From: Marinomonas rhizomae | GTDB taxonomy: Bacteria; Pseudomonadota; Gammaproteobacteria; Pseudomonadales; Marinomonadaceae | Length of the DNA: 64,000 nucleotides | Reading direction: 5' to 3' | Assembly (NCBI RefSeq): GCF_024397855.1 | Contig: NZ_CP073343.1 | Location: 744,001-808,000, forward strand | Shown here: positions 1 to 64,000 of the stretch, piece after piece | How positions within the stretch are numbered: the first letter of the stretch is position 1 | How the letters are laid out: each line of letters begins with the position of its first letter | Notes under the pieces: model-generated | The model's database searches: none | Seen by the model: only the letters and a program-made list of their open reading frames with translations | Told to the model about the DNA's origin: nothing | Program-made: the position numbers and the translations under genes

Positions 1-1226
1 GCTGACCAACTGTCTTCGAGGTACAAACCAAAAATATCTGCGTCAGCCACTGGAGAGAATCGAGACGCTGTGGTTGTGCCTGAAACTGTGTTTTTGTTTA
101 GATTTTCCAATGATTTTTGGTCGTAAGTAAGACCATAGCGGATTTGGTGAGTATCAATTTGTTTCACTAAATCGGCTTTCAGGCTTGTACTTTCTTCGTC
201 ATAAAAGCGGTTAACAAGGCGATTGTTATTGCTTCGATGTGTTTTGTTTGTGGTTTTTGTGTCTTGGTAATCGACTTGCCATTTCAGACGATCATATAGG
301 GCGTTTGTTTGAGTATTTTCGTGGAAAAAACCAATACGGCGACGGACCACTTTGTCGTCTGAGCTATGCTGATCTGTTGCGGAACTTTCTGAAAATAAAT
401 CGGACTCCGATGTGCTGTGGAAGTATTCACCGACTAGGCCAATACGGTTACTGTTGTTTACTTGCACCTGCACTTTGGCGAGTGTGTTTTCTGAGCCCGT
501 TTCGGCTGGGTCGACGGAAGCACGTGTCACCCCGACGGTTTGATCTGATCCAGCGTCACCTTGATGGTTTTTATTTTCGTGTCCATCTCGGTTCGTGTAT
601 ATAAGTAAAGACTCCACCTTGCCAGTGCGGTTTGCGATAGTCAGCGTTTGGTTGAATTCATCGGATGCGCTTTTGTAGCCGGCTTTTAATGAGCCTGAGG
701 TGTTATTACCTGTTACGGATAAAAAGCTGCTCGGTTCTTTTGTTCTGTATTTCACGACACCACCAAGAGCGCCGCTACCTTCTACTACATCGCCACCTTT
801 AATAATTTCAACAGATTCTAATGAATCCATATCAACCGTATTTCGTCCTGTTCTTAAATAGGTAGTTGTGGGACCGTATGCATCGGCTTGCGATACGCCA
901 TCGACACTGATTTTGACACGGTCGCCATCTAGTCCACGAATATTCACGCTACCGATGCCAAAGCGAGAATCTTGGCTGGCCTCGACGCCTGGTTCGTAGC
1001 GGACTAGATCGTCTAGATTACGCACCAGTGTTTTTTCTATGTCGTCATCATCGATACTAGATACTGAGCTACCAATTGCAGTAGATGGGGTTAGCTGATC
1101 AGCTTCCACGCTAATCGTGTTTAGTTGAGTTTCTACATTTATTTTGTCGGCTGAAAAAGCTGGGTTTGCCATCATGATGGACAAAGCAATCAAAGATAAA
1201 GGGGCTGGGAATGTTGTTTTGGTCAT
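1..1226 (-). CDS. TonB-dependent haemoglobin/transferrin/lactoferrin-type receptor, 3' end cut by window edge
   Basis: About 408 codons are visible and the frame is still open at the left edge. It is an outer-membrane receptor that uses TonB energy to import an iron source. The product starts with a signal peptide (hydrophobic stretch ending PAFSA). A plug domain follows with the motifs RYEPGVEASQDSRFG, IRGLDGDRVKISVDG and GSGALGGVVKYRTK, typical of the haemoglobin/transferrin/lactoferrin receptor family and unlike BtuB; then come the first barrel strands. I chose the ATG at 1226 because GAGAA lies just upstream. An in-frame ATG at 1238 is possible. The gene lies downstream of cobQ on the same strand but has its own leader with a Fur-like site and a strong hairpin. 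The ligand (haem or haem protein) is inferred from the family only. Confidence 0.88.
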   Translation of the reverse strand, partial: MTKTTFPAPLSLIALSIMMANPAFSADKINVETQLNTISVEADQLTPSTAIGSSVSSIDDDDIEKTLVRNLDDLVRYEPGVEASQDSRFGIGSVNIRGLDGDRVKISVDGVSQADAYGPTTTYLRTGRNTVDMDSLESVEIIKGGDVVEGSGALGGVVKYRTKEPSSFLSVTGNNTSGSLKAGYKSASDEFNQTLTIANRTGKVESLLIYTNRDGHENKNHQGDAGSDQTVGVTRASVDPAETGSENTLAKVQVQVNNSNRIGLVGEYFHSTSESDLFSESSATDQHSSDDKVVRRRIGFFHENTQTNALYDRLKWQVDYQDTKTTNKTHRSNNNRLVNRFYDEESTSLKADLVKQIDTHQIRYGLTYDQKSLENLNKNTVSGTTTASRFSPVADADIFGLYLEDSWS

Positions 1227-1227
1227 G

Positions 1228-1262
1228 ATAGTTCTCATAATTTGAAAGTTTATGAGAACTAT
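1228..1262 (-). promoter_or_regulatory. Perfect hairpin in receptor leader, enclosing the ribosome binding site
   Basis: The arms at 1228-1240 and 1250-1262 are exact reverse complements of 13 bp with a 9-nt loop. In the minus-strand transcript the 3' arm holds the GAGAA ribosome binding site and ends one base before the ATG of the TonB receptor. It could mask translation initiation or be an operator. The function is inferred. Confidence 0.6.
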
Positions 1263-1286
1263 TATCAACAAAAAGTACATGCAAAT

Positions 1287-1305
1287 GCAAATGACTTTCA
1301 TTAAG
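1287..1305 (-). promoter_or_regulatory. Fur-box-like site before the TonB receptor
   Basis: On the minus strand the 19-mer beginning CTTAATGAAAGTCATT matches 13 of 19 positions of the classical Fur box (GATAATGATAATCATTATC). It lies about 60-80 bp upstream of the receptor start, where iron repression would act. The match was counted by eye. Confidence 0.45.
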
Positions 1306-1355
1306 GTTTATAAATTAATGATAAGTTAAGGGATTTCTTTGGAATTATTTTCGGA

Positions 1356-1484
1356 CTAAAAACAGAAAACTTCACACTGTTTAATTAATGCATCGATGTC
1401 CATGTGTTGTTCTGTGCTGTCGGCGAGTCGGTTGATTTTGCTGTTGCGGTATTGGTCGTAAGAGGGATTAAAATGTCGGATCAC
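1356..1484 (-). CDS. Possible 42-aa small ORF repeating the CobQ C-terminus
   Basis: A GTG codon at 1484 is preceded, after 6 nt, by AGGGAGGA, one of the best ribosome binding sites in the window. The frame runs 42 codons to a TAG. From residue 9 the product repeats the C-terminal tail of the neighbouring CobQ (motifs [26 protein letters not shown]), with a different start (MIRHFNPS) and end (QCEVFCF). It is either a remnant of a tandem duplication or a small translated peptide. No function is known. The strong ribosome binding site argues against treating it as pure debris, but expression is unproven. Confidence 0.35.
   Translation of the reverse strand: MIRHFNPSYDQYRNSKINRLADSTEQHMDIDALIKQCEVFCF
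1385..1460 (-). repeat. Copy A of a 76-bp direct repeat (cobQ 3' end)
   Basis: It matches positions 1553-1628 at 72 of 76 bases, with no gaps and an offset of 168 bp. Copy B is the authentic end of cobQ; copy A lies in the intergenic space downstream. Confidence 0.95.
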
Positions 1485-1494
1485 GGTCGTTCCT

Positions 1495-1521
1495 CCCTCA
1501 TACCGACCTAGGGTGTGAGGG
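1495..1521. other. Inverted repeat between cobQ and the small ORF
   Basis: The arms CCCTCATACC and GGTGTGAGGG surround a 7-nt loop, with one mismatch (G-U in the plus transcript, A-C in the minus). On the minus strand the 3' arm overlaps the ribosome binding site of the small ORF. No T-tract follows on either strand, so it is not a classical terminator. Confidence 0.5.
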
Positions 1522-1526
1522 GGACT

Positions 1527-3050
1527 TTAGTGAAATGCTCGGCATGTTTTGATTAACGCATCTATGTCCATGTGTTGTTCTGTGCTGTCGGCTAGTCGGT
1601 TGATTTCGCTGTTGCGGTATTGGTCGTAGTCGAAGGTGGCAGCTTGGTCGACGCCGGCCCAGTTGAGTAAAGCTTGTAGGGCTTCTGGGTGGTCGAATAC
1701 GCCATGAAGGTAAGTGCCGATGATGTTGCCATCGTCTGAGATATAGCCTTCTTTTTCGCTGTTTTCTTTGTTTTTTCCGTTATCTAAGAGAGCGAAGTGG
1801 TTTATTTTGGCGTTGGTAGCAAAGCTTGAAACGCCAGAGTGAATTTCGTAGCCGGTAACTTTGGCATGATTGTTTGAAGAGTGGTTTGAGCTTGTTGAGA
1901 AGGTAAGTTGTCCATGACGTTGCTTGAGCTGTTTCTCTTCTTTTAGGATGGTTTCCATAGGAATAAAGCCAAAGCCAGCGGATTGTGTGTTGGCGTGCTG
2001 GTTTTCCAGTCCTAGTGGATCGAGCAGTTGTTCGCCGAGCATTTGATAGCCGCCGCATATCCCGATGACTTTTCCGCCGTATCTAAGGTGTTTATTCAGG
2101 TAGTTTTCCCAACCTTCTTGGCGTAAAAAGGCGAGGTCGCTTTGCACGCTTTTGCTGCCTGGTAATATGACGAGATCCGCTGGTGGAATGTTTTCATTGG
2201 CACCAACCAGGGTGACTTGCACATCTGGATGAAGGCGTAATGCGTCCCAGTCTGTGTGGTTGCTGGTGCGTGGCATAATGGGAATGACGATGTTTAACTT
2301 GGCGTTGGTGTCGGTTTTGATTGGGCTTTTGGCGACGGCGTCTTCGGATTCTAGGTGAAAGCCTTTTAAGAAAGGCAGTACGCCTAAAACCGGTTTGCCG
2401 GTGCGTTCTTCTAGCCAATCTAAACCAGATTGCAGCAAGCTGATGTCACCGCGAAAACGGTTAATCACAAAGCCAATCACTCGGTCTTGTTCGCTTTGGC
2501 TAAGTAAATCCAATGTACCAACGAGATGAGCAAATACACCGCCTTTGTCGATATCAGCAATGATAATAACTGGGCAGTTGATGCTTTCCGCAAAGCCCAT
2601 GTTGGCGATGTCGCGGGCACGTAAATTGATTTCCGCTGGGCTGCCTGCGCCTTCAATTAACACGGCTTGGTATTGGTCGGCTAGACGCTGATAAGAATCC
2701 AATGCGGCGACTTTGGCGATGCTTTTGTATTCGTGATAACCCACGGCGTTCATGTTGCCAATGGCCTTGCCCTGGATGATGACTTGCGCGCCTGTGTCTG
2801 TGTTTGGTTTGAGTAGAATCGGGTTCATGTCCACGTGGGGTTCAAGCCCAGCTGCATAGGCTTGCACGGCTTGGGCTCGGCCAATTTCGTTGCCGTCTTG
2901 CGTGACGGCGCTGTTTAATGCCATGTTTTGTGGTTTAAACGGCGCGACTGCGATGCCTCGGCGAACCAATAAACGGCACAATGCCGTAACCAATGTGCTT
3001 TTTCCGGCGTCCGAGGTGGTTCCTTGGATCATTAAACTAAAGGCTGGCAT
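1527..3050 (-). CDS. cobQ: Cobyric acid synthase (glutamine-hydrolysing)
   Basis: It amidates adenosylcobyrinic acid a,c-diamide at four positions to give adenosylcobyric acid, using ATP and glutamine, in the cytoplasm. The 507 residues fit the family. The N-terminal dethiobiotin-synthetase-like ATPase domain carries the P-loop [10 protein letters not shown] (residues 10-19). The C-terminal class I glutamine amidotransferase domain has the nucleophile Cys332 in [10 protein letters not shown] and His449 in TYLHGVF. It is divergent from cbiB-cobC-cobU, with a 65-bp gap holding a 14-bp palindrome. The last 25 or so codons are duplicated just downstream. No cobalamin riboswitch is recognisable in its short leader. 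Confidence 0.96.
1553..1628 (-). repeat. Copy B of the 76-bp direct repeat (within cobQ)
   Basis: This is the C-terminal coding part of cobQ. The second copy is at 1385-1460, with four substitutions. The close identity suggests a recent duplication or gene conversion. Confidence 0.95.
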
Positions 3051-3081
3051 TCAGTATCATCACGCTTCAAATCAATAAGGT

Positions 3082-3095
3082 GGTAGAATTCTACC
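3082..3095. promoter_or_regulatory. 14-bp perfect palindrome between divergent cobQ and cbiB
   Basis: GGTAGAATTCTACC is its own reverse complement and sits midway in the 65-bp gap between the cobQ start and the cbiB start. It could bind one dimeric regulator controlling both directions. No known consensus is recognised. Confidence 0.4.
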
Positions 3096-3115
3096 TTACC
3101 TATGCACCTTGTTAA

Positions 3116-4117
3116 GTGAAAAAACGACTTATATTTATGATCCTTTTTAATTTAGACAGTAGTTTTGATGGTTTTCTTGGCGCGTTTTCTATGGCCAGTT
3201 TCATTTTGGTCGCGGCCTTGGTATTGGATCGCTTATTAGGCGAGCCAAAGACGTGGCATCCTTTGATTTGGTTTGGTCGCTGGGTGGACCTTTGTCGCCA
3301 TCATATTCAGTTGCCTTTAGACGCTTCGCAATCTCGTCAACGCATGGTTGGTGTGTTGGCATGGCTGGTGGCGGTTTTGCCTTGGGTGATGATTCTATTG
3401 GCTTTGTTTTGGTTGTTGCCGAGTTGGCTAGATACTTTGCTGTCTGTGGTGGTGTTGTATTTTGCCATTGGTTGGCAGAGTTTGCGTGAGCATGCTTTGG
3501 CGATTTATCAGCCTTTGTCTGTCTCTCCACTGTCGGCAGAAAAGCTCGATGAAGCGCGACTTGCTGTGAGCTATATCGTCAGCCGTGACACACAGAATTT
3601 GGATGAATCGGCGGTTGCAAAAGCGGGTATTGAGTCGGTTTTAGAAAACGGCAGTGATGCGATATTTGCACCGATATTTTGGTTTATTCTCTTCGGTGCG
3701 CCGGGTGTGCTCTTGTATCGCCTTGCGAATACGCTGGACGCTATGTGGGGCTATAAAACAGAATCTTTACTGCATTTTGGTTGGTTCGCAGCGCGTTTTG
3801 ATGATGTATTGAATTATGTTCCCGCTCGTCTTGTGGTTTATACCTATGGGGCTTGTGGTAAATGGCGTTCTGCGATTCGCAGCGCACGACGGCCTTCTGC
3901 CCGTTGGAAAAGCCCTAATGCTGGCCCTGTGATGGCAGCAGGCGCAGGGGCTTTAGGGATTCAGTTAGGTGGCGAAGCGCCGTATTTTGGCAAAGTCGAA
4001 ACGCGACCAATTTTGGGCGAGGGTGATTTACCTATGCCTCAACATTTAAAAGAAGCCATTTGGCTGGTGGATAAAAGCGTATATTTATGGGGATTGGTGA
4101 TATGTCTGTTGGTCTAG
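3116..4117 (+). CDS. cbiB: Adenosylcobinamide-phosphate synthase CbiB/CobD
   Basis: This membrane enzyme joins adenosylcobyric acid to aminopropanol (phosphate) in the late cobalamin pathway. It has several hydrophobic segments and family motifs: LVLDRLLGEPKTWHP near the start, SYIVSRDTQNLDE, ESVLENGSDAIFAP and the R-rich loop before NAGPVMAAGAGALG. Its length of 333 aa fits the family. The start is uncertain: the frame opens with GTG at 3116 without a clear ribosome binding site, and in-frame ATGs at 3137 and 3191 are alternatives, the latter placing the LLGEP motif close to the N-terminus as is usual. The 3' end overlaps cobC by 16 nt, so the genes are probably co-translated. Confidence 0.93.
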   Translation: MKKRLIFMILFNLDSSFDGFLGAFSMASFILVAALVLDRLLGEPKTWHPLIWFGRWVDLCRHHIQLPLDASQSRQRMVGVLAWLVAVLPWVMILLALFWLLPSWLDTLLSVVVLYFAIGWQSLREHALAIYQPLSVSPLSAEKLDEARLAVSYIVSRDTQNLDESAVAKAGIESVLENGSDAIFAPIFWFILFGAPGVLLYRLANTLDAMWGYKTESLLHFGWFAARFDDVLNYVPARLVVYTYGACGKWRSAIRSARRPSARWKSPNAGPVMAAGAGALGIQLGGEAPYFGKVETRPILGEGDLPMPQHLKEAIWLVDKSVYLWGLVICLLV

Positions 4118-5199
4118 GCTTTTCTAAGTTGGAAAGCTCGCCCCCAAAGCACGGTGGTGATTTGGCTTATTGGCAGCGTAAAGTCGGTAATGAAGCGTTG
4201 AATTGGTTGGATTTATCTTCCGCCTGTAACCGTGAACCTTGGTCGATACCTGAAATAGCACCTGAGTTATGGATGGATTTACCTGATCAAGCCGATTTAT
4301 TAGAAGAGGCCGAACGCTATTTCGGTCGTCGCCCTAATGCGATTGGCGCGGGTTCTCAGCATATTATTGAATCTTTGCCGCCTATGTTGCTGGCGAGCCA
4401 GCCTTCGGCTTTGCTTACTGCAACGAAAACGGTTTTTGTGCCGCGTATTGGTTATCAGGAACATGCCTTTACTTGGAAAAAATGGGGCTTTGATATTGCC
4501 TACTATGACGCTTTGGATGAGTTATTAGAGCAGAATTGGGTGGTTGCTGTGGTGATTCAGCCGAATAATCCAACAGGCGAAATTGCCCCACACCATGTTT
4601 TGTCTCAGCTGATTACTTACGCTGAGCAGCAAGGGGCGAATATCGTCGTGGACGAAGCCTTTGTTGATGCTTGCCCTGAGTTGAGCCTGTTGAATAGTCA
4701 ACAAGGTGAAGCACTGAGTGACTCGCTTTTTGTTTTACGTTCCGTTGGTAAGTTTTTTGGTTTGGCTGGCGCAAGGGTCGGTTTTGTTTTCTGTGCGACA
4801 AAATGGCAAGCCGCGATAAAAAACTTATTGGGGCCTTGGCCAGTGGCGACGCCGAGTCTGCATTTGGTGCGATTGGCTTTTGCCGATAAAGCTTGGCAGT
4901 CTCAAGCTATAAAAGCTTTAAGTGTACGACAAGCTGCCTTTGTTGAACGAGTCATCCCCAAGTTTAATACCATTTTTGATTCCCAAGATTATGTGTTGAG
5001 TCCACTGTTTGTTACTTGGTTTCTTGAAAGTGAAGAATACGCCAAGCAAGTATTCGACATGTTGCACCAAGTTGGCGTTCATACTCGTTTAGGCGAAGGC
5101 TGGATTCGTGTGGCATTGCCAGCGCTTAATGAAATGGATGCTTTAAACAGTGCCTTGATTCGTTTATTAAAAACCGCGGGGGGCAGAGAATTAGCATGA
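4102..5199 (+). CDS. cobC: Threonine-phosphate decarboxylase (PLP aminotransferase fold)
   Basis: It decarboxylates L-threonine O-3-phosphate to aminopropanol phosphate, the linker of the cobalamin nucleotide loop. It is a class I/II aminotransferase-fold protein with the pocket motif QPNNPTGE, Asp184 in VVDEAF and the PLP Schiff-base lysine Lys217 in RSVGKFFGLAGARVGF. I chose the ATG at 4102 (MSVGLGF), since a GGGG element sits about 9 nt upstream; an ATG five codons earlier lacks such a site. It overlaps cbiB upstream and cobU downstream (ATGA). Equivalent to CobD of Salmonella and CobC of Pseudomonas. Confidence 0.93.
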   Translation: MSVGLGFSKLESSPPKHGGDLAYWQRKVGNEALNWLDLSSACNREPWSIPEIAPELWMDLPDQADLLEEAERYFGRRPNAIGAGSQHIIESLPPMLLASQPSALLTATKTVFVPRIGYQEHAFTWKKWGFDIAYYDALDELLEQNWVVAVVIQPNNPTGEIAPHHVLSQLITYAEQQGANIVVDEAFVDACPELSLLNSQQGEALSDSLFVLRSVGKFFGLAGARVGFVFCATKWQAAIKNLLGPWPVATPSLHLVRLAFADKAWQSQAIKALSVRQAAFVERVIPKFNTIFDSQDYVLSPLFVTWFLESEEYAKQVFDMLHQVGVHTRLGEGWIRVALPALNEMDALNSALIRLLKTAGGRELA

Positions 5200-5708
5200 A
5201 GCATCTTGTATTAGGTGGCGTTCGCAGTGGCAAAAGTGCCTTTGCTCAAGAGCAAATAGCAGCGTGCGGGAAACCAGTCTGTTATGTGGCGACATCTCAA
5301 GTCTGGGATGACGACATGGCAGATCGTGTGCGCCAGCACAAAGATAACCGGCCAAGCGAATGGCAGTTAATAGAAGAGCCCTTAGCGTTAGCCAGTGTCT
5401 TACATTCTCTTAATTCACCGGAGCAAGCGGTGATTGTTGAATGTTTTACCTTATGGATGACGAACTTGTTGTGCCTAGAAGACGAAGGGCGCTTAGAAGA
5501 AGAAAAGCAGGCGCTATTAAACGCGGTTGATGCGTTCGAAGGGGATTTGGTACTGGTGTCTAGCGAAGTGGGTTTAGGCATTATGCCAATGAATGCGTTG
5601 GCGAGGCGTTTTGGTGATGAAGCTGGTGCAATGAATCAGGCTCTGGCTAAATTGACCAATCGGGTAACTTTTGTTGCGGCGGGACTACCATTGCCGCTAA
5701 AATCCTAA
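5196..5708 (+). CDS. cobU: Adenosylcobinamide kinase / adenosylcobinamide-phosphate guanylyltransferase
   Basis: This bifunctional cytoplasmic enzyme phosphorylates adenosylcobinamide and transfers GMP to it, activating it for nucleotide-loop attachment. The P-loop GGVRSGKS is at residues 7-14, and His48 in RVRQHKDNRP is the expected guanylylated histidine. The 170 aa is close to the usual 180. Its ATG overlaps the cobC stop (ATGA), which indicates translational coupling. It is the last gene of the run, and no clear terminator is seen before gpt. cobS and cobT, which would finish the pathway, are not in this window. Confidence 0.95.
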   Translation: MKHLVLGGVRSGKSAFAQEQIAACGKPVCYVATSQVWDDDMADRVRQHKDNRPSEWQLIEEPLALASVLHSLNSPEQAVIVECFTLWMTNLLCLEDEGRLEEEKQALLNAVDAFEGDLVLVSSEVGLGIMPMNALARRFGDEAGAMNQALAKLTNRVTFVAAGLPLPLKS

Positions 5709-5807
5709 CCTTCCATCCATATTCCGTGCTTTCTTGAACTATTATTGTTCTTGTCGGCATTTTATTATTAAACATTGTAATTGATAGCGAAAAGCGTAGG
5801 AGCTTTG

Positions 5808-6305
5808 ATGACCCCGTATTCAAAAGATTTTCCAGTATCTTGGGAAGAGTTACACAGAAATGCTCGTGCTCTGTCTTGGCGTTTGCTGGAGCAAGGCCCA
5901 TGGAAAGGGATTATTGCGATTACTCGTGGTGGCTTAGTGCCTGCAGCTATTTTATGCCGTGAAATGGATATCCGCTTGATCGATACCATTTGTATTGTCA
6001 GTTACGGTGAAGACGAAAAGGGCAACGGCGCCATGAAGCAAGGCGAGCTTAACGTTTTGAAAGGCGTAGAAGGCGATGGCGAAGGCTTTATCCTGATCGA
6101 TGATCTTGTGGACACTGGGCGTACCGCAGCAAAAGTTCGCGAAATGTTACCCAAAGCGCATTTTGCAACCATTTATGCCAAACCTGCTGGTAAGCCATTG
6201 GTTGATACTTTTATCACCGAAGTCAGCCAAGACACTTGGATACGCTTCCCTTGGGATATGGAATATACCTTCTCAACCCCTTTGGCTAATCGCCAAGCAA
6301 AGTAA
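5808..6305 (+). CDS. gpt: Xanthine-guanine phosphoribosyltransferase
   Basis: This purine salvage enzyme converts xanthine or guanine plus PRPP to the nucleotide. It is recognised from the E. coli-like pattern [18 protein letters not shown], the PRPP motif [26 protein letters not shown] and [10 protein letters not shown] chose the ATG at 5808 because AGGAG ends 5 nt upstream, giving 165 aa. An earlier in-frame start would add nine residues not seen in the family. It is a single gene between the cobalamin cluster and a large inverted repeat. Confidence 0.95.
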
Positions 6306-6338
6306 GCATTCACTTCAGCTACGTATATTATCCTGATA

Positions 6339-6434
6339 ATAAAGTTAGTTATCAATTGACACAAAAGAAACGAGCAGGCTTGCAAAATTACACAAAACTC
6401 TCGTTTCTTTTACACTTTTTTGAGCTAACTTTAT
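6339..6434. repeat. Nested 96-bp inverted repeat after gpt
   Basis: The outer arms ATAAAGTTAG (6339-6348) and CTAACTTTAT (6425-6434) are perfect. The inner arms AAAAGAAACGAG (6363-6374) and CTCGTTTCTTTT (6400-6411) are also perfect, around a 25-nt loop. The inner pair followed by a T-rich stretch could end gpt transcription. The nested symmetry also fits a small palindromic mobile repeat. Confidence 0.65.
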
Positions 6435-6536
6435 GGTTATATTCATTTCAAAATTAGACTCAAAGAATGGCGAAATAAATGGCTGTTCCACGCATTTTAA
6501 TGCAAACATTTTATGTAATGACAATAGGATTTTATT

Positions 6537-6944
6537 ATGTGGCAAACGTTAACGAAAGTTGCTTTGGCTGGTATTTTATCGTTTGCGATGATAATTCCAG
6601 CATGGGCTGAAGGTACTGTAGCTCGAGCTCAATTTTCAACCGATGTGGTTGATCGTGAACCGGTGGATGATATAGGCCCAACTGTAAAAGTAGAGTACGG
6701 CGAAATACAGCGTGTGTATTTCTTTACAGATCTACGAGATATGTCTGGCAGCCAAGTGATTCATCGTTGGAAGTTAGACGGTGAAGAGCAAGCAGACGTA
6801 GGATTTGATATTGGTGGCGATCGCTGGCGTGTATGGTCAAGTAAGCGACTCATGCCAGGCTTCGATGGCAAATGGAGTGTCGACGTTGTTCAGGATGGGC
6901 AGGTGATTGAAACTCGCACATTTGATTATGTGGATGAAGGCTAG
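6537..6944 (+). CDS. DUF2914-domain exported protein
   Basis: A 135-aa protein with a signal peptide (hydrophobic stretch ending IIPAWA) followed by a DUF2914 domain: RVYFFTDLRDMSGSQVIHRW, WRVWSSKRLMPGF and GKWSVDVVQDGQVI are characteristic. The function of the domain is not known; the mature protein is probably periplasmic. An AGGA-type ribosome binding site precedes the ATG. It stands between the large inverted repeat and a DUF1904 gene 50 bp downstream, with which it may be co-transcribed. Confidence 0.8.
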   Translation: MWQTLTKVALAGILSFAMIIPAWAEGTVARAQFSTDVVDREPVDDIGPTVKVEYGEIQRVYFFTDLRDMSGSQVIHRWKLDGEEQADVGFDIGGDRWRVWSSKRLMPGFDGKWSVDVVQDGQVIETRTFDYVDEG

Positions 6945-6994
6945 TAAATAAGGCATTATTTACGGCTAATATTTAACACCGACTAAGGATTAAT

Positions 6995-7327
6995 ATGCCT
7001 CATTTACGTGTTCGTGGACTGGCTTTTGATGAGCTAGAGTCTATTGCTGATATCCTGATAGAAAACTTGGCGGAAGTAACAGACACGCCGAATTCTCATT
7101 TCACCCTTGAGTACCAAGCAACGACCTATCTGGCCGTTGGTGGTGCTTCTCCTGCGTATCCCTTTTTTGATGTTTTATGGTTTGACCGAGGCGAAGAGGT
7201 GAAACGTAAAGTCGCGTTAATCATCGAAGAATTGGTTAGACCTTTGGTAGACAGTGGACAAGATATCACAGTGTTGTTCCATGATCTGCAGGGCAAGGAC
7301 TACTATGAGAATGGCGAGCACTTCTAA
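6995..7327 (+). CDS. DUF1904 family protein (tautomerase-like fold)
   Basis: A 110-aa cytoplasmic protein starting Met-Pro (MPHLRVRG), with the pattern typical of DUF1904: FDVLWFDRGEEVKRKVALIIEELV and DITVLFHDLQGKDYYENGEHF. A proline exposed after methionine removal is the catalytic residue in the 4-oxalocrotonate tautomerase/MIF superfamily, so an enzyme of that kind is possible, but no substrate can be named. A ribosome binding site (AAGGA) lies 5-6 nt before the ATG. Confidence 0.75.
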   Translation: MPHLRVRGLAFDELESIADILIENLAEVTDTPNSHFTLEYQATTYLAVGGASPAYPFFDVLWFDRGEEVKRKVALIIEELVRPLVDSGQDITVLFHDLQGKDYYENGEHF

Positions 7328-7336
7328 GACAGTAAT

Positions 7337-7407
7337 CCCCTCCCAGCCTCTCCCTTAGCAGGGGGAGGAGCTAAGGCATTTTTGTCCCCAACCCTTGGTC
7401 GGGGGAG
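7337..7407. repeat. GC-rich intergenic palindromic repeat
   Basis: Runs of C and G form imperfect hairpins (CCTCTCCC with GGGGGAGG at 7347-7368; CCCC with GGGG further on) in an otherwise AT-rich region. The sequence has the look of dispersed palindromic elements found at gene ends in many proteobacteria. It lies between the convergent ends of the DUF1904 gene and astB and may serve as a terminator. A second copy is not seen in the window. Confidence 0.5.
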
Positions 7408-7431
7408 TAGCATTTAGTTGGGTTGATAATC

Positions 7432-8778
7432 CTACCTCTGAAATTCGTATACGCTTCCTAAGTCCATTATCTGAGTTAATTCATCTAATGCATTTCGGCT
7501 TTCGATTAATAGCTGCGGATCAGCAAGGTCTTTTTCGTGCAGTTCGTCGCGGTAATATTTATCTACCCAAGTGTTTAAGCGTTCAAATAAGGCATTGTTC
7601 ATTAGCGTTGATGGGTTGATGGCTTGTTGTTCTGCTTGGGTTAGGGCGACGCGAAGTCTTAGGCAAGCTGGGCCGCCGCCGTTGCTCATGCTTTGCTTGA
7701 GGTCGAAGACTTTAATCTCGTTGATTGGCGATTGGCCAGTCACTAGGCTGCTCAAATAGGCCCATACCGCTGGATTATTTTCGCATTCACCAGGTACTAC
7801 CAACACCATGTCATCGTCGCCACGGCTTAGTAGCTGGCTATTAAACAAGTAAGACTGGATGCAGTCTTGTACGGATACGGCGCTGCTTGGCACTTCAATG
7901 AGATGAAATTTAGACGCTCTGTTTCCCCAAGCGGTGAGCAGGTTTTGCTTCATTTTAGCGGTGTCTAAGAAAGCTTCTTGGTGAAAAAAGTGCGCGTTGC
8001 GATTCCCTACAGCGATGACGTCGTTGTGGAAGACGCCTGCGTCGATGACGTCGGGATTTTGCTGTGCGTAAACCACTTGTTCTGTTGATAATCCATGATG
8101 ACGTGCCACGGCTTGAGAGGCTTCTAAGGTGTGACGCGCTGGAAATTTAGCGGGTTTCGGTGCGCTGTTGTTGAATGCTTCCATTCCGTAGACAAAGAAT
8201 TCGATGCCTTGTTCGCCATAATCATGACAAAAGCGCGTATGGTTCGCTGCACCTTCATCACCGAAGTGATCGACACTTGGCAAAGCTGGATGATGAGCGA
8301 AGTGCTTATCGTCTTTGAAGGTCGCTTGTAAAATCGCGCCTGTGGTTTCATGTTCGATGGAACGATGGAATTTGTTGACCAAGTTTGCAGGCGTGAAGTG
8401 CACGCGATTGTCGCTGGTGTCGCCACTTGGGGAGACGGTCGCTGCATTGGCTGTCCACATGCAAGACGCGGAGCTAACCGCTGCGAGCAGTTTTGGTGCT
8501 TGTTTAGCAGCTTGTTCTAATATGTTCGCATCGCTACCAGAAAAGCCCAAACGACGCAGGGTTGGTATGTGTGGGCGTTCGTGTGGCGCGAGTACGCCTT
8601 GTACGAATCCTAGATCCGCCAAGGCTTTCATCTTGACCAAGCCTTGTTTTGCTGCGGCTTTCGGATTAGACGGGCGTGCTGAGTTATTCAATGAAGCGAC
8701 GTTACCAAAAGATAGGCCGCTGTAGTTGTGGGTTGGGCCCACTAAGCCGTCAAAATTGGCTTCTGTCGCTGTGTTCAT
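7432..8778 (-). CDS. astB: N-succinylarginine dihydrolase
   Basis: Second step of the arginine succinyltransferase pathway: N2-succinylarginine to succinylornithine, two ammonia and CO2. The 448 aa matches the family. Visible motifs are [15 protein letters not shown] at the N-terminus, the LAPHERPH region, [13 protein letters not shown] with the expected catalytic His, and [15 protein letters not shown] with the expected nucleophilic Cys. It is the last gene of a four-gene minus-strand run with the two AstA-like subunits and astD, 55 bp after astD. Confidence 0.97.
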
Positions 8779-8833
8779 AATTGCCTCTTGTCGTATCTGA
8801 ATCTAAGTTTTCTTTGTCGTTCTCTATGGAGCA

Positions 8834-11409
<2,576 letters not shown>

Positions 11410-11479
11410 GATGGTTTTCCTCGTGTATAATTTAGCTGCTTTTGACGGTTTTTAATGTCATGCAGATGATTTTTATTGT

Positions 11480-12493
11480 TTATAGTGCAATCCACTGGAT
11501 GCGTTTTCCTGTCGAAATACCCAGTTGCTCTTGAGTCGTTTTTTCTAAGGCTAAGCCTGCTACTTGTGGTTCAGCAGGCGCTGCCGTGACTCTGAAGTTT
11601 TCTAAATGTCCTGCTGAAATCAGGTGTATAGCGCCTTTTGATGTTTCTGTTAGCGACAGTGCTTTGTCTGTTTTTTGGTTGACGATGGTGTGTAGACTTT
11701 CTGTTCTCGCTTCAATGCTTGGGCCGGCATCAAAAATGTCCACATAGCCACGGAATTCAAACCCTTCATCCAATAAAATGTCGGCACTTTGTCCTGAATT
11801 TTCATGCACTACGCCAATGGCTTCTTGAGCGGCCTCTGGCAAGGTTGGAACATAAATTGGATAGCGTGGCATCAATTCCGCGATAAAGTTTTTGTTGCTG
11901 ACACCTGAAAGATAGTCGGCTTTCTTGAAGTCCATGGTAAAAAAATGTTTCCCTAAGGCATCCCAAAAAGCGGAGTAGCCCTGTTTGTCGCTTTCTCCAC
12001 GTAACTCTGCAAATATGCGCTTAGTGAAACGTTCTGGATAACGGGCAATAAAAAGCAGGCGAGCTCTGGATAACAAAGACATGGCAACAGGGTTCTGGTG
12101 TGCTTTATCGACCACCAAGGCGATGAGTCGGCTGGTTCCGCTGTAGTCATGACATAAGAAAAGGGCAGGGATGCGGTTGTGAATCTGTAGCTGTGGCGAC
12201 GCGTGAACAACTTCATCAATTCGATAGCTATAAAAGGGCGTATCCACTCCGACCATGGCATCGATTCCGCAACATCCAACAATTTGTTCATTGCTGGTAT
12301 CCACTAAGACAAACAAGTAGGATTCGTCGCCTGGCTGTACCACATCCGTTTGAAATGAACGACGTGACGTCGCAATTTTGTCGTTAAGGCGTTCCCTGTT
12401 TGCAGGGAAGTTTGTAATGCCTATACCAGCTTGTTGGGCAAGGCGTTCCAGTGCGGGAAGATCTGCAAAATCGACTGGTCGTACTAGATACAT
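11480..12493 (-). CDS. aruF: Arginine N-succinyltransferase, first (alpha-type) subunit
   Basis: A 337-aa AstA-family protein, paralogous to its downstream neighbour: FYSYRIDEVVHASPQLQIHNRIP, FAELRGESDKQGYSAFWDALG, FIAELMPRYPIYVPTLPE and FRGYVDIFDAGPSIEAR. It is the first gene of the AST operon; AGGAA is 7 nt before the ATG. The 150-bp upstream region has no sigma-54 -24/-12 element that I could recognise, unlike the enteric ast operon. aruC (aminotransferase) and aruE (final hydrolase) are absent from this cluster. Confidence 0.9.
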   Translation of the reverse strand: MYLVRPVDFADLPALERLAQQAGIGITNFPANRERLNDKIATSRRSFQTDVVQPGDESYLFVLVDTSNEQIVGCCGIDAMVGVDTPFYSYRIDEVVHASPQLQIHNRIPALFLCHDYSGTSRLIALVVDKAHQNPVAMSLLSRARLLFIARYPERFTKRIFAELRGESDKQGYSAFWDALGKHFFTMDFKKADYLSGVSNKNFIAELMPRYPIYVPTLPEAAQEAIGVVHENSGQSADILLDEGFEFRGYVDIFDAGPSIEARTESLHTIVNQKTDKALSLTETSKGAIHLISAGHLENFRVTAAPAEPQVAGLALEKTTQEQLGISTGKRIQWIAL

Positions 12494-12647
12494 AGAAAAT
12501 TCCTAGAAATGGGTTAGGGCCATAATATGTGAGTATTATTGCTGAGTTGTGTAAGACGTGTAAGAGAGTAACTTTCGCATTAGCGACAAGTTCTTCTAGA
12601 TATTGGCTAATTATGGTCGATTTTTAAAAAGTATGAAGGGGTTTAGT

Positions 12648-12872
12648 ATGAAAGAGGGCGTGTATCAGCATTATAAAGGATCGCTTTATTGGGTTGAGCG
12701 AGTGGCTAAACACAGCGAAACAGAAGAAGAGTTAGTGATTTATCAGGCTTTATATGGCGACTTTGGCTGGTGGGCAAGACCGCTGAGTATGTTTCAAGAA
12801 ACGGTTGAAATAAACGGTGAAAACATCCCGCGCTTTGATTGGTTGAGAGCCGAGCGCAACGCGGGAGAATGA
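12648..12872 (+). CDS. DUF1653 family protein
   Basis: A 74-aa protein with the complete DUF1653 pattern: [35 protein letters not shown] and PRFDWL. The domain is common and its function unknown. I chose the ATG at 12648 because AAGGGG lies 6 nt upstream; a longer frame from a TTG would add 15 unrelated residues. It converges with a LysR gene, only 6 bp separating the two stops. Confidence 0.8.
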
Positions 12873-12878
12873 GGTGCA

Positions 12879-13859
12879 TCAGATCGGAGGATGCATCCAA
12901 GGTGATTCACGCATAAAGTAGATGATCTGTTCCCTTAGCCAGCGATGGGCAAGATCATTGTTAAAGCGCTCATGCCAAAAAATGTGGATAGGGTGGCGAC
13001 CATTGTATTCGTCGAGTTCCAGCACTTCCGCTGGAATAGGCAATAATTTGACGGGATAAAAATGGGCTTTTTCACACATTACATTCAAGAACAAATCACC
13101 AATGGAGCGAGAGGTAACTAATGCCATGCCTCGTTTTACCGCTTGCATGGCGACCATTAAGCTGTCTGTTTCTAGATTCGGTTGTATTATGTGGCCTCTT
13201 TGTTTGAGCTTTTGTTCTGTTTTCGTAAATGAGTTGTGGTGATTACTGCGTAAATGGTGTGTGACAACCTTATGCGATAGCAAGTCTTGTACAGTTACCT
13301 CATCTTGGTGAAATAATGGATGAGCTTCACTTAAAATGATACAGGCTTCCATGTAACCTATTAGTTTACTGCGAACATTACCTGGCGTGTCACTAATGCG
13401 CATAATGCCAAGATCCACATTGCCAGAAACCAGTTCATCCAGCTGTGTATCTCCCCATGAGCTTATCGCCAATCGCATGCCTGGTGCTTGGTATTGCAAT
13501 GACGCCAAGAGTGGTTCTATAAAGTTTTCTAAGTCACCTTCATCTACACGTAGCTTAATACGGCGGTCTAGATTTTTTAGATCTAGCGAGTTTGGGCTCA
13601 TTAATTCAGAAAGAGAATTTAAAATAGGCTGAATTTGGTCGTGTAATTCAGAGGCTCGTGCAGTAGGGCTGAGACCGTAGGCCTGACGAGTGAATAGTGA
13701 GTCTTTAAATAACTCTCGAAGACGCTGTAAGCTTTTGCTTAGTGCAGGCTGTGTCACTCCCAGTCTTTCTGCAGCACGAGAAACGCTGCCTTCTTCCATG
13801 ATAGTAACGAAAGCGACGAGTAGCTTAATATCCAGTTTTAAGATGTCGTCTAGATGCAT
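12879..13859 (-). CDS. LysR-family transcriptional regulator (NodD/NahR-like subgroup)
   Basis: A 326-aa regulator with an N-terminal winged helix (LLVAFVTIMEEGSVSRAAERLGVTQPALSKSL split over residues 14-45) followed by LFKDSLFTRQAYGLSPTARA, which is typical of the NodD/NahR/SyrM subgroup, and a periplasmic-binding-like effector domain. The neighbouring RND pump operon is upstream on the same strand, separated by a strong terminator, so regulation of the pump is possible but not shown. The effector is unknown. Confidence 0.88.
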   Translation of the reverse strand: MHLDDILKLDIKLLVAFVTIMEEGSVSRAAERLGVTQPALSKSLQRLRELFKDSLFTRQAYGLSPTARASELHDQIQPILNSLSELMSPNSLDLKNLDRRIKLRVDEGDLENFIEPLLASLQYQAPGMRLAISSWGDTQLDELVSGNVDLGIMRISDTPGNVRSKLIGYMEACIILSEAHPLFHQDEVTVQDLLSHKVVTHHLRSNHHNSFTKTEQKLKQRGHIIQPNLETDSLMVAMQAVKRGMALVTSRSIGDLFLNVMCEKAHFYPVKLLPIPAEVLELDEYNGRHPIHIFWHERFNNDLAHRWLREQIIYFMRESPWMHPPI

Positions 13860-13891
13860 GGTTTTCTCAGTATTGTTTATATTTTAAAAAC

Positions 13892-13925
13892 AGGAGCCTT
13901 ATCAAATTAAATTGATAAGGCTCCT
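13892..13925 (-). terminator. Rho-independent terminator of the RND pump operon
   Basis: Perfect 14-bp arms AGGAGCCTTATCAA and TTGATAAGGCTCCT surround a 6-nt loop. On the minus strand GTTTTTAAAAT follows. It is placed between the pump permease stop and the LysR start. Confidence 0.85.
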
Positions 13926-13962
13926 TACTCTAAATACAAGGTTAGCTTATTATTCAGTCGTA

Positions 13963-16900
13963 TTATTCAAAGTCTGCGTGATGACGATATTTGACTCGGA
14001 ATAACATGGCGTAAAAGACAGGTACTGCGACCAGTGTTAGCAAGGTCGCAAAGCCTAGACCGAAAGAAATTACTACGGCCATGCCTTCAAAGAAAGCATC
14101 ATACAGCAAAGGCACCATGCCAAGAATAGTCGTGATTGCTGCCATACAAACAGGGCGAACACGGCTTACAGCGGAGTTGAAAATAGCTTCATACTTCTCT
14201 GTACCTTGTTCGAGTTCGTAGTTGATTTGATCCGCCAATACGATACCGTTTTTCACTGTCATACCAGACAAACTCAAGAAGCCAAGCAACGCCATAAAGC
14301 TGAATGCCGAGTTCATCACGAGTAATCCTGTTGACACCCCAATTAACGCGAGAGGCACACAGAACCAAATGGTCAGTGGCACGCGAATTGAGTTAAACAG
14401 TAATATGGTGATGATAAACATAAACAAGTAGCCCATAGGCAATGCCTTGAATATGTTTGCCTGAGCATCGGTGCTGCTTTCGTATTCGCCACCCCAATCC
14501 AATACGTAACCTGGTGGCAAGTGAATCGCTTCGATTGCACCGCGAGTACGACCAAAGATTGCCATGGCCGTTTCATCGCCCAAAATCTTAGGGTCAGCCA
14601 TCACAGTGATAGTACGTTTACGGTCACGACGCTCAATGATCGGATCTTCCCATACGGTTTCAAAACCAGAGACCAATGTAGAAAGGGTCACGTAAGATCC
14701 TGACGCCGGGCTGTAAATCTGCAAATCACGAATTTGATCGATAGAAACGCGCTCGTTTTCTGGTGCTGTGCGTACGATTGGTAGTAAATCGGTGCCTTCA
14801 CGGTACAAGCCAATTTGCGACCCAGTAAAGTTGGTTAACAATACATCGTCCAATTCTTTCTTGCTGATGCCTAAACGTCGAGCTTGAGCATCATTAAATA
14901 TTGGGCGAAGCACCTTAACAGGCTGACGCCAGTTATCTTTAATGTTTTCAAGGCCGCCATCAGCACGGTAAATATCTTGGATTTGCGCGCTTATCTGACG
15001 TAAATGTTTAGGATCTGGACCACTTACACGCGCTTCAAGTTTCGCGCCACTGGCTGGCCCTAACTGTAGACGTTGTAGTTTTACTTCCAGCTCTGGATAC
15101 TCTTCCTGCATTTTGTAATACAAGTCTTTGAGTAACCCCGGAATGACTTCGGTGCTTTCTGTACGAATGATGAACTGAGCGTAACTAGAGTTAGCCTGTT
15201 CTGCATTGTAAGTCAGCATGAATCGTAACGCGCCTTGACCCGTTGTTGATGTTACATAGTTAATACGATCATCTTTTAAAAGATCTGTTTCAATCTGTTG
15301 TACCGTATCGTAAGTGCTGTCTATGTGAGTTCCTTCCGGCATTTGAATGTCCATATAGAACATTGGGGTTGTGGAAGGTGGGAAGAAAGACTGCTTCACA
15401 AATTGGAATGCCCAACCTGCAGTGAATAAGCTTCCTACTAACAGAATGACAGTAACCCAACGGTAATGCATGGCTTTATCTAACAGCCATTTATAGCCAG
15501 TAAAGATGAAGCCTCTGTATGGATCAGCTAATTCTTCTACAGAGCCATCTTTGCTGTTGGCTTTTGTAATGGTTTCTTTGAAAAATAAATCACAAAAGAA
15601 AGGCGTTAGGGTAATGGCTGTTATCCAGCTCAGTAGCAAAGAAATCAGCAAGACATAGAACAGCGAACCAACGAATTCACCCACTGAGTCTGGGGACAAA
15701 CCAATTGGAGCAAACGCTGTCACCGCAATAACAGTTGCACCTAAAAGCGGCCATTTGGTTTGTTTTACAACCGCACTGGCGGCTTGTATTTTGGTCATGC
15801 CTCTTTGCATACCGATGAGCACGCCTTCGGTTACCACGATGGCGTTATCCACCAGCATCCCGAGGGCGATGATTAAACCACCAAGAGAAATCCGCTGTAG
15901 ATTGATATGGAAGTAATCCATAACAATGAAGGTACCAAGAATGGTAAGCAGTAGGATGATACCAATCAAAATGCCAGAACGAATGCCCATGAAGACCAAT
16001 AGCACTAGAATAACGATAGCAACGGCGGCAACAAGGTTAAGCAAGAAATCGGATACAGAACGTTCTACTTCTTTTGACTGGAAGTAAATTGGTTCCATGT
16101 TTAGACCAACAGGTTGTTGGTACTGTAGCTCTTCAATACGGTTTTCTAATGCTTCGCCGATTTTCACCACGTTGACACCGGATGAAAATGAGATACCAAG
16201 CAACAGTGATTTAGCGCCATTAAAATCAACAATGTGAGTTTGTGGCTCAACGTATTCACGTTTCACTGTGGCGATGTCACGTAGACGAATTAAATTGCCA
16301 TCGGTAGGTGTACCAACAATTAGGTTTTCAAGTTCAGAGATGTCTTTGAATTCACCCGTCGGGCTAATGCGAATGTACTCACTGCCAACTTTTACACGGC
16401 CAGCATTCGATACACTGTTTTGATTCGCTAGTAAGGTTTCTAATTGGCTTGGCGCTATGCCCATATTGGCCATTTTAGAACGGGAAATCTCAATGGTAAC
16501 TTGTTCGTTTTGCTCTGCCGCCACGGTTACTTTCGCTACGCCATCAACCAATACTAATTCACGTTTAATGTAATCTACGTAATTTTTAAGGTCTTTGTAT
16601 GGATAGCCTTCACCATTAATCGCCAGCATCACGCCGTACACATCACCAAAGTCGTCTAACACCATAGGGTTAGCGACACCGCTTGGAAATTGGCCTTGAA
16701 TATCGCGGATCTTCTTACGTACTTCGTCCCAAATTTGCTTAAGCTCTTTGGCACGATAAGTGTCTTTGATCGTTAATTGAACTTTGGAATAACCTGCTTT
16801 TGAGGTTGATGTGATTTTATCAACATAAGGCAGGTTCTGTAGTTCCGTTTCAATCGGATAGGTCACTTCCTCTTCTACCTGTTCTGGTGATGCACCAGGG

Positions 16901-17052
16901 TATTGAGTGATGATTAACGCATCCTTGATGGTAAATTCAGGGTCTTCTAATTGCCCCAGATTAGTAAACGCAATGGCGCCGCCGACCAATAAGATCAGTG
17001 TCACCATCCAGCTTGTTACTTTACGTTGAATGAAATAAGCAGCAATATCCAT
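13963..17052 (-). CDS. RND-family efflux transporter permease (AcrB/TriC-like)
   Basis: A 1029-aa inner-membrane proton-driven pump of the HAE1 group. A first transmembrane segment near residue 15 is followed by a large periplasmic loop (EDPEFTIKDALIITQYPGASPEQVEEEVTYPIE). The TM4 proton-relay region holds LGGLIIALGMLVDNAIVVTEG, and a symmetrical second half follows. The start overlaps the adaptor stop by one base (TAATG), so the two are coupled. No outer-membrane channel gene is adjacent; the pump probably shares a TolC-type channel. The substrate is not predictable. Confidence 0.94.
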   Translation of the reverse strand: MDIAAYFIQRKVTSWMVTLILLVGGAIAFTNLGQLEDPEFTIKDALIITQYPGASPEQVEEEVTYPIETELQNLPYVDKITSTSKAGYSKVQLTIKDTYRAKELKQIWDEVRKKIRDIQGQFPSGVANPMVLDDFGDVYGVMLAINGEGYPYKDLKNYVDYIKRELVLVDGVAKVTVAAEQNEQVTIEISRSKMANMGIAPSQLETLLANQNSVSNAGRVKVGSEYIRISPTGEFKDISELENLIVGTPTDGNLIRLRDIATVKREYVEPQTHIVDFNGAKSLLLGISFSSGVNVVKIGEALENRIEELQYQQPVGLNMEPIYFQSKEVERSVSDFLLNLVAAVAIVILVLLVFMGIRSGILIGIILLLTILGTFIVMDYFHINLQRISLGGLIIALGMLVDNAIVVTEGVLIGMQRGMTKIQAASAVVKQTKWPLLGATVIAVTAFAPIGLSPDSVGEFVGSLFYVLLISLLLSWITAITLTPFFCDLFFKETITKANSKDGSVEELADPYRGFIFTGYKWLLDKAMHYRWVTVILLVGSLFTAGWAFQFVKQSFFPPSTTPMFYMDIQMPEGTHIDSTYDTVQQIETDLLKDDRINYVTSTTGQGALRFMLTYNAEQANSSYAQFIIRTESTEVIPGLLKDLYYKMQEEYPELEVKLQRLQLGPASGAKLEARVSGPDPKHLRQISAQIQDIYRADGGLENIKDNWRQPVKVLRPIFNDAQARRLGISKKELDDVLLTNFTGSQIGLYREGTDLLPIVRTAPENERVSIDQIRDLQIYSPASGSYVTLSTLVSGFETVWEDPIIERRDRKRTITVMADPKILGDETAMAIFGRTRGAIEAIHLPPGYVLDWGGEYESSTDAQANIFKALPMGYLFMFIITILLFNSIRVPLTIWFCVPLALIGVSTGLLVMNSAFSFMALLGFLSLSGMTVKNGIVLADQINYELEQGTEKYEAIFNSAVSRVRPVCMAAITTILGMVPLLYDAFFEGMAVVISFGLGFATLLTLVAVPVFYAMLFRVKYRHHADFE

Positions 17053-18164
17053 TATAGACCTCGCTCACGTGTCCAAGGGCGAACGTGCATAGAATCAGTA
17101 AGACTACTTACTCCAGCCGCAACCACTTGATCACCTGCTTCAAGGCCAGACGCGATTTCAATCTGATTGCCTTGTAATGATCCAAGAGTCACGACACGTG
17201 CATTCACTTTACCTGTGTCTTTGTTGAAAACCCAAACGGTGCTGTTGGATTTACCTGTGTCTATATCTTCATGGCGCATTACGGCTTCAACAGGAATAAC
17301 AACATGTTTTGTCACGCCTAAAAGGCGGCTTAGATCAATGTCTACGTTCGCTGTCATCCCAGGTAATAGAGTGTGTTTTGATGCGCTATTACGAGTTAGG
17401 CGAAGTGATACATCATAAGCCATGGTTGTTTGGTCAGGGGTTGTATTATGTTCTTTATAGGTTCCTGACAGTTTTTCGTCTGGCGCTACATCAACAACGA
17501 CGTTTGGTTGGTAATCTGATTGTGTTGATTTAATGCTAACCACTAAGCTTTCTGGAACCTGAAACTCAACGTCCAAGTCCTCAATGTTTTGGATATGCAT
17601 AATAGGTGCTGCAGCACTAATGTACTGGAAGTTTTCTGTTGCTACAGAGGCGATAACCCCTTGAAACGGAGCGTAAACTTTCGTGTATTGCAGTTTGTTT
17701 TTTGCCGTTTGTAATGCGTTATTGGCTTGATCTAAGGTCGCTTTGGTCGAGTCGTATTGAGACTGAGTCGTTGCGCCTTGGCGTAGTAGGTTTTGAATAC
17801 GTTTAAATTGCGCTTCAGCCAGGCTTTGATTTGCTTGCGCAAGCTCAACTTCCAGTTTGAAATCTTTTGGGTCAAGTACGGCGAGAAGCTCACCTTTTTT
17901 AACGCGTTGGCCAGCGACAACATTCACTTGCATTAACTGTCCGCCAACACGGAAGGCGATGTCGGCTTCTTCACTGGCTTTTAATTCGGCAGGAAAGCGA
18001 CGAATATTGATAGAGTCTGTTGGCTCAATAGTAATGAGTTTGACAGGTCGTACAATTTCTTTTTCAACGACAGTTTCATCTTCGTTGGATGAGCAGCCCG
18101 TTAGTAGCAGTGATACGGCTAACGTTAGACCAATAATCGTATTAAAACGTTTTTGGGGATTCAT
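17052..18164 (-). CDS. RND efflux periplasmic adaptor lipoprotein (membrane fusion protein)
   Basis: It links the RND permease to an outer-membrane channel. The signal sequence ends in a lipobox LTGC with Cys24, so it is predicted to be lipid-anchored. The remaining 345 residues show the adaptor layout: barrel-sandwich hybrid (VAGQRVKKGELLAVLDPKDF), coiled-coil hairpin (about residues 100-160), then KVYAPFQGVIASV and a C-terminal beta domain with GLEAGDQVVAAG. It is the first gene of the operon. An 8-bp inverted repeat lies upstream. Confidence 0.92.
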   Translation of the reverse strand: MNPQKRFNTIIGLTLAVSLLLTGCSSNEDETVVEKEIVRPVKLITIEPTDSINIRRFPAELKASEEADIAFRVGGQLMQVNVVAGQRVKKGELLAVLDPKDFKLEVELAQANQSLAEAQFKRIQNLLRQGATTQSQYDSTKATLDQANNALQTAKNKLQYTKVYAPFQGVIASVATENFQYISAAAPIMHIQNIEDLDVEFQVPESLVVSIKSTQSDYQPNVVVDVAPDEKLSGTYKEHNTTPDQTTMAYDVSLRLTRNSASKHTLLPGMTANVDIDLSRLLGVTKHVVIPVEAVMRHEDIDTGKSNSTVWVFNKDTGKVNARVVTLGSLQGNQIEIASGLEAGDQVVAAGVSSLTDSMHVRPWTRERGL

Positions 18165-18207
18165 TCATTGCTCCGTAAAAATATAGGAAATATTTAGATG
18201 AAACTAT

Positions 18208-18234
18208 TTTATATCTCTGAGGCCGGGATATAAA
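18208..18234. promoter_or_regulatory. Inverted repeat upstream of the RND operon
   Basis: TTTATATC (18208-18215) and GATATAAA (18227-18234) form perfect 8-bp arms 11 nt apart, 44-70 bp before the adaptor start. Size and position fit an operator for a dimeric repressor. No consensus is recognised. Confidence 0.3.
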
Positions 18235-18301
18235 CTTTTAAATATATATGAAAGATATTACCTAATTTGAATATCTAATGCAGAGCGTTATGTTTTCTTC
18301 A

Positions 18302-19207
18302 TTATGTTTTTTCTAATTCGGCTAAAAATGTTTCCAAAATCAAATTGGCACGAGCCCCCTTGCGGGTAATGGCGGAAAACTGAGTAATGTAGTGGCATTC
18401 ATTTGGCAGAATTGCACGCATGCGACCATCTCGGATCCAACGTTCAGCTACATGGTCTGGCAAGAAGCCGATATAGCGCCCAGTTAAAATAAGGAAAGCT
18501 ATTCCTTCTCGGTCAGTGGCTGTGGCGCTGGTGGTAAGGGGTTGATGTTGGGCTTTGATTTCAGGCGTCTGAGCATAAGCAGGAAGCACTGCGTCGTAGT
18601 CTTTGAGTTTGTTTTTAGTTATTTTGTCATCGGTGACGGAAAACAAAGGATGCGTGTCACTGCAATAGAGCTTGGACTCTTCTTCATAAAGGTGGTGATA
18701 ATCCAAACCGCTGAGTATTTTCAAATCTGGCACGATACCCACATGCAAACGTCCATCTAAAACGCCTCGCTCTACATCCGTTGGTGGAATCATTCGAATA
18801 TTGATAGCGACTTGCGGCCCTTTGTCTTTTAGGCCGGCCAAGGCTCGTGTTATTCGGGTATATGGCAGGGTAACTAGGTTGTCAGTAATACCAATATTTA
18901 ACTCTCCTTTTAAGTGCTGGTGGAGGGCATTGATATTGGTTCTGAAGTCTTCGATAGAAGACAGTAGTTGCAAAGTGAAATCATAGACTTGACTGCCTTC
19001 GTTTGTTAGCGAAAACCCAGAACGACCCCGCTGACATAAACGAAAGCCTAAGCGTGTCTCTAAATCGGATATGGCAATACTGATAGCGGCGCGACTGATA
19101 TTTAGCTCAACTTCTGCAGCCGAAAACCCGCCGCATTCCACCACTGTCCTATAGATCCGTAAAATACGCAGGTCTGCATCACTTACCTGACTTTGAAATT
19201 GATTCAT
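18302..19207 (-). CDS. LysR-family transcriptional regulator, divergent from mmsA
   Basis: A 301-aa regulator. The winged helix lies at the N-terminus (LRIYRTVVECGGFSAAEVELNISRAAIS), followed by a typical LysR effector domain (LKGELNIGITDNL). I chose the ATG at 19207, preceded by GGGTGGGA; a GTG four codons earlier is less likely. It is divergent from an aldehyde dehydrogenase gene with a perfect 8-8-8 inverted repeat between them, the usual arrangement for a LysR activator and its target. The effector may be a metabolite of the dehydrogenase pathway, an inference from position only. Confidence 0.88.
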   Translation of the reverse strand: MNQFQSQVSDADLRILRIYRTVVECGGFSAAEVELNISRAAISIAISDLETRLGFRLCQRGRSGFSLTNEGSQVYDFTLQLLSSIEDFRTNINALHQHLKGELNIGITDNLVTLPYTRITRALAGLKDKGPQVAINIRMIPPTDVERGVLDGRLHVGIVPDLKILSGLDYHHLYEEESKLYCSDTHPLFSVTDDKITKNKLKDYDAVLPAYAQTPEIKAQHQPLTTSATATDREGIAFLILTGRYIGFLPDHVAERWIRDGRMRAILPNECHYITQFSAITRKGARANLILETFLAELEKT

Positions 19208-19229
19208 TGTTGATCCCACCCAAGATAAT

Positions 19230-19253
19230 TTAGTTAAGTAAATGATTAACTAA
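19230..19253. promoter_or_regulatory. Probable LysR operator (perfect inverted repeat)
   Basis: TTAGTTAA and TTAACTAA are perfect arms separated by 8 nt, starting 23 bp upstream of the LysR start and about 130 bp before mmsA. The spacing fits a LysR recognition site with autoregulation. Confidence 0.5.
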
Positions 19254-19384
19254 GCGTTAATAGATTCGACTTTTTATAATCTATGCCTCTTGGCATAGTA
19301 GAGTCAATATTTGTTACAAGTGTGATTTTTTACTATGTCGTTATGATGCGGCTAACCCTTTTAGAATGACTTTATGGAGTACTC

Positions 19385-20875
19385 ATGGAAATCATCGGGC
19401 ATTTGATCGACGGTCAATATTCAGAGCAAGCTGAACGTACTCAAGATGTGTTTAATCCGGCGACAGGCAAGGTCGCAAAAAAAGTCGCTATTGCTTCTAG
19501 AGAAACGGTTGAAGAAGCCATTACCGCAGCGCAAGCCGCTTACCCTGAATGGCGTAATACTCCTCCGTTAAAACGTGCTCGTGTCATGTTTAATTACAAG
19601 GCCTTATTGGAAAAGCATTCCGATAAAATTTGCGAACTCATCGGTGCCGAGCATGGCAAAATCTGCCATGACGCTGCTGGTGAATTGCAGCGAGGTATTG
19701 AGAACGTCGAATACGCTTGTGGTGCCCCTGAATTATTAAAAGGTGAGTACAGTAAAAACGTCGGCCCAAATATCGATTCTTGGAGTGAGTTTCAACCACT
19801 AGGTGTGGTTGCAGGCATTACACCGTTTAACTTCCCTGCCATGGTGCCATTATGGATGTTTCCGATGGCGATTGTATGCGGTAATACGTTTGTCTTGAAG
19901 CCGTCTGAACGCGACCCAAGTACAGCATTGTTTATCGCAGAATTATTGCATGAAGCAGGTTTGCCAGCAGGTGTCTTTAACGTGGTAAATGGCGATAAAG
20001 TTGCAGTGGATACTTTGTTAGAAGACAAACGAGTCAAAGCCGTGAGCTTTGTTGGCTCTACACCGATTGCAGAATACATTTACAGTAAAGCCAGCGCCAA
20101 CGGCAAACGTTGCCAAGCTCTAGGTGGCGCGAAAAATCACGCGATTGTGATGCCAGATGCTGATATGGATAACGTCGTTAGTCAGTTACTTGGCGCGGCC
20201 TTTGGTTCCTCTGGTGAGCGTTGCATGGCATTGTCTGTCGCGGTTGCGGTTGGTAAAGCAGCGGGTGATGCCTTGGTTAGTAAAATGGCGGATGCTATGA
20301 AACCACTTAAGGTGGGTGAGTATTCAGACAAAACCAATGACTTTGGTCCAGTTATTACTCAAGAGCATAAAGACAAAGTCGTTGGCTTTATTGATAGCGC
20401 AGAAGCGCAAGGTGCGACTGTTGTTGTTGATGGCCGTCATCCACAAGTCGCTGGTTATGAAAATGGTTTCTTTGTTGGCGCGACACTGATCGATGGTGTG
20501 ACCAAAGACATGGACAGTTATCAGCAAGAGATTTTTGGTCCAGTGCTGCAAGTGGTTCGAGTCGATACGATGGAAGAGGCTATGACGCTGATTAATGACC
20601 ATGAATATGGCAATGGTACTTGTATCTTTACTCGTGATGGGGAAGCAGCGCGTTACTTTTCCGATCATATTGAAGTCGGCATGGTGGGGATCAACGTACC
20701 TTTGCCAGTGCCTGTGGCGTATCACAGTTTTGGTGGTTGGAAGCGTTCTTTGTTCGGTGACCTACACGCTTATGGCCCAGACGCTGTGCGCTTTTACACC
20801 AAGCGTAAAACGATCACTCAGCGTTGGCCTTCGGCTGGCGTTCGTGAAGGGAAGAGTTTTTCATTTCCTTCATAA
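19385..20875 (+). CDS. mmsA: CoA-acylating methylmalonate-semialdehyde dehydrogenase
   Basis: It oxidises methylmalonate or malonate semialdehyde with NAD+ and CoA to propionyl-CoA or acetyl-CoA, in valine, inositol or beta-alanine breakdown. The 496 aa has MmsA-specific features: a start close to the substrate domain, RGIENVEYACGAPELLKGE, PFNFPAMVPLWMFPMAI, the nucleophilic Cys in FGSSGERCMALSV, and a C-terminal KRSLFGDLHAYGPDAVRFYT. The usual partner mmsB (hydroxyisobutyrate dehydrogenase) is not adjacent, so the exact pathway is unclear. It is probably controlled by the divergent LysR regulator. Confidence 0.94.
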   Translation: MEIIGHLIDGQYSEQAERTQDVFNPATGKVAKKVAIASRETVEEAITAAQAAYPEWRNTPPLKRARVMFNYKALLEKHSDKICELIGAEHGKICHDAAGELQRGIENVEYACGAPELLKGEYSKNVGPNIDSWSEFQPLGVVAGITPFNFPAMVPLWMFPMAIVCGNTFVLKPSERDPSTALFIAELLHEAGLPAGVFNVVNGDKVAVDTLLEDKRVKAVSFVGSTPIAEYIYSKASANGKRCQALGGAKNHAIVMPDADMDNVVSQLLGAAFGSSGERCMALSVAVAVGKAAGDALVSKMADAMKPLKVGEYSDKTNDFGPVITQEHKDKVVGFIDSAEAQGATVVVDGRHPQVAGYENGFFVGATLIDGVTKDMDSYQQEIFGPVLQVVRVDTMEEAMTLINDHEYGNGTCIFTRDGEAARYFSDHIEVGMVGINVPLPVPVAYHSFGGWKRSLFGDLHAYGPDAVRFYTKRKTITQRWPSAGVREGKSFSFPS

Positions 20876-20935
20876 ATTGAAAGCTTAGAGTCCCAGACGT
20901 TTCTTTTGATTTTTTATACTGCGCGAGAAATGTTT

Positions 20936-22000
20936 TTAATGGTCGCTTACTACTTGGTAACGGCCATTTTCTTTTGCTTTATAAAGCGATTCATCGACTC
21001 GTTTTAAGGCGTCTTCAGCTGTCTCATTGTCTTCAATTTGAATCAGCCCAAAGCTACAGCTGATTGCTTGCTCCCAGTTTTCTACAGATATCTTGTTTGG
21101 CATCTCTTTGCAGATTGTTTCAATGCGTTGTTGAATTTGAGCAAGTTCAACATTGGGAAAGATGAACAGAAACTCTTCGCCACCCCAACGACTTGAGATG
21201 TCGGTTTCTCGCATGGATTTTGATAGATAATTTGATATCTTGACGAGAATCTCGTCGCCTTTGCTGTGGCCTAATAGATCGTTTACCCTTTTGAAATAGT
21301 CAACATCCACTAAGCTGATGCAAAAAGGAACTTTATTTTCAGCCTTTTGATTAACATAATAATTTAATGCTTCAAGGCCAAAACGACGGTTAAATAGTTG
21401 AGTGAGTTCATCCTTTTCAGCTAATTCTGCCATTAATATATATTGGCTTGCGTAGGTCGAGCGGGAAATTGCAGCAGTGGCAATAAAGGGAAGGCTTGCC
21501 CCTATTACATTGGCTATAAATAGCAGTGGCAAGTAAGAGGTTAAACTGTCTGCTTGGTCTTGGGATAATACAGTGAGTATAGTAAATGTGGTTATATGGA
21601 CAAAAGCAATAATGGTAGACCATGTGATACTGAGACAAGGAATAGCCATCAAGAGTAGAGCCATAGACCATAGGTAATATTGAAAGCCTGCATCGACTCC
21701 TAGTAATCTGGTGGCTAATATCGCGTGAATAAGCACCTCGACACTCATGATTAAAATCGAAACATTATGTTGTTTCCTGTGATTAAACCAAAAGGTTAGT
21801 AGCCAAGCTGATACGCTGAAAATATTGATCCAAGCAAGCAGAGTTTGATCAAGATAGATAAATAAGAAAAGGAAAATAAAATGAGCAATACTTCCCGTTG
21901 CCGATGCTATATTTAGAATTGTCGACGCTTGCTGAAGTCTATTGAAAGCGTGGTTTGAAGTGAACGAATGCGGATGATTTAATTGGCTAGTATTTACCAC
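20936..22000 (-). CDS. Membrane-bound diguanylate cyclase
   Basis: It makes cyclic di-GMP from two GTP. The N-terminal half has about six hydrophobic segments (residues 30-180, a membrane sensor without a recognised domain). The C-terminal GGDEF domain begins at DELTQLFNRR, with the active-site motif GGEEF at residues 273-277. The inhibitory RxxD site (RETD, 264-267) is intact five residues before it. It is a monocistronic gene convergent with mmsA. The signal sensed is unknown. Confidence 0.93.
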   Translation of the reverse strand: MVNTSQLNHPHSFTSNHAFNRLQQASTILNIASATGSIAHFIFLFLFIYLDQTLLAWINIFSVSAWLLTFWFNHRKQHNVSILIMSVEVLIHAILATRLLGVDAGFQYYLWSMALLLMAIPCLSITWSTIIAFVHITTFTILTVLSQDQADSLTSYLPLLFIANVIGASLPFIATAAISRSTYASQYILMAELAEKDELTQLFNRRFGLEALNYYVNQKAENKVPFCISLVDVDYFKRVNDLLGHSKGDEILVKISNYLSKSMRETDISSRWGGEEFLFIFPNVELAQIQQRIETICKEMPNKISVENWEQAISCSFGLIQIEDNETAEDALKRVDESLYKAKENGRYQVVSDH

Positions 22001-22139
22001 GAGTGATGCAACCCTTGACTTGTTTAGTTAGGTATATGAAAGTGCTTTTTCATCAACTAATTGCACCCCTCTTAGTACGAAATAGAATCTACTTTGGTTC
22101 ACTCCTGTTGAATTTCTTTATCACAATACCGGACATCAC

Positions 22140-22754
22140 ATGAATAAAAAGTGTCGCGTTGCTTCATTATCAAGATTTCCATGCTTAATTATAGCGCTAT
22201 TTTTGTCTGCTTGCTCAGGAATGGAAGTGAATCAAAAAATAGATGCTGATAGTTCAAATGGTTTGGTTATTGAGGTGGAAAAAAATACAGCGTACTTATC
22301 TGGTGCTTTGGGTGCCGATTTAGTCAAGCAACTCAGTGATATGGTACGCAAAAATCCCAATGTGACAGATTTAGTCTTGGTGGATGTGCCTGGTTCCGTT
22401 GACCAACAAGCGACAATGGAAGGTGCGCGTTTGATTCGTCGCCTTGGTTTGAATACACACATAGCACCGACGGGTTATGTGCTTTCTGGTGGTGTTGATC
22501 TATTCTTAGGAGGTGTAACGCGCAGTATTGGTGCTGGTGCTGGTGTGGGCGTTCATTCGTGGTCAGATGGCACCAAAGTCAGTGCGACAAGCCTAAATGT
22601 CGCTGATCCTGTTCATGCGACATATGTTAATTTTTATTTAGAGATGGGGGTGCCAGAGCGTTTTTACTGGTTTTCCCTGGATGCTGCACCAGCAGACCGA
22701 GTGTATTTTTTATCACCTGAAGAAGTGTACGATTTTGAGTTGGCGACAGAATAG
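22140..22754 (+). CDS. ClpP/crotonase-like predicted lipoprotein
   Basis: A 204-aa protein with a lipobox LSAC (Cys25), so predicted to be lipid-anchored outside the inner membrane. The rest resembles periplasmic ClpP-like proteins (COG3904 type): an opening GALGADLVKQLSDMVRK strand-helix, VLVDVPGSVDQQATMEGARLIRRLGLNTHI, then SGGVDLFLGGVTRSIGAGAGVGVHSW. A serine lies in VLSGG where a nucleophile could sit, but catalysis is unproven. It is followed 31 bp later by a DUF1289 gene, probably in the same transcript. Confidence 0.7.
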   Translation: MNKKCRVASLSRFPCLIIALFLSACSGMEVNQKIDADSSNGLVIEVEKNTAYLSGALGADLVKQLSDMVRKNPNVTDLVLVDVPGSVDQQATMEGARLIRRLGLNTHIAPTGYVLSGGVDLFLGGVTRSIGAGAGVGVHSWSDGTKVSATSLNVADPVHATYVNFYLEMGVPERFYWFSLDAAPADRVYFLSPEEVYDFELATE

Positions 22755-22785
22755 CGTCGCCTCATATTAACGTCTAGGGGGCATT

Positions 22786-23076
22786 ATGGAGCAAATAGAA
22801 CTGTTCGTCATAGAAAGCCCTTGCCGAGGCGTGTGCGAAAATAGTAAAAAAGGTTTCTGCAAAGGCTGTTTGCGCAGTCGAGAAGAACGCTTTCATTGGT
22901 TCTCCTTATCAAACGAAGATCGTCACCAAGTACTGGACCTATGCAAGCAGCGCAGAGCACGTTTATTAAAAGCTCGCCAAGACAGACTGGAAGCCGATTC
23001 TGCCAAGGCGCTTCCCTATGGGATGGAGGATGAGTCCGAGCCAGTGGCAGATCTTTTTGAGCTAACAAACGATTAA
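22786..23076 (+). CDS. DUF1289 family small cysteine-rich protein
   Basis: A 96-aa protein with four cysteines at positions 13, 17, 25 and 28 (SPCRGVCENSKKGFCKGCLR), then WFSLSNEDRHQVLDLCKQRRARLL, diagnostic for DUF1289. The cysteine cluster suggests zinc or iron-sulfur binding. No experimental function is known to me. It converges with radA. Confidence 0.82.
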   Translation: MEQIELFVIESPCRGVCENSKKGFCKGCLRSREERFHWFSLSNEDRHQVLDLCKQRRARLLKARQDRLEADSAKALPYGMEDESEPVADLFELTND

Positions 23077-23100
23077 GCAGAATCTTGCTTTGATTAAACG

Positions 23101-24489
23101 TTAGTCTTCGAAAATCGCGTCTAATGCTTCTGATAAACGATCCACTCCAATCACCTTCATGCCTTCAATGGGCTTTTTCGGGCAATTGGCTTTTGGTACC
23201 ACGGCTCTGGTAAAGCCATGTTTCGCCGCTTCACTAATACGTTCTTGCCCTGATGGCACAGGGCGAATTTCACCAGATAAACCCACCTCTCCAAGTACCA
23301 CCAAGTCATGAGGCAAGACTCTGTCGCGAAAGCTAGAAACCACCGCCGCGATGGCCGCTAGATCCGCGCTTGTTTCCAATACTTTGACACCGCCTACTAC
23401 GTTTAAATAGACATCTTGATCGGATGTGAGTAAGCCGCCATGCTTATGGAGTACCGCTAATAACATTGCTAGGCGATTATGATCAAAGCCTACGGTAACG
23501 CGTCTTGGGTTGCCTAATGCTGAATCATCGACCAAAGCTTGAAGCTCAACCAATAGAGGACGCGTTCCTTCCCAAACCACCATGACAAGGCTGCCAGCCG
23601 CAGGATGATTGCTGCGATTCAAGAATATAGAGCTAGGATTTTTGACTTCTTTTAAGCCATTTTCGAGCATGGCGAAAACGCCCAATTCATTGATTGCACC
23701 AAAGCGGTTTTTCATGCCACGAAGTGTTCGAAAACGCGAGTCTTCTGAGCCTTCCAGCAAAACAGAGCAATCCACCATGTGTTCAAGTACTTTTGGTCCG
23801 GCCAAAGAACCGTCTTTGGTCACGTGACCGACAAGCAAAACCGCTGTTTGGGTTTGTTTGGCGAAGCGTGTTAAAACCGCGGCACTTTCTCGTACTTGTG
23901 ACACACTGCCGGGAGCCGATTCTACGCCATCCAAATGCATAACTTGGATCGAGTCGATCACCATGACTTTAGGTTTAACTTGTTGGGCGATGGTTAAAAT
24001 CGCTTCCACATTGGTTTCTGACAACATTTTTAGGTTTTGCGTTGGCAGACCAAGGCGTTGTGCTCGCATGGCGACTTGTTGAAGGGATTCTTCACCTGTC
24101 ACGTACAAAGCACTTTGTTGCTGCGCGAGCCAACACATGGTTTGCAGTAGTAAAGTACTTTTACCTGCACCAGGATGTCCGCCAATCAGCACCACACCAC
24201 CGGGGACTAACCCGCCGCCTAATACTCGGTCGAATTCGTTTGCTCCGGAGCTAAAGCGAGGTACATCTCCTAAATCTACATCGGATAAATTCTGGATGCC
24301 CGTTACCGCACCAGCGTAACCTTGATAACGTGGATCTTGGCTGGCGGAAACGCGAGCAGAGGTCTTACCAGAGGTAAGGCGTATTTCGGATAGGGAGTTC
24401 CATGCGCTGCAGGCTTGGCATTGCCCTTGCCATTTTGCGTAGTCAGCTCCGCATTCATTGCATACAAAAGCGGTTTTTGCTTTGGCCAT
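23101..24489 (-). CDS. radA: DNA repair protein RadA
   Basis: A RecA-like branch-migration helicase acting in recombinational repair. The 462 aa shows the full domain order: C4 zinc finger (Cys10, Cys13, Cys24, Cys27), RecA-type ATPase with P-loop GGHPGAGKST (103-112), the RadA-specific KNRFG motif, and a C-terminal Lon-like domain (VVLGEVGLSGEIRPV). It is a single gene, convergent with the DUF1289 gene and downstream of a GNAT-nitrilase gene that lies upstream on the same strand. Confidence 0.97.
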   Translation of the reverse strand: MAKAKTAFVCNECGADYAKWQGQCQACSAWNSLSEIRLTSGKTSARVSASQDPRYQGYAGAVTGIQNLSDVDLGDVPRFSSGANEFDRVLGGGLVPGGVVLIGGHPGAGKSTLLLQTMCWLAQQQSALYVTGEESLQQVAMRAQRLGLPTQNLKMLSETNVEAILTIAQQVKPKVMVIDSIQVMHLDGVESAPGSVSQVRESAAVLTRFAKQTQTAVLLVGHVTKDGSLAGPKVLEHMVDCSVLLEGSEDSRFRTLRGMKNRFGAINELGVFAMLENGLKEVKNPSSIFLNRSNHPAAGSLVMVVWEGTRPLLVELQALVDDSALGNPRRVTVGFDHNRLAMLLAVLHKHGGLLTSDQDVYLNVVGGVKVLETSADLAAIAAVVSSFRDRVLPHDLVVLGEVGLSGEIRPVPSGQERISEAAKHGFTRAVVPKANCPKKPIEGMKVIGVDRLSEALDAIFED

Positions 24490-24550
24490 GATAAGTCTCT
24501 TTAAGATGTAGCGATAACGTCCATGTTATCACAGGAAAAAGCGGCTTCGC

Positions 24551-26083
24551 TTATTTCGATTTTTTCCAGTTGACTGAGTAAAGGTCGGTACGACGATCTT
24601 TTAGGTTGTTTACCGAGCCTTCGCTGCGAGTCAGTTTTAGCTTGTCTAAATCCAGATCCGAGAACATGATCATTTCTGTGTTTGGTGTGGTTTCCGCCAT
24701 GACTGCATCGTGCGGATAAGAGAAGTCAGAAGGCGAAAATACAGAACTTTGCGCATACTGAATGTCTAGGTTTTCTACTTGTGGAAGGTTGCCACAGCTG
24801 CCACAAATAACCACGTAACATTCGTTTTCAATGGCGCGTGCTTGAGCACAACGACGTACGCGCAAGTAACCGTTTTTGGTATCTGTCCAGAATGGTACAA
24901 ATAGAATATCCATGTCTTGTTCAGCCAATAGACGGCCCAATTCAGGGAATTCCACATCGTAACAAATCAAGATGCCTACACGGCCGGCATCGGTATTGAA
25001 AACGCGCAATTCGTTACCACCTTCAATCACCCAGTCACGGCGTTCATGAGGGGTAATGTGAATTTTCTTTTGCTCTTCCACAGTTCCGTCACGGCGACAT
25101 AAGTAGCTGACGTTATAAACTGTTTCATCTTCAATCACTGGCATAGAACCTGTGATGACGTTGATGTTATAGCTGACTGCGAACTGAGACATTTCATTGA
25201 TAAAGCGTTCGGTGAAGCTGGCCAAAAAGCGAATTGCTTCGGTTTGATTACTTTGATCAGGACTCAGCCCTATCAATGGCGCATTGAAAAACTCAGGGAA
25301 TAAAACAAAGTCACTTTTATAATCGGACACCGCATCGATAAAATATTCAACTTGTTTCAATAACTCGTCAACGCTTTCTACTTCACGCATTTGCCACTGA
25401 ATCGCACCGATACGAACCTGTGTTTTACGTGAGCGAATCACGTTGGTATCGGGTTCGAAGAAGATGTTTTTCCATTCCAGTAGGGTTGCGTAGCCTTGGG
25501 ACTTTTCATCTTCCGGCATATAGCGTTTTAGCAAGCGAGTGACTTGGAAATCGTTTGATAGTTGGAAGGTCAGAATCGGATCGTAAATTTTACGTTCGCG
25601 CACCGCTTCTAAATATTCCGCAGCGCTCATTTCATGGGCGTGCTCGTGATAATTTGGAATACGACCGCCGGCCAAAATAGCGCGTAAATTATGTTGGCGA
25701 CAAAGGTCTTTTCTGGCTTCGTATAGTCGGCGGCCAAGGCGATAGCCTCGATATTCAGGGGCAATTAACGCATCCAAACCATACATGGCATCACCACGAG
25801 CATCGTTTAGAACATTCTCTTTTTGGTCGATAAGATCGTCATAAGTATGTGGGTTACTGAAGCGTTGGTAGCTGACTTGTACAGATAACGCTAAGCCGAC
25901 AATTTTGCCGTGATCTTCTAGGCAAATTTGTCCTTCAGGAAAATCTTTGATCAATTTATGAATCGTGTGTTCAGGCCATGAGCCACCAATATCATGATAA
26001 ACCTTATCCATTAGTACTTTTACTTCTTCGTAATCGCTATTGGTCAGGTTGCGTATCGTTAAATGTAGATCGTCGTGCTGCAT
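24551..26083 (-). CDS. GNAT acetyltransferase fused to carbon-nitrogen hydrolase (nitrilase superfamily)
   Basis: A 510-aa two-domain protein. Residues 1-205 are a GNAT-like domain, with the acetyl-CoA loop region APEYRGYRLGRRLYE and a start related to RimI-type enzymes. Residues 222-500 are a nitrilase-type amidohydrolase with a complete triad: Glu264 (LFPEFF), Lys340 (KIHITPHE) and Cys374 (ILICYDVEFPE). The fusion is known in bacteria, but its substrate is not established. The two domains may act in sequence on one amine or amide compound. It is monocistronic. Confidence 0.9.
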   Translation of the reverse strand: MQHDDLHLTIRNLTNSDYEEVKVLMDKVYHDIGGSWPEHTIHKLIKDFPEGQICLEDHGKIVGLALSVQVSYQRFSNPHTYDDLIDQKENVLNDARGDAMYGLDALIAPEYRGYRLGRRLYEARKDLCRQHNLRAILAGGRIPNYHEHAHEMSAAEYLEAVRERKIYDPILTFQLSNDFQVTRLLKRYMPEDEKSQGYATLLEWKNIFFEPDTNVIRSRKTQVRIGAIQWQMREVESVDELLKQVEYFIDAVSDYKSDFVLFPEFFNAPLIGLSPDQSNQTEAIRFLASFTERFINEMSQFAVSYNINVITGSMPVIEDETVYNVSYLCRRDGTVEEQKKIHITPHERRDWVIEGGNELRVFNTDAGRVGILICYDVEFPELGRLLAEQDMDILFVPFWTDTKNGYLRVRRCAQARAIENECYVVICGSCGNLPQVENLDIQYAQSSVFSPSDFSYPHDAVMAETTPNTEMIMFSDLDLDKLKLTRSEGSVNNLKDRRTDLYSVNWKKSK

Positions 26084-26225
26084 GTTGGCCTCTGTAAATC
26101 GGTCTTATGTATTAGCCATGATACCGTTTATCTGTGTCAGTAAGTAGGAGATTGTGAGTCAGTATCATGTCGATTGAATAGTGATGAGGGCGTAAAGCAT
26201 TAACTCAATAGTGTTAGCAAAAGAA

Positions 26226-26249
26226 AACCCCCGCCAAGGCGAGGGTTTG
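26226..26249 (-). terminator. Terminator of glnK-amtB
   Basis: AAACCCCCGCC and GGCGAGGGTTT pair over 11 bp with one G-U on the minus strand. A T-rich stretch follows on that strand. It is placed 34 bp past the amtB stop. Confidence 0.75.
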
Positions 26250-26282
26250 TATTTTAAAACGCTGAGCTTTTAAGAAAAGCGA

Positions 26283-27548
26283 TTAGCTCTTTTTAAACTC
26301 TGGGTACGCTTCCATACCACATTCAGAGAAATCTACACCTTCGTATTCTTCTTCTTCGCTTACACGAACACCCATGATGGCTTTGATGATTAACCAAACC
26401 ACTAGGCTAGAAACGAATACCCAAACGAAGATAGTAAGCGCGCCGGCAATTTGTCCGCCGAACGTTGTGCCATCGTTCGTTAGTGGAACAGCTAGCAAGC
26501 CCCAAAGACCAACCACACCGTGAACAGAGATTGCGCCCACTGGATCATCGATTTTAAGCTTGTCTAGAGTCAAGATAGACACAACAACAATCAAACCACC
26601 AACCAGACCGATTAGAGTCGCACCTAGAGCTGACGGTGTATCAGGACCTGCCGTGATTGCTACCAAGCCAGCAAGTACGCCGTTTAGAAGCATGGTTAGA
26701 TCGGCTTTACCGAATAAGATTCGAGCAAGGATAAGTGCACCGATAGCGCCACCCGCTGCTGCAGCGTTAGTGTTCAAGAACACCATGGCAACAGAGTTAG
26801 CACTAGCGATATCGCCAAGTTTTAGTACAGAACCGCCGTTGAATCCAAACCAACCCAACCAAAGGATCAAAGTACCTAATGTCGCAAGTGGAAGGTTAGC
26901 ACCAGGAATAGCGCGAACTTCACCGTTTGGACCGTACTTGCCTTTACGAGCGCCAAGTACCAATACACCAGCTAGTGCAGCAGAAGCACCGGCCATGTGA
27001 ACGATACCAGAACCTGCAAAGTCAGTGAAACCAAGGTCACCAAGGCTAAACATACCGAATACAGAACCGCCACCCCAAGTCCAGTTACCTTCCATTGGGT
27101 AGATGAAACCTGTCATAACAACAGCAAAGACTAGGAAAGCCCAAAGTTTCATACGTTCAGCAACCGCACCAGATACGATAGACATTGCTGTTGCAACGAA
27201 CACTACTTGGAAGAAGAAATCAGAAGCGCCAGAGTAGATTGCGCCGCCTTCGAATCCGCCTTCACGACCAGCGAAGTCAGTTAAAGTAGAAGCCACATCG
27301 ACGTCTTGAATACCAGTAAGGAACCAGTCGCCGCCGTACATGATGGCGTAACCACAAACTAGGTACATAACACAAGAAATGGCAAACAAAGCCACGTTTT
27401 TAGTAAGAATTTCAGTGGTGTTTTTAGCACGTACTAGACCCGCTTCCAACATGGCAAATCCAGCTGCCATCCACATAACCAGCGCGCCACACACCAAGAA
27501 GTAAAAGGTGTCCATCGCATATTGTAAGTGAAAAATTTGATCTTGCAT
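26283..27548 (-). CDS. amtB: Ammonium transporter
   Basis: A 421-aa inner-membrane ammonium channel/transporter of the Amt family, with eleven or so hydrophobic segments. Family motifs are MLEAGLVRAKN, SGIVHMAGASAALAG (with the pore-region His), LGWFGFNGGS and SVHGVVGLWGLLAVPL (second pore His). It has no obvious signal peptide. It lies 39 bp downstream of glnK, the standard nitrogen-control pair. It is presumably gated by GlnK and transcribed from the sigma-54-type promoter ahead of glnK. Confidence 0.96.
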   Translation of the reverse strand: MQDQIFHLQYAMDTFYFLVCGALVMWMAAGFAMLEAGLVRAKNTTEILTKNVALFAISCVMYLVCGYAIMYGGDWFLTGIQDVDVASTLTDFAGREGGFEGGAIYSGASDFFFQVVFVATAMSIVSGAVAERMKLWAFLVFAVVMTGFIYPMEGNWTWGGGSVFGMFSLGDLGFTDFAGSGIVHMAGASAALAGVLVLGARKGKYGPNGEVRAIPGANLPLATLGTLILWLGWFGFNGGSVLKLGDIASANSVAMVFLNTNAAAAGGAIGALILARILFGKADLTMLLNGVLAGLVAITAGPDTPSALGATLIGLVGGLIVVVSILTLDKLKIDDPVGAISVHGVVGLWGLLAVPLTNDGTTFGGQIAGALTIFVWVFVSSLVVWLIIKAIMGVRVSEEEEYEGVDFSECGMEAYPEFKKS

Positions 27549-27587
27549 GTTTCGCCCCCCTAAAGGCTTGTATAAATCGAGCAGTGA

Positions 27588-27947
<360 letters not shown>

Positions 27948-27983
27948 TCAGTTTTATTGTCGTATCGCAGGTACCTAGCTCTA

Positions 27984-27999
27984 TTCAATATGCGTGCCA
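27984..27999 (-). promoter_or_regulatory. Sigma-54 (RpoN) promoter for glnK-amtB
   Basis: On the minus strand TGGCACGCATATTGAA matches the -24/-12 consensus TGGCACG-N4-TTGCW at all but one key base (TTGA for TTGC). It lies about 58 bp upstream of the glnK ATG, as expected for nitrogen-regulated glnK promoters. Confidence 0.75.
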
Positions 28000-28117
28000 C
28001 ATATGGGGATGCCCTTATAACAATGGCTTTGTAAGGATTTTGTCGACTTTACGAAATTAAAAAGAGCCGTGTATCGCTTTAATTAGTGCGGCATATTGGG
28101 TTGTTGCTATAAATTGC

Positions 28118-28134
28118 TGCATTAAGTTGGTGCG
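28118..28134. promoter_or_regulatory. NtrC-like enhancer site upstream of the glnK promoter
   Basis: TGCATT-AAGTT-GGTGCG matches the NtrC site TGCACC-N5-GGTGCA at 9 of 12 positions. It lies about 120 bp upstream of the sigma-54 promoter, at the usual enhancer distance. A weaker match (TGCGGC-ATATT-GGGTTG) begins at 28087. The rest of the 490-bp glnK-ubiK gap shows no gene. Confidence 0.5.
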
Positions 28135-28356
28135 AATGTGGCATTTTTACGAGAAAGAAAATAAGTGATTGCGGCTATCTTGTTGGTTCTAATTGAAAAA
28201 TAGACTCGCAACATGAGAATAGTATGTGCGCTTTAGTGAGAGAGGGTCTTTAATAGAAACGACAATGTTTGAGTTTATGCACACTAAAGAGGCAATAAAA
28301 TCGATTGGAGTGTTAATAAAAAGGGCAGTGTTACACAAGATGTTCACCAAGATCCC

Positions 28357-28386
28357 TTGTTAGCGCCTTAGTTAGGCTTTTATACT
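28357..28386 (+). promoter_or_regulatory. Sigma-70-type promoter for ubiK
   Basis: TTGTTA, an 18-bp spacer and TATACT lie about 33 bp before the ubiK ATG. Matches to consensus are 4/6 and 5/6. Confidence 0.45.
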
Positions 28387-28418
28387 ATTGTATTGTAAAC
28401 GCAGAAAAAGAGACTCGT

Positions 28419-28658
28419 ATGATTGATCAATTTATAAAGCAGCTTGGAACCGGTCTAGGCCAAGCCGCAGAAACATTAGGCAAGCTACCAAAAGAAGAAA
28501 TTCAGGCTCAGCTTCATCAGGTCGCACAGAATACCTTAACGAAAATGGATTTGGTGACCCGCGAAGAGTTTGAAGTGCAAGCATCGATGTTAGCCAAATA
28601 CCGTGAAAAGCTGGCTGTGCTAGAAGCGCGTTTAAACGAGCTAGAGAAAAACGACTGA
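28419..28658 (+). CDS. ubiK: Ubiquinone biosynthesis accessory factor UbiK (BMFP domain)
   Basis: A 79-aa helical protein of the YqiC/BMFP family, which binds lipids and assists the cytoplasmic ubiquinone-synthesis complex. The N-terminal amphipathic helix (IDQFIKQLGTGLGQAAE) and the C-terminal coiled coil (REEFEVQASMLAKYREKLAVLEARL) match the family. It is monocistronic, convergent with the Trp-rich protein gene and facing away from glnK-amtB. Confidence 0.85.
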   Translation: MIDQFIKQLGTGLGQAAETLGKLPKEEIQAQLHQVAQNTLTKMDLVTREEFEVQASMLAKYREKLAVLEARLNELEKND

Positions 28659-28703
28659 TCTGGTCTCCTTGTAGTCGAGATTTGGAAAGCTCGCTTATTT
28701 GAG

Positions 28704-28919
28704 CTATTTCCAACCTTGAAGCCAATCGTCTGGCGACGCTAGCGTTTGCCAAGGCAAGTAATACTGATTTTTGTTGATGACGGCTTCAAGCACACATTCT
28801 ACGACGATGTCGTCTTCATCACGAATCAGTTTAGTGACAATGAAATGCTTCTCTTTTTGTTGTGGCGATGTGGACGTCCATTTCGATAGCAGAAGCTTAT
28901 TGGGGTTTATTTGGTGCAT
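28704..28919 (-). CDS. Trp-rich small protein (TIGR02450/DUF2389 type)
   Basis: A 71-aa protein with the family pattern NPNKLLLSKWTSTSPQQKEKHF, IVTKLIRDEDDIVVECVLEAV and a Trp-rich end LPWQTLASPDDWLQGWK. The family is widespread in proteobacteria and cyanobacteria without a known function. It lies 45 bp after the convergent ubiK stop. Confidence 0.75.
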   Translation of the reverse strand: MHQINPNKLLLSKWTSTSPQQKEKHFIVTKLIRDEDDIVVECVLEAVINKNQYYLPWQTLASPDDWLQGWK

Positions 28920-29034
28920 TAGGATGTTTAACCTTATAAAAACTGAACAAATCTAGATACGAAACAAGTGACTAGCTGGATTGCTTTTCACGTAATAAAG
29001 CATAACAAATAAATAATTTGATCAAGGAGTGATC

Positions 29035-30546
29035 ATGAGTTTAGCCACTATTTATAGTCGTGCCCGCGTGGGTGTGTCTTCCCCGTTAGTTACCGTTGAA
29101 ACCCATATTTCAAACGGGCTTCCTTCTCTAAACATAGTAGGCTTGCCTGAAGCAGCTGTACGAGAAGCAAAAGATCGTGTGCGTAGCGCGATTATTAACA
29201 GTCATTTTGAATTTCCTACTCGACGGGTGACTATCAATCTAGCGCCAGCAGATTTGCCTAAAGAGGGCGGTCGTTATGATTTGGCGATTGCTATCAGTGT
29301 ATTAGTCGCCTCAGGGCAGCTTGGCGAGTTGAATCTACGAGATACCGAATTTATTGGAGAACTGGCGTTGTCAGGTGACATTCGTGGTGTCCCCGGATTA
29401 TTGCCGTCTGCTATTGCTTGTCATCAAGCGAATCGTCAATTGATTCTTCCTGAGGACAATCAACAAGAAGCCGCTCTTGTGGAAGGCAATGCCGTATTTG
29501 CCAAACATTTAACCCAAGTGACAGCGCATTTATTGAAGCAAACTACACTGCCTGTTTGTGTATCAAAAACGGCCGAGCCATTGCCGCTAGATCATAAAGA
29601 CATGCGCGATGTGAAAGGCCAATATCAAGCACGTCGAGCCTTAGAAGTCGCCGCCGCGGGTGGACATAATCTCTTATTTATTGGTCCAGCGGGAACGGGT
29701 AAAACCATGTTGGCGTCTCGTTTACCCAGCATAATGCCTGCAATGACAGAAGCGGAAGCATTGGCGGTGGCGTCAGTTCAATCGGTAGCAGGGCGAAAAA
29801 TGGGGCTGGATTGGCATTGGTCCGAGCGACCTTTTCGGTCTCCTCATCACTCTTGCTCCGCGGCAGCGCTAGTAGGAGGTGGCTCCATTCCCCAACCGGG
29901 CGAAGCGTCTTTGGCGCATTGTGGCGTTTTATTCCTTGATGAATTACCAGAATTCGACCGCAAAGTGTTAGAGGTGCTGCGAGAGCCATTGGAAAACGGC
30001 GAAGTACATATTTCACGGGCTCGCGGTCAGGTTACCTTTCCCGCTCGATTTCAGCTGGTGGCAGCTATGAACGCCAGTAATGAAGCTTACAGCGGAGGCC
30101 AAGATTATTATCAATCGAGTGCCAGCCAGAAATATCTTAAGAAACTCTCTGCGCCTTTTTTAGATCGTATTGATTTACACGTCGAAGTGCCACCTTTGCC
30201 TTCGAATGTTTTGGTCAATGCTCAAGAAGAAGGAGAGAGCAGCATCAGTGTACGTGAACGAGTAGAGCGTGCCGTCGCAAGGCAAAGGTCACGCCAAGGA
30301 GTGCAAAATGCACTGTTAAGCGGCCGTCAGTTAGAAGCCATTTGTGCGTTAAGTGATGATGACAAGCAGTTCATGCAACAGGCGTTGGAAAAGTTGAAAC
30401 TCTCAGCTCGTGCGTATCATAGAGTATTAAAAGTTGCGCTTACCTTGGCTGATTTAAACGATTCTCCAGTCACTAGGGCGCATTTAATGGAATCTTTAAG
30501 TTACAGGAAAATGGAGAAGACTTTATCCATGGCGGTGTCGTCATGA
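29035..30546 (+). CDS. comM: ComM/YifB family magnesium-chelatase-like AAA+ ATPase
   Basis: ComM-type proteins are hexameric helicases that promote branch migration during natural transformation. Domains: an N-terminal Lon-like region (YSRARVGVSSPLVTVETHISNGLPS), the Mg-chelatase AAA+ domain with P-loop GPAGTGKTM and Walker B LFLDELPEF, and a C-terminal ChlI-type helical domain ending MESLSYRKMEK. I chose the ATG at 29035 because AAGGAG lies 6 nt upstream; a GTG two codons earlier overlaps that site. About 504 aa, the usual length. Confidence 0.94.
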   Translation: MSLATIYSRARVGVSSPLVTVETHISNGLPSLNIVGLPEAAVREAKDRVRSAIINSHFEFPTRRVTINLAPADLPKEGGRYDLAIAISVLVASGQLGELNLRDTEFIGELALSGDIRGVPGLLPSAIACHQANRQLILPEDNQQEAALVEGNAVFAKHLTQVTAHLLKQTTLPVCVSKTAEPLPLDHKDMRDVKGQYQARRALEVAAAGGHNLLFIGPAGTGKTMLASRLPSIMPAMTEAEALAVASVQSVAGRKMGLDWHWSERPFRSPHHSCSAAALVGGGSIPQPGEASLAHCGVLFLDELPEFDRKVLEVLREPLENGEVHISRARGQVTFPARFQLVAAMNASNEAYSGGQDYYQSSASQKYLKKLSAPFLDRIDLHVEVPPLPSNVLVNAQEEGESSISVRERVERAVARQRSRQGVQNALLSGRQLEAICALSDDDKQFMQQALEKLKLSARAYHRVLKVALTLADLNDSPVTRAHLMESLSYRKMEKTLSMAVSS

Positions 30547-30753
30547 AGTGGCCATTTTGATTGGGTCTTTAATAAAGTGAAATTGAAGTTTGTGTCTCTT
30601 CTAAATACAAGATAAAAACTGTTTTAACATATTTCATTTCGATACAATTATCCCCCCGTTTCTGGGGTTAATAATAATTAAATAGTCGTTGCGTACTCGC
30701 TCTTGTCAATTTATTGGTGGCAATGGCGAGTAGCCTATGTGGAGTTTTGTCTT

Positions 30754-31683
30754 ATGGTTATCCAGCTGTTTCCTGTTTGGGCTCTATTGCTTTCTGCAAT
30801 TGCCTTCTTTCAACCTGATTTATTCGTTGGTTTGAAAACTCAAATCGTTCCATTATTGACCATCATTATGCTGGCAATGGGATTGACTTTAAGTCCTACG
30901 GACTTCAAGCAAGTGTTGAAGAACGGCAAAGCCGTCGGTGTTGGCGTGTTGTTGCAATTTTTGGTCATGCCGATTGCTGCCTTTGGTGTAGCCTTTGCGT
31001 TTGGTTTTGATACGGAATTAACCGTTGGCATGTTGCTTGTGGGCAGTGTAGCTGGTGGTACCTCATCGAATGTTATGTGTTACTTAGCGAAAGGCGACAC
31101 AGCGCTGTCTATTTCCATGACGGCTATTTCGACCTTGCTTGGCGTAATATTGACACCATTTTTAGTGTCGTTAATGATTGGTCAAAGTGTCGATGTGCCT
31201 GTCGCTGGCATGTTAATGAGCTTGTTTAAAATTGTGCTTCTTCCTGTAGCGGCTGGTGTATTGATTAACACGTTTTTCTCTAAGTTTGTCCGCAAGGCTG
31301 AACCGATTTTTCCTTACATTTCGATGTTTGCTATCGTGCTAATCATTGCCATTGTGGTGGCATTGAGTGCTTCTAAAATTGTACAAGTTGGCTTGGTCGT
31401 TGCGGCTGCGGTTATTCTTCACAATGCGATAGGTTTAACTTTGGGCTACTGGGTAACTTACTTACTCGGATTTGATCAACGTGTTTGTCGTACTGTTGCG
31501 TTTGAAGTCGGCTTGCAAAATTCTGGTTTGGCTGCTGCGCTTGCGGTGAAATTCTTTACGCCGATGGCAGCGCTACCAAGCACTATTTTCAGTGTGTGGC
31601 ACAATATTTCAGGGTCTTTGTTGGCGAGCTACTGGAGTCGTCGACCAGTTACTGAAAGCAACGCTCAAGATACTGATAAATAA
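30754..31683 (+). CDS. Bile acid:sodium symporter (BASS) family transporter
   Basis: A 309-aa inner-membrane protein with about ten hydrophobic segments. BASS family signatures: MLAMGLTLSPTDF, GSVAGGTSSNVMCYLAKGDTALSISMT and VGLQNSGLAAALAVKFF, the last two being the Na+-site crossover regions. I chose the ATG at 30754 because GGAG precedes it by 9 nt; a longer frame from TTG at 30703 has no support. The substrate is likely an organic anion; the bacterial homologues carry pantoate, bile acids or keto acids and the choice cannot be made here. Confidence 0.88.
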   Translation: MVIQLFPVWALLLSAIAFFQPDLFVGLKTQIVPLLTIIMLAMGLTLSPTDFKQVLKNGKAVGVGVLLQFLVMPIAAFGVAFAFGFDTELTVGMLLVGSVAGGTSSNVMCYLAKGDTALSISMTAISTLLGVILTPFLVSLMIGQSVDVPVAGMLMSLFKIVLLPVAAGVLINTFFSKFVRKAEPIFPYISMFAIVLIIAIVVALSASKIVQVGLVVAAAVILHNAIGLTLGYWVTYLLGFDQRVCRTVAFEVGLQNSGLAAALAVKFFTPMAALPSTIFSVWHNISGSLLASYWSRRPVTESNAQDTDK

Positions 31684-31697
31684 GATATTTACTTAGC

Positions 31698-31737
31698 GAC
31701 AAAAAAAGGGATGCCATTTACGCATCCCTTTTTTGTC
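31698..31737 (+). terminator. Terminator after the BASS transporter
   Basis: GGGATGC and GCATCCC are flanked by an A-tract and a matching T-tract, and the pairing extends over 17 bp with one bulge. It could act on both strands. Confidence 0.85.
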
Positions 31738-31838
31738 GGTTGGTTTTGCTCTTATGATTTTTATCTCAGTGCGAGATTCTTCATTGTCGGGTACACTTAG
31801 CGCTGATTTTTAATAGCCTTACGAGCCAGAGTTTTTCC

Positions 31839-33887
31839 ATGAGTGAGTTAATGCCATCCATATCCCATCGTCTTCGTAATTTGAATGAGCGTCAGTTAGA
31901 TGCCGTCAAACAAATCGATGGGCCTTTGCTAGTATTAGCGGGTGCTGGATCAGGAAAAACCAGTGTAATCACCACAAAAATAGCCTATCTGATTCAAACC
32001 TGTGGTTTTAAGGCAAACAGCATTATCGCGGTAACCTTTACCAATAAAGCCGCGCGCGAAATGAAAGAGCGTGTTGTTGGCATGCTGTCTAAACAAGAAA
32101 GTCGCGGCTTGAGTATCTCGACTTTCCATAATTTAGGCTTACGGATTCTTCGAAAAGAATATCGACGTGCAGGTTTAAAAGAAGGCTTCACTCTATTTGA
32201 TTCCCAAGACTCCCTTAGTCTTATTAAAGAAATCCTCGACAAAGAATTCAACGGTCAAACCGACTCGGCCGCTTACTGTCAAAATACGGTTTCCAACTGG
32301 AAAAATGACCTAACCACACCACAAGAAGCCATGACAAATGCAGACACCGAAGAGTTTTTGCTAGCGGCGCAAGTGTATGTGCAATATCAGCGTTATTTGC
32401 GTGCTTACAACGCGGTGGATTTCGATGATTTGATCTTGTTGCCGGTTAGTTTGTTAATGGCCGATGCGGAATTGCGGGATCGCTGGCAAAACAAAGTTCG
32501 CTACTTGCTGGTGGATGAGTGCCAAGACACCAATGCCAGCCAGTATGAATTGATTCGTTTGTTAGCTGGGTTTCGTCGTTGTTTTACTCTGGTGGGCGAT
32601 GATGACCAATCTATTTATGCGTGGCGTGGCGCACGTCCTGAAAACCTTGAGCGCTTGTCTGTTGATTACCCGAGTTTAAAACTGGTTAAGTTGGAGCAAA
32701 ATTATCGCTCGACTAAAACCATATTGAAAGCGGCCAACACCTTGATCGCCAACAATCCGCATATTTACGATAAAGCCTTGTGGAGTGATCACGAAGAGGG
32801 CGACCCGATTCGTGTTATGGTGACCCGTAACGAAGACGCCGAATCAGAACGTGTAGCGGCGGAAATTCAATCACGCCATTTGCGTCATGAAATTCCTTAT
32901 CGAGATTTTGCCATCTTATATCGTGGTAATCACCAAGCGCGTCTGTTGGAAATCAAGCTGCAAGCCTACCGTATTCCTTACAAGATGAACGGCGGTACGT
33001 CGTTTTTCTCGCGTGCGGAAATCAAAGATTTAATGAGTTATTTACGTCTCTTGGTGAACCCATCGGACGACAATGCCTTCTTGCGTATCGTGAACCTGCC
33101 ACGCCGAGAAATTGGACCCGCAACGCTGGAAAAGGTCGGTAATTTGGCCACCGAGCGCGGCGTAAGTCTGTTTGAAGCATCGGGTTACAAAGAGCTAGAA
33201 GAAACTATTTCTGGTCGATCATTAAAAAGCTTGCAGGATTTCGAGCGTTGGATGTCCAATTTGCGCCAACGCCTAGAAGGCGCTTCACCTGTCCCCGTGA
33301 TCGAGCAAATGATTCACGACATGGATTATTACGGCTGGATTCAAGAGCAAACCTCCTCTAACAAAGCGGGTGATCGACGCATCGAAAACGTGCGCTTCTT
33401 GCTCGATTCCATTCAGCGCATGATGGAGTCCGCATGGGAAGAAGATGAAACAGCAGGCTTGGATCAAGCGATTAGTAAGCTGTTATTAATCGACATGCTG
33501 GAACGCCAAGAAGAAGAGGAAGACGAAGACAAGGTGCAGTTACTGACGCTGCATGCCTCCAAGGGCTTGGAGTATCCCCATGTGTTTTTGATTGGTTGTG
33601 AAGAAGAGCTTTTGCCTCATAGAAACAGCATAGAGAACGACGACATTGAAGAAGAACGTCGACTGGCTTATGTGGGCATCACTCGGGCGAAAAAGACCTT
33701 GTGTATCACCTTAGCGGCGAAACGTCGTCAATACGGTGAAGAGATCGACTGCTTGCCAAGTCGATTCTTGGACGAATTACCAGAAGAAGACTTGGTGTGG
33801 GAAGGTCGCAGCGACGAAGGAGAAAGCACTAAAAAAGAACGTGGCCAAGCGTCTTTGTCGGCGTTAAAAGCGATGTTAAACGGTTAA
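31839..33887 (+). CDS. rep: ATP-dependent DNA helicase Rep
   Basis: A 682-aa superfamily 1A 3'-5' helicase that clears protein blocks ahead of the replisome. Close to E. coli Rep: P-loop VLAGAGSGKTSVIT, AVTFTNKAAREMKERV, Walker B LLVDECQDTNASQYE (Rep-type, with Cys for the usual Tyr), DDDQSIYAWRGARPENL, LEQNYRST and TLHASKGLEYPHVFL. The last codons overlap the convergent cytochrome c5 gene by 4 bp. Confidence 0.96.
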   Translation: MSELMPSISHRLRNLNERQLDAVKQIDGPLLVLAGAGSGKTSVITTKIAYLIQTCGFKANSIIAVTFTNKAAREMKERVVGMLSKQESRGLSISTFHNLGLRILRKEYRRAGLKEGFTLFDSQDSLSLIKEILDKEFNGQTDSAAYCQNTVSNWKNDLTTPQEAMTNADTEEFLLAAQVYVQYQRYLRAYNAVDFDDLILLPVSLLMADAELRDRWQNKVRYLLVDECQDTNASQYELIRLLAGFRRCFTLVGDDDQSIYAWRGARPENLERLSVDYPSLKLVKLEQNYRSTKTILKAANTLIANNPHIYDKALWSDHEEGDPIRVMVTRNEDAESERVAAEIQSRHLRHEIPYRDFAILYRGNHQARLLEIKLQAYRIPYKMNGGTSFFSRAEIKDLMSYLRLLVNPSDDNAFLRIVNLPRREIGPATLEKVGNLATERGVSLFEASGYKELEETISGRSLKSLQDFERWMSNLRQRLEGASPVPVIEQMIHDMDYYGWIQEQTSSNKAGDRRIENVRFLLDSIQRMMESAWEEDETAGLDQAISKLLLIDMLERQEEEEDEDKVQLLTLHASKGLEYPHVFLIGCEEELLPHRNSIENDDIEEERRLAYVGITRAKKTLCITLAAKRRQYGEEIDCLPSRFLDELPEEDLVWEGRSDEGESTKKERGQASLSALKAMLNG

Positions 33888-34222
33888 TCACTTGAGCTGT
33901 GGTCGATCATATATTGAATCGCACCACGCAACTCGTCTTCGCTGCAATCAAAGCACAACCCCTTCGGCGGCATGGCTTTAAAACCTGTTGTCGCATCTTT
34001 TAATAAAGTATCAATGCCTTTTTCAATGCGTGGTTGCCAATCAGCCTTATTACCAAATTTTGGCGCGCCTGCAACGCCATTCATGTGACAGGCAATGCAA
34101 AAACTGTTGTACAGCGCCTCGCCAGAGCGTGCGGCATTGGCAAAAGAAGACAGGCCAAGCGCGAAGCCTATAAAAGCCAGAGCAACAAGCGGCTTGGTCA
34201 ATGTCGTGAGAGAAAAAGTCAC
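33884..34222 (-). CDS. Cytochrome c5 family protein
   Basis: A 112-aa periplasmic monohaem c-type cytochrome. A signal peptide ends near SFANA. The haem motif is Cys42-Ile-Ala-Cys45-His46, the axial ligand is likely Met84 in AMPPKG, and the extra pair Cys90/Cys93 is the disulfide typical of c5. It probably carries electrons to a terminal oxidase. Its stop overlaps that of rep on the opposite strand. Confidence 0.92.
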   Translation of the reverse strand: MTFSLTTLTKPLVALAFIGFALGLSSFANAARSGEALYNSFCIACHMNGVAGAPKFGNKADWQPRIEKGIDTLLKDATTGFKAMPPKGLCFDCSEDELRGAIQYMIDHSSSD

Positions 34223-34368
34223 AATGATTCCTTAGCGATTCAGAGTCAAAAACGGTACAGTTATTAAAACACAAGGGCATGCTTTCGTACGCGTATTTTT
34301 AACACAGTATTAGCGCGCATAGCAGTCGTGTAAGGTTTTCAATAAGTTAATAAGACAAGGAAAAAATT

Positions 34369-34662
34369 ATGACCACCGAACTCGTTCTCGTTGCTAATCT
34401 TATCGCTCACCCTGGCAAAGGAGCCGAGCTGCAAGCCGCGCTTGAAACACTTCTAGAGCCAACCAGAGCAGAAGTTGGTTGCCTTCAATACGACCTTCAT
34501 CAAGATAACAAACATCCCGATGCCTTTGTCTTCTTCGAACGTTGGGCAGATTATGATGTCTGGCAAGACCATATGAATACAGATCACATTAACGCCTTTC
34601 TGGAAGTCACCAAAGATGTGATTGCAGACTTTAATGTCACGGAACTGCATAAAATTGGCTGA
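34369..34662 (+). CDS. Antibiotic-biosynthesis-monooxygenase (ABM) domain protein
   Basis: A 97-aa ferredoxin-like-fold protein with the ABM pattern: VLVANLIAHPGKGAEL, LLEPTRAEVGCLQYDLHQ, FVFFERWADYDVWQDHMNTDHI. Related to YgiN-type quinol monooxygenases, which act as dimers on quinols without cofactor. The substrate here is unknown. AAGGAAAA lies before the ATG. A single gene. Confidence 0.85.
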   Translation: MTTELVLVANLIAHPGKGAELQAALETLLEPTRAEVGCLQYDLHQDNKHPDAFVFFERWADYDVWQDHMNTDHINAFLEVTKDVIADFNVTELHKIG

Positions 34663-34854
34663 TAGCTGGCTGTTCACTCTATAAACAGCTGGCTAGAAAA
34701 TCTCTGTGGCAGCAAAGTAATAAAAAACCGCTAATATCTGTTCTTTATTACTTTAAGCACTGGAAACCTGAAGAATTTCCTTTAGAATACGCACTCCAAT
34801 TTGTTCTGGCCGCTTTGTTTCATACAAAGCTATTAGCGCCACGCAACAAGTCAT

Positions 34855-34931
34855 GCGCCCGTAGCTCAGCTGGATAGAGCGTCGCCCTCCGGAGGCGAAG
34901 GTCGGAGGTTCAAATCCTCTCGGGCGTACCA
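34855..34931 (+). tRNA. tRNA-Arg (anticodon CCG)
   Basis: A 77-nt cloverleaf with the encoded CCA end. The acceptor stem GCGCCCG pairs with CGGGCGT (final G-U). The D-arm is AGCTCAGCTGGATAGAGC, the anticodon stem TCGCC/GGCGA encloses loop CTCCGGA with anticodon CCG, and the T-arm is GGAGG-TTCAAAT-CCTCT. It reads CGG codons. The gap to the next gene (34932-35035) holds nothing else that I can recognise, and no repeat of the tRNA 3' end is seen. Confidence 0.97.
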
Positions 34932-35035
34932 TTTTTAATTCCCGCACATGTAAAAAAAACAATCAATTCTTATGATAGTCAAATAATGGTCAGCTGGTGA
35001 TTGCTGGGCTCTATTGTTCTTGAAAAAGTCGTGCC

Positions 35036-35068
35036 CAAAAAAAGCCAGTATGGATATCCATACTGGCT
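35036..35068 (-). terminator. Terminator of the siderophore receptor gene
   Basis: A 26-bp perfect palindrome (35043-35068, centre GGATATCC) is followed on the minus strand by seven T. It lies 42 bp past the receptor stop. Confidence 0.88.
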
Positions 35069-35109
35069 AAATAAAAGGGATGGTGTTCGATTTATTGCAT
35101 TAGTGCTGT

Positions 35110-37209
35110 TTACCAGCTGTGGTTTAAGGTAAGAGTGATATCTCTGCCTGGATTGTAGAAGTCAGCTGAACCAGAACCTGCGACGTATTCTTTGCCAAGT
35201 AAGTTGCTGATGTTCATAGAAAGTTGGGTATCTTGTGTAACCTCATAGCCAAAAGAAGCATCGACTATGATAGCCGATTCACTTTTTGAATCGTTGGTAT
35301 TAGTGAAGTAGTAGGAGCCGATGTAACGAGCCCCTAGACCGATAGACATGTCTTGGCGTGGAAGTGTGTAATGTCCCCATACAGAAGCGGAATGCTTGGG
35401 TGTATATGAGATCGTTTTACCTTCGTAGTTATCATCTTTGGTAATTTTTGGTTCCATGTATGAGTAACCACCTGAGATGCTTAAATTATCGGTTAACTCC
35501 GCTCGAGCTTCTAGATCCACACCTTTCACTTGGTTTTTACCAATGGTTTCACGAACGATGCCGCTACTTTGGAAAGATGAAGTTTCTACATTGCTTTTTT
35601 CAAGATCGTAAACAGCAATAGAGAACAGGGCATTCATATTACTGGGTGAGTATTTAACACCGACCTCAGTCTGGTCGCCGCGGACAATTTTGGTACTTGT
35701 TGCTGATGGCGGTGCTACTGACTCTACTTGGCTTATGTAAGCGGAGACTTCATCGCTGAATTTGTATGTGAATGCCGAGCGGAAGGTGTCTTCTGAAAAG
35801 TCATTTGATGACTTGGTGCTGGTTAAATAGTTCATTTGACGAACATCAATGTCGTCGTGACGCGCGCCAAGAGTCAGGATGTATTTATCGTCTAAAGCAA
35901 AATTTTGTTGAATCAACACAGCTTTTGTTTGGTAATCAGTTTTTGTGTTTCCGTAGACAGGCGTATTTGCAGGAGCGCCAGAATAAACTGGATTATTAAT
36001 ATCAATACTTGAAGCGCTTCCATAGTAGGTAGTGGAATCGGTTGTTGCATCCTGATACTCAACACCAAATACAGTACTGCTGTCTAGTCGGTCAAAACTG
36101 ATGTCATACTGACCTAGCAGATTACCATTCAACTGCTCTAGCTTGGAAGCTTGGGCATAATAGTCACGCCCCATAGTAGTGCCTGATGTGTCGCTAGAAT
36201 ATTTGCTTAGATACAAGTAACCAAAGCTGTCTTCGGCATCACTGTATCGTACGTTGGAAATAATTTTGAAGCCGTTATCAAGCTTGTGGGTAACATTGGC
36301 GCTGATGTTGGTTCGCTCTACATCGTGGGAATTATAATCAGGTTCACCGTAAAATAAGCTGCTGTCGTAGTCTTTACCAGCAGGATAGCCACCACTGTTT
36401 GGTGAAGAGTCGGTTTTTAGGTAGTCAACAATTAGGTTGGCTCTGGTGTTGTCATTAGGCTCCCAAGAAAGGCCGCCCATGATGAATTGCGAATCGTCTT
36501 TTGAGTAATCGTATTCTCGGTCACTGTCTTTTATTTTACCCGTTAGTCGGTAAGCTAGCGTTTTGTCTTCATCCAGTGTGTCGCCGACATCGATGCCGAC
36601 TTCTTTATGGTCATTAGATCCATAGGTGACGAAGGCATTATTAAAACCATAGAATTTTGGTTGTTTACTCACAAAGTTGATGGATCCACCTGGGTCAGCA
36701 GGGCCGAATAAGGTGGAGTTCGCCCCGCGGATCACTTCAACGCGTTCGAAAGCGTAAGCGTCTTCTCTAATGCCTCTCATGGAGCCAAGAGTGAGTCCAT
36801 CGCGATAGGTTGTGGCGCTAAAGCCACGAATCTGAAAATAGTCATTTCGGTCATCGGTACTGTAGTAGCCTGTCACTGTAGCTGGTGTGTATTCAAGCAC
36901 TTCTTCTGTGGTGCTGGCGCCACGTTGCTTGATTTCTTTTTCAGTGATGACAGAGACGGACGCCGGTGTGTCTTGAATGCTGGTGGCGACTTTACCACCG
37001 ACCCATAACTCTTTTGCTACAACAGACTCTGAGTCATCATCGGCTATGGCTTGATCATTCACCATGATAGGAGAAAGTCTAAAGGTGCCTGCTTCATTTT
37101 CTGTTTCTGCATAACCTGCTATTGGTGTTAGTACGGAGTAGCAGAAAAGTGTCGCGGCAGCACAATGGCTTTGCTTTAACTTCAAGGGAAGAGTGCTTTT
37201 CTTGTTCAT
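35110..37209 (-). CDS. TonB-dependent siderophore receptor
   Basis: A 699-aa outer-membrane receptor importing a ferric siderophore. A signal peptide is followed by a plug domain with family signatures IQDTPASVSVITEKEIKQRG, FQIRGFSATTYRDGL, FERVEVIRGANSTLFGPADPGGSINFVSK, then a 22-strand barrel ending in a terminal aromatic (TLNHSW). The pattern resembles hydroxamate receptors such as FoxA/FhuA, but the ligand is not certain. It lies 94 bp downstream of the ATP-binding gene with its own Fur-like site, so it may be transcribed alone or with the ABC genes. It has no STN signalling domain. Confidence 0.94.
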   Translation of the reverse strand: MNKKSTLPLKLKQSHCAAATLFCYSVLTPIAGYAETENEAGTFRLSPIMVNDQAIADDDSESVVAKELWVGGKVATSIQDTPASVSVITEKEIKQRGASTTEEVLEYTPATVTGYYSTDDRNDYFQIRGFSATTYRDGLTLGSMRGIREDAYAFERVEVIRGANSTLFGPADPGGSINFVSKQPKFYGFNNAFVTYGSNDHKEVGIDVGDTLDEDKTLAYRLTGKIKDSDREYDYSKDDSQFIMGGLSWEPNDNTRANLIVDYLKTDSSPNSGGYPAGKDYDSSLFYGEPDYNSHDVERTNISANVTHKLDNGFKIISNVRYSDAEDSFGYLYLSKYSSDTSGTTMGRDYYAQASKLEQLNGNLLGQYDISFDRLDSSTVFGVEYQDATTDSTTYYGSASSIDINNPVYSGAPANTPVYGNTKTDYQTKAVLIQQNFALDDKYILTLGARHDDIDVRQMNYLTSTKSSNDFSEDTFRSAFTYKFSDEVSAYISQVESVAPPSATSTKIVRGDQTEVGVKYSPSNMNALFSIAVYDLEKSNVETSSFQSSGIVRETIGKNQVKGVDLEARAELTDNLSISGGYSYMEPKITKDDNYEGKTISYTPKHSASVWGHYTLPRQDMSIGLGARYIGSYYFTNTNDSKSESAIIVDASFGYEVTQDTQLSMNISNLLGKEYVAGSGSADFYNPGRDITLTLNHSW

Positions 37210-37249
37210 TTCAGGTTCCTCTATAATTTTATGTTATGAAAACAGTATT

Positions 37250-37268
37250 GCTAATGATTATTGATTAA
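37250..37268 (-). promoter_or_regulatory. Fur-box-like site before the siderophore receptor
   Basis: GCTAATGATTATTGATTAA matches 12 of 19 positions of the Fur consensus and lies about 40-60 bp before the receptor ATG. Confidence 0.5.
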
Positions 37269-37303
37269 AATTTGTAATAATTAACGGTTTCAATTTGCTT
37301 TGT

Positions 37304-38113
37304 TTAAGTGTGTTTTATTCTCTTGTGTCGCCCAATTGGCAAAACCATTGGGCTGCCGGAAATAGGGTCTGTGATGACTTGGCTCTGCAGGCCAAAAACA
37401 GTGTGAATCATGTCCTCTGTTACCACCTCATTTGGCGCTCCATTGGCACATACTTGACCTTGTCGTATGGCGATGAGCTGGTCTGAATAACGCGCTGCCA
37501 GATTCAGGTCATGCAATACCAATACGATGGTGGTGCCACGGGTTTGGTTTAGGTCGACAAGTAGGTCCAGTACTTCAATTTGGTGAGCGACGTCCAAGAA
37601 GGTGGTCGGCTCGTCTAACAGCAATATGTCGGTCTCTTGCGCTAATGCCATGGCGATCCAGACTCGCTGGCGTTGACCACCGGATAGTTCGTCTATTTCT
37701 CGGTCCAAAAGCTCTGTGGTTTTGGTGGTTTCTAGTGCTTTGGCAATGGCTTCATCGTCTTCTTTGCACCACCTTGATAGGAATCCATGATGTGGGTGTC
37801 TGCCGCGGCTGACTAGATCGCTGACCGTAATGCCTTCCGGTGCAATAGGTGATTGGGGTAATAAGCCAAGCGTTTGTGCTAGTTGTCGTGTTGGCGTGTT
37901 GTGTATCGATTTTCCGTCAAGTAAGACTTGGCCATTAGATGGCGATATTAAGCGTGACATAGTACGCAATAATGTGGATTTTCCGCAGGCATTGGCGCCA
38001 ATGATAGACGTAATTTGACCGGGTTTAATGTCAATGTTGATATCGTTCAGGATGGTTTTTTCACCATAACCAGCAGCAAGATGGTCGACAACGAGTTGGT
38101 GTTTTAGTGTCAT
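37304..38113 (-). CDS. Ferric-siderophore ABC transporter ATP-binding protein (FecE/FepC-like)
   Basis: A 269-aa cytoplasmic ATPase. Walker A GANACGKST, ABC signature LSGGQRQRVWIAMA, Walker B DILLLDEPTTFLD and the switch His in LVLHDLNLAARYSD are all intact. The sequence follows the iron-chelate subfamily (LLPQSPIAPEGITVSDLVSRGRHPH). Its ATG overlaps the preceding permease stop by 4 nt, so the ABC genes are translationally coupled. Confidence 0.94.
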   Translation of the reverse strand: MTLKHQLVVDHLAAGYGEKTILNDINIDIKPGQITSIIGANACGKSTLLRTMSRLISPSNGQVLLDGKSIHNTPTRQLAQTLGLLPQSPIAPEGITVSDLVSRGRHPHHGFLSRWCKEDDEAIAKALETTKTTELLDREIDELSGGQRQRVWIAMALAQETDILLLDEPTTFLDVAHQIEVLDLLVDLNQTRGTTIVLVLHDLNLAARYSDQLIAIRQGQVCANGAPNEVVTEDMIHTVFGLQSQVITDPISGSPMVLPIGRHKRIKHT

Positions 38114-39150
38114 AGTGAGCCACCTTTACGATTGACACGAATAATAAGGTAAATAAGGTAGGGCGCGCCTAGAGCACCAGTAATCACGCCAACAGGGTAG
38201 CGACTCGGCAGCAAGAATTGTCCGATGTAATCACCGCCCATGACTAAGCAAGCCCCAACTAAACCAGAAGGAATAAGCAGTGAACCATTGTTCTTCACAA
38301 GGCGAACAGCAATGGGACCTGACAAGAAAGCAACAAACGCAATAGGCCCTGTTATCGCGACTCCCACAGCAATCAGCCCAACAGCGGATACAATGACTGT
38401 AATGCGCGTCATGCCGACACGAACACCCAATGCATGAGCGGTATCGTCGCCCATTCGTAATACTTCTAGGTCTCGAGAGCGGCTTAGTAAAAATCCACCG
38501 AACACCAATAAAGAGAGAATGAGTGGTAAGGCTTGATGGATTTGTGCGGAGTTGACACTGCCACTAAGCCAACGCATAGCTTCTTGGCGGTCCCATGCTT
38601 GCGCTTGTGATAGCAAATACACAATAAAGCTTTCAATCATCGCAGAGACGCCAATACCAACCAGAATAAGTCGAGCACCTGACGCACCATTTCGATAGGA
38701 CAACCCATAGACCGCTAAGGCAACCAATAAGCCTACGGCGATTGAGAAGAAGGCCACGCTAGTGCCATCCATGTGCAGCACAATAATGGCAAATACGGCA
38801 GCAGCAGTCGCACCAGAACTTACTCCGATAATATCGGGGCTGGCCAATGGGTTTCTTAGCATGACTTGAAATGCCACGCCAGCCATACCAAAGCTCATGC
38901 CGACGAGAAGGGAAATAATCGCTCTTGGTAGGCGTAACTGACCCACCACAAAAGACGCGCCTGGGACATTTTTACCCAATAAAACGTTTATGACGTCTTG
39001 TGGTGGTGTAAAGGATTGCCCCAAGGTTAAGGTGATTGAAAACGCAGCCACAGCCAATAAGCAAAGTAAGCTAGCCACGCATTTCCAGCGCTTAGATCGG
39101 TTTTTACGTCCATTGGTAACGCGTGCGAGTGTCGAGCTTGTGTTAATCAT
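38110..39150 (-). CDS. Ferric-siderophore ABC transporter permease (FecD/FepG-like)
   Basis: A 346-aa inner-membrane permease of the FecCD family with about ten hydrophobic segments. Typical patterns: LRLPRAIISLLVGMSFGMAGVAFQ, NPLASPDIIGVSSGA and GPIAFVAFLSGPIAVRLV (coupling region). I chose the ATG at 39150 (MINTSS), whose ATGA overlaps the stop of the other permease. The reading frame extends 100 codons further upstream inside that gene, but that part has no permease character. It is part of a four-gene coupled operon. Confidence 0.92.
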   Translation of the reverse strand: MINTSSTLARVTNGRKNRSKRWKCVASLLCLLAVAAFSITLTLGQSFTPPQDVINVLLGKNVPGASFVVGQLRLPRAIISLLVGMSFGMAGVAFQVMLRNPLASPDIIGVSSGATAAAVFAIIVLHMDGTSVAFFSIAVGLLVALAVYGLSYRNGASGARLILVGIGVSAMIESFIVYLLSQAQAWDRQEAMRWLSGSVNSAQIHQALPLILSLLVFGGFLLSRSRDLEVLRMGDDTAHALGVRVGMTRITVIVSAVGLIAVGVAITGPIAFVAFLSGPIAVRLVKNNGSLLIPSGLVGACLVMGGDYIGQFLLPSRYPVGVITGALGAPYLIYLIIRVNRKGGSL

Positions 39151-40169
39151 AACTCTTTCACCCGTTGTCGACGGACAATCCAGATGAAGAAAGGTGCGCC
39201 AACAAAGGCGGTCACGACGCCGACAGAAAGCTCGCTGGGTCTTGATATAATGCGTCCTAACACATCCGCACTTAATAATAAGCAAGCACCGACGAGCGCT
39301 GAAAAAATGAGCAGCCAGCGGTTGTCCACTCCGACAAGCAGTCGACATAAATGGGGAACCACGAGACCAACAAAACCGATGGGGCCACAAATGGCGGTTG
39401 TAGCACCACAGAGTAAAACCGCAGACAGCCAAGCGATGGCACGAATCCAAGCGACATTTTCTCCCAGTCCTGCGGCGATATCGTCCCCAAGCGCCAGTGT
39501 ATTGAGCTTTCTAGCCACAAATACACTGAGTAAAAAGCCAACGATCAGAAAGGGCAGTACAAGTTGTATGCTGTCAAAGGTGGCACCTCCGACGCCGCCA
39601 ATTTGCCAAGAGTTTGCACTGCCAGCAATGTCATTCCTTGGCAAGACGACAGCCACAATAAAAGAAGACAGTGCAGCAGACGTAGCGGCACCTGCCAAAG
39701 CGAATTTGAGCGGGGTGGATTTGCCGTAGCCTAACGAACTAATGAAATAGACAAAGATGGCTGTTATGCCAGCTCCTAAGGTGGCGAGCCAAACATAGGT
39801 TTGCAGTTGGTTGATACCAAACCATGCTAGTCCAATAACAACAAAGAAAGCGGCACCCACATTAACGCCAAGGATCCCTGGGTCGGCTAATGGGTTTCGG
39901 GTCACACTTTGCATAATAGCACCCGATAACCCCAAGGCGCAGCCCGCAAAAATGGCGAGCACTGTGCGTGGTAGGCGCATGGTGACAGACGCTTCTCCCA
40001 TGGTATTCATCTGGCCTTGTAGCGCTCCGATTATTTCTTGCCAAGATACATCCCTTGTCCCAATGGCGATTGAGGAAAAGCTCAACAGCAGTAAAGCCAC
40101 TAGGACGACGAATAATGCAATGGGCTTCTGTTGTAAAAGGCCTTTATGTTTGGCGTTACCTTGGCTCAT
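39147..40169 (-). CDS. Ferric-siderophore ABC transporter permease (FecC/FepD-like)
   Basis: A 340-aa FecCD-family permease pairing with the next gene product. It has MRLPRTVLAIFAGCALGLSGAIMQS, NPLADPGILGVNVGAAFFV and GPIGFVGLVVPHLCRLLVG (the coupling helix before the ATPase). Its ATG overlaps the binding-protein stop and its stop overlaps the next ATG, each by 4 nt. Confidence 0.94.
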   Translation of the reverse strand: MSQGNAKHKGLLQQKPIALFVVLVALLLLSFSSIAIGTRDVSWQEIIGALQGQMNTMGEASVTMRLPRTVLAIFAGCALGLSGAIMQSVTRNPLADPGILGVNVGAAFFVVIGLAWFGINQLQTYVWLATLGAGITAIFVYFISSLGYGKSTPLKFALAGAATSAALSSFIVAVVLPRNDIAGSANSWQIGGVGGATFDSIQLVLPFLIVGFLLSVFVARKLNTLALGDDIAAGLGENVAWIRAIAWLSAVLLCGATTAICGPIGFVGLVVPHLCRLLVGVDNRWLLIFSALVGACLLLSADVLGRIISRPSELSVGVVTAFVGAPFFIWIVRRQRVKEL

Positions 40170-41143
40170 TTTGCTTGACGAGCCGCTTCTGCAAGCGCTT
40201 GAAGGTAATCATCTAACACCCAAGTAATAGACAGTGGCGTCGGATTAGCTGCAGTCGCCATTTTGCTACTACCAAGCATGACGATAGAGCCATTTTTAAT
40301 AGCTCGCATTTTTGACATAAGTGGGTTCGATTCTAAAGGCGTCAGTAATTCTTCATTGCCATAGGTAACAAAAATGTCTACGTCGTTAAACATGTCTATT
40401 TGCTCAATGCTGCTTTCGCCAGAGAAGAGCCCATCTTTACTGATGTCTTTGATGCTTTGCGGAGAGTGCATACCGAGGTCATCAAAAAATTTCACACGGG
40501 TATCATTCGCGCTGTAAAAACGAATGACGCTTAAATCGGTTGGATCCAGATGTGTGATAAACATGGCGGATTTGCCTTTTAATTCTGGGTATTGATCAAC
40601 ACGCTCGGCGATGTCTTTTTCAATGCTGTTAATGAGGTCTTCGCCTTCTTCCGCCATTCCCAGCCCAGTACTATTAATGCGAATCATGCTGCGCCAGTTG
40701 GTAGACCAAGGTTTGTCTGGGAAAGCGACGACAGGCGCTATCATGCTTAGTGTGTCGTAATCGGATTGGCTTAAGCCAGAGTAAGCCGCCAGAATAACAT
40801 CGGGTTGTGTGGCTGCGACCGCTTCGAAATCGATTCCATCGCCTTCATCGAATAATACAGGGGTTTTGGCGTTGAGTTTTTTAAGGCGATCAGCCACCCA
40901 AGGCAACAAACCATCGTTATCGTCGTCACCAAATGTGGCGGCAGCAAAACCAACGGGAACGATACCCAAAGCAAGTGGTACTTCATGGTTTGCCCATGCC
41001 ACCGTCGCCACGCGTTTTGGTTTATGAGTAATCGTTGTCGAGCCGAAAGCGTGTTGAATCGTAATAGGGAAGCGAGAGTGGTCTGCAGCCCATGCATTAT
41101 TTAAAAATATAGAAATAATGGTGATAACGATAATCATCTTCAT
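40166..41143 (-). CDS. Iron-siderophore ABC transporter periplasmic binding protein
   Basis: It captures the ferric siderophore in the periplasm for the downstream permeases. A signal peptide (MKMIIVITIISIFLNNAWA) precedes a class III binding-protein fold: ITIQHAFGSTTITHKPKRVATVAWANHEVPLALGIVPVG, EAVAATQPDVILAAYSGLS and a C-terminal lobe ending VLDDYLQAL. I chose the ATG at 41143, as the signal peptide then has a normal length; an ATG seven codons earlier (41164) is possible, and neither has a clear ribosome binding site. No lipobox, so soluble. First gene of the ABC operon. Confidence 0.9.
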   Translation of the reverse strand: MKMIIVITIISIFLNNAWAADHSRFPITIQHAFGSTTITHKPKRVATVAWANHEVPLALGIVPVGFAAATFGDDDNDGLLPWVADRLKKLNAKTPVLFDEGDGIDFEAVAATQPDVILAAYSGLSQSDYDTLSMIAPVVAFPDKPWSTNWRSMIRINSTGLGMAEEGEDLINSIEKDIAERVDQYPELKGKSAMFITHLDPTDLSVIRFYSANDTRVKFFDDLGMHSPQSIKDISKDGLFSGESSIEQIDMFNDVDIFVTYGNEELLTPLESNPLMSKMRAIKNGSIVMLGSSKMATAANPTPLSITWVLDDYLQALAEAARQAK

Positions 41144-41235
41144 ATTATTTATGTGCCATGCCAATCAAATTTAGTTCGAAATAAAGGAGCGAGGTCGTAA
41201 GTAATTACAATCTAATGAGTGAGTTTTGATGGAAA

Positions 41236-41250
41236 TGAATCTCATCATCA
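41236..41250. promoter_or_regulatory. Fur-box-like site before the siderophore ABC operon
   Basis: TGAATCT-C-ATCATCA matches 11 of 14 positions of the 7-1-7 Fur motif TGATAAT-N-ATTATCA. It lies between the AraC regulator and the binding-protein gene. Confidence 0.4.
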
Positions 41251-41276
41251 ATTGTAAAACGAGTCGGATGATAGAG

Positions 41277-42026
41277 TTAATCTTCAGAATATAATTGTAT
41301 AAATCGGTCGTTTTCGTCTTGAGCCAGTTGCTTAGGTGTCAGGCTAGAATACTTTTTGATCAATTTTATGTAGTGAGATTGGTCGTTAAAACCTTCTTTG
41401 GGAAAGAGTTCACCGACCTTGAGTGAGTCGAAGCTGTGGCGAAACCGTAAAATGTCACAGTAGCTTTTTAGCGGTAAGCCAAGCCACTTATTAAAGTATC
41501 GATTGATTTGGCGACTGCTCCAATTTGCTGCTTGAGATATTTCAGTCACTGTTATTGAACCGTGGGTCGTATAAATCAGTTCTGACATGACTTTTTTTCG
41601 AGGGTCTATTGGCGCTGTCAGCTGTGAAGCAAAATACAAACTGAGCTTGTTAGCAAAAGTATCCAGGCTTTTTAGATCGTTTAGTTCTATGCCAGCGAAG
41701 CCAATATCGAGTGTAATGCGATCATTCAGAATGTCGGCGACAGATGTGCTTAATAAATACTCTGCGGCCAGTATTTTTAAGCGAACACCAAGTAATACAG
41801 AGTGTTTGGGCATGGCGCCTACTTTGGCGTCTGTTTCTAGTCCAACCAAGGAAATATGCAGCGGATACTCGGCATTGTGGAAAAAATACAAATCAATGCC
41901 GCCATCAGGGAAGGTGGAAAGTTCTTCATCTTCATCGCTTGGATTTTCGATCATCCAAAAGCTTTCAATAAATGGAGCTAAGTCGTCGTTTGGTTCTAAT
42001 GACGTTAGTTGAATGGTTTCTTTCAT
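41277..42026 (-). CDS. AraC-family transcriptional regulator
   Basis: A 249-aa regulator. The C-terminal AraC DNA-binding domain contains two helix-turn-helix units (ITVTEISQAANWSSRQINRYFNKWLGLPLKSYCDILRF in pieces, then FNDQSHYIKLIKKYSSLTPKQL). The N-terminal part (FIESFWMIENPSDEDEELSTFPDGGIDLYFF) resembles the DUF6597 type found in many such regulators. It lies directly upstream of the siderophore ABC operon on the same strand. By analogy with PchR/AlcR-type activators it may switch that operon on when the siderophore is present; this is inferred from position. Confidence 0.85.
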   Translation of the reverse strand: MKETIQLTSLEPNDDLAPFIESFWMIENPSDEDEELSTFPDGGIDLYFFHNAEYPLHISLVGLETDAKVGAMPKHSVLLGVRLKILAAEYLLSTSVADILNDRITLDIGFAGIELNDLKSLDTFANKLSLYFASQLTAPIDPRKKVMSELIYTTHGSITVTEISQAANWSSRQINRYFNKWLGLPLKSYCDILRFRHSFDSLKVGELFPKEGFNDQSHYIKLIKKYSSLTPKQLAQDENDRFIQLYSED

Positions 42027-42199
42027 TACCTAATCGCAAAAGTTGTAGGTGAGTGTGGCGCGTTCGTTCCTTCGATGGCTACTTTAAATGTAAGTAGATA
42101 GTATAACGATTAAAAATCGATCTTCTAGCTTCAATTGAGATAGATTCGTATTAACACCTAGTTGTCATTATGATGCACTGGGGATAAAAGAGGTGACAC

Positions 42200-43372
42200 A
42201 TGGTCAAGCAACAAAGCAAATTAAACGGTTATTACCTTGCTGTTGCCGTGGCAATTGTTTTTGCTTGGTGGGGCTTTCTAGATGATAAGGCGTCCGACTA
42301 CGTTTCCTCATCCTTGGTGCAGGCGTTAAGTGCTTTTGGCTTAGCCAAACTGTTTAATGCGACTGTTTCTGTACTGCAAAGTATTCAGATAAGTGTGTTT
42401 GTCAGCTCTGTCACCATTGGCGAGTTATTAGATCCATTCAACGACATGGTGGAAGATTTTTCTGGCGTGATGAAGGTGGCGGTGTCTTCGCTTATTTTCC
42501 AAAGCATTCTGCTCAAAATTATTGCCACTGTGTATTTCAAAGCCTTTGTTACCGTGTCTGGATTGCTGTTTGGTTATTTGTATTGGGCAAAAAGCCGTTT
42601 TACCGAAGTGGCTTATAAAGTCTTTGTGACGGCGGTTGGCGCGAAGTTTTTATTGGTGCTGGTGGTTTTGTTATCAGCCTTGGTTGATGCCTCATTTTTG
42701 AATGAAGAAAAGACGCAAACCATGGATAAAATCCAAGTGCATTCTAACGAGATGAACGAAGTGACAACAGGTCTAGGTGTCGCAGCGGATCTCAAACAAT
42801 CCCTTGATAAAGACAAACAGGCGCTACAAATCAGGCTGAATGTGCAGCAACAAAGCCTGTCAGAGCATGATGAGCGTTTAGTAGATTTGACCGCCCAGAA
42901 TGAGTCTCTTAATCGCTTAATTTCGGCGCGCAAAGAGACATTATCGACCATGGATATTTTGTTTAATAACGATGACATGCTGGCTGGGTTGCGAACGCAA
43001 CAGAGCCTTTTAATGGGCGAACGTCAACGTACAGAGCAAGACATCAAAATGTCGAAAAGTAAGATTGAGGCTTTGCAACAATCCATTGATGGTCTAGACA
43101 ATGTTACCTTAGAAGATCAAGGCTTTTTCGCGTCCATTAAACAAAGTACCTTTGGGTTGAGCCATTTTAAAGACAAGATCAGCGAGTATGTTGAAACGCT
43201 GAATGGCTTGGTAAACGACTTTCTTACCTTGCTGGCGTTGTTTGCCTTCAATACCGTGTTGATCCCAGTGCTGTTTCTCTATTTAGGCGCTAAAGGCTTT
43301 AAATTAGTCTGGCAAATCAAACCGTCTGACCTGGTTGAGCGAGCTAAAAAAGGCGTGCAAGAGAGTCTGTAA
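42200..43372 (+). CDS. Membrane protein with a long cytoplasmic or periplasmic coiled coil, family not recognised
   Basis: A 390-aa protein that I cannot assign. Hydrophobic segments lie near residues 11-27, 85-130 (two) and 143-166. A charged, heptad-like region without proline follows (about 170-305; ALQIRLNVQQQSLSEHDERL, LLMGERQRTEQDIKMSKSKIEAL). A final membrane segment is at about 338-370 (LTLLALFAFNTVLIPVLFLY). The layout of membrane anchors flanking a coiled coil suggests a scaffold or sensor. The nearest gene on the other strand is nhaR, convergent. No paralogue is present in the window. Confidence 0.75.
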   Translation: MVKQQSKLNGYYLAVAVAIVFAWWGFLDDKASDYVSSSLVQALSAFGLAKLFNATVSVLQSIQISVFVSSVTIGELLDPFNDMVEDFSGVMKVAVSSLIFQSILLKIIATVYFKAFVTVSGLLFGYLYWAKSRFTEVAYKVFVTAVGAKFLLVLVVLLSALVDASFLNEEKTQTMDKIQVHSNEMNEVTTGLGVAADLKQSLDKDKQALQIRLNVQQQSLSEHDERLVDLTAQNESLNRLISARKETLSTMDILFNNDDMLAGLRTQQSLLMGERQRTEQDIKMSKSKIEALQQSIDGLDNVTLEDQGFFASIKQSTFGLSHFKDKISEYVETLNGLVNDFLTLLALFAFNTVLIPVLFLYLGAKGFKLVWQIKPSDLVERAKKGVQESL

Positions 43373-43391
43373 ACGCTGTATTTGTGTTTTT

Positions 43392-44288
43392 CTAGTTATG
43401 CTTTAACCAGCCTTTCGCCGCGTCCGTAATGGCAACGATAGCAGGGTTGGATAAGCGTTGCTCGGTAGCAATAGCGAAGAACTGCTCGCGTATTTCTTCG
43501 GTGCTGCCAATGATCTCGACCTGAAATTGCTTTGCCACTTCCATAGCAATGGCGGAGGGGACAATAAACACGCCCGCGCCCGCTTGACCGAACGTTTTCA
43601 TTAACGCTCGATCGTCAAATTCCCCCATTATTTTTGGATGAAGGTGATGCTTTTCAAGCCATTGTAAAAGTTGAATTTGTATCAACGATTGGTCACTGGG
43701 AATCAAAAATGGCGCTCCCCTCAAACAGGCAGGAAAGCCACCTTCAACCTGCTCTATTAAATTGGGGGCGGCCATAAACGATGTGCCACATTCCCCCAAA
43801 AAATGATTGAAGCCACGCACCGCCAAGTGAGGTGGTATTGGACCATCGGCAATAATCATGTCTAATTTATGCAGCGCTAACTCACCCAATAAATCTTCTA
43901 AACTGTTCTCTTTGCAGACAAGTCGTATAGGATCTTCTAGCGACATGGCAGGAGCCAATAATCGATACGCGATGGATTTTGGAATCGAATCCGCAATGCC
44001 AACACGTAGTAATTGCGTTCTGTCACTTGAAGCAATGCGTACAGATTGTTCCAGCTCGCTGCCTAAGGAAAAAATTTCATCGGCGTAACTTAATACCATG
44101 TGGCCAGTATCCGTTAATTCTAGGTTGCGTCCGACTTTGCTAAATAAGGCTTTTCCCAGTTGTTCTTCTAGTAAGCTGATCTGTCCACTGATGGTTTGTG
44201 GCGTTATGTGCAAATGTTCGCTGGCTTTTGTAATGCTGCCTTGCTTCGCCACCATCCAAAAATAATGCAAATGCTTGAAATTGATCAT
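43392..44288 (-). CDS. nhaR: NhaR-type LysR regulator
   Basis: A 298-aa LysR protein resembling NhaR, the Na+-responsive activator of the NhaA antiporter gene. Features: INFKHLHYFWMVAKQGSITKASEHLHITPQTISGQI in pieces at the N-terminus, LGKALFSKVGRNLELTDTG, LHKLDMIIADGPIPPHLAVRGFNH and FDDRALMKTFGQAGAGVF. No nhaA is adjacent, so it is an orphan here or controls something else, for example the unrecognised membrane protein that converges on it. Confidence 0.85.
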   Translation of the reverse strand: MINFKHLHYFWMVAKQGSITKASEHLHITPQTISGQISLLEEQLGKALFSKVGRNLELTDTGHMVLSYADEIFSLGSELEQSVRIASSDRTQLLRVGIADSIPKSIAYRLLAPAMSLEDPIRLVCKENSLEDLLGELALHKLDMIIADGPIPPHLAVRGFNHFLGECGTSFMAAPNLIEQVEGGFPACLRGAPFLIPSDQSLIQIQLLQWLEKHHLHPKIMGEFDDRALMKTFGQAGAGVFIVPSAIAMEVAKQFQVEIIGSTEEIREQFFAIATEQRLSNPAIVAITDAAKGWLKHN

Positions 44289-44413
44289 ATTTCACCAATA
44301 CTTCGAGAAAAGCTGATTGTTTACATAAATAATTCGATTATATCTTATGGGTTTTTGTGAGTAACTTGAAGTTTCCAACATAACTTACTCATTCATGAGT
44401 GAAGGAGAACAAG

Positions 44414-44827
44414 ATGAGAATCAAAGTACAAGCACGTCGTCTAGCTCTTACCAAAAGCCTAAAAGCGTATGTGAAACGTCGTCTTAATTTTGCCTTGAAT
44501 TCCCGTTATGACAATATTCAACGAGTGACGGTCACGCTTACCGACGTGAATGGTCCAAAAGGCGGTGAAGACAAACACTGCCAAGTTTTGGTCAAACTCA
44601 ATGGCCAAAAAGAAGTGGTGATTAGTGAACAGCAAGCCGATCTTTATTCGGCAATAGACAGTGCCGCTGGCCGAACAAGCCGTACTGTGACACGACGTAT
44701 TGAGCGACTACAACACAAAGCCACCCGACTCAAAGCGGCTTTTCATAAGATGAGACCGCAGAAGAAAATGCCGCGCGACATCTATGAAGAATACGAAAAC
44801 GAATACGGCTATTACCAACATGCTTGA
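44414..44827 (+). CDS. HPF/RaiA-family ribosome-associated protein
   Basis: A 137-aa protein of the hibernation-promoting-factor family, which binds the 30S subunit in slow growth. RIKVQARRLALTKSLKAYVKRRL, VTVTLTDVNGPKGGEDKHCQV and QADLYSAIDSAAGRTSRTVTRRI match the family fold. Basic C-terminal extension KAAFHKMRPQKKMPRDIYEEYENEYGYYQHA is tyrosine-rich and unusual. I chose the ATG at 44414 because AAGGAG lies upstream; a GTG at 44399 overlaps that site. A clear terminator follows. Confidence 0.82.
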   Translation: MRIKVQARRLALTKSLKAYVKRRLNFALNSRYDNIQRVTVTLTDVNGPKGGEDKHCQVLVKLNGQKEVVISEQQADLYSAIDSAAGRTSRTVTRRIERLQHKATRLKAAFHKMRPQKKMPRDIYEEYENEYGYYQHA

Positions 44828-44871
44828 GTAACCACCTAGATTCCCTGAACCGATAGTGTAGCAACCGCTTT

Positions 44872-44904
44872 AGGTGAACCAATCAATTTGGTTCGCCTTT
44901 TTTT
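44872..44904 (+). terminator. Terminator after the hibernation-factor gene
   Basis: AGGTGAACCAA and TTGGTTCGCCT (one G-U) surround a 5-nt loop, followed by seven T. Confidence 0.88.
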
Positions 44905-45017
44905 GGCTCTAAATACGCTATATTTTTAATCAGTCATCTTTTTTTTGTTTCATTGCGTATAGTCTGTATTGTAAGAATTAGCGATATTCATTCCCGATAA
45001 GACAATAAGGAGATTAT

Positions 45018-45683
45018 ATGATTACGGTTCATCATTTAGAAAATTCCCGTTCCCAGCGTATTTTGTGGTTGTTGGAGGAGCTTGGCCTTGAGTATGAAAT
45101 TGTAGAATACAAGCGAGATCCTGAAACCGCTTCTGGCCCTGAATCTTTAAAAAAAGTCCATCCGTTGGGTAAGTCGCCAGTGATTACGGATGGCGAGTTA
45201 ACGGTGGCCGAGTCAGGGGCGATTATTGAATATTTGTTGGATCAGTATGATACGGAAAAGCGCTTGAGACCGACGGATGGCAAGGCGTTGCTGGACTACC
45301 GTTATTGGCTGCATTTTGCTGAAGGCTCTTTAATGCCGTTGTTGGTGATGAAGTTGGTGATGATGAAGATCCCTAAAAGTCCGATGCCGTTTTTTGTGAA
45401 GCCGATTGCCAAGACGATTTCGGGTAAAGTTCAAGAGAAATTCATCACACCACGTATAACACCTCAGATGGAATTTATTGAACAAACATTGGGTGAACAT
45501 ACTTGGTTTGTTGGTGACAAATTAACCGCTGCAGACATTCAGATGAGTTTTCCATTACAAGCGTCGAGCTCGCGTATGGATTTGTCTAAATATCCGAATA
45601 TTTCCCGTTTTATTAAGCAGGTAGAAGCTATTCCTGCTTATCAACAAGCCTTAGCAAAAGGCGGGGCATATACGACACTGTAG
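45018..45683 (+). CDS. Glutathione S-transferase
   Basis: A 221-aa GST with an N-terminal thioredoxin-fold domain (SRSQRILWLLEELGLEYEIVEYKRDPE, HPLGKSPVITDGELTVAESGAIIEYLLDQY) and a C-terminal helical domain with the N-capping motif LTAADIQMSFPL. The cis-proline (KSPVI) and the ESGAI glutathione site are intact. The active-site residue is Ser/Asn-type at HHLENSRSQR. AAGGAG precedes the ATG. It is monocistronic. The substrate is unknown. Confidence 0.92.
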   Translation: MITVHHLENSRSQRILWLLEELGLEYEIVEYKRDPETASGPESLKKVHPLGKSPVITDGELTVAESGAIIEYLLDQYDTEKRLRPTDGKALLDYRYWLHFAEGSLMPLLVMKLVMMKIPKSPMPFFVKPIAKTISGKVQEKFITPRITPQMEFIEQTLGEHTWFVGDKLTAADIQMSFPLQASSSRMDLSKYPNISRFIKQVEAIPAYQQALAKGGAYTTL

Positions 45684-45772
45684 CTTCTGCCTAAAGTATT
45701 TTTTTACATCAAGCTAAAGCATATTGATTCTTCCGGATAATCTTTAGTTTGGTGTTTAAATACCTTTGATTT

Positions 45773-45792
45773 GTTGATATTCATTCTCATTT
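45773..45792 (+). promoter_or_regulatory. Fur-box-like site before the ECF sigma gene
   Basis: GTTGATATTCATTCTCATTT matches 17 of 20 positions of the common Fur box form AATGATAATCATTCTCATTT, and 12 of 14 of the 7-1-7 motif. It lies about 40-60 bp before the sigma factor start, indicating iron repression of the operon. Confidence 0.65.
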
Positions 45793-45831
45793 GTTGTACT
45801 TTTCTGCTTCTAAAAAATATTATGAGTAACT

Positions 45832-46368
45832 ATGAGGTCGAACGGTTCGATGAATCCTGAGCGTCAAACAACTCAACACGTTGGTGAGCTTTATGCTGAG
45901 CATAATTCATGGCTAACGGGATGGATTCGTGGGCGCCTCGGTTGTCATGAATTGGCAGCAGATATTGCACAAGATACTTTTGTACGATTACTCAAAAAAC
46001 CGAAATACTTTTCTAATATAGGTGAAGCTCGTGCTTTTTTAAGTACGATAGCGAAAGGCTTGTATATTGATCATTGGCGTCGTAAGCAGGTTGAGCAAGC
46101 TTGGTTAGAGTCGTTGGCCAATTGTGAAGAAGAATTTGTGCCTTCTGCTGAGCATTCTGCGTCTATGATTGAGTTGCTTTGTGAATTAGACGCCATGATC
46201 GCTAAGTTACCCAAAAAGGTGGCTAATACGCTTATCTTGTCTCAACTTCATGGTTTAACTTACCGAGAAATTGCCGAACGTTTGTCTGTTTCGGAGCGAA
46301 TGATAAAGCGCTACATGGCTCAGGCTATGTTACAGTGTCTTTTATTTAAATCTGATCAGTCTCTATAA
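45832..46368 (+). CDS. ECF sigma factor, FecI-like
   Basis: A 178-aa RNA polymerase sigma factor of the iron-starvation ECF group. Region 2 is HELAADIAQDTFVRLLKKP and FLSTIAKGLYIDHWRRK. Region 4 is LPKKVANTLILSQLHGLTYREIAERLSVSERMIKRYM in pieces. The start is ambiguous: an ATG at 45832 or another at 45850 with GAGG further upstream. Four bp separate it from the fecR-like gene. Expected to read the receptor-protease promoter when activated by the receptor through the anti-sigma. Confidence 0.9.
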   Translation: MRSNGSMNPERQTTQHVGELYAEHNSWLTGWIRGRLGCHELAADIAQDTFVRLLKKPKYFSNIGEARAFLSTIAKGLYIDHWRRKQVEQAWLESLANCEEEFVPSAEHSASMIELLCELDAMIAKLPKKVANTLILSQLHGLTYREIAERLSVSERMIKRYMAQAMLQCLLFKSDQSL

Positions 46369-46372
46369 TCTT

Positions 46373-47359
46373 ATGTCTTCCTCACGACCTTCAAATCACG
46401 CCCATTTAGAAGCTGCTTCTGAATGGTTTTCTGTATTATCTGATAAACCTGTTTCAGAATCGGATCGACGTGCTTGGCAGCAGTGGTTGGAGGATGACAT
46501 CGCTCACCGTCAAGCATGGCAGCAGGTTGAATCCGTTGGCGCAATGTTTTCTGCTTTTAAAGATGACACAGAAAAACATTCAGCGGGCTATGTTTTGAAT
46601 AATGGTGGCTCCGTGAATCGTCGTCAACTCATGAAGGGGATGTTGGGGGTGACCGGTGTTGCGGCATTAGGCTGGATTGGTTGGAATGAAACGCCATTGC
46701 CAACTATAGCGTCATCATGGATGGCCGATTTTCATACGCAAGTTGGGCAAGTCGCTACTTATGACTTAGAGGATGGCTCACAAGTTTGGTTGAATACCAA
46801 TAGTGCGATAAATCGTTTCCCTCGTCGTGAAAATCGAGGTGTGTCTCTGGTGATGGGGGAGGTCTTGGTGCAAACACAAACCTCTCTCGACAGCCGAGCC
46901 TTTTCTGTTTCATGCGCACATGGGCTTGTTAGATCAAGCGAAGAAACTGTACGTTTTTGTGTGAGACAGTTGTCAACAGAGCAAAGTGTATTAGCTGTTT
47001 ATGAGGGGGCTGTATCACTGGCACCTTTTGATTCAAGCGCCTCTAGAACGCTTTATGGCGGGGAAGAGGTGATTTTTAGTTCCCACACTATGGCCGATAC
47101 TCAGCCAGCTTCTCTTCTATATGACTCTTGGCGTGATGGATTGTTAATTGTTGAAGATATGCCCCTAAAAAATTTCATGGCAGAAATTGGGCGTTATAAC
47201 CATGATTATATCAACCTCGATCCCAGTGTGGATGATCTGCGAGTGGTGGGGACGTTTCCGAATCACGATCTGAATCTTGTGCTTTCTATGTTGTCTAAAT
47301 CGTTTCCAATTCGAGTGCGTCACCCGCTGCCTTGGTGGGTGAGTGTTTCTGCGGCTTAG
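46373..47359 (+). CDS. FecR-family anti-sigma factor / regulator
   Basis: A 328-aa inner-membrane protein. It has an N-terminal cytoplasmic DUF4880-like domain (ASEWFSVLSDKPVSESDRRAWQQWLEDD), one transmembrane segment (MLGVTGVAALGWIGW), a periplasmic FecR domain (VGQVATYDLEDGSQVWLNTNSAINR and VYEGAVSLAP) and a C-terminal DUF4974-like domain (FMAEIGRYNHDYINLDP). It relays receptor occupancy to the adjacent sigma factor. Its C-terminal domain would contact the STN domain of the downstream receptor. Confidence 0.9.
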   Translation: MSSSRPSNHAHLEAASEWFSVLSDKPVSESDRRAWQQWLEDDIAHRQAWQQVESVGAMFSAFKDDTEKHSAGYVLNNGGSVNRRQLMKGMLGVTGVAALGWIGWNETPLPTIASSWMADFHTQVGQVATYDLEDGSQVWLNTNSAINRFPRRENRGVSLVMGEVLVQTQTSLDSRAFSVSCAHGLVRSSEETVRFCVRQLSTEQSVLAVYEGAVSLAPFDSSASRTLYGGEEVIFSSHTMADTQPASLLYDSWRDGLLIVEDMPLKNFMAEIGRYNHDYINLDPSVDDLRVVGTFPNHDLNLVLSMLSKSFPIRVRHPLPWWVSVSAA

Positions 47360-47471
47360 CGTTCACTAAACATTATTTTTAAACTATTGTAAGAAAAACG
47401 CTTTTTTCATGTCCCTTTTTCTATTTACGTTCGGTAATAGTAATAAGAAACATTATTATTACGGAGTTCGT

Positions 47472-50246
47472 ATGGCTTTTTTCCGATTACCAAGACAGAA
47501 GCTCAAGAAGCGCACAACCGCTTCTCTGCTTGCTATGAACACGCTTCTCGCCAGTGGCGTAGCGTTGACGATGACATCCACCGCTTATGCCGAATCCGCT
47601 GCTGTTGAAAAGCGTTACTACAACATTCCCGCAGGACCTTTACCACAAGCTGTTAATGCTTTCGCTGCTGTATCGGGTATGTACTTAGGTGGTAATGGGG
47701 CGCTTCTTAAAAACAAGAAAACACTTGGTTTTGACGGCGAATATACGCCAGGACAGGCATTGGATTTGTTACTGGTTGGCACTGGCCTTTCTTATGATAT
47801 TGGTGATGATAAAAGCGTTGTTTTAGTTGACTCTAGTTCTGTCTCCAAAAGTGCCGACGGCATAACCATGGCGCCATTGTTGGTGCAAGGTCAACAGAAT
47901 AGAGCTGAAGTGGGTGTGCAGACGATTGGCTTGGATGAGATTGAAGCCATGCCGACGGAAGGTGGAAATCTAACGGATTTACTTAGAACCAACACGGCCG
48001 TTAACTTTAGCCGTTCAAGTAGTAGTTCCACCAATAGCGGCAGTATGCGCCCTGATGAGGTTTCTATTCATGGGCAAGCATTTTATCAAAACGCCTTTAT
48101 GATTGATGGTGTTGATACGTCTAATGATTTTGACCCAGGTTCTAGCAGCGCGGGTGACAGTTATACAAATCCGTTCATTCCTGGGAATTTGAGTACTTTA
48201 TCTGGTAGCTCCCCACAAAGCTATTACATGGATGTCGATGCTTTAGAGCAGGTCAAGGTATACAGCAGTAATATTCCTGTGGAATACGGTGGTTTTATGG
48301 GTGGTGTGATAGACGCTCGCCTTAAGCGTTATGATGGCGAGGATTCCGTTTCCATAAAATATGGATTGTCTAAAGATGCTTGGGAAAAATTCCATTTTGA
48401 TGAAAAAAAAGCAGAAGAATTCTATGGGGCTGACAGTATCGATGGGGCTTATACGCCGGAATACAAAAAACAAAATTACTCGATAACAGCGTTAAAAAGC
48501 TTGTCCGATAAGGTGGGATCTACCTTAACCATTTCTCGTAAAACCTCTGAATTCAGGCAGCAATATGAAAACCGTGCCGATGAGGTTAAGTCAATTTATT
48601 ATAATGACACCATCGATAATATGATGGCGCGCATTGACGCCAAAGTGAATGACAGAATAAATTTAGGTTTTTATTTACGTTATTCCGATCGTTTTCATGA
48701 TGGATTAACCTCAAAGGATTATTCAGACACCTTTGTTAAGTCTCATACTGCTTATGGTGTTGGGAATAACTTCGACTACCGCTTTGACAATAGTGTGCTA
48801 ACCATTGATACCGCATTCGATCGTTCCTTCGACGAGCTTGATTCCCGTTCTAATGTTTATACATTTCATCCAACGGAAAACTTTTATAATGGTCTTCCTT
48901 ATTCTGGCGGCTATGGCGACATTTTACAGCAGCAAGACACGTTAAGCATGAATACAAGATGGGTTCACGATGCTATCTCCATAGGTCAAACAAAGCATAC
49001 TTTTAAAATTGGTGCTGACATAGCCGTTAAAAAAGCATTATATCAAGCCGGTGGCAGCGAGTACTTTCAGTACTCCTGTTTATCTGGAAGTAGTGGCTCT
49101 GGATGTGCTGACTCAAATAGTGATGGGGTTCATGATGAAAGTGATGAATATCTGAAAACTTATGGTGTATTAACGGCGAACAAAATAACTAAGCATTATC
49201 AAAGTTATGGTATTTATCTTGAGGATAAAGTCGATATTAATGACTGGAGGTTGACTGCAGGAATAAGAGCTGACAATGAAACCTTGCTTGATAATATTAA
49301 TATTTCCCCACGTGCAAATTTGCAATGGGATGTTTTTGGCGATAGCAGCACAAAGCTGACCACTGGTGCTAGCCGCTATTATGGGCGCAGTTTCCTTAAA
49401 TATGCTCTCAGTAACGAAATGAAGTCGTGGTATACGACAACCCAATATAACAGTGATGGCAGCGTCAAAACGAACTATCCAAGACAGAGTTCAAGTGCTT
49501 ACGGAAATTTCTCAGATTATGATTTAAAAACACCTTACTCTGATGAAATAATGTTTCGAGTTGATCAAAAAATGGGGCCTATCGATGCTTCTTTGACCTT
49601 AGTGAATCGTGAGAGTCGAGATGATGTTCAACGCATAAAAAATTCAGATGATAAATTGTACTATTACACTAATGAAGGGCGTAGTAGTACCAACAGTGTT
49701 GAGCTTGCTTTTCTGCAGCGCGTACCTTTTGAATTGCTTAACAGTCAAACCAAAATCAATTTTTCAGTTGCATGGAAAGAGAGTAAGTCAAACGCCCAAG
49801 GTGATGATGCCTATGATGAAACAGTAGAGGATGAAGATCAAATTTTCTACAACGGAAAGGTCATAGACTATAGTGACTTGCCTTCGTGGGATTACAATAT
49901 TCCATTCACCGTGAAGCTAAGTTCAAATACGGTTATTCCTGCTTGGTATCTTCAGTGGAGTAATTTTGTAAACTTTAGGAGTGGCGGAACCATTGCTAAA
50001 AATACGTATAAATCAGACTCGGAATCTGGACTTGATATATACGAAGACTATGACTTTAGTGAATTAGTGACGTTAGACTCCAAAATTCGATTTTCTCCTC
50101 CTTTACTTGCGAGCAGCGAAGGGTATGTTGAGGTGAAAATTACGAATATATTTGATGATGTTATCTCAACATCAACCAATGCGACAGCGACGCAGTCTTT
50201 CACCTCCGGTCGAAAAATATCCATGGAAGTCGGCATGCGCTTTTAA
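47472..50246 (+). CDS. TonB-dependent transducer/receptor with STN signalling domain
   Basis: A 924-aa outer-membrane protein. The signal peptide ends AYA at residue 40. An STN (secretin/TonB short N-terminal) domain spans about 48-120 (YYNIPAGPLPQAVNAFAAVSG, LLLVGTGLSYDIGDD). Next come the plug (MAPLLVQGQQNRAEV; VSIHGQAFYQNAFMIDGVDTSNDFDP) and a long barrel with an aromatic C-terminus (MEVGMRF). STN domains bind FecR-type anti-sigma proteins, so this one signals as well as imports. I chose the ATG at 47472 because CGGAG lies 6 nt upstream. The plug is distant from siderophore receptors; the ligand may be a protein or peptide, given the adjacent protease. Confidence 0.92.
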   Translation: MAFFRLPRQKLKKRTTASLLAMNTLLASGVALTMTSTAYAESAAVEKRYYNIPAGPLPQAVNAFAAVSGMYLGGNGALLKNKKTLGFDGEYTPGQALDLLLVGTGLSYDIGDDKSVVLVDSSSVSKSADGITMAPLLVQGQQNRAEVGVQTIGLDEIEAMPTEGGNLTDLLRTNTAVNFSRSSSSSTNSGSMRPDEVSIHGQAFYQNAFMIDGVDTSNDFDPGSSSAGDSYTNPFIPGNLSTLSGSSPQSYYMDVDALEQVKVYSSNIPVEYGGFMGGVIDARLKRYDGEDSVSIKYGLSKDAWEKFHFDEKKAEEFYGADSIDGAYTPEYKKQNYSITALKSLSDKVGSTLTISRKTSEFRQQYENRADEVKSIYYNDTIDNMMARIDAKVNDRINLGFYLRYSDRFHDGLTSKDYSDTFVKSHTAYGVGNNFDYRFDNSVLTIDTAFDRSFDELDSRSNVYTFHPTENFYNGLPYSGGYGDILQQQDTLSMNTRWVHDAISIGQTKHTFKIGADIAVKKALYQAGGSEYFQYSCLSGSSGSGCADSNSDGVHDESDEYLKTYGVLTANKITKHYQSYGIYLEDKVDINDWRLTAGIRADNETLLDNINISPRANLQWDVFGDSSTKLTTGASRYYGRSFLKYALSNEMKSWYTTTQYNSDGSVKTNYPRQSSSAYGNFSDYDLKTPYSDEIMFRVDQKMGPIDASLTLVNRESRDDVQRIKNSDDKLYYYTNEGRSSTNSVELAFLQRVPFELLNSQTKINFSVAWKESKSNAQGDDAYDETVEDEDQIFYNGKVIDYSDLPSWDYNIPFTVKLSSNTVIPAWYLQWSNFVNFRSGGTIAKNTYKSDSESGLDIYEDYDFSELVTLDSKIRFSPPLLASSEGYVEVKITNIFDDVISTSTNATATQSFTSGRKISMEVGMRF

Positions 50247-50272
50247 GTGAATTTTTCTTTACTTCCTTTCTT

Positions 50273-50304
50273 ATAAACAAATGCTCTGTCGAGCATTTGT
50301 TTAT
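50273..50304 (+). promoter_or_regulatory. Perfect hairpin between receptor and protease genes
   Basis: ATAAACAAATGCTC and its exact 14-bp complement surround the loop TGTC, followed by a weak T-rich stretch (GGCTGTTTTT). It lies in the 93-bp gap inside the operon. It could attenuate read-through or protect the receptor mRNA. Confidence 0.6.
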
Positions 50305-50339
50305 GGCTGTTTTTAAATAACTTCTTTGTGAGCTGTTTT

Positions 50340-53162
50340 ATGCTTTTTTTACAGAAATTTCTGAGTATTGCTGGGGTGATTTGTTTGTTTGCTCTGACGG
50401 CCCAAGTGCATGCTGATGACAAAGCTTTACCTTGGGATAATCGAGTTGTACAAGGTACCTTGGATAATGGTTTTCGCTATTATTTATTCGATTCAAGACA
50501 AGAAAAAGATGCGCCAAAAGGGCTGACGTTAGCGAATTTGGTCGTGCTTTCTGGTGCTATTGATGAGAAAGACAATCAGTTAGGTGTGGCGCACATGGTT
50601 GAACACATGGTGTTCCATGAAAGTAAGACGTTTCCAAACGGTGTGCGTAAAGCCTTGACTGATATGGGATTCAAGCAAGGCCGTGACTTTAATGCCATGA
50701 CCAACAGCGAAAATACCCGCTATATGGTGAACTTGAAAAACACCACGCCTGAGCGATTGACTAAGGTGTTGGATATTTATCAACAAATGGCATTTCATGC
50801 TGAAATCAAAGCTTCGTCGTTGGACAAAGAACGTTTAATTATTCAAGAGGAATGGCGTGGTAAGTTAAGCCACCGCTCCCGAGTAAATAATGAGAAAAAA
50901 GCCTTATTACGGGTTGGATCCTTGTATCCAGAACGCCCAGTAATAGGCACACAAGCGACGATTAAAAACACGCCCGCGGATCAACTTCAGACGTTTTACC
51001 AAGATTGGTATGCGCCGAATAATATGGCATTGGTTATTTATGCACCAGTCGATACCGCGGAATTGGAAGATCAAGTTAAGCGAATGTTTAGCGCTGAACC
51101 TAGGCGAGAGCTGCCAAAACGCCATCCCAAAGATCCTGTTTTAGATGAAAAGCTTAAAATTGGTCAGCTTCAAGATCCAGGTAATAAATGGAATCAAGTG
51201 GCATTTTTATATCGCTTTGAAAGTAAGACTGACGATACGGACGAAGGAATACGTAATGGCGTGATTAACTATATGACACGTAACCTATTGACCCAGCAGG
51301 TTCGTCGGCAAAAAGAAGTGTTACCAGAGCATGTTCGTGCCTTATCTACTACCAAAGGTAACGTGTCACCTAATGTGGCAATCTTAGGTTTTTCTGTGAA
51401 TGTCGATGATGGTTACCATGTTTTAGGATTAGATACATTAATTCAAGAATTAGAACGAATTGAAAAACATGGTTTTATGCAAGAAGATTTTGATCAGGTT
51501 TATCAAAAAGTCATTGATACAGCAGAGCGTAATAAAAACGCAGCGAAGAGTCGAGGTACTATTTGGGTAGTTAAAATGATGGATGCTGTCACTTCTGATA
51601 AAGTTCTGCAAGATCCTCAGCTGAGTAATGATCGAATTCTGAGTCTTGTGAAAACGATATCTTTGGAAGACGTAAATGCTCGTCTGACGCAGTGGTTGTC
51701 TTCGCCAGATCGTATTCTTTATACGCAAGCTGTGGGTGGGAAAAGTGTCGATATCGGTACAGCGGAATCCGTTGAAGCTATTTTTAAAGAAATGAAGTCT
51801 CGACAGCTTGGAGCCTTAGAAATAGAAAAAGTAGTAGCGGTAAAAATATTACCTGCGGTTACTAAAAGCGGTTCAATGACGCTTTCCTCGAGAAACCCAG
51901 AATTAGGTATATCGTATTGGTCTTTATCAAACGGCGATAAACTCACACTGCTCGATCCCAGTGTGTTGGCCGAGCATTATCAAATAGATAAGTCCGAGGA
52001 AGATAATAAAACTTATTTTACGGCCCTCTCTGCTGCGGGTTATAACGTAAAAAAAGGCTCTGTTTGGGCAGAACAAATCGCTGCGCAAATGTCTGATGCG
52101 ACTGGGATATATGGTTGGAGTGATGAAGAGTTCCAGCAATGGCGAAAAGAGAATAGTGTGTTTTTGTCATCTAAGCAAAAGGAACAAAGTCTTGCGTATC
52201 GCGGAGCGATTGATGATGAAAAGTTAGATAAGCTATTGGGGCTTTATCATATTAACCAAGTTAACCCCCAAATTGATGCTGATGTTTACGACAGCATAAT
52301 AAGAAATTTGAAAAGAAGTGCCAGCATTAAGGTAGAGCGTCCTATCGAGGTGTTTTCCCGTCGTCTAGCGCAGGCACGCTTCGGTAAAAGAGAGTTAACG
52401 GTTAGCTTATCTAATTTAGCGCCTTTGTCGTTAGAAGTAATACAGCAAACGCGTTACAAGCAAGCGGTGTTGCCTGTTCATTATTTTATGGTGTCTCGTT
52501 TGCCTGAAGAGGATATTAAAGACTTAGTTACTTTGTACCTAGCTAATATTCCACGTGACTTGAATGCGCAAATGGATAATACCACTGCAGTTGTACAACA
52601 AGCAGGTCAAGTGATTGTTGATGTTTCATTAAATACAGAGCCGAAAGCTGAATATAGGATGTATGCGTATCAATCTATTCCTTGGTCGCCAATTGCGGCG
52701 GTACAGCTTACTTACTTAGGCGAGCGGTTAGAAGCGCAGTTAAAGCAGCGCCTACGCAGTGAGGTTCAAGGTGTTTATAGTGTTAGAGTCGGCTTGGATC
52801 TTAATAAAGAGACTAATCGTGCCGAGCTAAAAATCCAATATTCAAGCTCTCCGGAACGGTTAGATGATTTGGCCGACATGACCCAAAAAACGCTTACGGA
52901 ATTACCAAAGATGATCACCGAAGAGTGGGTGGATGAAATTCATAAGGCGTTTGTCGATGTGGAGCAAAATCGCTTAGAAAAGGATTTTGATGGCACGTTA
53001 GTGCACCGACTTGAATTGAGCGAAACCCTGTATGGTGATGATCGCTATTTAGATGAAATGGATGAATTGGCTTCTGGTTTAACATTAGAGAGACTAAAAA
53101 ATATTGTTGATACTTTAACATTCAGCGATCGGGTGATCGGATTGTATCGTCCTTTGGAATAG
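50340..53162 (+). CDS. Periplasmic M16-family zinc protease (PqqL/FusC-like)
   Basis: A 940-aa exported protease. A signal peptide (FLSIAGVICLFALTAQVHA) precedes the first M16 domain, where the inverted zinc motif HMVEH (His85, Glu88, His89) is intact, with the third ligand expected near KERLIIQEEWR. A second, inactive M16-like half follows. I chose the ATG at 50340; the frame also opens at a GTG four codons earlier. Length and layout match E. coli PqqL (gene pair yddB-pqqL) and FusC, which cleaves imported ferredoxin. Its place behind a TonB receptor suggests it degrades the imported ligand. A strong terminator follows. Confidence 0.9.
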   Translation: MLFLQKFLSIAGVICLFALTAQVHADDKALPWDNRVVQGTLDNGFRYYLFDSRQEKDAPKGLTLANLVVLSGAIDEKDNQLGVAHMVEHMVFHESKTFPNGVRKALTDMGFKQGRDFNAMTNSENTRYMVNLKNTTPERLTKVLDIYQQMAFHAEIKASSLDKERLIIQEEWRGKLSHRSRVNNEKKALLRVGSLYPERPVIGTQATIKNTPADQLQTFYQDWYAPNNMALVIYAPVDTAELEDQVKRMFSAEPRRELPKRHPKDPVLDEKLKIGQLQDPGNKWNQVAFLYRFESKTDDTDEGIRNGVINYMTRNLLTQQVRRQKEVLPEHVRALSTTKGNVSPNVAILGFSVNVDDGYHVLGLDTLIQELERIEKHGFMQEDFDQVYQKVIDTAERNKNAAKSRGTIWVVKMMDAVTSDKVLQDPQLSNDRILSLVKTISLEDVNARLTQWLSSPDRILYTQAVGGKSVDIGTAESVEAIFKEMKSRQLGALEIEKVVAVKILPAVTKSGSMTLSSRNPELGISYWSLSNGDKLTLLDPSVLAEHYQIDKSEEDNKTYFTALSAAGYNVKKGSVWAEQIAAQMSDATGIYGWSDEEFQQWRKENSVFLSSKQKEQSLAYRGAIDDEKLDKLLGLYHINQVNPQIDADVYDSIIRNLKRSASIKVERPIEVFSRRLAQARFGKRELTVSLSNLAPLSLEVIQQTRYKQAVLPVHYFMVSRLPEEDIKDLVTLYLANIPRDLNAQMDNTTAVVQQAGQVIVDVSLNTEPKAEYRMYAYQSIPWSPIAAVQLTYLGERLEAQLKQRLRSEVQGVYSVRVGLDLNKETNRAELKIQYSSSPERLDDLADMTQKTLTELPKMITEEWVDEIHKAFVDVEQNRLEKDFDGTLVHRLELSETLYGDDRYLDEMDELASGLTLERLKNIVDTLTFSDRVIGLYRPLE

Positions 53163-53190
53163 ATATTTAGATAACGAACCTACAAAAGTT

Positions 53191-53225
53191 AAATGCCCAA
53201 CAATGATTTTGTTGGGCATTTTTTT
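53191..53225 (+). terminator. Terminator of the receptor-protease operon
   Basis: AAATGCCCAACAA and its exact 13-bp complement (53209-53221) surround a 5-nt loop, followed by a run of T. Confidence 0.9.
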
Positions 53226-53333
53226 AACATTAAAGGTAAGTTGAAAAGTGGCTTGTTGCTCGACTTATGAATTAGTCATGAATACTATGAAAGCCATCTA
53301 TCGTTGTGATCTTACCTAGCTAGGAAAACATTC

Positions 53334-54554
53334 ATGTCGCGTCCTGTTAAGTTGCTCAGTGTTTCTATTGGTCTTATCTGCCTCTTGCTGGCGTTGAACT
53401 TTGGTTTGCGCTCATCAATGGGCTTTTTTATGGCCCCCATTTCCCAAGAGTTTGGCTATGGGCGAGAAGTGTTTGCCTTTGCTCTGGCGCTACAAAACTT
53501 ATGTTGGGGGTTATTTCAGCCTATTGCTGGTGCCTTTGCCGATCGTTACGGTACCTTGAAAACCTTGTTCATTGGTGCCGCGTTATATGCATTGGGTTTG
53601 TATGTGACGGCGGGTGCCGATGGCGTGCTAGGGCTCAATATGGGCGCTGGCGTACTGATGGGCATGGGTATCGCAGCGACAGGCTTTGGGGTGGTCTTGC
53701 CAGCGATGGCGCGTATGGTTTCGCCTGAAAAACGCTCCTTTGCTTTGGGTTTGGGCAGTGCGGCGGGTTCTGCTGGGCAGCTATTGGTGATTCCTGTGGC
53801 GCAAGAGTTTATCGCAGGGTATGGCTGGAGCAATGCTTTGTTGCTGATGGCTGTTTGTGCCTTGATGATGGTGTTGTTATCGAGCCCGTTTCGCCATGAA
53901 AAAGATGCTAAAAATGCAGGGTCGTCAACGACAGACGTAGCCCAAACCATGAAAGAAGCATTGCGCGAAGCCAGTGCTTATTCGCATTACTGGTTGTTGG
54001 TGGTTGGCTTTTTTGTGTGTGGTTTTCAATTAGCCTTTATCACAGTTCACATGCCTGCGTTTTTATCTGACCAAGGTTTTTCCCCAGATATTGCTGTAGC
54101 AAGTTTGGCTCTGATTGGGCTGTTTAATATTTTTGGCTGTTTATTGTCTGGCAGTTGGGCAGGAAAGTACTCGAAGAAAAAATTACTCACCATTATTTAT
54201 GCACTAAGAGCCTTGGCGATTGCCTTGTTTATGACATTACCGATGACCGATATGTCGGTCTATGTGTTTTCAATAGTCACTGGTTTGCTTTGGCTGGCGA
54301 CTGTGCCACCGACATCGGGATTAGTCGCGCAAATGTTTGGCCTACGTTACATGGGCTTGCTTTACGGCATCGTCTTTTTAGGCCATCAACTTGGCTCGTT
54401 TAGCGGAGTGTGGTTGGGCGGTTATCTATACGACAAAACGGGGTCTTACGATGTTGTTTGGTGGGCAGCCTGTATTATTGCTTTGATCACAGCATTAATT
54501 CATATCTTGATTGATGAGCGCCCAGTGACACGCTTGCGTGCCGCTGGGGCTTGA
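53334..54554 (+). CDS. Major facilitator superfamily transporter
   Basis: A 406-aa inner-membrane protein with about twelve hydrophobic segments. The loop 2-3 motif (GAFADRYGTLKTLFIGA) and the overall pattern resemble the OFA/monocarboxylate-type MFS subfamily. GLGSAAGSAGQLLVIPVA and the conserved GLLYGIVFLGHQLGSFSGVWLGGYLYD region are also typical. The substrate is unknown. AGGAAAA precedes the ATG. It converges with dabA, 6 bp apart. Confidence 0.88.
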   Translation: MSRPVKLLSVSIGLICLLLALNFGLRSSMGFFMAPISQEFGYGREVFAFALALQNLCWGLFQPIAGAFADRYGTLKTLFIGAALYALGLYVTAGADGVLGLNMGAGVLMGMGIAATGFGVVLPAMARMVSPEKRSFALGLGSAAGSAGQLLVIPVAQEFIAGYGWSNALLLMAVCALMMVLLSSPFRHEKDAKNAGSSTTDVAQTMKEALREASAYSHYWLLVVGFFVCGFQLAFITVHMPAFLSDQGFSPDIAVASLALIGLFNIFGCLLSGSWAGKYSKKKLLTIIYALRALAIALFMTLPMTDMSVYVFSIVTGLLWLATVPPTSGLVAQMFGLRYMGLLYGIVFLGHQLGSFSGVWLGGYLYDKTGSYDVVWWAACIIALITALIHILIDERPVTRLRAAGA

Positions 54555-54560
54555 GGTCTC

Positions 54561-56996
54561 TTATCCTTGTGCTTGCCATTGTTGTTGGTAAAAGCGTTGG
54601 ATCTTGTCACCTTCCCATTGAAACAAATACAGCCAGCCGTTATCGATCAATTGCCTGACAATGTCATGCTTTGCAGCGATTTTCTCGATCTCGGCTTTTG
54701 GGGCGGCAATGTAGACCGCAAGTCGGACCGGCGTGTGCATCCATTTCTCACCATTGCTTAGTGATTGCATAGACAAGCCTATGCGCAAGTCCCCACCGTT
54801 ACCTTCAAATACACCAATGTTGCCACCCACGGCATTGTGTAGCACTTTATTACCGCAGCCGAATTTGAAGTTATCGGTTACCGATAGGTTGTATTGCATG
54901 TTGATCCAGTGAGTCACCAGCATGGGCGCCGTTAAAATACGTTCTAAGATGCTGAAGTCGGGGTCATTGAGTTGATCATAGTCGTGCAGAAAACTGCGGC
55001 CTTGTAAGTCAAGGTGTCGAGTCTGCTGGCGTGGCGCAATGATAAAGGAATGGTTGTTGGCGAGCCCCCATTCTGGGTTCACTTGTGACCAGTCATTGGC
55101 GCGTTTGGTAAAGGCCTTCGAACGTTGTTTGTCTGAAGCATCCAGCAAGGAGGTATCTAATTTTGTCGCGCGTTCTTGCTGAGCGAGATATTGCGCTTTT
55201 TCAAACCACTCGGTCATTTTGCTGTTGGTGCTTGTAGAGCCTTCTGTGGTATCAAAGCAAGTTAATTGATCTGTGGTGGTGTTATGCAACGCAGGGACAA
55301 ATTGCGTGTCACTAGGAATCTTCATCCCCATGTCGTTGAGTAAGGCGCGTACCTTGTCATCATTTAATAGTGAAGCCAACACTCTCACGTTAACTTCGCC
55401 ACTTTGGCCGCCGCAAGCGCCACATTCTAAGCCTGCGGCATGAAGGTTGTTGCTAGTATGGCTACCGTGACCGACTAACATGACGATAGGCGCGTAAGTT
55501 GTTAGCTTGATGGTGTCTAAAATCTCCTTTGCCAAATTGGCTTTATCTTGGTCGGTTAAAGCCACGCCTTGTTGGGTCAATTGCCAATGGGTATTTGGTG
55601 CTAAACGATTGGCTGGGTGTTCTTGTCGCTTGGATAAGAGAGTTTGTTTGAACATTTTAAAGGCGTACCACCAACCCATGGATTCCACCATGGAAAACGA
55701 TGCAGGCGCTGAGTGCCCCCAACGATGCCAGCGAGCTTCTTTTTGCTGGTGGTGAACGTGATTTTTATCACTCTTACATTCGGTGGCAGTGATGGAGGCT
55801 TGCAGCAAACCAGGAAGCTGCGGGCGTTCATAGTTGCTGTCTTTCGCTTTGTATTCGATCGGTAAGCCAAAGAAGCCGGCAAAGCCAAGGGTCTGAATCG
55901 TATCGGATTGTTTTTCCAGCGCACGGCGAAACACTTCAGAACGAACGTCGATACAGAAAATCGCTTGGAGTTCAGGTCTAGTTGACAGTGCTGGAACAGG
56001 TTGTTCTGTTGTTAGTGTTTTATGTAGGTTTTTTTGTTCACTATATTCCAGTGCTAAGGCCCATACTTTAGGCGTTAATAAAGCGTCTTGATGGGCTTCA
56101 ATCAATTGTAGAATGGCATTTTTTTGTGCTGACCATTTTGTTTCTATTGCGGCGTGCAATGCTGTCGATGTGTGTTTTAGGTAACGCCAAACAACCAATT
56201 CCCAGGCCATTTTGATGGCAAGTAAAGACTCTACATGGTTTTCTTTTGCTAAGTTTTCGTTGTTATCTCCTTTGGACCAATTCAGGTAAGCCAAGTAGCT
56301 GCTCCAACCATTAATATCCAGCAATAACGCTTGGGCATAGAAGTGCAGCGCTTGATCGTCCAAGGCTAATTCTTCGATAGCGAGGGCAAACAAGGCTTCT
56401 TTATCGCTGGGTAAATGATGAAAGAAATCGATTAGCTTGGATTCGGCCATGATGATACTTAGGCCTTTGTCTTCATTGGTGACTTCTAGCCAATGGCTGT
56501 AAAGATCGAGTTCGCTGTCGATGTTTTGTTGTCTCAGAGTGGGGCTTTGCTGTTGATAATGGGCCGCGCAAAACTGGCTTACTTGGTGAGTGATTTCGTC
56601 GTGCCAAGACATTTTATGGGCGGAGCGCTGTTGATCTGCAAGATCGGCAATGTTGCGCCATGGGGTTGGGGCAGTGCTAAGTTGAGATAGGTGGTCAAGT
56701 AAGGATGCTGGCGCCACCTTGAGGTCATAATGATGAGCTGCTTTGACAAGGCAATCTTGCGAAATCCGTCCTTCGTCAAACCAGGCGCGATAAGACTTAA
56801 TAGGTAAATGAGTTTTGATACCAGCTAAGGCAGATAGCTCATCAGATATCTCGTCAAAGGGTTTGTGTACCAATGACCAAAGTGGGTTCACCGCGATCAG
56901 CTTATCCAGCTGCCAGTGGGGCGCGATGGTACTGGCCGCATCAAGCAGGAGGTCTTTTTGCTGCATGCTTAACGTATTTGTGGCCTTGATAGTCAT
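54561..56996 (-). CDS. dabA: Inorganic carbon transporter DabA (DUF2309)
   Basis: An 811-aa peripheral membrane subunit of the DAB inorganic-carbon pump, related to beta-carbonic anhydrases. Proposed zinc/active-site residues are all present: Cys348 and Asp350 in CIDVRSE, His510 in VGHGSHTSNN and Cys525 in LECGACGGQSG, with the same 15-residue His-Cys spacing as characterised DabA. It works with the DabB proton channel to convert CO2 to bicarbonate in the cytoplasm. An AGGAG ribosome binding site overlaps the end of dabB. Interesting in an apparently heterotrophic genome. Confidence 0.93.
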   Translation of the reverse strand: MTIKATNTLSMQQKDLLLDAASTIAPHWQLDKLIAVNPLWSLVHKPFDEISDELSALAGIKTHLPIKSYRAWFDEGRISQDCLVKAAHHYDLKVAPASLLDHLSQLSTAPTPWRNIADLADQQRSAHKMSWHDEITHQVSQFCAAHYQQQSPTLRQQNIDSELDLYSHWLEVTNEDKGLSIIMAESKLIDFFHHLPSDKEALFALAIEELALDDQALHFYAQALLLDINGWSSYLAYLNWSKGDNNENLAKENHVESLLAIKMAWELVVWRYLKHTSTALHAAIETKWSAQKNAILQLIEAHQDALLTPKVWALALEYSEQKNLHKTLTTEQPVPALSTRPELQAIFCIDVRSEVFRRALEKQSDTIQTLGFAGFFGLPIEYKAKDSNYERPQLPGLLQASITATECKSDKNHVHHQQKEARWHRWGHSAPASFSMVESMGWWYAFKMFKQTLLSKRQEHPANRLAPNTHWQLTQQGVALTDQDKANLAKEILDTIKLTTYAPIVMLVGHGSHTSNNLHAAGLECGACGGQSGEVNVRVLASLLNDDKVRALLNDMGMKIPSDTQFVPALHNTTTDQLTCFDTTEGSTSTNSKMTEWFEKAQYLAQQERATKLDTSLLDASDKQRSKAFTKRANDWSQVNPEWGLANNHSFIIAPRQQTRHLDLQGRSFLHDYDQLNDPDFSILERILTAPMLVTHWINMQYNLSVTDNFKFGCGNKVLHNAVGGNIGVFEGNGGDLRIGLSMQSLSNGEKWMHTPVRLAVYIAAPKAEIEKIAAKHDIVRQLIDNGWLYLFQWEGDKIQRFYQQQWQAQG

Positions 56997-57005
56997 GCGA
57001 TTCTC

Positions 57006-58628
57006 CTAAGGTTTTAGCGACGGTTGATTGTTGCTTGTTTGGTGATGCTGTTGCTTGGTTCGAGCGGGTAAAGTGACTGGCCAGAATTTCAGCACCAAAC
57101 GTGTTAGCCATTCATCCAGATAAAGCCCTGCGAACAATGCGATTGACAAGCGACGAACAGCACGCCAGCGTACTTGATAATGCAATAGTGCACTCAAGAG
57201 GAAGAGCAGGCTAAATAAAACCATGGCCCAGATATCGGCTAGGGAAAAAGCCTGAACCGTGTGGGTTGAATAGGTCGGCAATGCGTAGTGCGTGGCGTAT
57301 TTTAATGCGGCATAAATCACACACAAAAACACGCCCATCACGAAGGTATAAACAACCGAAGGCGAGTGCTCGCACGTGCGCCATTGTACGATAAGGACAG
57401 TGAGCGCGAGAGCGAATAACCACCAAGTACTAAACGCGCTGTCGAAGCCAAATAAGGTTCGAACAACGACTACAACTGCCGTGCTTAAGGTCAGGGCAAG
57501 TAGCCAAGTTTGCGCGTTAGGCACGACGGATTTATTCGTCGGTGAAGACTGAGTATTAGTTTTTGCCGCGCTAGAAAGGCGCAATCTAATGGCGTCATTC
57601 ACCGCGTTGCCGGAGTTGAGGAATGAGTAGGCTTTATAAAACGAATGGGCGAGCAAATGCAGCAAGACTAATTCGTACAAACCTAAGGCGAACTCTAACA
57701 GCATCAGACCCATCTGAGCACAAGTAGACCAAGCAAGGCGAACTTTTACGCTGATTCTAGTGGTCATTATCAAAGCACTGGCGAGGGTCGAAAGCCCTGC
57801 CACAACCAATAACAACCAGATTGCGACAGAACTTTGCGCAACCACTGGCGTAAACAAAAGCAATAGATAGCCACCTAAGTTAATCACACCGGCGTGCAAC
57901 AAGGCGCTAACGGTGGTTGGTGATTCTACTACTTGTATTAACCAGCCATGGAAAGGCAATTGAGCGCATTTGATTAACGCTGCCAGTGCGATCAAACAGG
58001 CCGCCACTTGCTCTTGCCAGTGTAATGCTAAGCCGGCGCTAGATTGGGCAACAGCGGTATCGATAATGGTGTTGATGTATAGACTGTCGTATTGCTGGTA
58101 AAGCAAGGCAAAGGCGGCAAACAAAGACAGTTCGGCAACTCGTGCCAGCATAAATTTTTTGTGCGCCGCTAGAATGGCTCGGGGACGATCCGCATAGAAG
58201 GTTAATAAATTATTGAGTGATAAACTAATGCCTAACCAACCTAGCCAAAAAATCACCAAATGGTTGGTGGTGACTGTGATAGCAACGGACGCTAAGGTAA
58301 ACATCAACCAACGATAGTAGCGATTTAGATTGGCTTGTCCCGCCATGTAATTACGAGAAAAACTGATCAACACCCAACCCATGACTGTCACGAGTCCAAG
58401 CATGATCTGATTGAGAGCCGTGTGGCGAATCAAATTAGAAGACTGCCAAGCATCGGTAAAAAAGTAGCTAACCGGAAAAGTGGTAAGAAAAATAATCAGT
58501 AACAGAAAGCTTAATCGAGAGGCTTTTTGAGCAACCGCTGTGCTTTTTTTACGGCCGAGATAGCAGCCGCCAAAAAACAGCGCAAAGGGAATGAAAATCG
58601 GTAGAAAACTTAACGCGAGAAGCGACAT
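57006..58628 (-). CDS. dabB: DabB, NuoL-like proton channel of the inorganic carbon pump
   Basis: A 540-aa inner-membrane protein homologous to complex I subunit NuoL/MrpA. About fourteen hydrophobic segments; FIWLGWLGISLSLNNLL, AALIKCAQLPFHGWLIQVVESPTTVSALLHAG (split) and the lysine-containing helix typical of the antiporter fold are visible. Its partner dabA begins 9 bp downstream. In the DAB complex it couples proton inflow to DabA catalysis. The pairing with DabA excludes a real complex I role. Confidence 0.93.
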   Translation of the reverse strand: MSLLALSFLPIFIPFALFFGGCYLGRKKSTAVAQKASRLSFLLLIIFLTTFPVSYFFTDAWQSSNLIRHTALNQIMLGLVTVMGWVLISFSRNYMAGQANLNRYYRWLMFTLASVAITVTTNHLVIFWLGWLGISLSLNNLLTFYADRPRAILAAHKKFMLARVAELSLFAAFALLYQQYDSLYINTIIDTAVAQSSAGLALHWQEQVAACLIALAALIKCAQLPFHGWLIQVVESPTTVSALLHAGVINLGGYLLLLFTPVVAQSSVAIWLLLVVAGLSTLASALIMTTRISVKVRLAWSTCAQMGLMLLEFALGLYELVLLHLLAHSFYKAYSFLNSGNAVNDAIRLRLSSAAKTNTQSSPTNKSVVPNAQTWLLALTLSTAVVVVVRTLFGFDSAFSTWWLFALALTVLIVQWRTCEHSPSVVYTFVMGVFLCVIYAALKYATHYALPTYSTHTVQAFSLADIWAMVLFSLLFLLSALLHYQVRWRAVRRLSIALFAGLYLDEWLTRLVLKFWPVTLPARTKQQHHQTSNNQPSLKP

Positions 58629-58751
58629 AAATACCTACATCTTTTAGGTTGAACAAGTTGTGGCGATTATGAAGGCTTTATTTAGTTAATAAAAATACAT
58701 ATATTGTTATAAAACGTTCACTTTTTATTATGTATCTGTGGGTACTTTTTT

Positions 58752-59657
58752 ATGGCACGACTGAATTACCACCATTTGTATTATTTTTGGCGAGTCGCTA
58801 GGAGTCCAAGCCTGACGGAAGCAGCAGAAACCTTGCATATATCTCAATCGGCCTTGTCTGCGCAGATAAAGCAGCTAGAGCAAAGCTTGGATGTGGTGTT
58901 ATTTGTTCGCCAAGGACGTAAGTTGGTGCTGACCGATGTTGGTCGCCGTGTGTTGGCTTATGCGCAAGATATTTTTAATACCGGTGAAGAGTTAGAGAAG
59001 TTTATCCAGAAAGACAGCGCCACGCAGGTTCAGCACATAACCATTGGTGTGCAGAGTAATTTGTCGAGGAATTTTATCGAGAGCTTTATTGCCCCCTTGC
59101 TAAAAAGCGAGCATGTGGATTTTTCACTTGCTTCCAGAGGCATGACGGATTTGCTCAGTGGTCTTGTTAATCACGAATTGGATTTAGCGCTAACCAATCG
59201 TGCCATTTTAAGCGAAGGCCACGACACCACATGGCAAAATCAGTTGGTTGCAAGACAAGCTGTGGCGATAGTTGGCCCTTATGGTGAAAAGCCGGATGCG
59301 CCTTTTCCCCAAGGCTATGAAGGTAAAAAATGGGTGGTGCCAGGCCGCAATACCGATATTCGTTCATCCTTCGAATCTTTTTGTGCTACTCATCAATATC
59401 AGCCAGATATCAAAGCGGAAGTTGACGATATGGCGATGCTGCGATTGTTAGCAAGGGACAGTGGTTATTTGTCTGTATTGCCGCCAGTGGTGGTAAAAGA
59501 TGAGATTCAATCGAACGTGCTGGAGGATTATGAAAGCATTCCCCAAGCGTTCGAAAATTTTTACGCCATTACTATGCCTCGTAAGTTCACTTCGCAACCC
59601 GTACTGGATTTGATCAAGATGGCGATTCATCAGTATGCTGTCGACCATTCAATGTAA
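58752..59657 (+). CDS. LysR-family regulator divergent from dabBA
   Basis: A 301-aa regulator. The helix-turn-helix lies at LYYFWRVARSPSLTEAAETLHISQSALSAQI (residues 10-40), with LTDVGRRVLAYAQDIFNTGEEL following. The start resembles NhaR (YHHLYYFWRVAR). It is divergent from the DAB genes; between them ATACATA and TATGTAT (58695-58701, 58729-58735) form a weak inverted repeat. It probably adjusts the DAB pump to CO2 or pH. A ribosome binding site is weak. Confidence 0.88.
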   Translation: MARLNYHHLYYFWRVARSPSLTEAAETLHISQSALSAQIKQLEQSLDVVLFVRQGRKLVLTDVGRRVLAYAQDIFNTGEELEKFIQKDSATQVQHITIGVQSNLSRNFIESFIAPLLKSEHVDFSLASRGMTDLLSGLVNHELDLALTNRAILSEGHDTTWQNQLVARQAVAIVGPYGEKPDAPFPQGYEGKKWVVPGRNTDIRSSFESFCATHQYQPDIKAEVDDMAMLRLLARDSGYLSVLPPVVVKDEIQSNVLEDYESIPQAFENFYAITMPRKFTSQPVLDLIKMAIHQYAVDHSM

Positions 59658-59709
59658 GTATTCAGATGAGCCAGTTTTAAAGCTCATATATTTTAAAAGG
59701 TAATAGTGC

Positions 59710-60855
59710 ATGACACCTTTGCAAACCTATCAAACTCGCCTAGAGCAAAACGAAGTGAGTTTTGATGAGCGCCAACAGTCCGCGTTACAGGAGTTGGAGC
59801 GTGTTTATCAAGCGTTACTTTCGAATTCATCAGACAACGACAAGGCGGCGCCAATTAAAGGCGTTTATCTTTGGGGCGATGTGGGGCGTGGCAAGACTTT
59901 CTTGATGGATCTGTTCTATCACTGCTTGCCAGATGGCATGGCGTTAAGGTTGCATTTTCATCATTTTATGGCGCGCTTACACCGAGAGTTGAACCTTGCC
60001 TTCGGCCAGAAAAATCCTTTAAAAGGCATAGCGAAACGTTTGGCTTCAGAATGTCGAGTAGTGTGTTTTGATGAGTTTTTTGTTTCGGACATCGGTGATG
60101 CCATGTTGCTGCGCGGTTTGGTTGAAGCCTTATTCGAAGAAGGTGTGGTGCTGGTGGCCACGTCGAATATCGCGGTGGAAAACCTGTTCCAAAACCAATT
60201 GCAAAAAGAGCGTTTTGCGCCCGCCATTGCCTTGTTACAAGACCATTTAAAAAGCATCCACCTTAGTGGCGAAGAAGACCATAGATTGCGTCATACTGGC
60301 TTTACGCCGATTTATTTTGTCAAACATGAGCAAGATATGTCGGCTTTGTTTCAGCTGCTGGCAAAGGGCGAGATGAATCAGCAACCGCTACAAGTGTGCC
60401 GTCGTGCGATTACGGTCATTGAGTCGGCAGACAATATTGTTTGGTTTGATTTTTATGCCTTGTGCGATGGCCCTAGGTCGTCGTTAGATTACATCGAATT
60501 GGCGCAAACGTATCCCATGATAATGCTCACTGGCATTCCAGAATTGAGCAGCGAGCCTTATGAGCATATTAAGGCGCGAGGCACAGAAGACGGTGCGATT
60601 GGTTCCGGTCAAACTGGAGAGCGTGCTGTTTCATTGGGAGTAAATGACGATGCCGTGCGTCGCTTTATAAGCTTGGTGGATGAATGCTATGACCATCAAG
60701 TGGTACTTTTGTTGAATGCCGAGGTGCCTTTGGAAAGCTTGTATTTAAACGGGTCCTTATTGTTTGAGTTTCGTCGCACTTATAGCCGTTTAATTGAAAT
60801 GAAGTCCCACTATTATCAAGCGTTGCGAACCCGTATAGAAAACAAACTTTGTTGA
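59710..60855 (+). CDS. zapE: Cell division protein ZapE (AFG1-like ATPase)
   Basis: A 381-aa ATPase of the AFG1 family that binds FtsZ at the constricting ring. The P-loop is LWGDVGRGKTFLMD, followed by LHFHHFMARLHRELN and the Walker B CFDEFFVSDIGDAMLL; VVLVATSNIAVENLFQN is conserved sensor-1 region. The C-terminal region has the typical FRRTYSRLIEM. It follows the LysR gene by 52 bp on the same strand. Confidence 0.94.
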   Translation: MTPLQTYQTRLEQNEVSFDERQQSALQELERVYQALLSNSSDNDKAAPIKGVYLWGDVGRGKTFLMDLFYHCLPDGMALRLHFHHFMARLHRELNLAFGQKNPLKGIAKRLASECRVVCFDEFFVSDIGDAMLLRGLVEALFEEGVVLVATSNIAVENLFQNQLQKERFAPAIALLQDHLKSIHLSGEEDHRLRHTGFTPIYFVKHEQDMSALFQLLAKGEMNQQPLQVCRRAITVIESADNIVWFDFYALCDGPRSSLDYIELAQTYPMIMLTGIPELSSEPYEHIKARGTEDGAIGSGQTGERAVSLGVNDDAVRRFISLVDECYDHQVVLLLNAEVPLESLYLNGSLLFEFRRTYSRLIEMKSHYYQALRTRIENKLC

Positions 60856-61005
60856 CCAAATAGAGAGTCTAAATAATTGATTTCATTCTGACTAATTTTA
60901 CTAAGTTTTTCGTAAAAGCTTGATAAAACAAGAATGCGCTACCAATATATTTAAAAGCAATGAATTGAAAAGACATTAATATAATGACAATTAAGGAGGG
61001 CGATC

Positions 61006-62376
61006 ATGCAGTACGAAGATCGTGTTGATGCGTTAGTCGCACCGAAAGGTTCGTTAGAAATGTTATCCCAAGACGAGATTTCTCGTCTGTCAGAAGAGTC
61101 TGGTCCGCTTCACGATCTATTTCACCGTTGTGCCTTGGCTATTTTGAACTGTGGTAGTGATTCTGATGATCCTCAAGCTGCCACGGAAGAATTTAAAGAT
61201 TTTGAAATTCGTATTGTGCAACAAGAACGAGGCGTGAAACTGCAACTGAAAAATGCACCGGGCAGTGCCTTTGTTGACGGCAAGATGATTAGCAGTGTGC
61301 GTGAGATGCTATTCAGCGTATTGCGCGACATTATTTTTACCCAGCATGAAATTCTTGCTCGTGGTCTTGAAGATGCTAGCTCAGATAAGTTAACCAATGT
61401 GGTGTTTGAATTATTGCGTAATGCCAATGTGTTCCGCCGTATTCAAAACCCTGACATGGTGGTGTGTTGGGGTGGCCATTCTATTGCTCGTCACGAGTAC
61501 GATTATACCAAGCGTGTAGGTCATGAGTTGGGCTTGCGTGAACTGAATATTTGTACTGGTTGTGGACCGGGTGCGATGAAAGGGCCGATGAAAGGTGCCG
61601 CTATTGCCCATGCCAAACAACGTATCAAAAACGGTGTTTACTTAGGTTTAACTGAGCCAGGTATCATTGCCGCTGAATCACCGAACCCAATTGTGAATCA
61701 GTTGGTCATCATGCCGGATATAGAGAAGCGTCTAGAAGCCTTTGTCCGTGTTGGTCATGGCATTGTCGTTTTCCCTGGTGGCGCCGGAACCGCAGAAGAA
61801 ATTCTGTATATTTTGGGTATCTTATTACACCCGAAAAATGCTGGCGTGCCTTTTCCATTGGTGTTTACAGGGCCAAAAGAGAGTGCGGAGTATTTCGAGC
61901 AAATTCATGCCTTCATTGGTGAGGTATTAGGTTCGGAAGCGCAGAATAAATACCGCATTATCATTGAAGACGAAGTGGAAGTTGCCCGTGCCATGAAGCA
62001 AGGCATGGAAGAAGTTCGTCAGTATCGTAAAGCCCATCAAGATGCGTTTTACTACAACTGGAAACTGCATATTCCAGAAGAGTTCCAATATCCATTTGAG
62101 CCGACACATGAAAAAGTGCGAGAGCTAAACCTACACTTCAATCAAGAGACGCATTTGCTTGCCGCGGATTTACGTCGTGCCTTTTCGTCTATCGTTGCCG
62201 GCAACGTAAAAGCGCAAGGCGTGGCTTACATCAAAGAGTTTGGGCCGTTCGAGATTCATGGCGACAAAGCGTTATTGGCGAAACTGGATGCCTTGTTGCA
62301 AGCGTTTGTTCGTCAGCAACGGATGAAGTTGCCGGGCAGTGCGTATGTGCCGTGTTACAAAGTCATCACAGACTAA
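61006..62376 (+). CDS. ppnN: Pyrimidine/purine nucleotide 5'-monophosphate nucleosidase
   Basis: A 456-aa enzyme of the YgdH/PpnN family, which splits nucleoside monophosphates to base and ribose 5-phosphate and is controlled by ppGpp. The LOG-type core motif is FPGGAGTAEEI, with GCGPGAMKGPMKGA before it. N- and C-terminal regulatory regions (RLSEESGPLHDLFHRCALAILN, RRAFSSIVAGNVKAQGVAYIKEFGPFEIHG) match E. coli PpnN. AAGGAGG precedes the ATG. Confidence 0.95.
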   Translation: MQYEDRVDALVAPKGSLEMLSQDEISRLSEESGPLHDLFHRCALAILNCGSDSDDPQAATEEFKDFEIRIVQQERGVKLQLKNAPGSAFVDGKMISSVREMLFSVLRDIIFTQHEILARGLEDASSDKLTNVVFELLRNANVFRRIQNPDMVVCWGGHSIARHEYDYTKRVGHELGLRELNICTGCGPGAMKGPMKGAAIAHAKQRIKNGVYLGLTEPGIIAAESPNPIVNQLVIMPDIEKRLEAFVRVGHGIVVFPGGAGTAEEILYILGILLHPKNAGVPFPLVFTGPKESAEYFEQIHAFIGEVLGSEAQNKYRIIIEDEVEVARAMKQGMEEVRQYRKAHQDAFYYNWKLHIPEEFQYPFEPTHEKVRELNLHFNQETHLLAADLRRAFSSIVAGNVKAQGVAYIKEFGPFEIHGDKALLAKLDALLQAFVRQQRMKLPGSAYVPCYKVITD

Positions 62377-62495
62377 CTGTATGACGTTATGAGCTCTTTG
62401 TTAAAAAAAGACTCGTCTTGGCTTCGCTCGTGACGCCATCTCTAACTAGGTGGCTACTGCGCTCGCCAATATGTTGTTAAAAACTGTGATACTAA

Positions 62496-62521
62496 AAAAG
62501 GGCTTCTCGTGAAGCCCTTTT
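62496..62521. terminator. Bidirectional terminator between ppnN and glsA
   Basis: AAAAGGGCTTC and GAAGCCCTTTT are perfect 11-bp arms with a TCGT loop and A/T tracts on both sides. It serves the two convergent genes. Confidence 0.88.
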
Positions 62522-62564
62522 CTGTTTTTGGTCGTTGTATTTTTGCTTCTGGTTTAAGAAGAGC

Positions 62565-63476
62565 CTAGCCAAATACTGACCAGCCGATACTTTCGGATAG
62601 GGCTTCAAGGGCTGCCATGCCCGCTAGTGAATTGCCCGATTTATTGAGCTCTGGAGACCATACGCAAACGGAAAAGCGATTAGGGACGATGGCTAAAATA
62701 CCGCCACCAACGCCACTTTTTCCTGGTAGTCCAACGCGATAAGCAAAGTTACCTGCTTCGTCGTAGAGTCCGCTGGTGGCGAGTAGGCCGTTAACTTGGG
62801 TTGTTTCTCTTGCGCTAAGAACTTGCTCGCCGCTGAGCTGTGAGTAGCCCTTATTAGCAAGGAAACTAAAGGCTTTCGCTAAGTCCACACAATTCATGCG
62901 CATCGCACAGTTGTCGAAGTAGCTATGCAAGACATCTTCTACATCATTTTCGAAATTACCAAAGGCTTTCATTAAGTACGCCATGGAAGCATTTCGAGCA
63001 CGAAACTCATATTCAGAGCTGGCAACGATATGGTCAGAATTCAAATGGGGATTGTCAGCTAAGCGACGAATAAACTCTCGCATGGCGTAATGTGGTGAGG
63101 CGAAACGCGATTGATTCATATCACTGATCACTAAGGCACCAGCATTGATGAAGGGATTGCGCGGTACGCCCGCTTCGTATTCTAACTGTACGAGGGAGTT
63201 AAACGGATTGCCAGAAGGCTCACGTCCAACGCGTTTCCACATGTCCTCGCCATAGTGTTTGATGGCAAGGGTCAAGCTAAAGACTTTAGAAATACTCTGG
63301 ATAGAGAAGTCTGTATGGGCTTGGCCGGCATGATACAGCTCACCATCGTTGCTATAGATGGCGATACCAAACTGATTAGGATCGACATTCGCCAATGCGG
63401 GTATGTAGTCTGCAACTTTGCCTAAACCGATTAATGGTTTTACTTTTTGTTCTATTGAATGCAGTAAATCTTCCAC
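62565..63476 (-). CDS. glsA: Glutaminase
   Basis: A 303-aa enzyme that hydrolyses glutamine to glutamate and ammonia, with a serine beta-lactamase-like fold. The catalytic motif is Ser61-Ile-Ser-Lys64 ([15 protein letters not shown]). Other family motifs: [47 protein letters not shown] and [17 protein letters not shown]. Closest in look to E. coli YneH (GlsB). It is convergent with ppnN and followed by a terminator. Confidence 0.96.
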
Positions 63477-63569
63477 ATCACTCTCATTAAACAGCGTTAA
63501 AGGGGGCGGCTAGTATAGAGAAACTGATAAGGAAACCCCAGTGGAATTTTTTAATGAAGTGCATAAAAA

Positions 63570-63589
63570 AGCCCCCAAAAGAGGGGGCT
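63570..63589 (-). terminator. Terminator of the choice-of-anchor I gene
   Basis: AGCCCCC and GGGGGCT surround a 6-nt loop; six T follow on the minus strand. Confidence 0.8.
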
Positions 63590-63610
63590 AAAGTTATTGA
63601 TTATGGATCA

Positions 63611-64000
63611 TTATTTGACTGGTGAAATGCCGTAAACCGATGTGGTTCCACTGACTTCATTGCCGACAATCAATAGGGCTTGACCTGTTGGACTGTCTTG
63701 TTTTGAAACAAAACTCATACCTTCTGGGCCAAGATCGCCTGCTGCCGAGGTGTCAACTTTAGCATCGAAGTTCCGGCTGGTTAAGTATTGCACAAACTGG
63801 CTTTTTGCCGGTGTTGTGATGTCGTATACCATGATGCCGCCAACACGCTCTAAACCAATAAAGGCATAAGTACGACCATCGATTTGGCCTAGGGTTAAAG
63901 CTTCAGGTTCTGGGCCTTTGTCATCGCTACGGCCATCGGTTTTGTTCGAGTCGTTCGACGCGTTAAAGCCATTTTCGCCTAATTGATTAGCCGTAATACG
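63611..64000 (-). CDS. Choice-of-anchor I domain protein, C-terminal part, cut by window edge
   Basis: 129 codons of the C-terminus are visible and the frame is open at the right edge. The sequence has the closing pattern of the choice-of-anchor I family: [35 protein letters not shown] (in pieces), [36 protein letters not shown]. These are large secreted beta-propeller-like proteins, some with phosphatase neighbours; function not established. The end has no visible anchor sequence. Confidence 0.82.

Follow-up and report, generated by a model that had tools for sequence, protein, structure and literature searches.

The locus raises the question of whether a TonB-dependent receptor and an M16 protease, encoded behind their own sigma factor and anti-sigma factor, act as a protein importer that is switched on from the cell surface by its own ligand. 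In Pectobacterium, FusA and FusC serve ferredoxin import and digestion, and the substrates of Fus-type importers outside that genus are posed as an open question in section 11 of the same paper (PMC6793856). Here, we followed up an original prediction that four adjacent genes of Marinomonas rhizomae form a surface-sensed import system for a protein or peptide iron source. The window is the whole 64,000-nucleotide stretch analysed (contig NZ_CP073343.1, positions 744,001 to 808,000), and its relevant features, counted from its first letter, are as follows.

45774..45802, + strand: Fur-like site overlapping a sigma-70-type promoter (TTGATA n17 TACTTT), 5' of the sigma gene
45832..46368, + strand: FecI-like ECF sigma factor gene (Pfam, NCBIfam)
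46373..47359, + strand: FecR-like anti-sigma factor / signal regulator gene (DUF4880 and FecR)
47410..47436, + strand: predicted FecI-type promoter of the receptor (TGTCC n16 TCGGTA)
47434..47462, no strand assigned: inverted repeat GTAATAGTAAT...ATTATTATTAC, directly 5' of the receptor ribosome-binding site
47472..50246, + strand: TonB-dependent receptor gene with N-terminal STN domain, FusA/YddB family (PDB matches, predicted fold)
47601..47846, + strand: STN signalling domain, aa 44-125 (Pfam STN)
47856..47885, + strand: DGITMAPLLV stretch, aa 129-138, left edge of the exchanged segment
47907..50246, + strand: plug and beta-barrel, exchanged cassette
49104..49151, + strand: EF-hand-like acidic loop CADSNSDGVHDESDEY, barrel region
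50271..50306, + strand: hairpin between receptor and protease genes
50340..53162, + strand: secreted M16 zinc protease gene, FusC/PqqL type, intact HxxEH
53191..53227, no strand assigned: terminator-like hairpin and T run, 3' of the protease gene (direct reading)

All four genes were found where they had been described, on one strand, and their assignments were borne out by Pfam: Sigma70_r2 and r4_2 in the sigma factor (FecI-like by NCBIfam as well), DUF4880 and FecR in the anti-sigma factor, STN and Plug in the receptor, and Peptidase_M16 and M16_C in the exported protease, whose HMVEH motif is intact. FecR_C in the anti-sigma factor scored 22.1 bits, under the Pfam cut-off of 24.4, and the protein matched the FecR model PRK09774 at E 1.6e-59 and 201.6 bits, short of that model's strict cut-off of 385. 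The sigma factor perhaps begins at ATG 45850, the start common to its relatives, the receptor probably at ATG 47472 rather than 47409 (GGAG lies just 5' and a signal-peptide-like start follows), and for the protease ATG 50340 is preferred over GTG 50328. The expected terminator was also present as a hairpin and T run; a program listing places it on the minus strand. The second hairpin, in the receptor-protease gap, is not mentioned in the original prediction.

By sequence and predicted fold, the receptor belongs to the FusA/YddB family, with an added STN domain. Among PDB entries it matches YddB best (E 7.1e-79) and FusA next (E 2e-67), in both cases across plug and barrel, and Foldseek searches with the predicted fold returned the same two proteins (E 1e-57 and 2e-55) ahead of a following row at 5e-26, aligning 756 and 730 residues, respectively, versus 502-647 in the other 48 listed rows. 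The STN match reached 31.6 bits (Pfam cut-off 28.4), and predicted strands and helices alternate over aa 48-120. Sequence matches to FoxA, FemA, FecA, and PupB were confined to this STN end; HasR matched by its STN-region chain alone, weakly (E 0.4), and a HasR-type barrel was absent among the 50 listed structure matches. The protease is closest in sequence to FusC (6b03, E 5.7e-143; PqqL 6ofs, E 1.5e-56). Its H85, E88, and H89, counted from ATG 50340, and E164, 75 residues further, are invariant among nine aligned relatives, and direct reading suggests a signal-peptide-like N-terminus.

The unit shares linked genes of the FusA and FusC families with Pectobacterium (27% receptor identity and 32% protease identity over 910 columns to the P. 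zantedeschiae homologues), but differs in that the Fus operon has FusB (TonB-like) and FusD (ABC), relatives of which were not found among the three flanking genes scanned (S30EA, GST, and MFS). E. coli YddB, the best sequence match, likewise has an M16 partner, its gene lying between yddA and pqqL; YddB has no Pfam STN, and no sigma or anti-sigma gene occurs among nine annotated features around yddB. With FecI-FecR-FecA of E. coli, the Marinomonas unit shares gene order, the FecI and FecR families, the STN domain, TGTCC n16 TCG 5' of the receptor, a hairpin after the receptor gene (there between fecA and fecB), and Fur-type control, here as a predicted Fur-like site, whereas the barrel is of FusA type and the protease occupies the place of the ABC importer genes.

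The regulatory elements were compared across homologous loci. Scored against the Fur consensus, the site at 45774 is weak on its own (13/19 matches, with ~2.35 sites of that score expected per 10 kb), but an 18-base Fur-like pattern, composed after inspection of the loci, was kept at the sigma promoter in 17 of 19 and had no match elsewhere on either strand of these 19 sequences (368 kb). A -35/-10 pair with 17-base spacing precedes the sigma gene in 16/19 loci. The receptor-promoter motif (TGTCCC n CGGTA, likewise composed after viewing the locus sequences) recurs in all 19 genus loci, and has a single match in its own genome, as does a reversed-pattern control. Its spacing equals that of a similar stretch of sequence 5' of E. 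coli fecA. Outside the genus, TGTCC-TCG preceded the receptor in one of eight signalled loci (L085), and this pattern is not rare (0 to 4 matches on one strand per scanned locus).

Across 19 loci, 94.7% of 208 cells of the inverted repeat at 47434..47462 were paired, while two-sided changes were not above shuffles (125 of 500 shuffles equalled or exceeded the observed value). A conserved 5'-UTR RNA hairpin was therefore not accepted as its settled identity, and the repeat may be either such a hairpin or a DNA operator. The receptor-protease hairpin was found in 16/18 loci, with fold energy z ≤ -2 in 12/18. A separate protease promoter unrelated to the sigma factor, which would speak against one regulated unit, gained no support as far as consensus patterns reach: a consensus scan from 50246 to 50340 found none, nor did two narrow patterns in any of 18 intergenic stretches.

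The proposed search for co-occurring STN receptors and M16 proteases was carried out within the genus and beyond. The receptor was found in 18 of 48 Marinomonas genomes, always with the four genes in the same order, and among 35 genus genomes receptor and M16 were without exception either both present (13) or both absent (22). Where the quartet is absent, the flanking GST and MFS genes adjoin in four of five checked genomes. These observations support inheritance of the quartet as one unit. One genome, G011 (locus L020), has frameshifted receptor and sigma genes and was for that reason left out of the receptor and sigma alignments, locus correlations, breakpoint analysis, and AU tests. An order-level genome, G039, gave two distant M16 matches (L029 and L030), in whose 17-kb stretches no sigma, FecR, receptor, GST, or MFS relative was found.

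Beyond the genus, the supposition that Fus-type systems lack their own sigma/anti-sigma pair did not hold: FecI/FecR pairs accompany such genes in Pectobacterium fontis, Symbiopectobacterium, Yersinia vastinensis, Uliginosibacterium, and three rhizobial loci, and the whole quartet occurs in P. fontis, Y. vastinensis, Uliginosibacterium, and rhizobia. Of three Pectobacterium loci, two (L086, L087) lack STN and FecI/FecR and that of P. fontis (L088) has both. We read the quartet as a branch of the known protease-associated, Fus-type importers to which surface signalling has probably been added. The "Marinomonas" cluster named in section 6 of Grinter 2019 probably includes this receptor lineage; FecR, FecI, and STN do not appear in the main text of that paper, where "sigma" is just the name of a supplier, but its Fig 2 or S1 Table may show them (PMC6793856).

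The wider survey covered the best 80 of at least 471 related stretches; in 46 of these 80 no FusA-like receptor was seen. Among the 34 protease-found loci with a receptor in these best 80, 20 had STN, FecI, and FecR, 14 had none of the three, and none was mixed, although weak relatives can escape since the FecI, FecR, and STN profiles were built from Marinomonas proteins. On quick trees with long branches (33 rows; L077 of M. pontica and L144, with broken genes, left out), the signalled/unsignalled label changed at least six times for M16 and at least four times for the receptor. A rule that STN implies FecI/FecR nearby held for protease-found loci and was dropped for two exceptions in the receptor-found set, where Pfam was applied to 13/19 receptors: L184 (STN 29.4 bits, above the cut-off) and L186 (22.3 bits, under it), neither with FecI/FecR found nearby. 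L077 was tallied with STN in the protease-found set but, its receptor being in two pieces, without STN in the receptor-found set.

These data bear on what the receptor takes up. That it is a siderophore-type signalling receptor, with the protease gene downstream by mere position, now seems very improbable. Two signalled loci (L178, L187) do lack M16, with a MauG-like di-haem enzyme gene following the receptor (the MauG profile was built from five of the loci counted with it), yet both lie outside the genus, the FusC-type protease accompanies the receptor in 18/18 genus genomes, and both sequence and fold place plug and barrel nearest FusA/YddB, with siderophore receptors far lower in Foldseek and none as a full-length best match. 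Of the second finding that the original prediction had set against itself, the first half, homologous loci without the protease, therefore occurs outside the genus alone, and nothing suggests the other half, an ordinary siderophore receptor.

Stripping of haem or another cofactor, with the ligand not imported whole and the protease clearing peptides or acting on FecR or the receptor, is more conceivable but still unlikely. HasR, a receptor that signals in response to a haemophore protein, imports haem and not the protein, and in HasR-HasI-HasS surface signalling is set off by that protein ligand; further, in L186 a gene for a ChaN-like haem-binding protein lies between those for the receptor and M16, and the MauG-like enzymes occur in relatives from which M16 is absent. 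Against this, 14 of the 34 loci have the protease without a detected FecR, making it unlikely that M16 is mainly a FecR-processing part, and the nearest relatives, FusA and FusC, import and digest ferredoxin (PMC6793856).

We therefore consider it likely that the quartet is a Fus-type protein importer under its own cell-surface signalling, whose ligand would be digested for iron. The original idea of surface-sensed import gains from the FusA/YddB-type STN receptor, the FusC-type protease, the accompanying FecI/FecR, the fecA-like motif, and inheritance as a unit; the signalling, import, cleavage, and iron gain described here are modelled on FecA and FusA. Under iron shortage, Fur would come off the promoter at 45774, allowing low-level production of sigma factor and FecR. 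In the periplasm, the STN domain would be shifted against FecR once a protein ligand sits on the FusA-like barrel, and FecR would free or activate the sigma factor for receptor transcription, with some transcripts reading past the 50271 hairpin so that the protease gene is transcribed at a lower level. TonB would then pull in the ligand or its iron-bearing part, and the FusC-like protease would cut it, making the iron usable. If the importer does switch itself on upon ligand binding, the hunt for its ligand becomes a reporter screen.

Comparison between species revealed that the plug-barrel part has a history of its own. Between our locus and M. lutimaris, the barrel is 42% identical, versus 93% for STN, 96% for M16, 92% for sigma, and 71% for FecR, and DNA identity falls from 88 to 38% across adjacent 60-base bins just past the DGITMAPLLV stretch, possibly a TonB box. 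Over 120 pairs from 16 loci (L027 and L028 left out), Spearman correlations of identity were 0.87 for sigma-M16, 0.62 for STN-M16, and 0.49 for STN-sigma, versus 0.18 for STN-barrel, 0.12 for barrel-M16, and 0.10 for barrel-sigma. AU tests rejected opposite groupings in 10/10 cases, with p-values that are not those of pre-named groups because the groups were picked after the identity tables were known. By these measures, species have swapped the plug-barrel part (~780 residues), with the break at the STN/plug junction, and sigma, STN, and protease have largely stayed linked. No recent barrel donor outside the genus was found; the closest barrel without STN among the order-level sample is 46% identical.

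By analogy with FecA and FusA, the exchange probably alters what the barrel binds. That the swap instead lets cells evade bacteriocins or phages exploiting the receptor, the nutrient ligand staying the same, is plausible but clearly short of even, and it would compete with this meaning of the exchange rather than with the import system. Pectocin enters through FusA as receptor (PMC11658791), and changes of barrel are not tracked by the protease, as expected with unchanged cargo and odd if both were fitted to one substrate; barrel types, however, differ throughout plug and barrel (~42% barrel identity), beyond surface loops. Recombination swaps the plug-barrel head and leaves the putative sensing and digesting chassis in place. 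The exchanged-barrel pairs (our locus and M. lutimaris, G066 and M. polaris, G006 and M. alcarazii) are natural pairs differing mainly in the ligand-binding part, so that ligand choice is separable from signalling and digestion. A further suggestion is that, in several proteobacterial lineages, protein import and surface signalling form distinct modules that can be parted and recombined. More tentatively, and with a little less than an even chance of being right, we propose modular protein foraging, in which a constant sigma/anti-sigma/STN/protease chassis carries a plug-barrel head tradable between species, each strain sensing, importing, and digesting an extracellular protein of its own, and in which, across proteobacteria, a second exchangeable slot holds the processing enzyme (M16 or MauG-like).

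Two smaller observations concern individual parts. FecR is less conserved than the products of the neighbouring genes, and in the receptor alignment the EF-hand-like loop of the barrel region is present in 15 of 17 Marinomonas receptors versus 0 of 10 others.

The four genes that the original prediction had read as one operon for signalled protein import were all found, open, at the predicted place in the window:

45832-46368, plus strand, FecI-like sigma factor
46373-47359, plus strand, FecR-like protein
47472-50246, plus strand, TonB-dependent receptor of the FusA/YddB family with an N-terminal STN domain
50340-53162, plus strand, M16 protease

Against FecI models the sigma factor matched NF041727 (E 3.4e-47, 160.5 bits, under the strict cut-off), and the FecR protein matched its model at E 1.6e-59, likewise under the model cut-off; the receptor carried STN and Plug domains, and the protease both M16 domains. 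Receptor and protease starts appear better placed at 47472 and 50340, from which each gene is open and has a signal-peptide-like stretch in its first residues. This receptor was the sole STN match (E 0.001 or better) in the 4.37-Mb genome. Judged from sequence, the locus would be a Fus-type importer with added surface signalling, a variant of known importers. The receptor also encodes an EF-hand-like acidic loop (49104-49151; 15 of 17 Marinomonas rows, 0 of 10 others), which might, as a guess, bind calcium as an adaptation to sea water.

Grinter 2019 (PMC6793856), in the portion available, defines the family of Fus-type importers and names a Marinomonas cluster. FecR, FecI and STN are absent from its main text, though Fig 2 or S1 Table may show this architecture, and the available portions of PMC13253070, PMC5095587 and PMC11658791 do not join FusA to surface signalling. 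A literature search joining FusC, M16 protease or ferredoxin uptake with FecR and a TonB-dependent receptor found no publication.

The original prediction knew of no sigma/anti-sigma pair belonging to Fus-type systems themselves; FecI/FecR were found at Pectobacterium fontis, Yersinia vastinensis, Uliginosibacterium and other loci. Scanning contigs with the protease alignment, we kept the best 80 of 471 loci, among which 34 had FusA-like receptors: STN, FecI and FecR occurred together in 20, none of the three in 14, and no locus was mixed. The 20 signalled loci from these best 80 comprised 12 from Marinomonas and eight others (Uliginosibacterium, P. fontis, two Symbiopectobacterium, one of them broken, Y. 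vastinensis, two Neorhizobium, and one Rhizobiales bacterium). The Pfam STN domain was found in 6/6 tested non-Marinomonas receptors with FecI/FecR (Uliginosibacterium slightly under cut-off) and in 0/4 tested without, and was not found in YddB or the receptor of locus L086. The STN/FecI/FecR label switches at least six times on the protease tree and at least four on the receptor tree (quick trees, 33 rows), a pattern that suggests repeated gain or loss of signalling, as a set. In P. fontis, the protease falls within the Pectobacterium group and the receptor groups with those of Yersinia and Symbiopectobacterium; with its signalled receptor and FecI/FecR next to a FusC of Pectobacterium type, this Fus locus seems to have had its receptor side replaced.

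With a threshold of E 1e-40, receptor searches detected the family in 4/369 class genomes (our own and three others) and 19/390 order genomes (six of the genus, 13 others), and the 16 other genomes gave 19 receptor-found loci. STN occurred with FecI/FecR in three of these (L178, L185 and L187; the STN of L178 and L185 under the Pfam cut-off), with no FecI/FecR detected nearby in two (L184, and L186 under cut-off), and was not found in 14 (eight by Pfam, six by our own profile alone). The STN-matching receptor of L184 (3186-6023) had no FecI/FecR in the 8 kb upstream examined. A MauG/MbnH-like di-haem enzyme lay within 6 kb in 13/19 loci (on the other strand in L189 and L192), M16 in two, neither in four, and both together in none. 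L185 holds a complete quartet including M16; in L178 and L187 a MauG-like gene directly follows the signalled receptor, at the usual place of M16. Homologous loci without the protease, together with an ordinary siderophore as the receptor's ligand, had been named in advance as counting against the protein-import reading; loci of the first kind exist even among signalled ones outside the genus, 18/18 genus loci keep the protease, and nothing points to a siderophore receptor. Grinter 2019 (PMC6793856, available portion) had already noted genes for cytochrome c peroxidase at loci that lack FusC. In L186 (3-4432) a ChaN-like haem-binding protein comes next after the receptor, and then part of an M16 gene at the contig end, which may hint at a haem link.

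Within Marinomonas, STN receptor and M16 protease co-occurred, both being present in the identical 13 of 35 genomes searched (protease E 1e-30 or better). A receptor search of 48 genus genomes gave 18 positives, all with the order sigma-FecR-receptor-protease, and 16/18 loci share the same upstream GST gene; the other two (L027, L028) are diverged quartets located elsewhere, with proteases about 34% identical. In 4/5 checked genomes without the unit, the GST and MFS genes are direct neighbours with a gap of about 90 to 190 bases, and the fifth had no MFS within 5.4 kb up to the contig end. The named matches were Marinomonas species. Frameshifts disrupt the sigma and receptor genes of the G011 genome (locus L020). 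There and at L077 (M. pontica), where the same two genes are frameshifted, FecR and protease remain open, and either a decaying copy or an assembly error could be the cause.

The unexpected part is an exchange of the ligand-binding module in a signalled Fus-type importer. Across the 16 same-site loci (120 pairs), Spearman correlations of identity were 0.87 for sigma-protease, 0.71 for FecR-protease, 0.62 for STN-protease and 0.49 for STN-sigma; those of the barrel stood at 0.10 with both sigma and FecR, at 0.12 with the protease and at 0.18 with STN, and only the plug tracked it (0.92).

Percent identity between pairs of loci
Own and M. lutimaris: sigma 92, FecR 71, STN 93, protease 96, barrel 42
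M. lutimaris and M. polaris: STN 71, protease 80, barrel 94
G066 (a genus genome) and M. alcarazii: STN 70, protease 79, barrel 94
G066 and M. polaris: STN 89, protease 90, barrel 61

In the four close pairs examined, DNA identity starts to drop some 360 to 420 bases past the start of the receptor gene, at the STN/plug junction; it returns to about 100% near the gene end between our locus and M. lutimaris, and the drop is gradual in the arctica/rhodophyticola pair. AU tests rejected 10/10 constrained trees (weakest p 6.6e-4; groups chosen after seeing the identity tables). Recombination of the plug-barrel between species is well supported by sequence comparison. The exchange could have been driven by a change of ligand or by evasion of bacteriocins or phages, and the lack of tracking between protease and barrel suggests a protease with broad use. 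The literature searches, one of them aimed at exchanged domains of signalling receptors, turned up no description of barrel exchange. Recombination and transfer of the synthetase clusters for pyoverdines have been suggested to be frequent (PMC11444679, available portion).

Ahead of the sigma gene, the Fur-like TTGATATTCATTCTCATT overlaps a sigma-70-type promoter of 17-base spacing; the Fur-like form recurs in 17/19 loci and the -35/-10 pair in 16/19. Upstream of the receptor, TGTCC n16 TCGGTA occurs in 19/19 genus loci, with spacing differing by one base, and agrees with a stretch upstream of E. coli fecA, read from sequence and not from the mapped fecA -35/-10. Only 1/8 non-genus signalled loci (Uliginosibacterium) has the TGTCC-TCG pattern there, a pattern not rare elsewhere in the loci, and the enterobacterial ones have a different common stretch around CTGCCCG and a T run (by eye). 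A conserved dyad (47434-47462), directly 3' of the predicted -10 and 5' of the RBS, may be either an RNA hairpin or an operator. In E. coli, Fur controls the promoters of both fecI and fecA, and a hairpin 3' of fecA reduces transcription of the genes beyond (PMC9249621, available portion). A hairpin recalling the latter lies between receptor and protease in 16/18 loci by inspection, with fold energy z of -2 or lower against shuffles in only 12/18. A separate M16 promoter, which would have spoken against the predicted operon, was sought in these intergenic stretches, and no promoter pattern appeared in 18/18. Together with the fecA precedent, the hairpin and lack of a promoter pattern make co-transcription of the protease with the receptor, at a lower level, most likely.

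Two further features lie in and beyond the locus. Directly before its membrane segment, FecR has an RR-containing stretch (about 46616-46680) that we take to resemble Tat signals. Two adjacent minus-strand genes (54561-58628) presumably resemble the DabA/DabB inorganic-carbon pair, and beside them a LysR-like gene begins at 58752.
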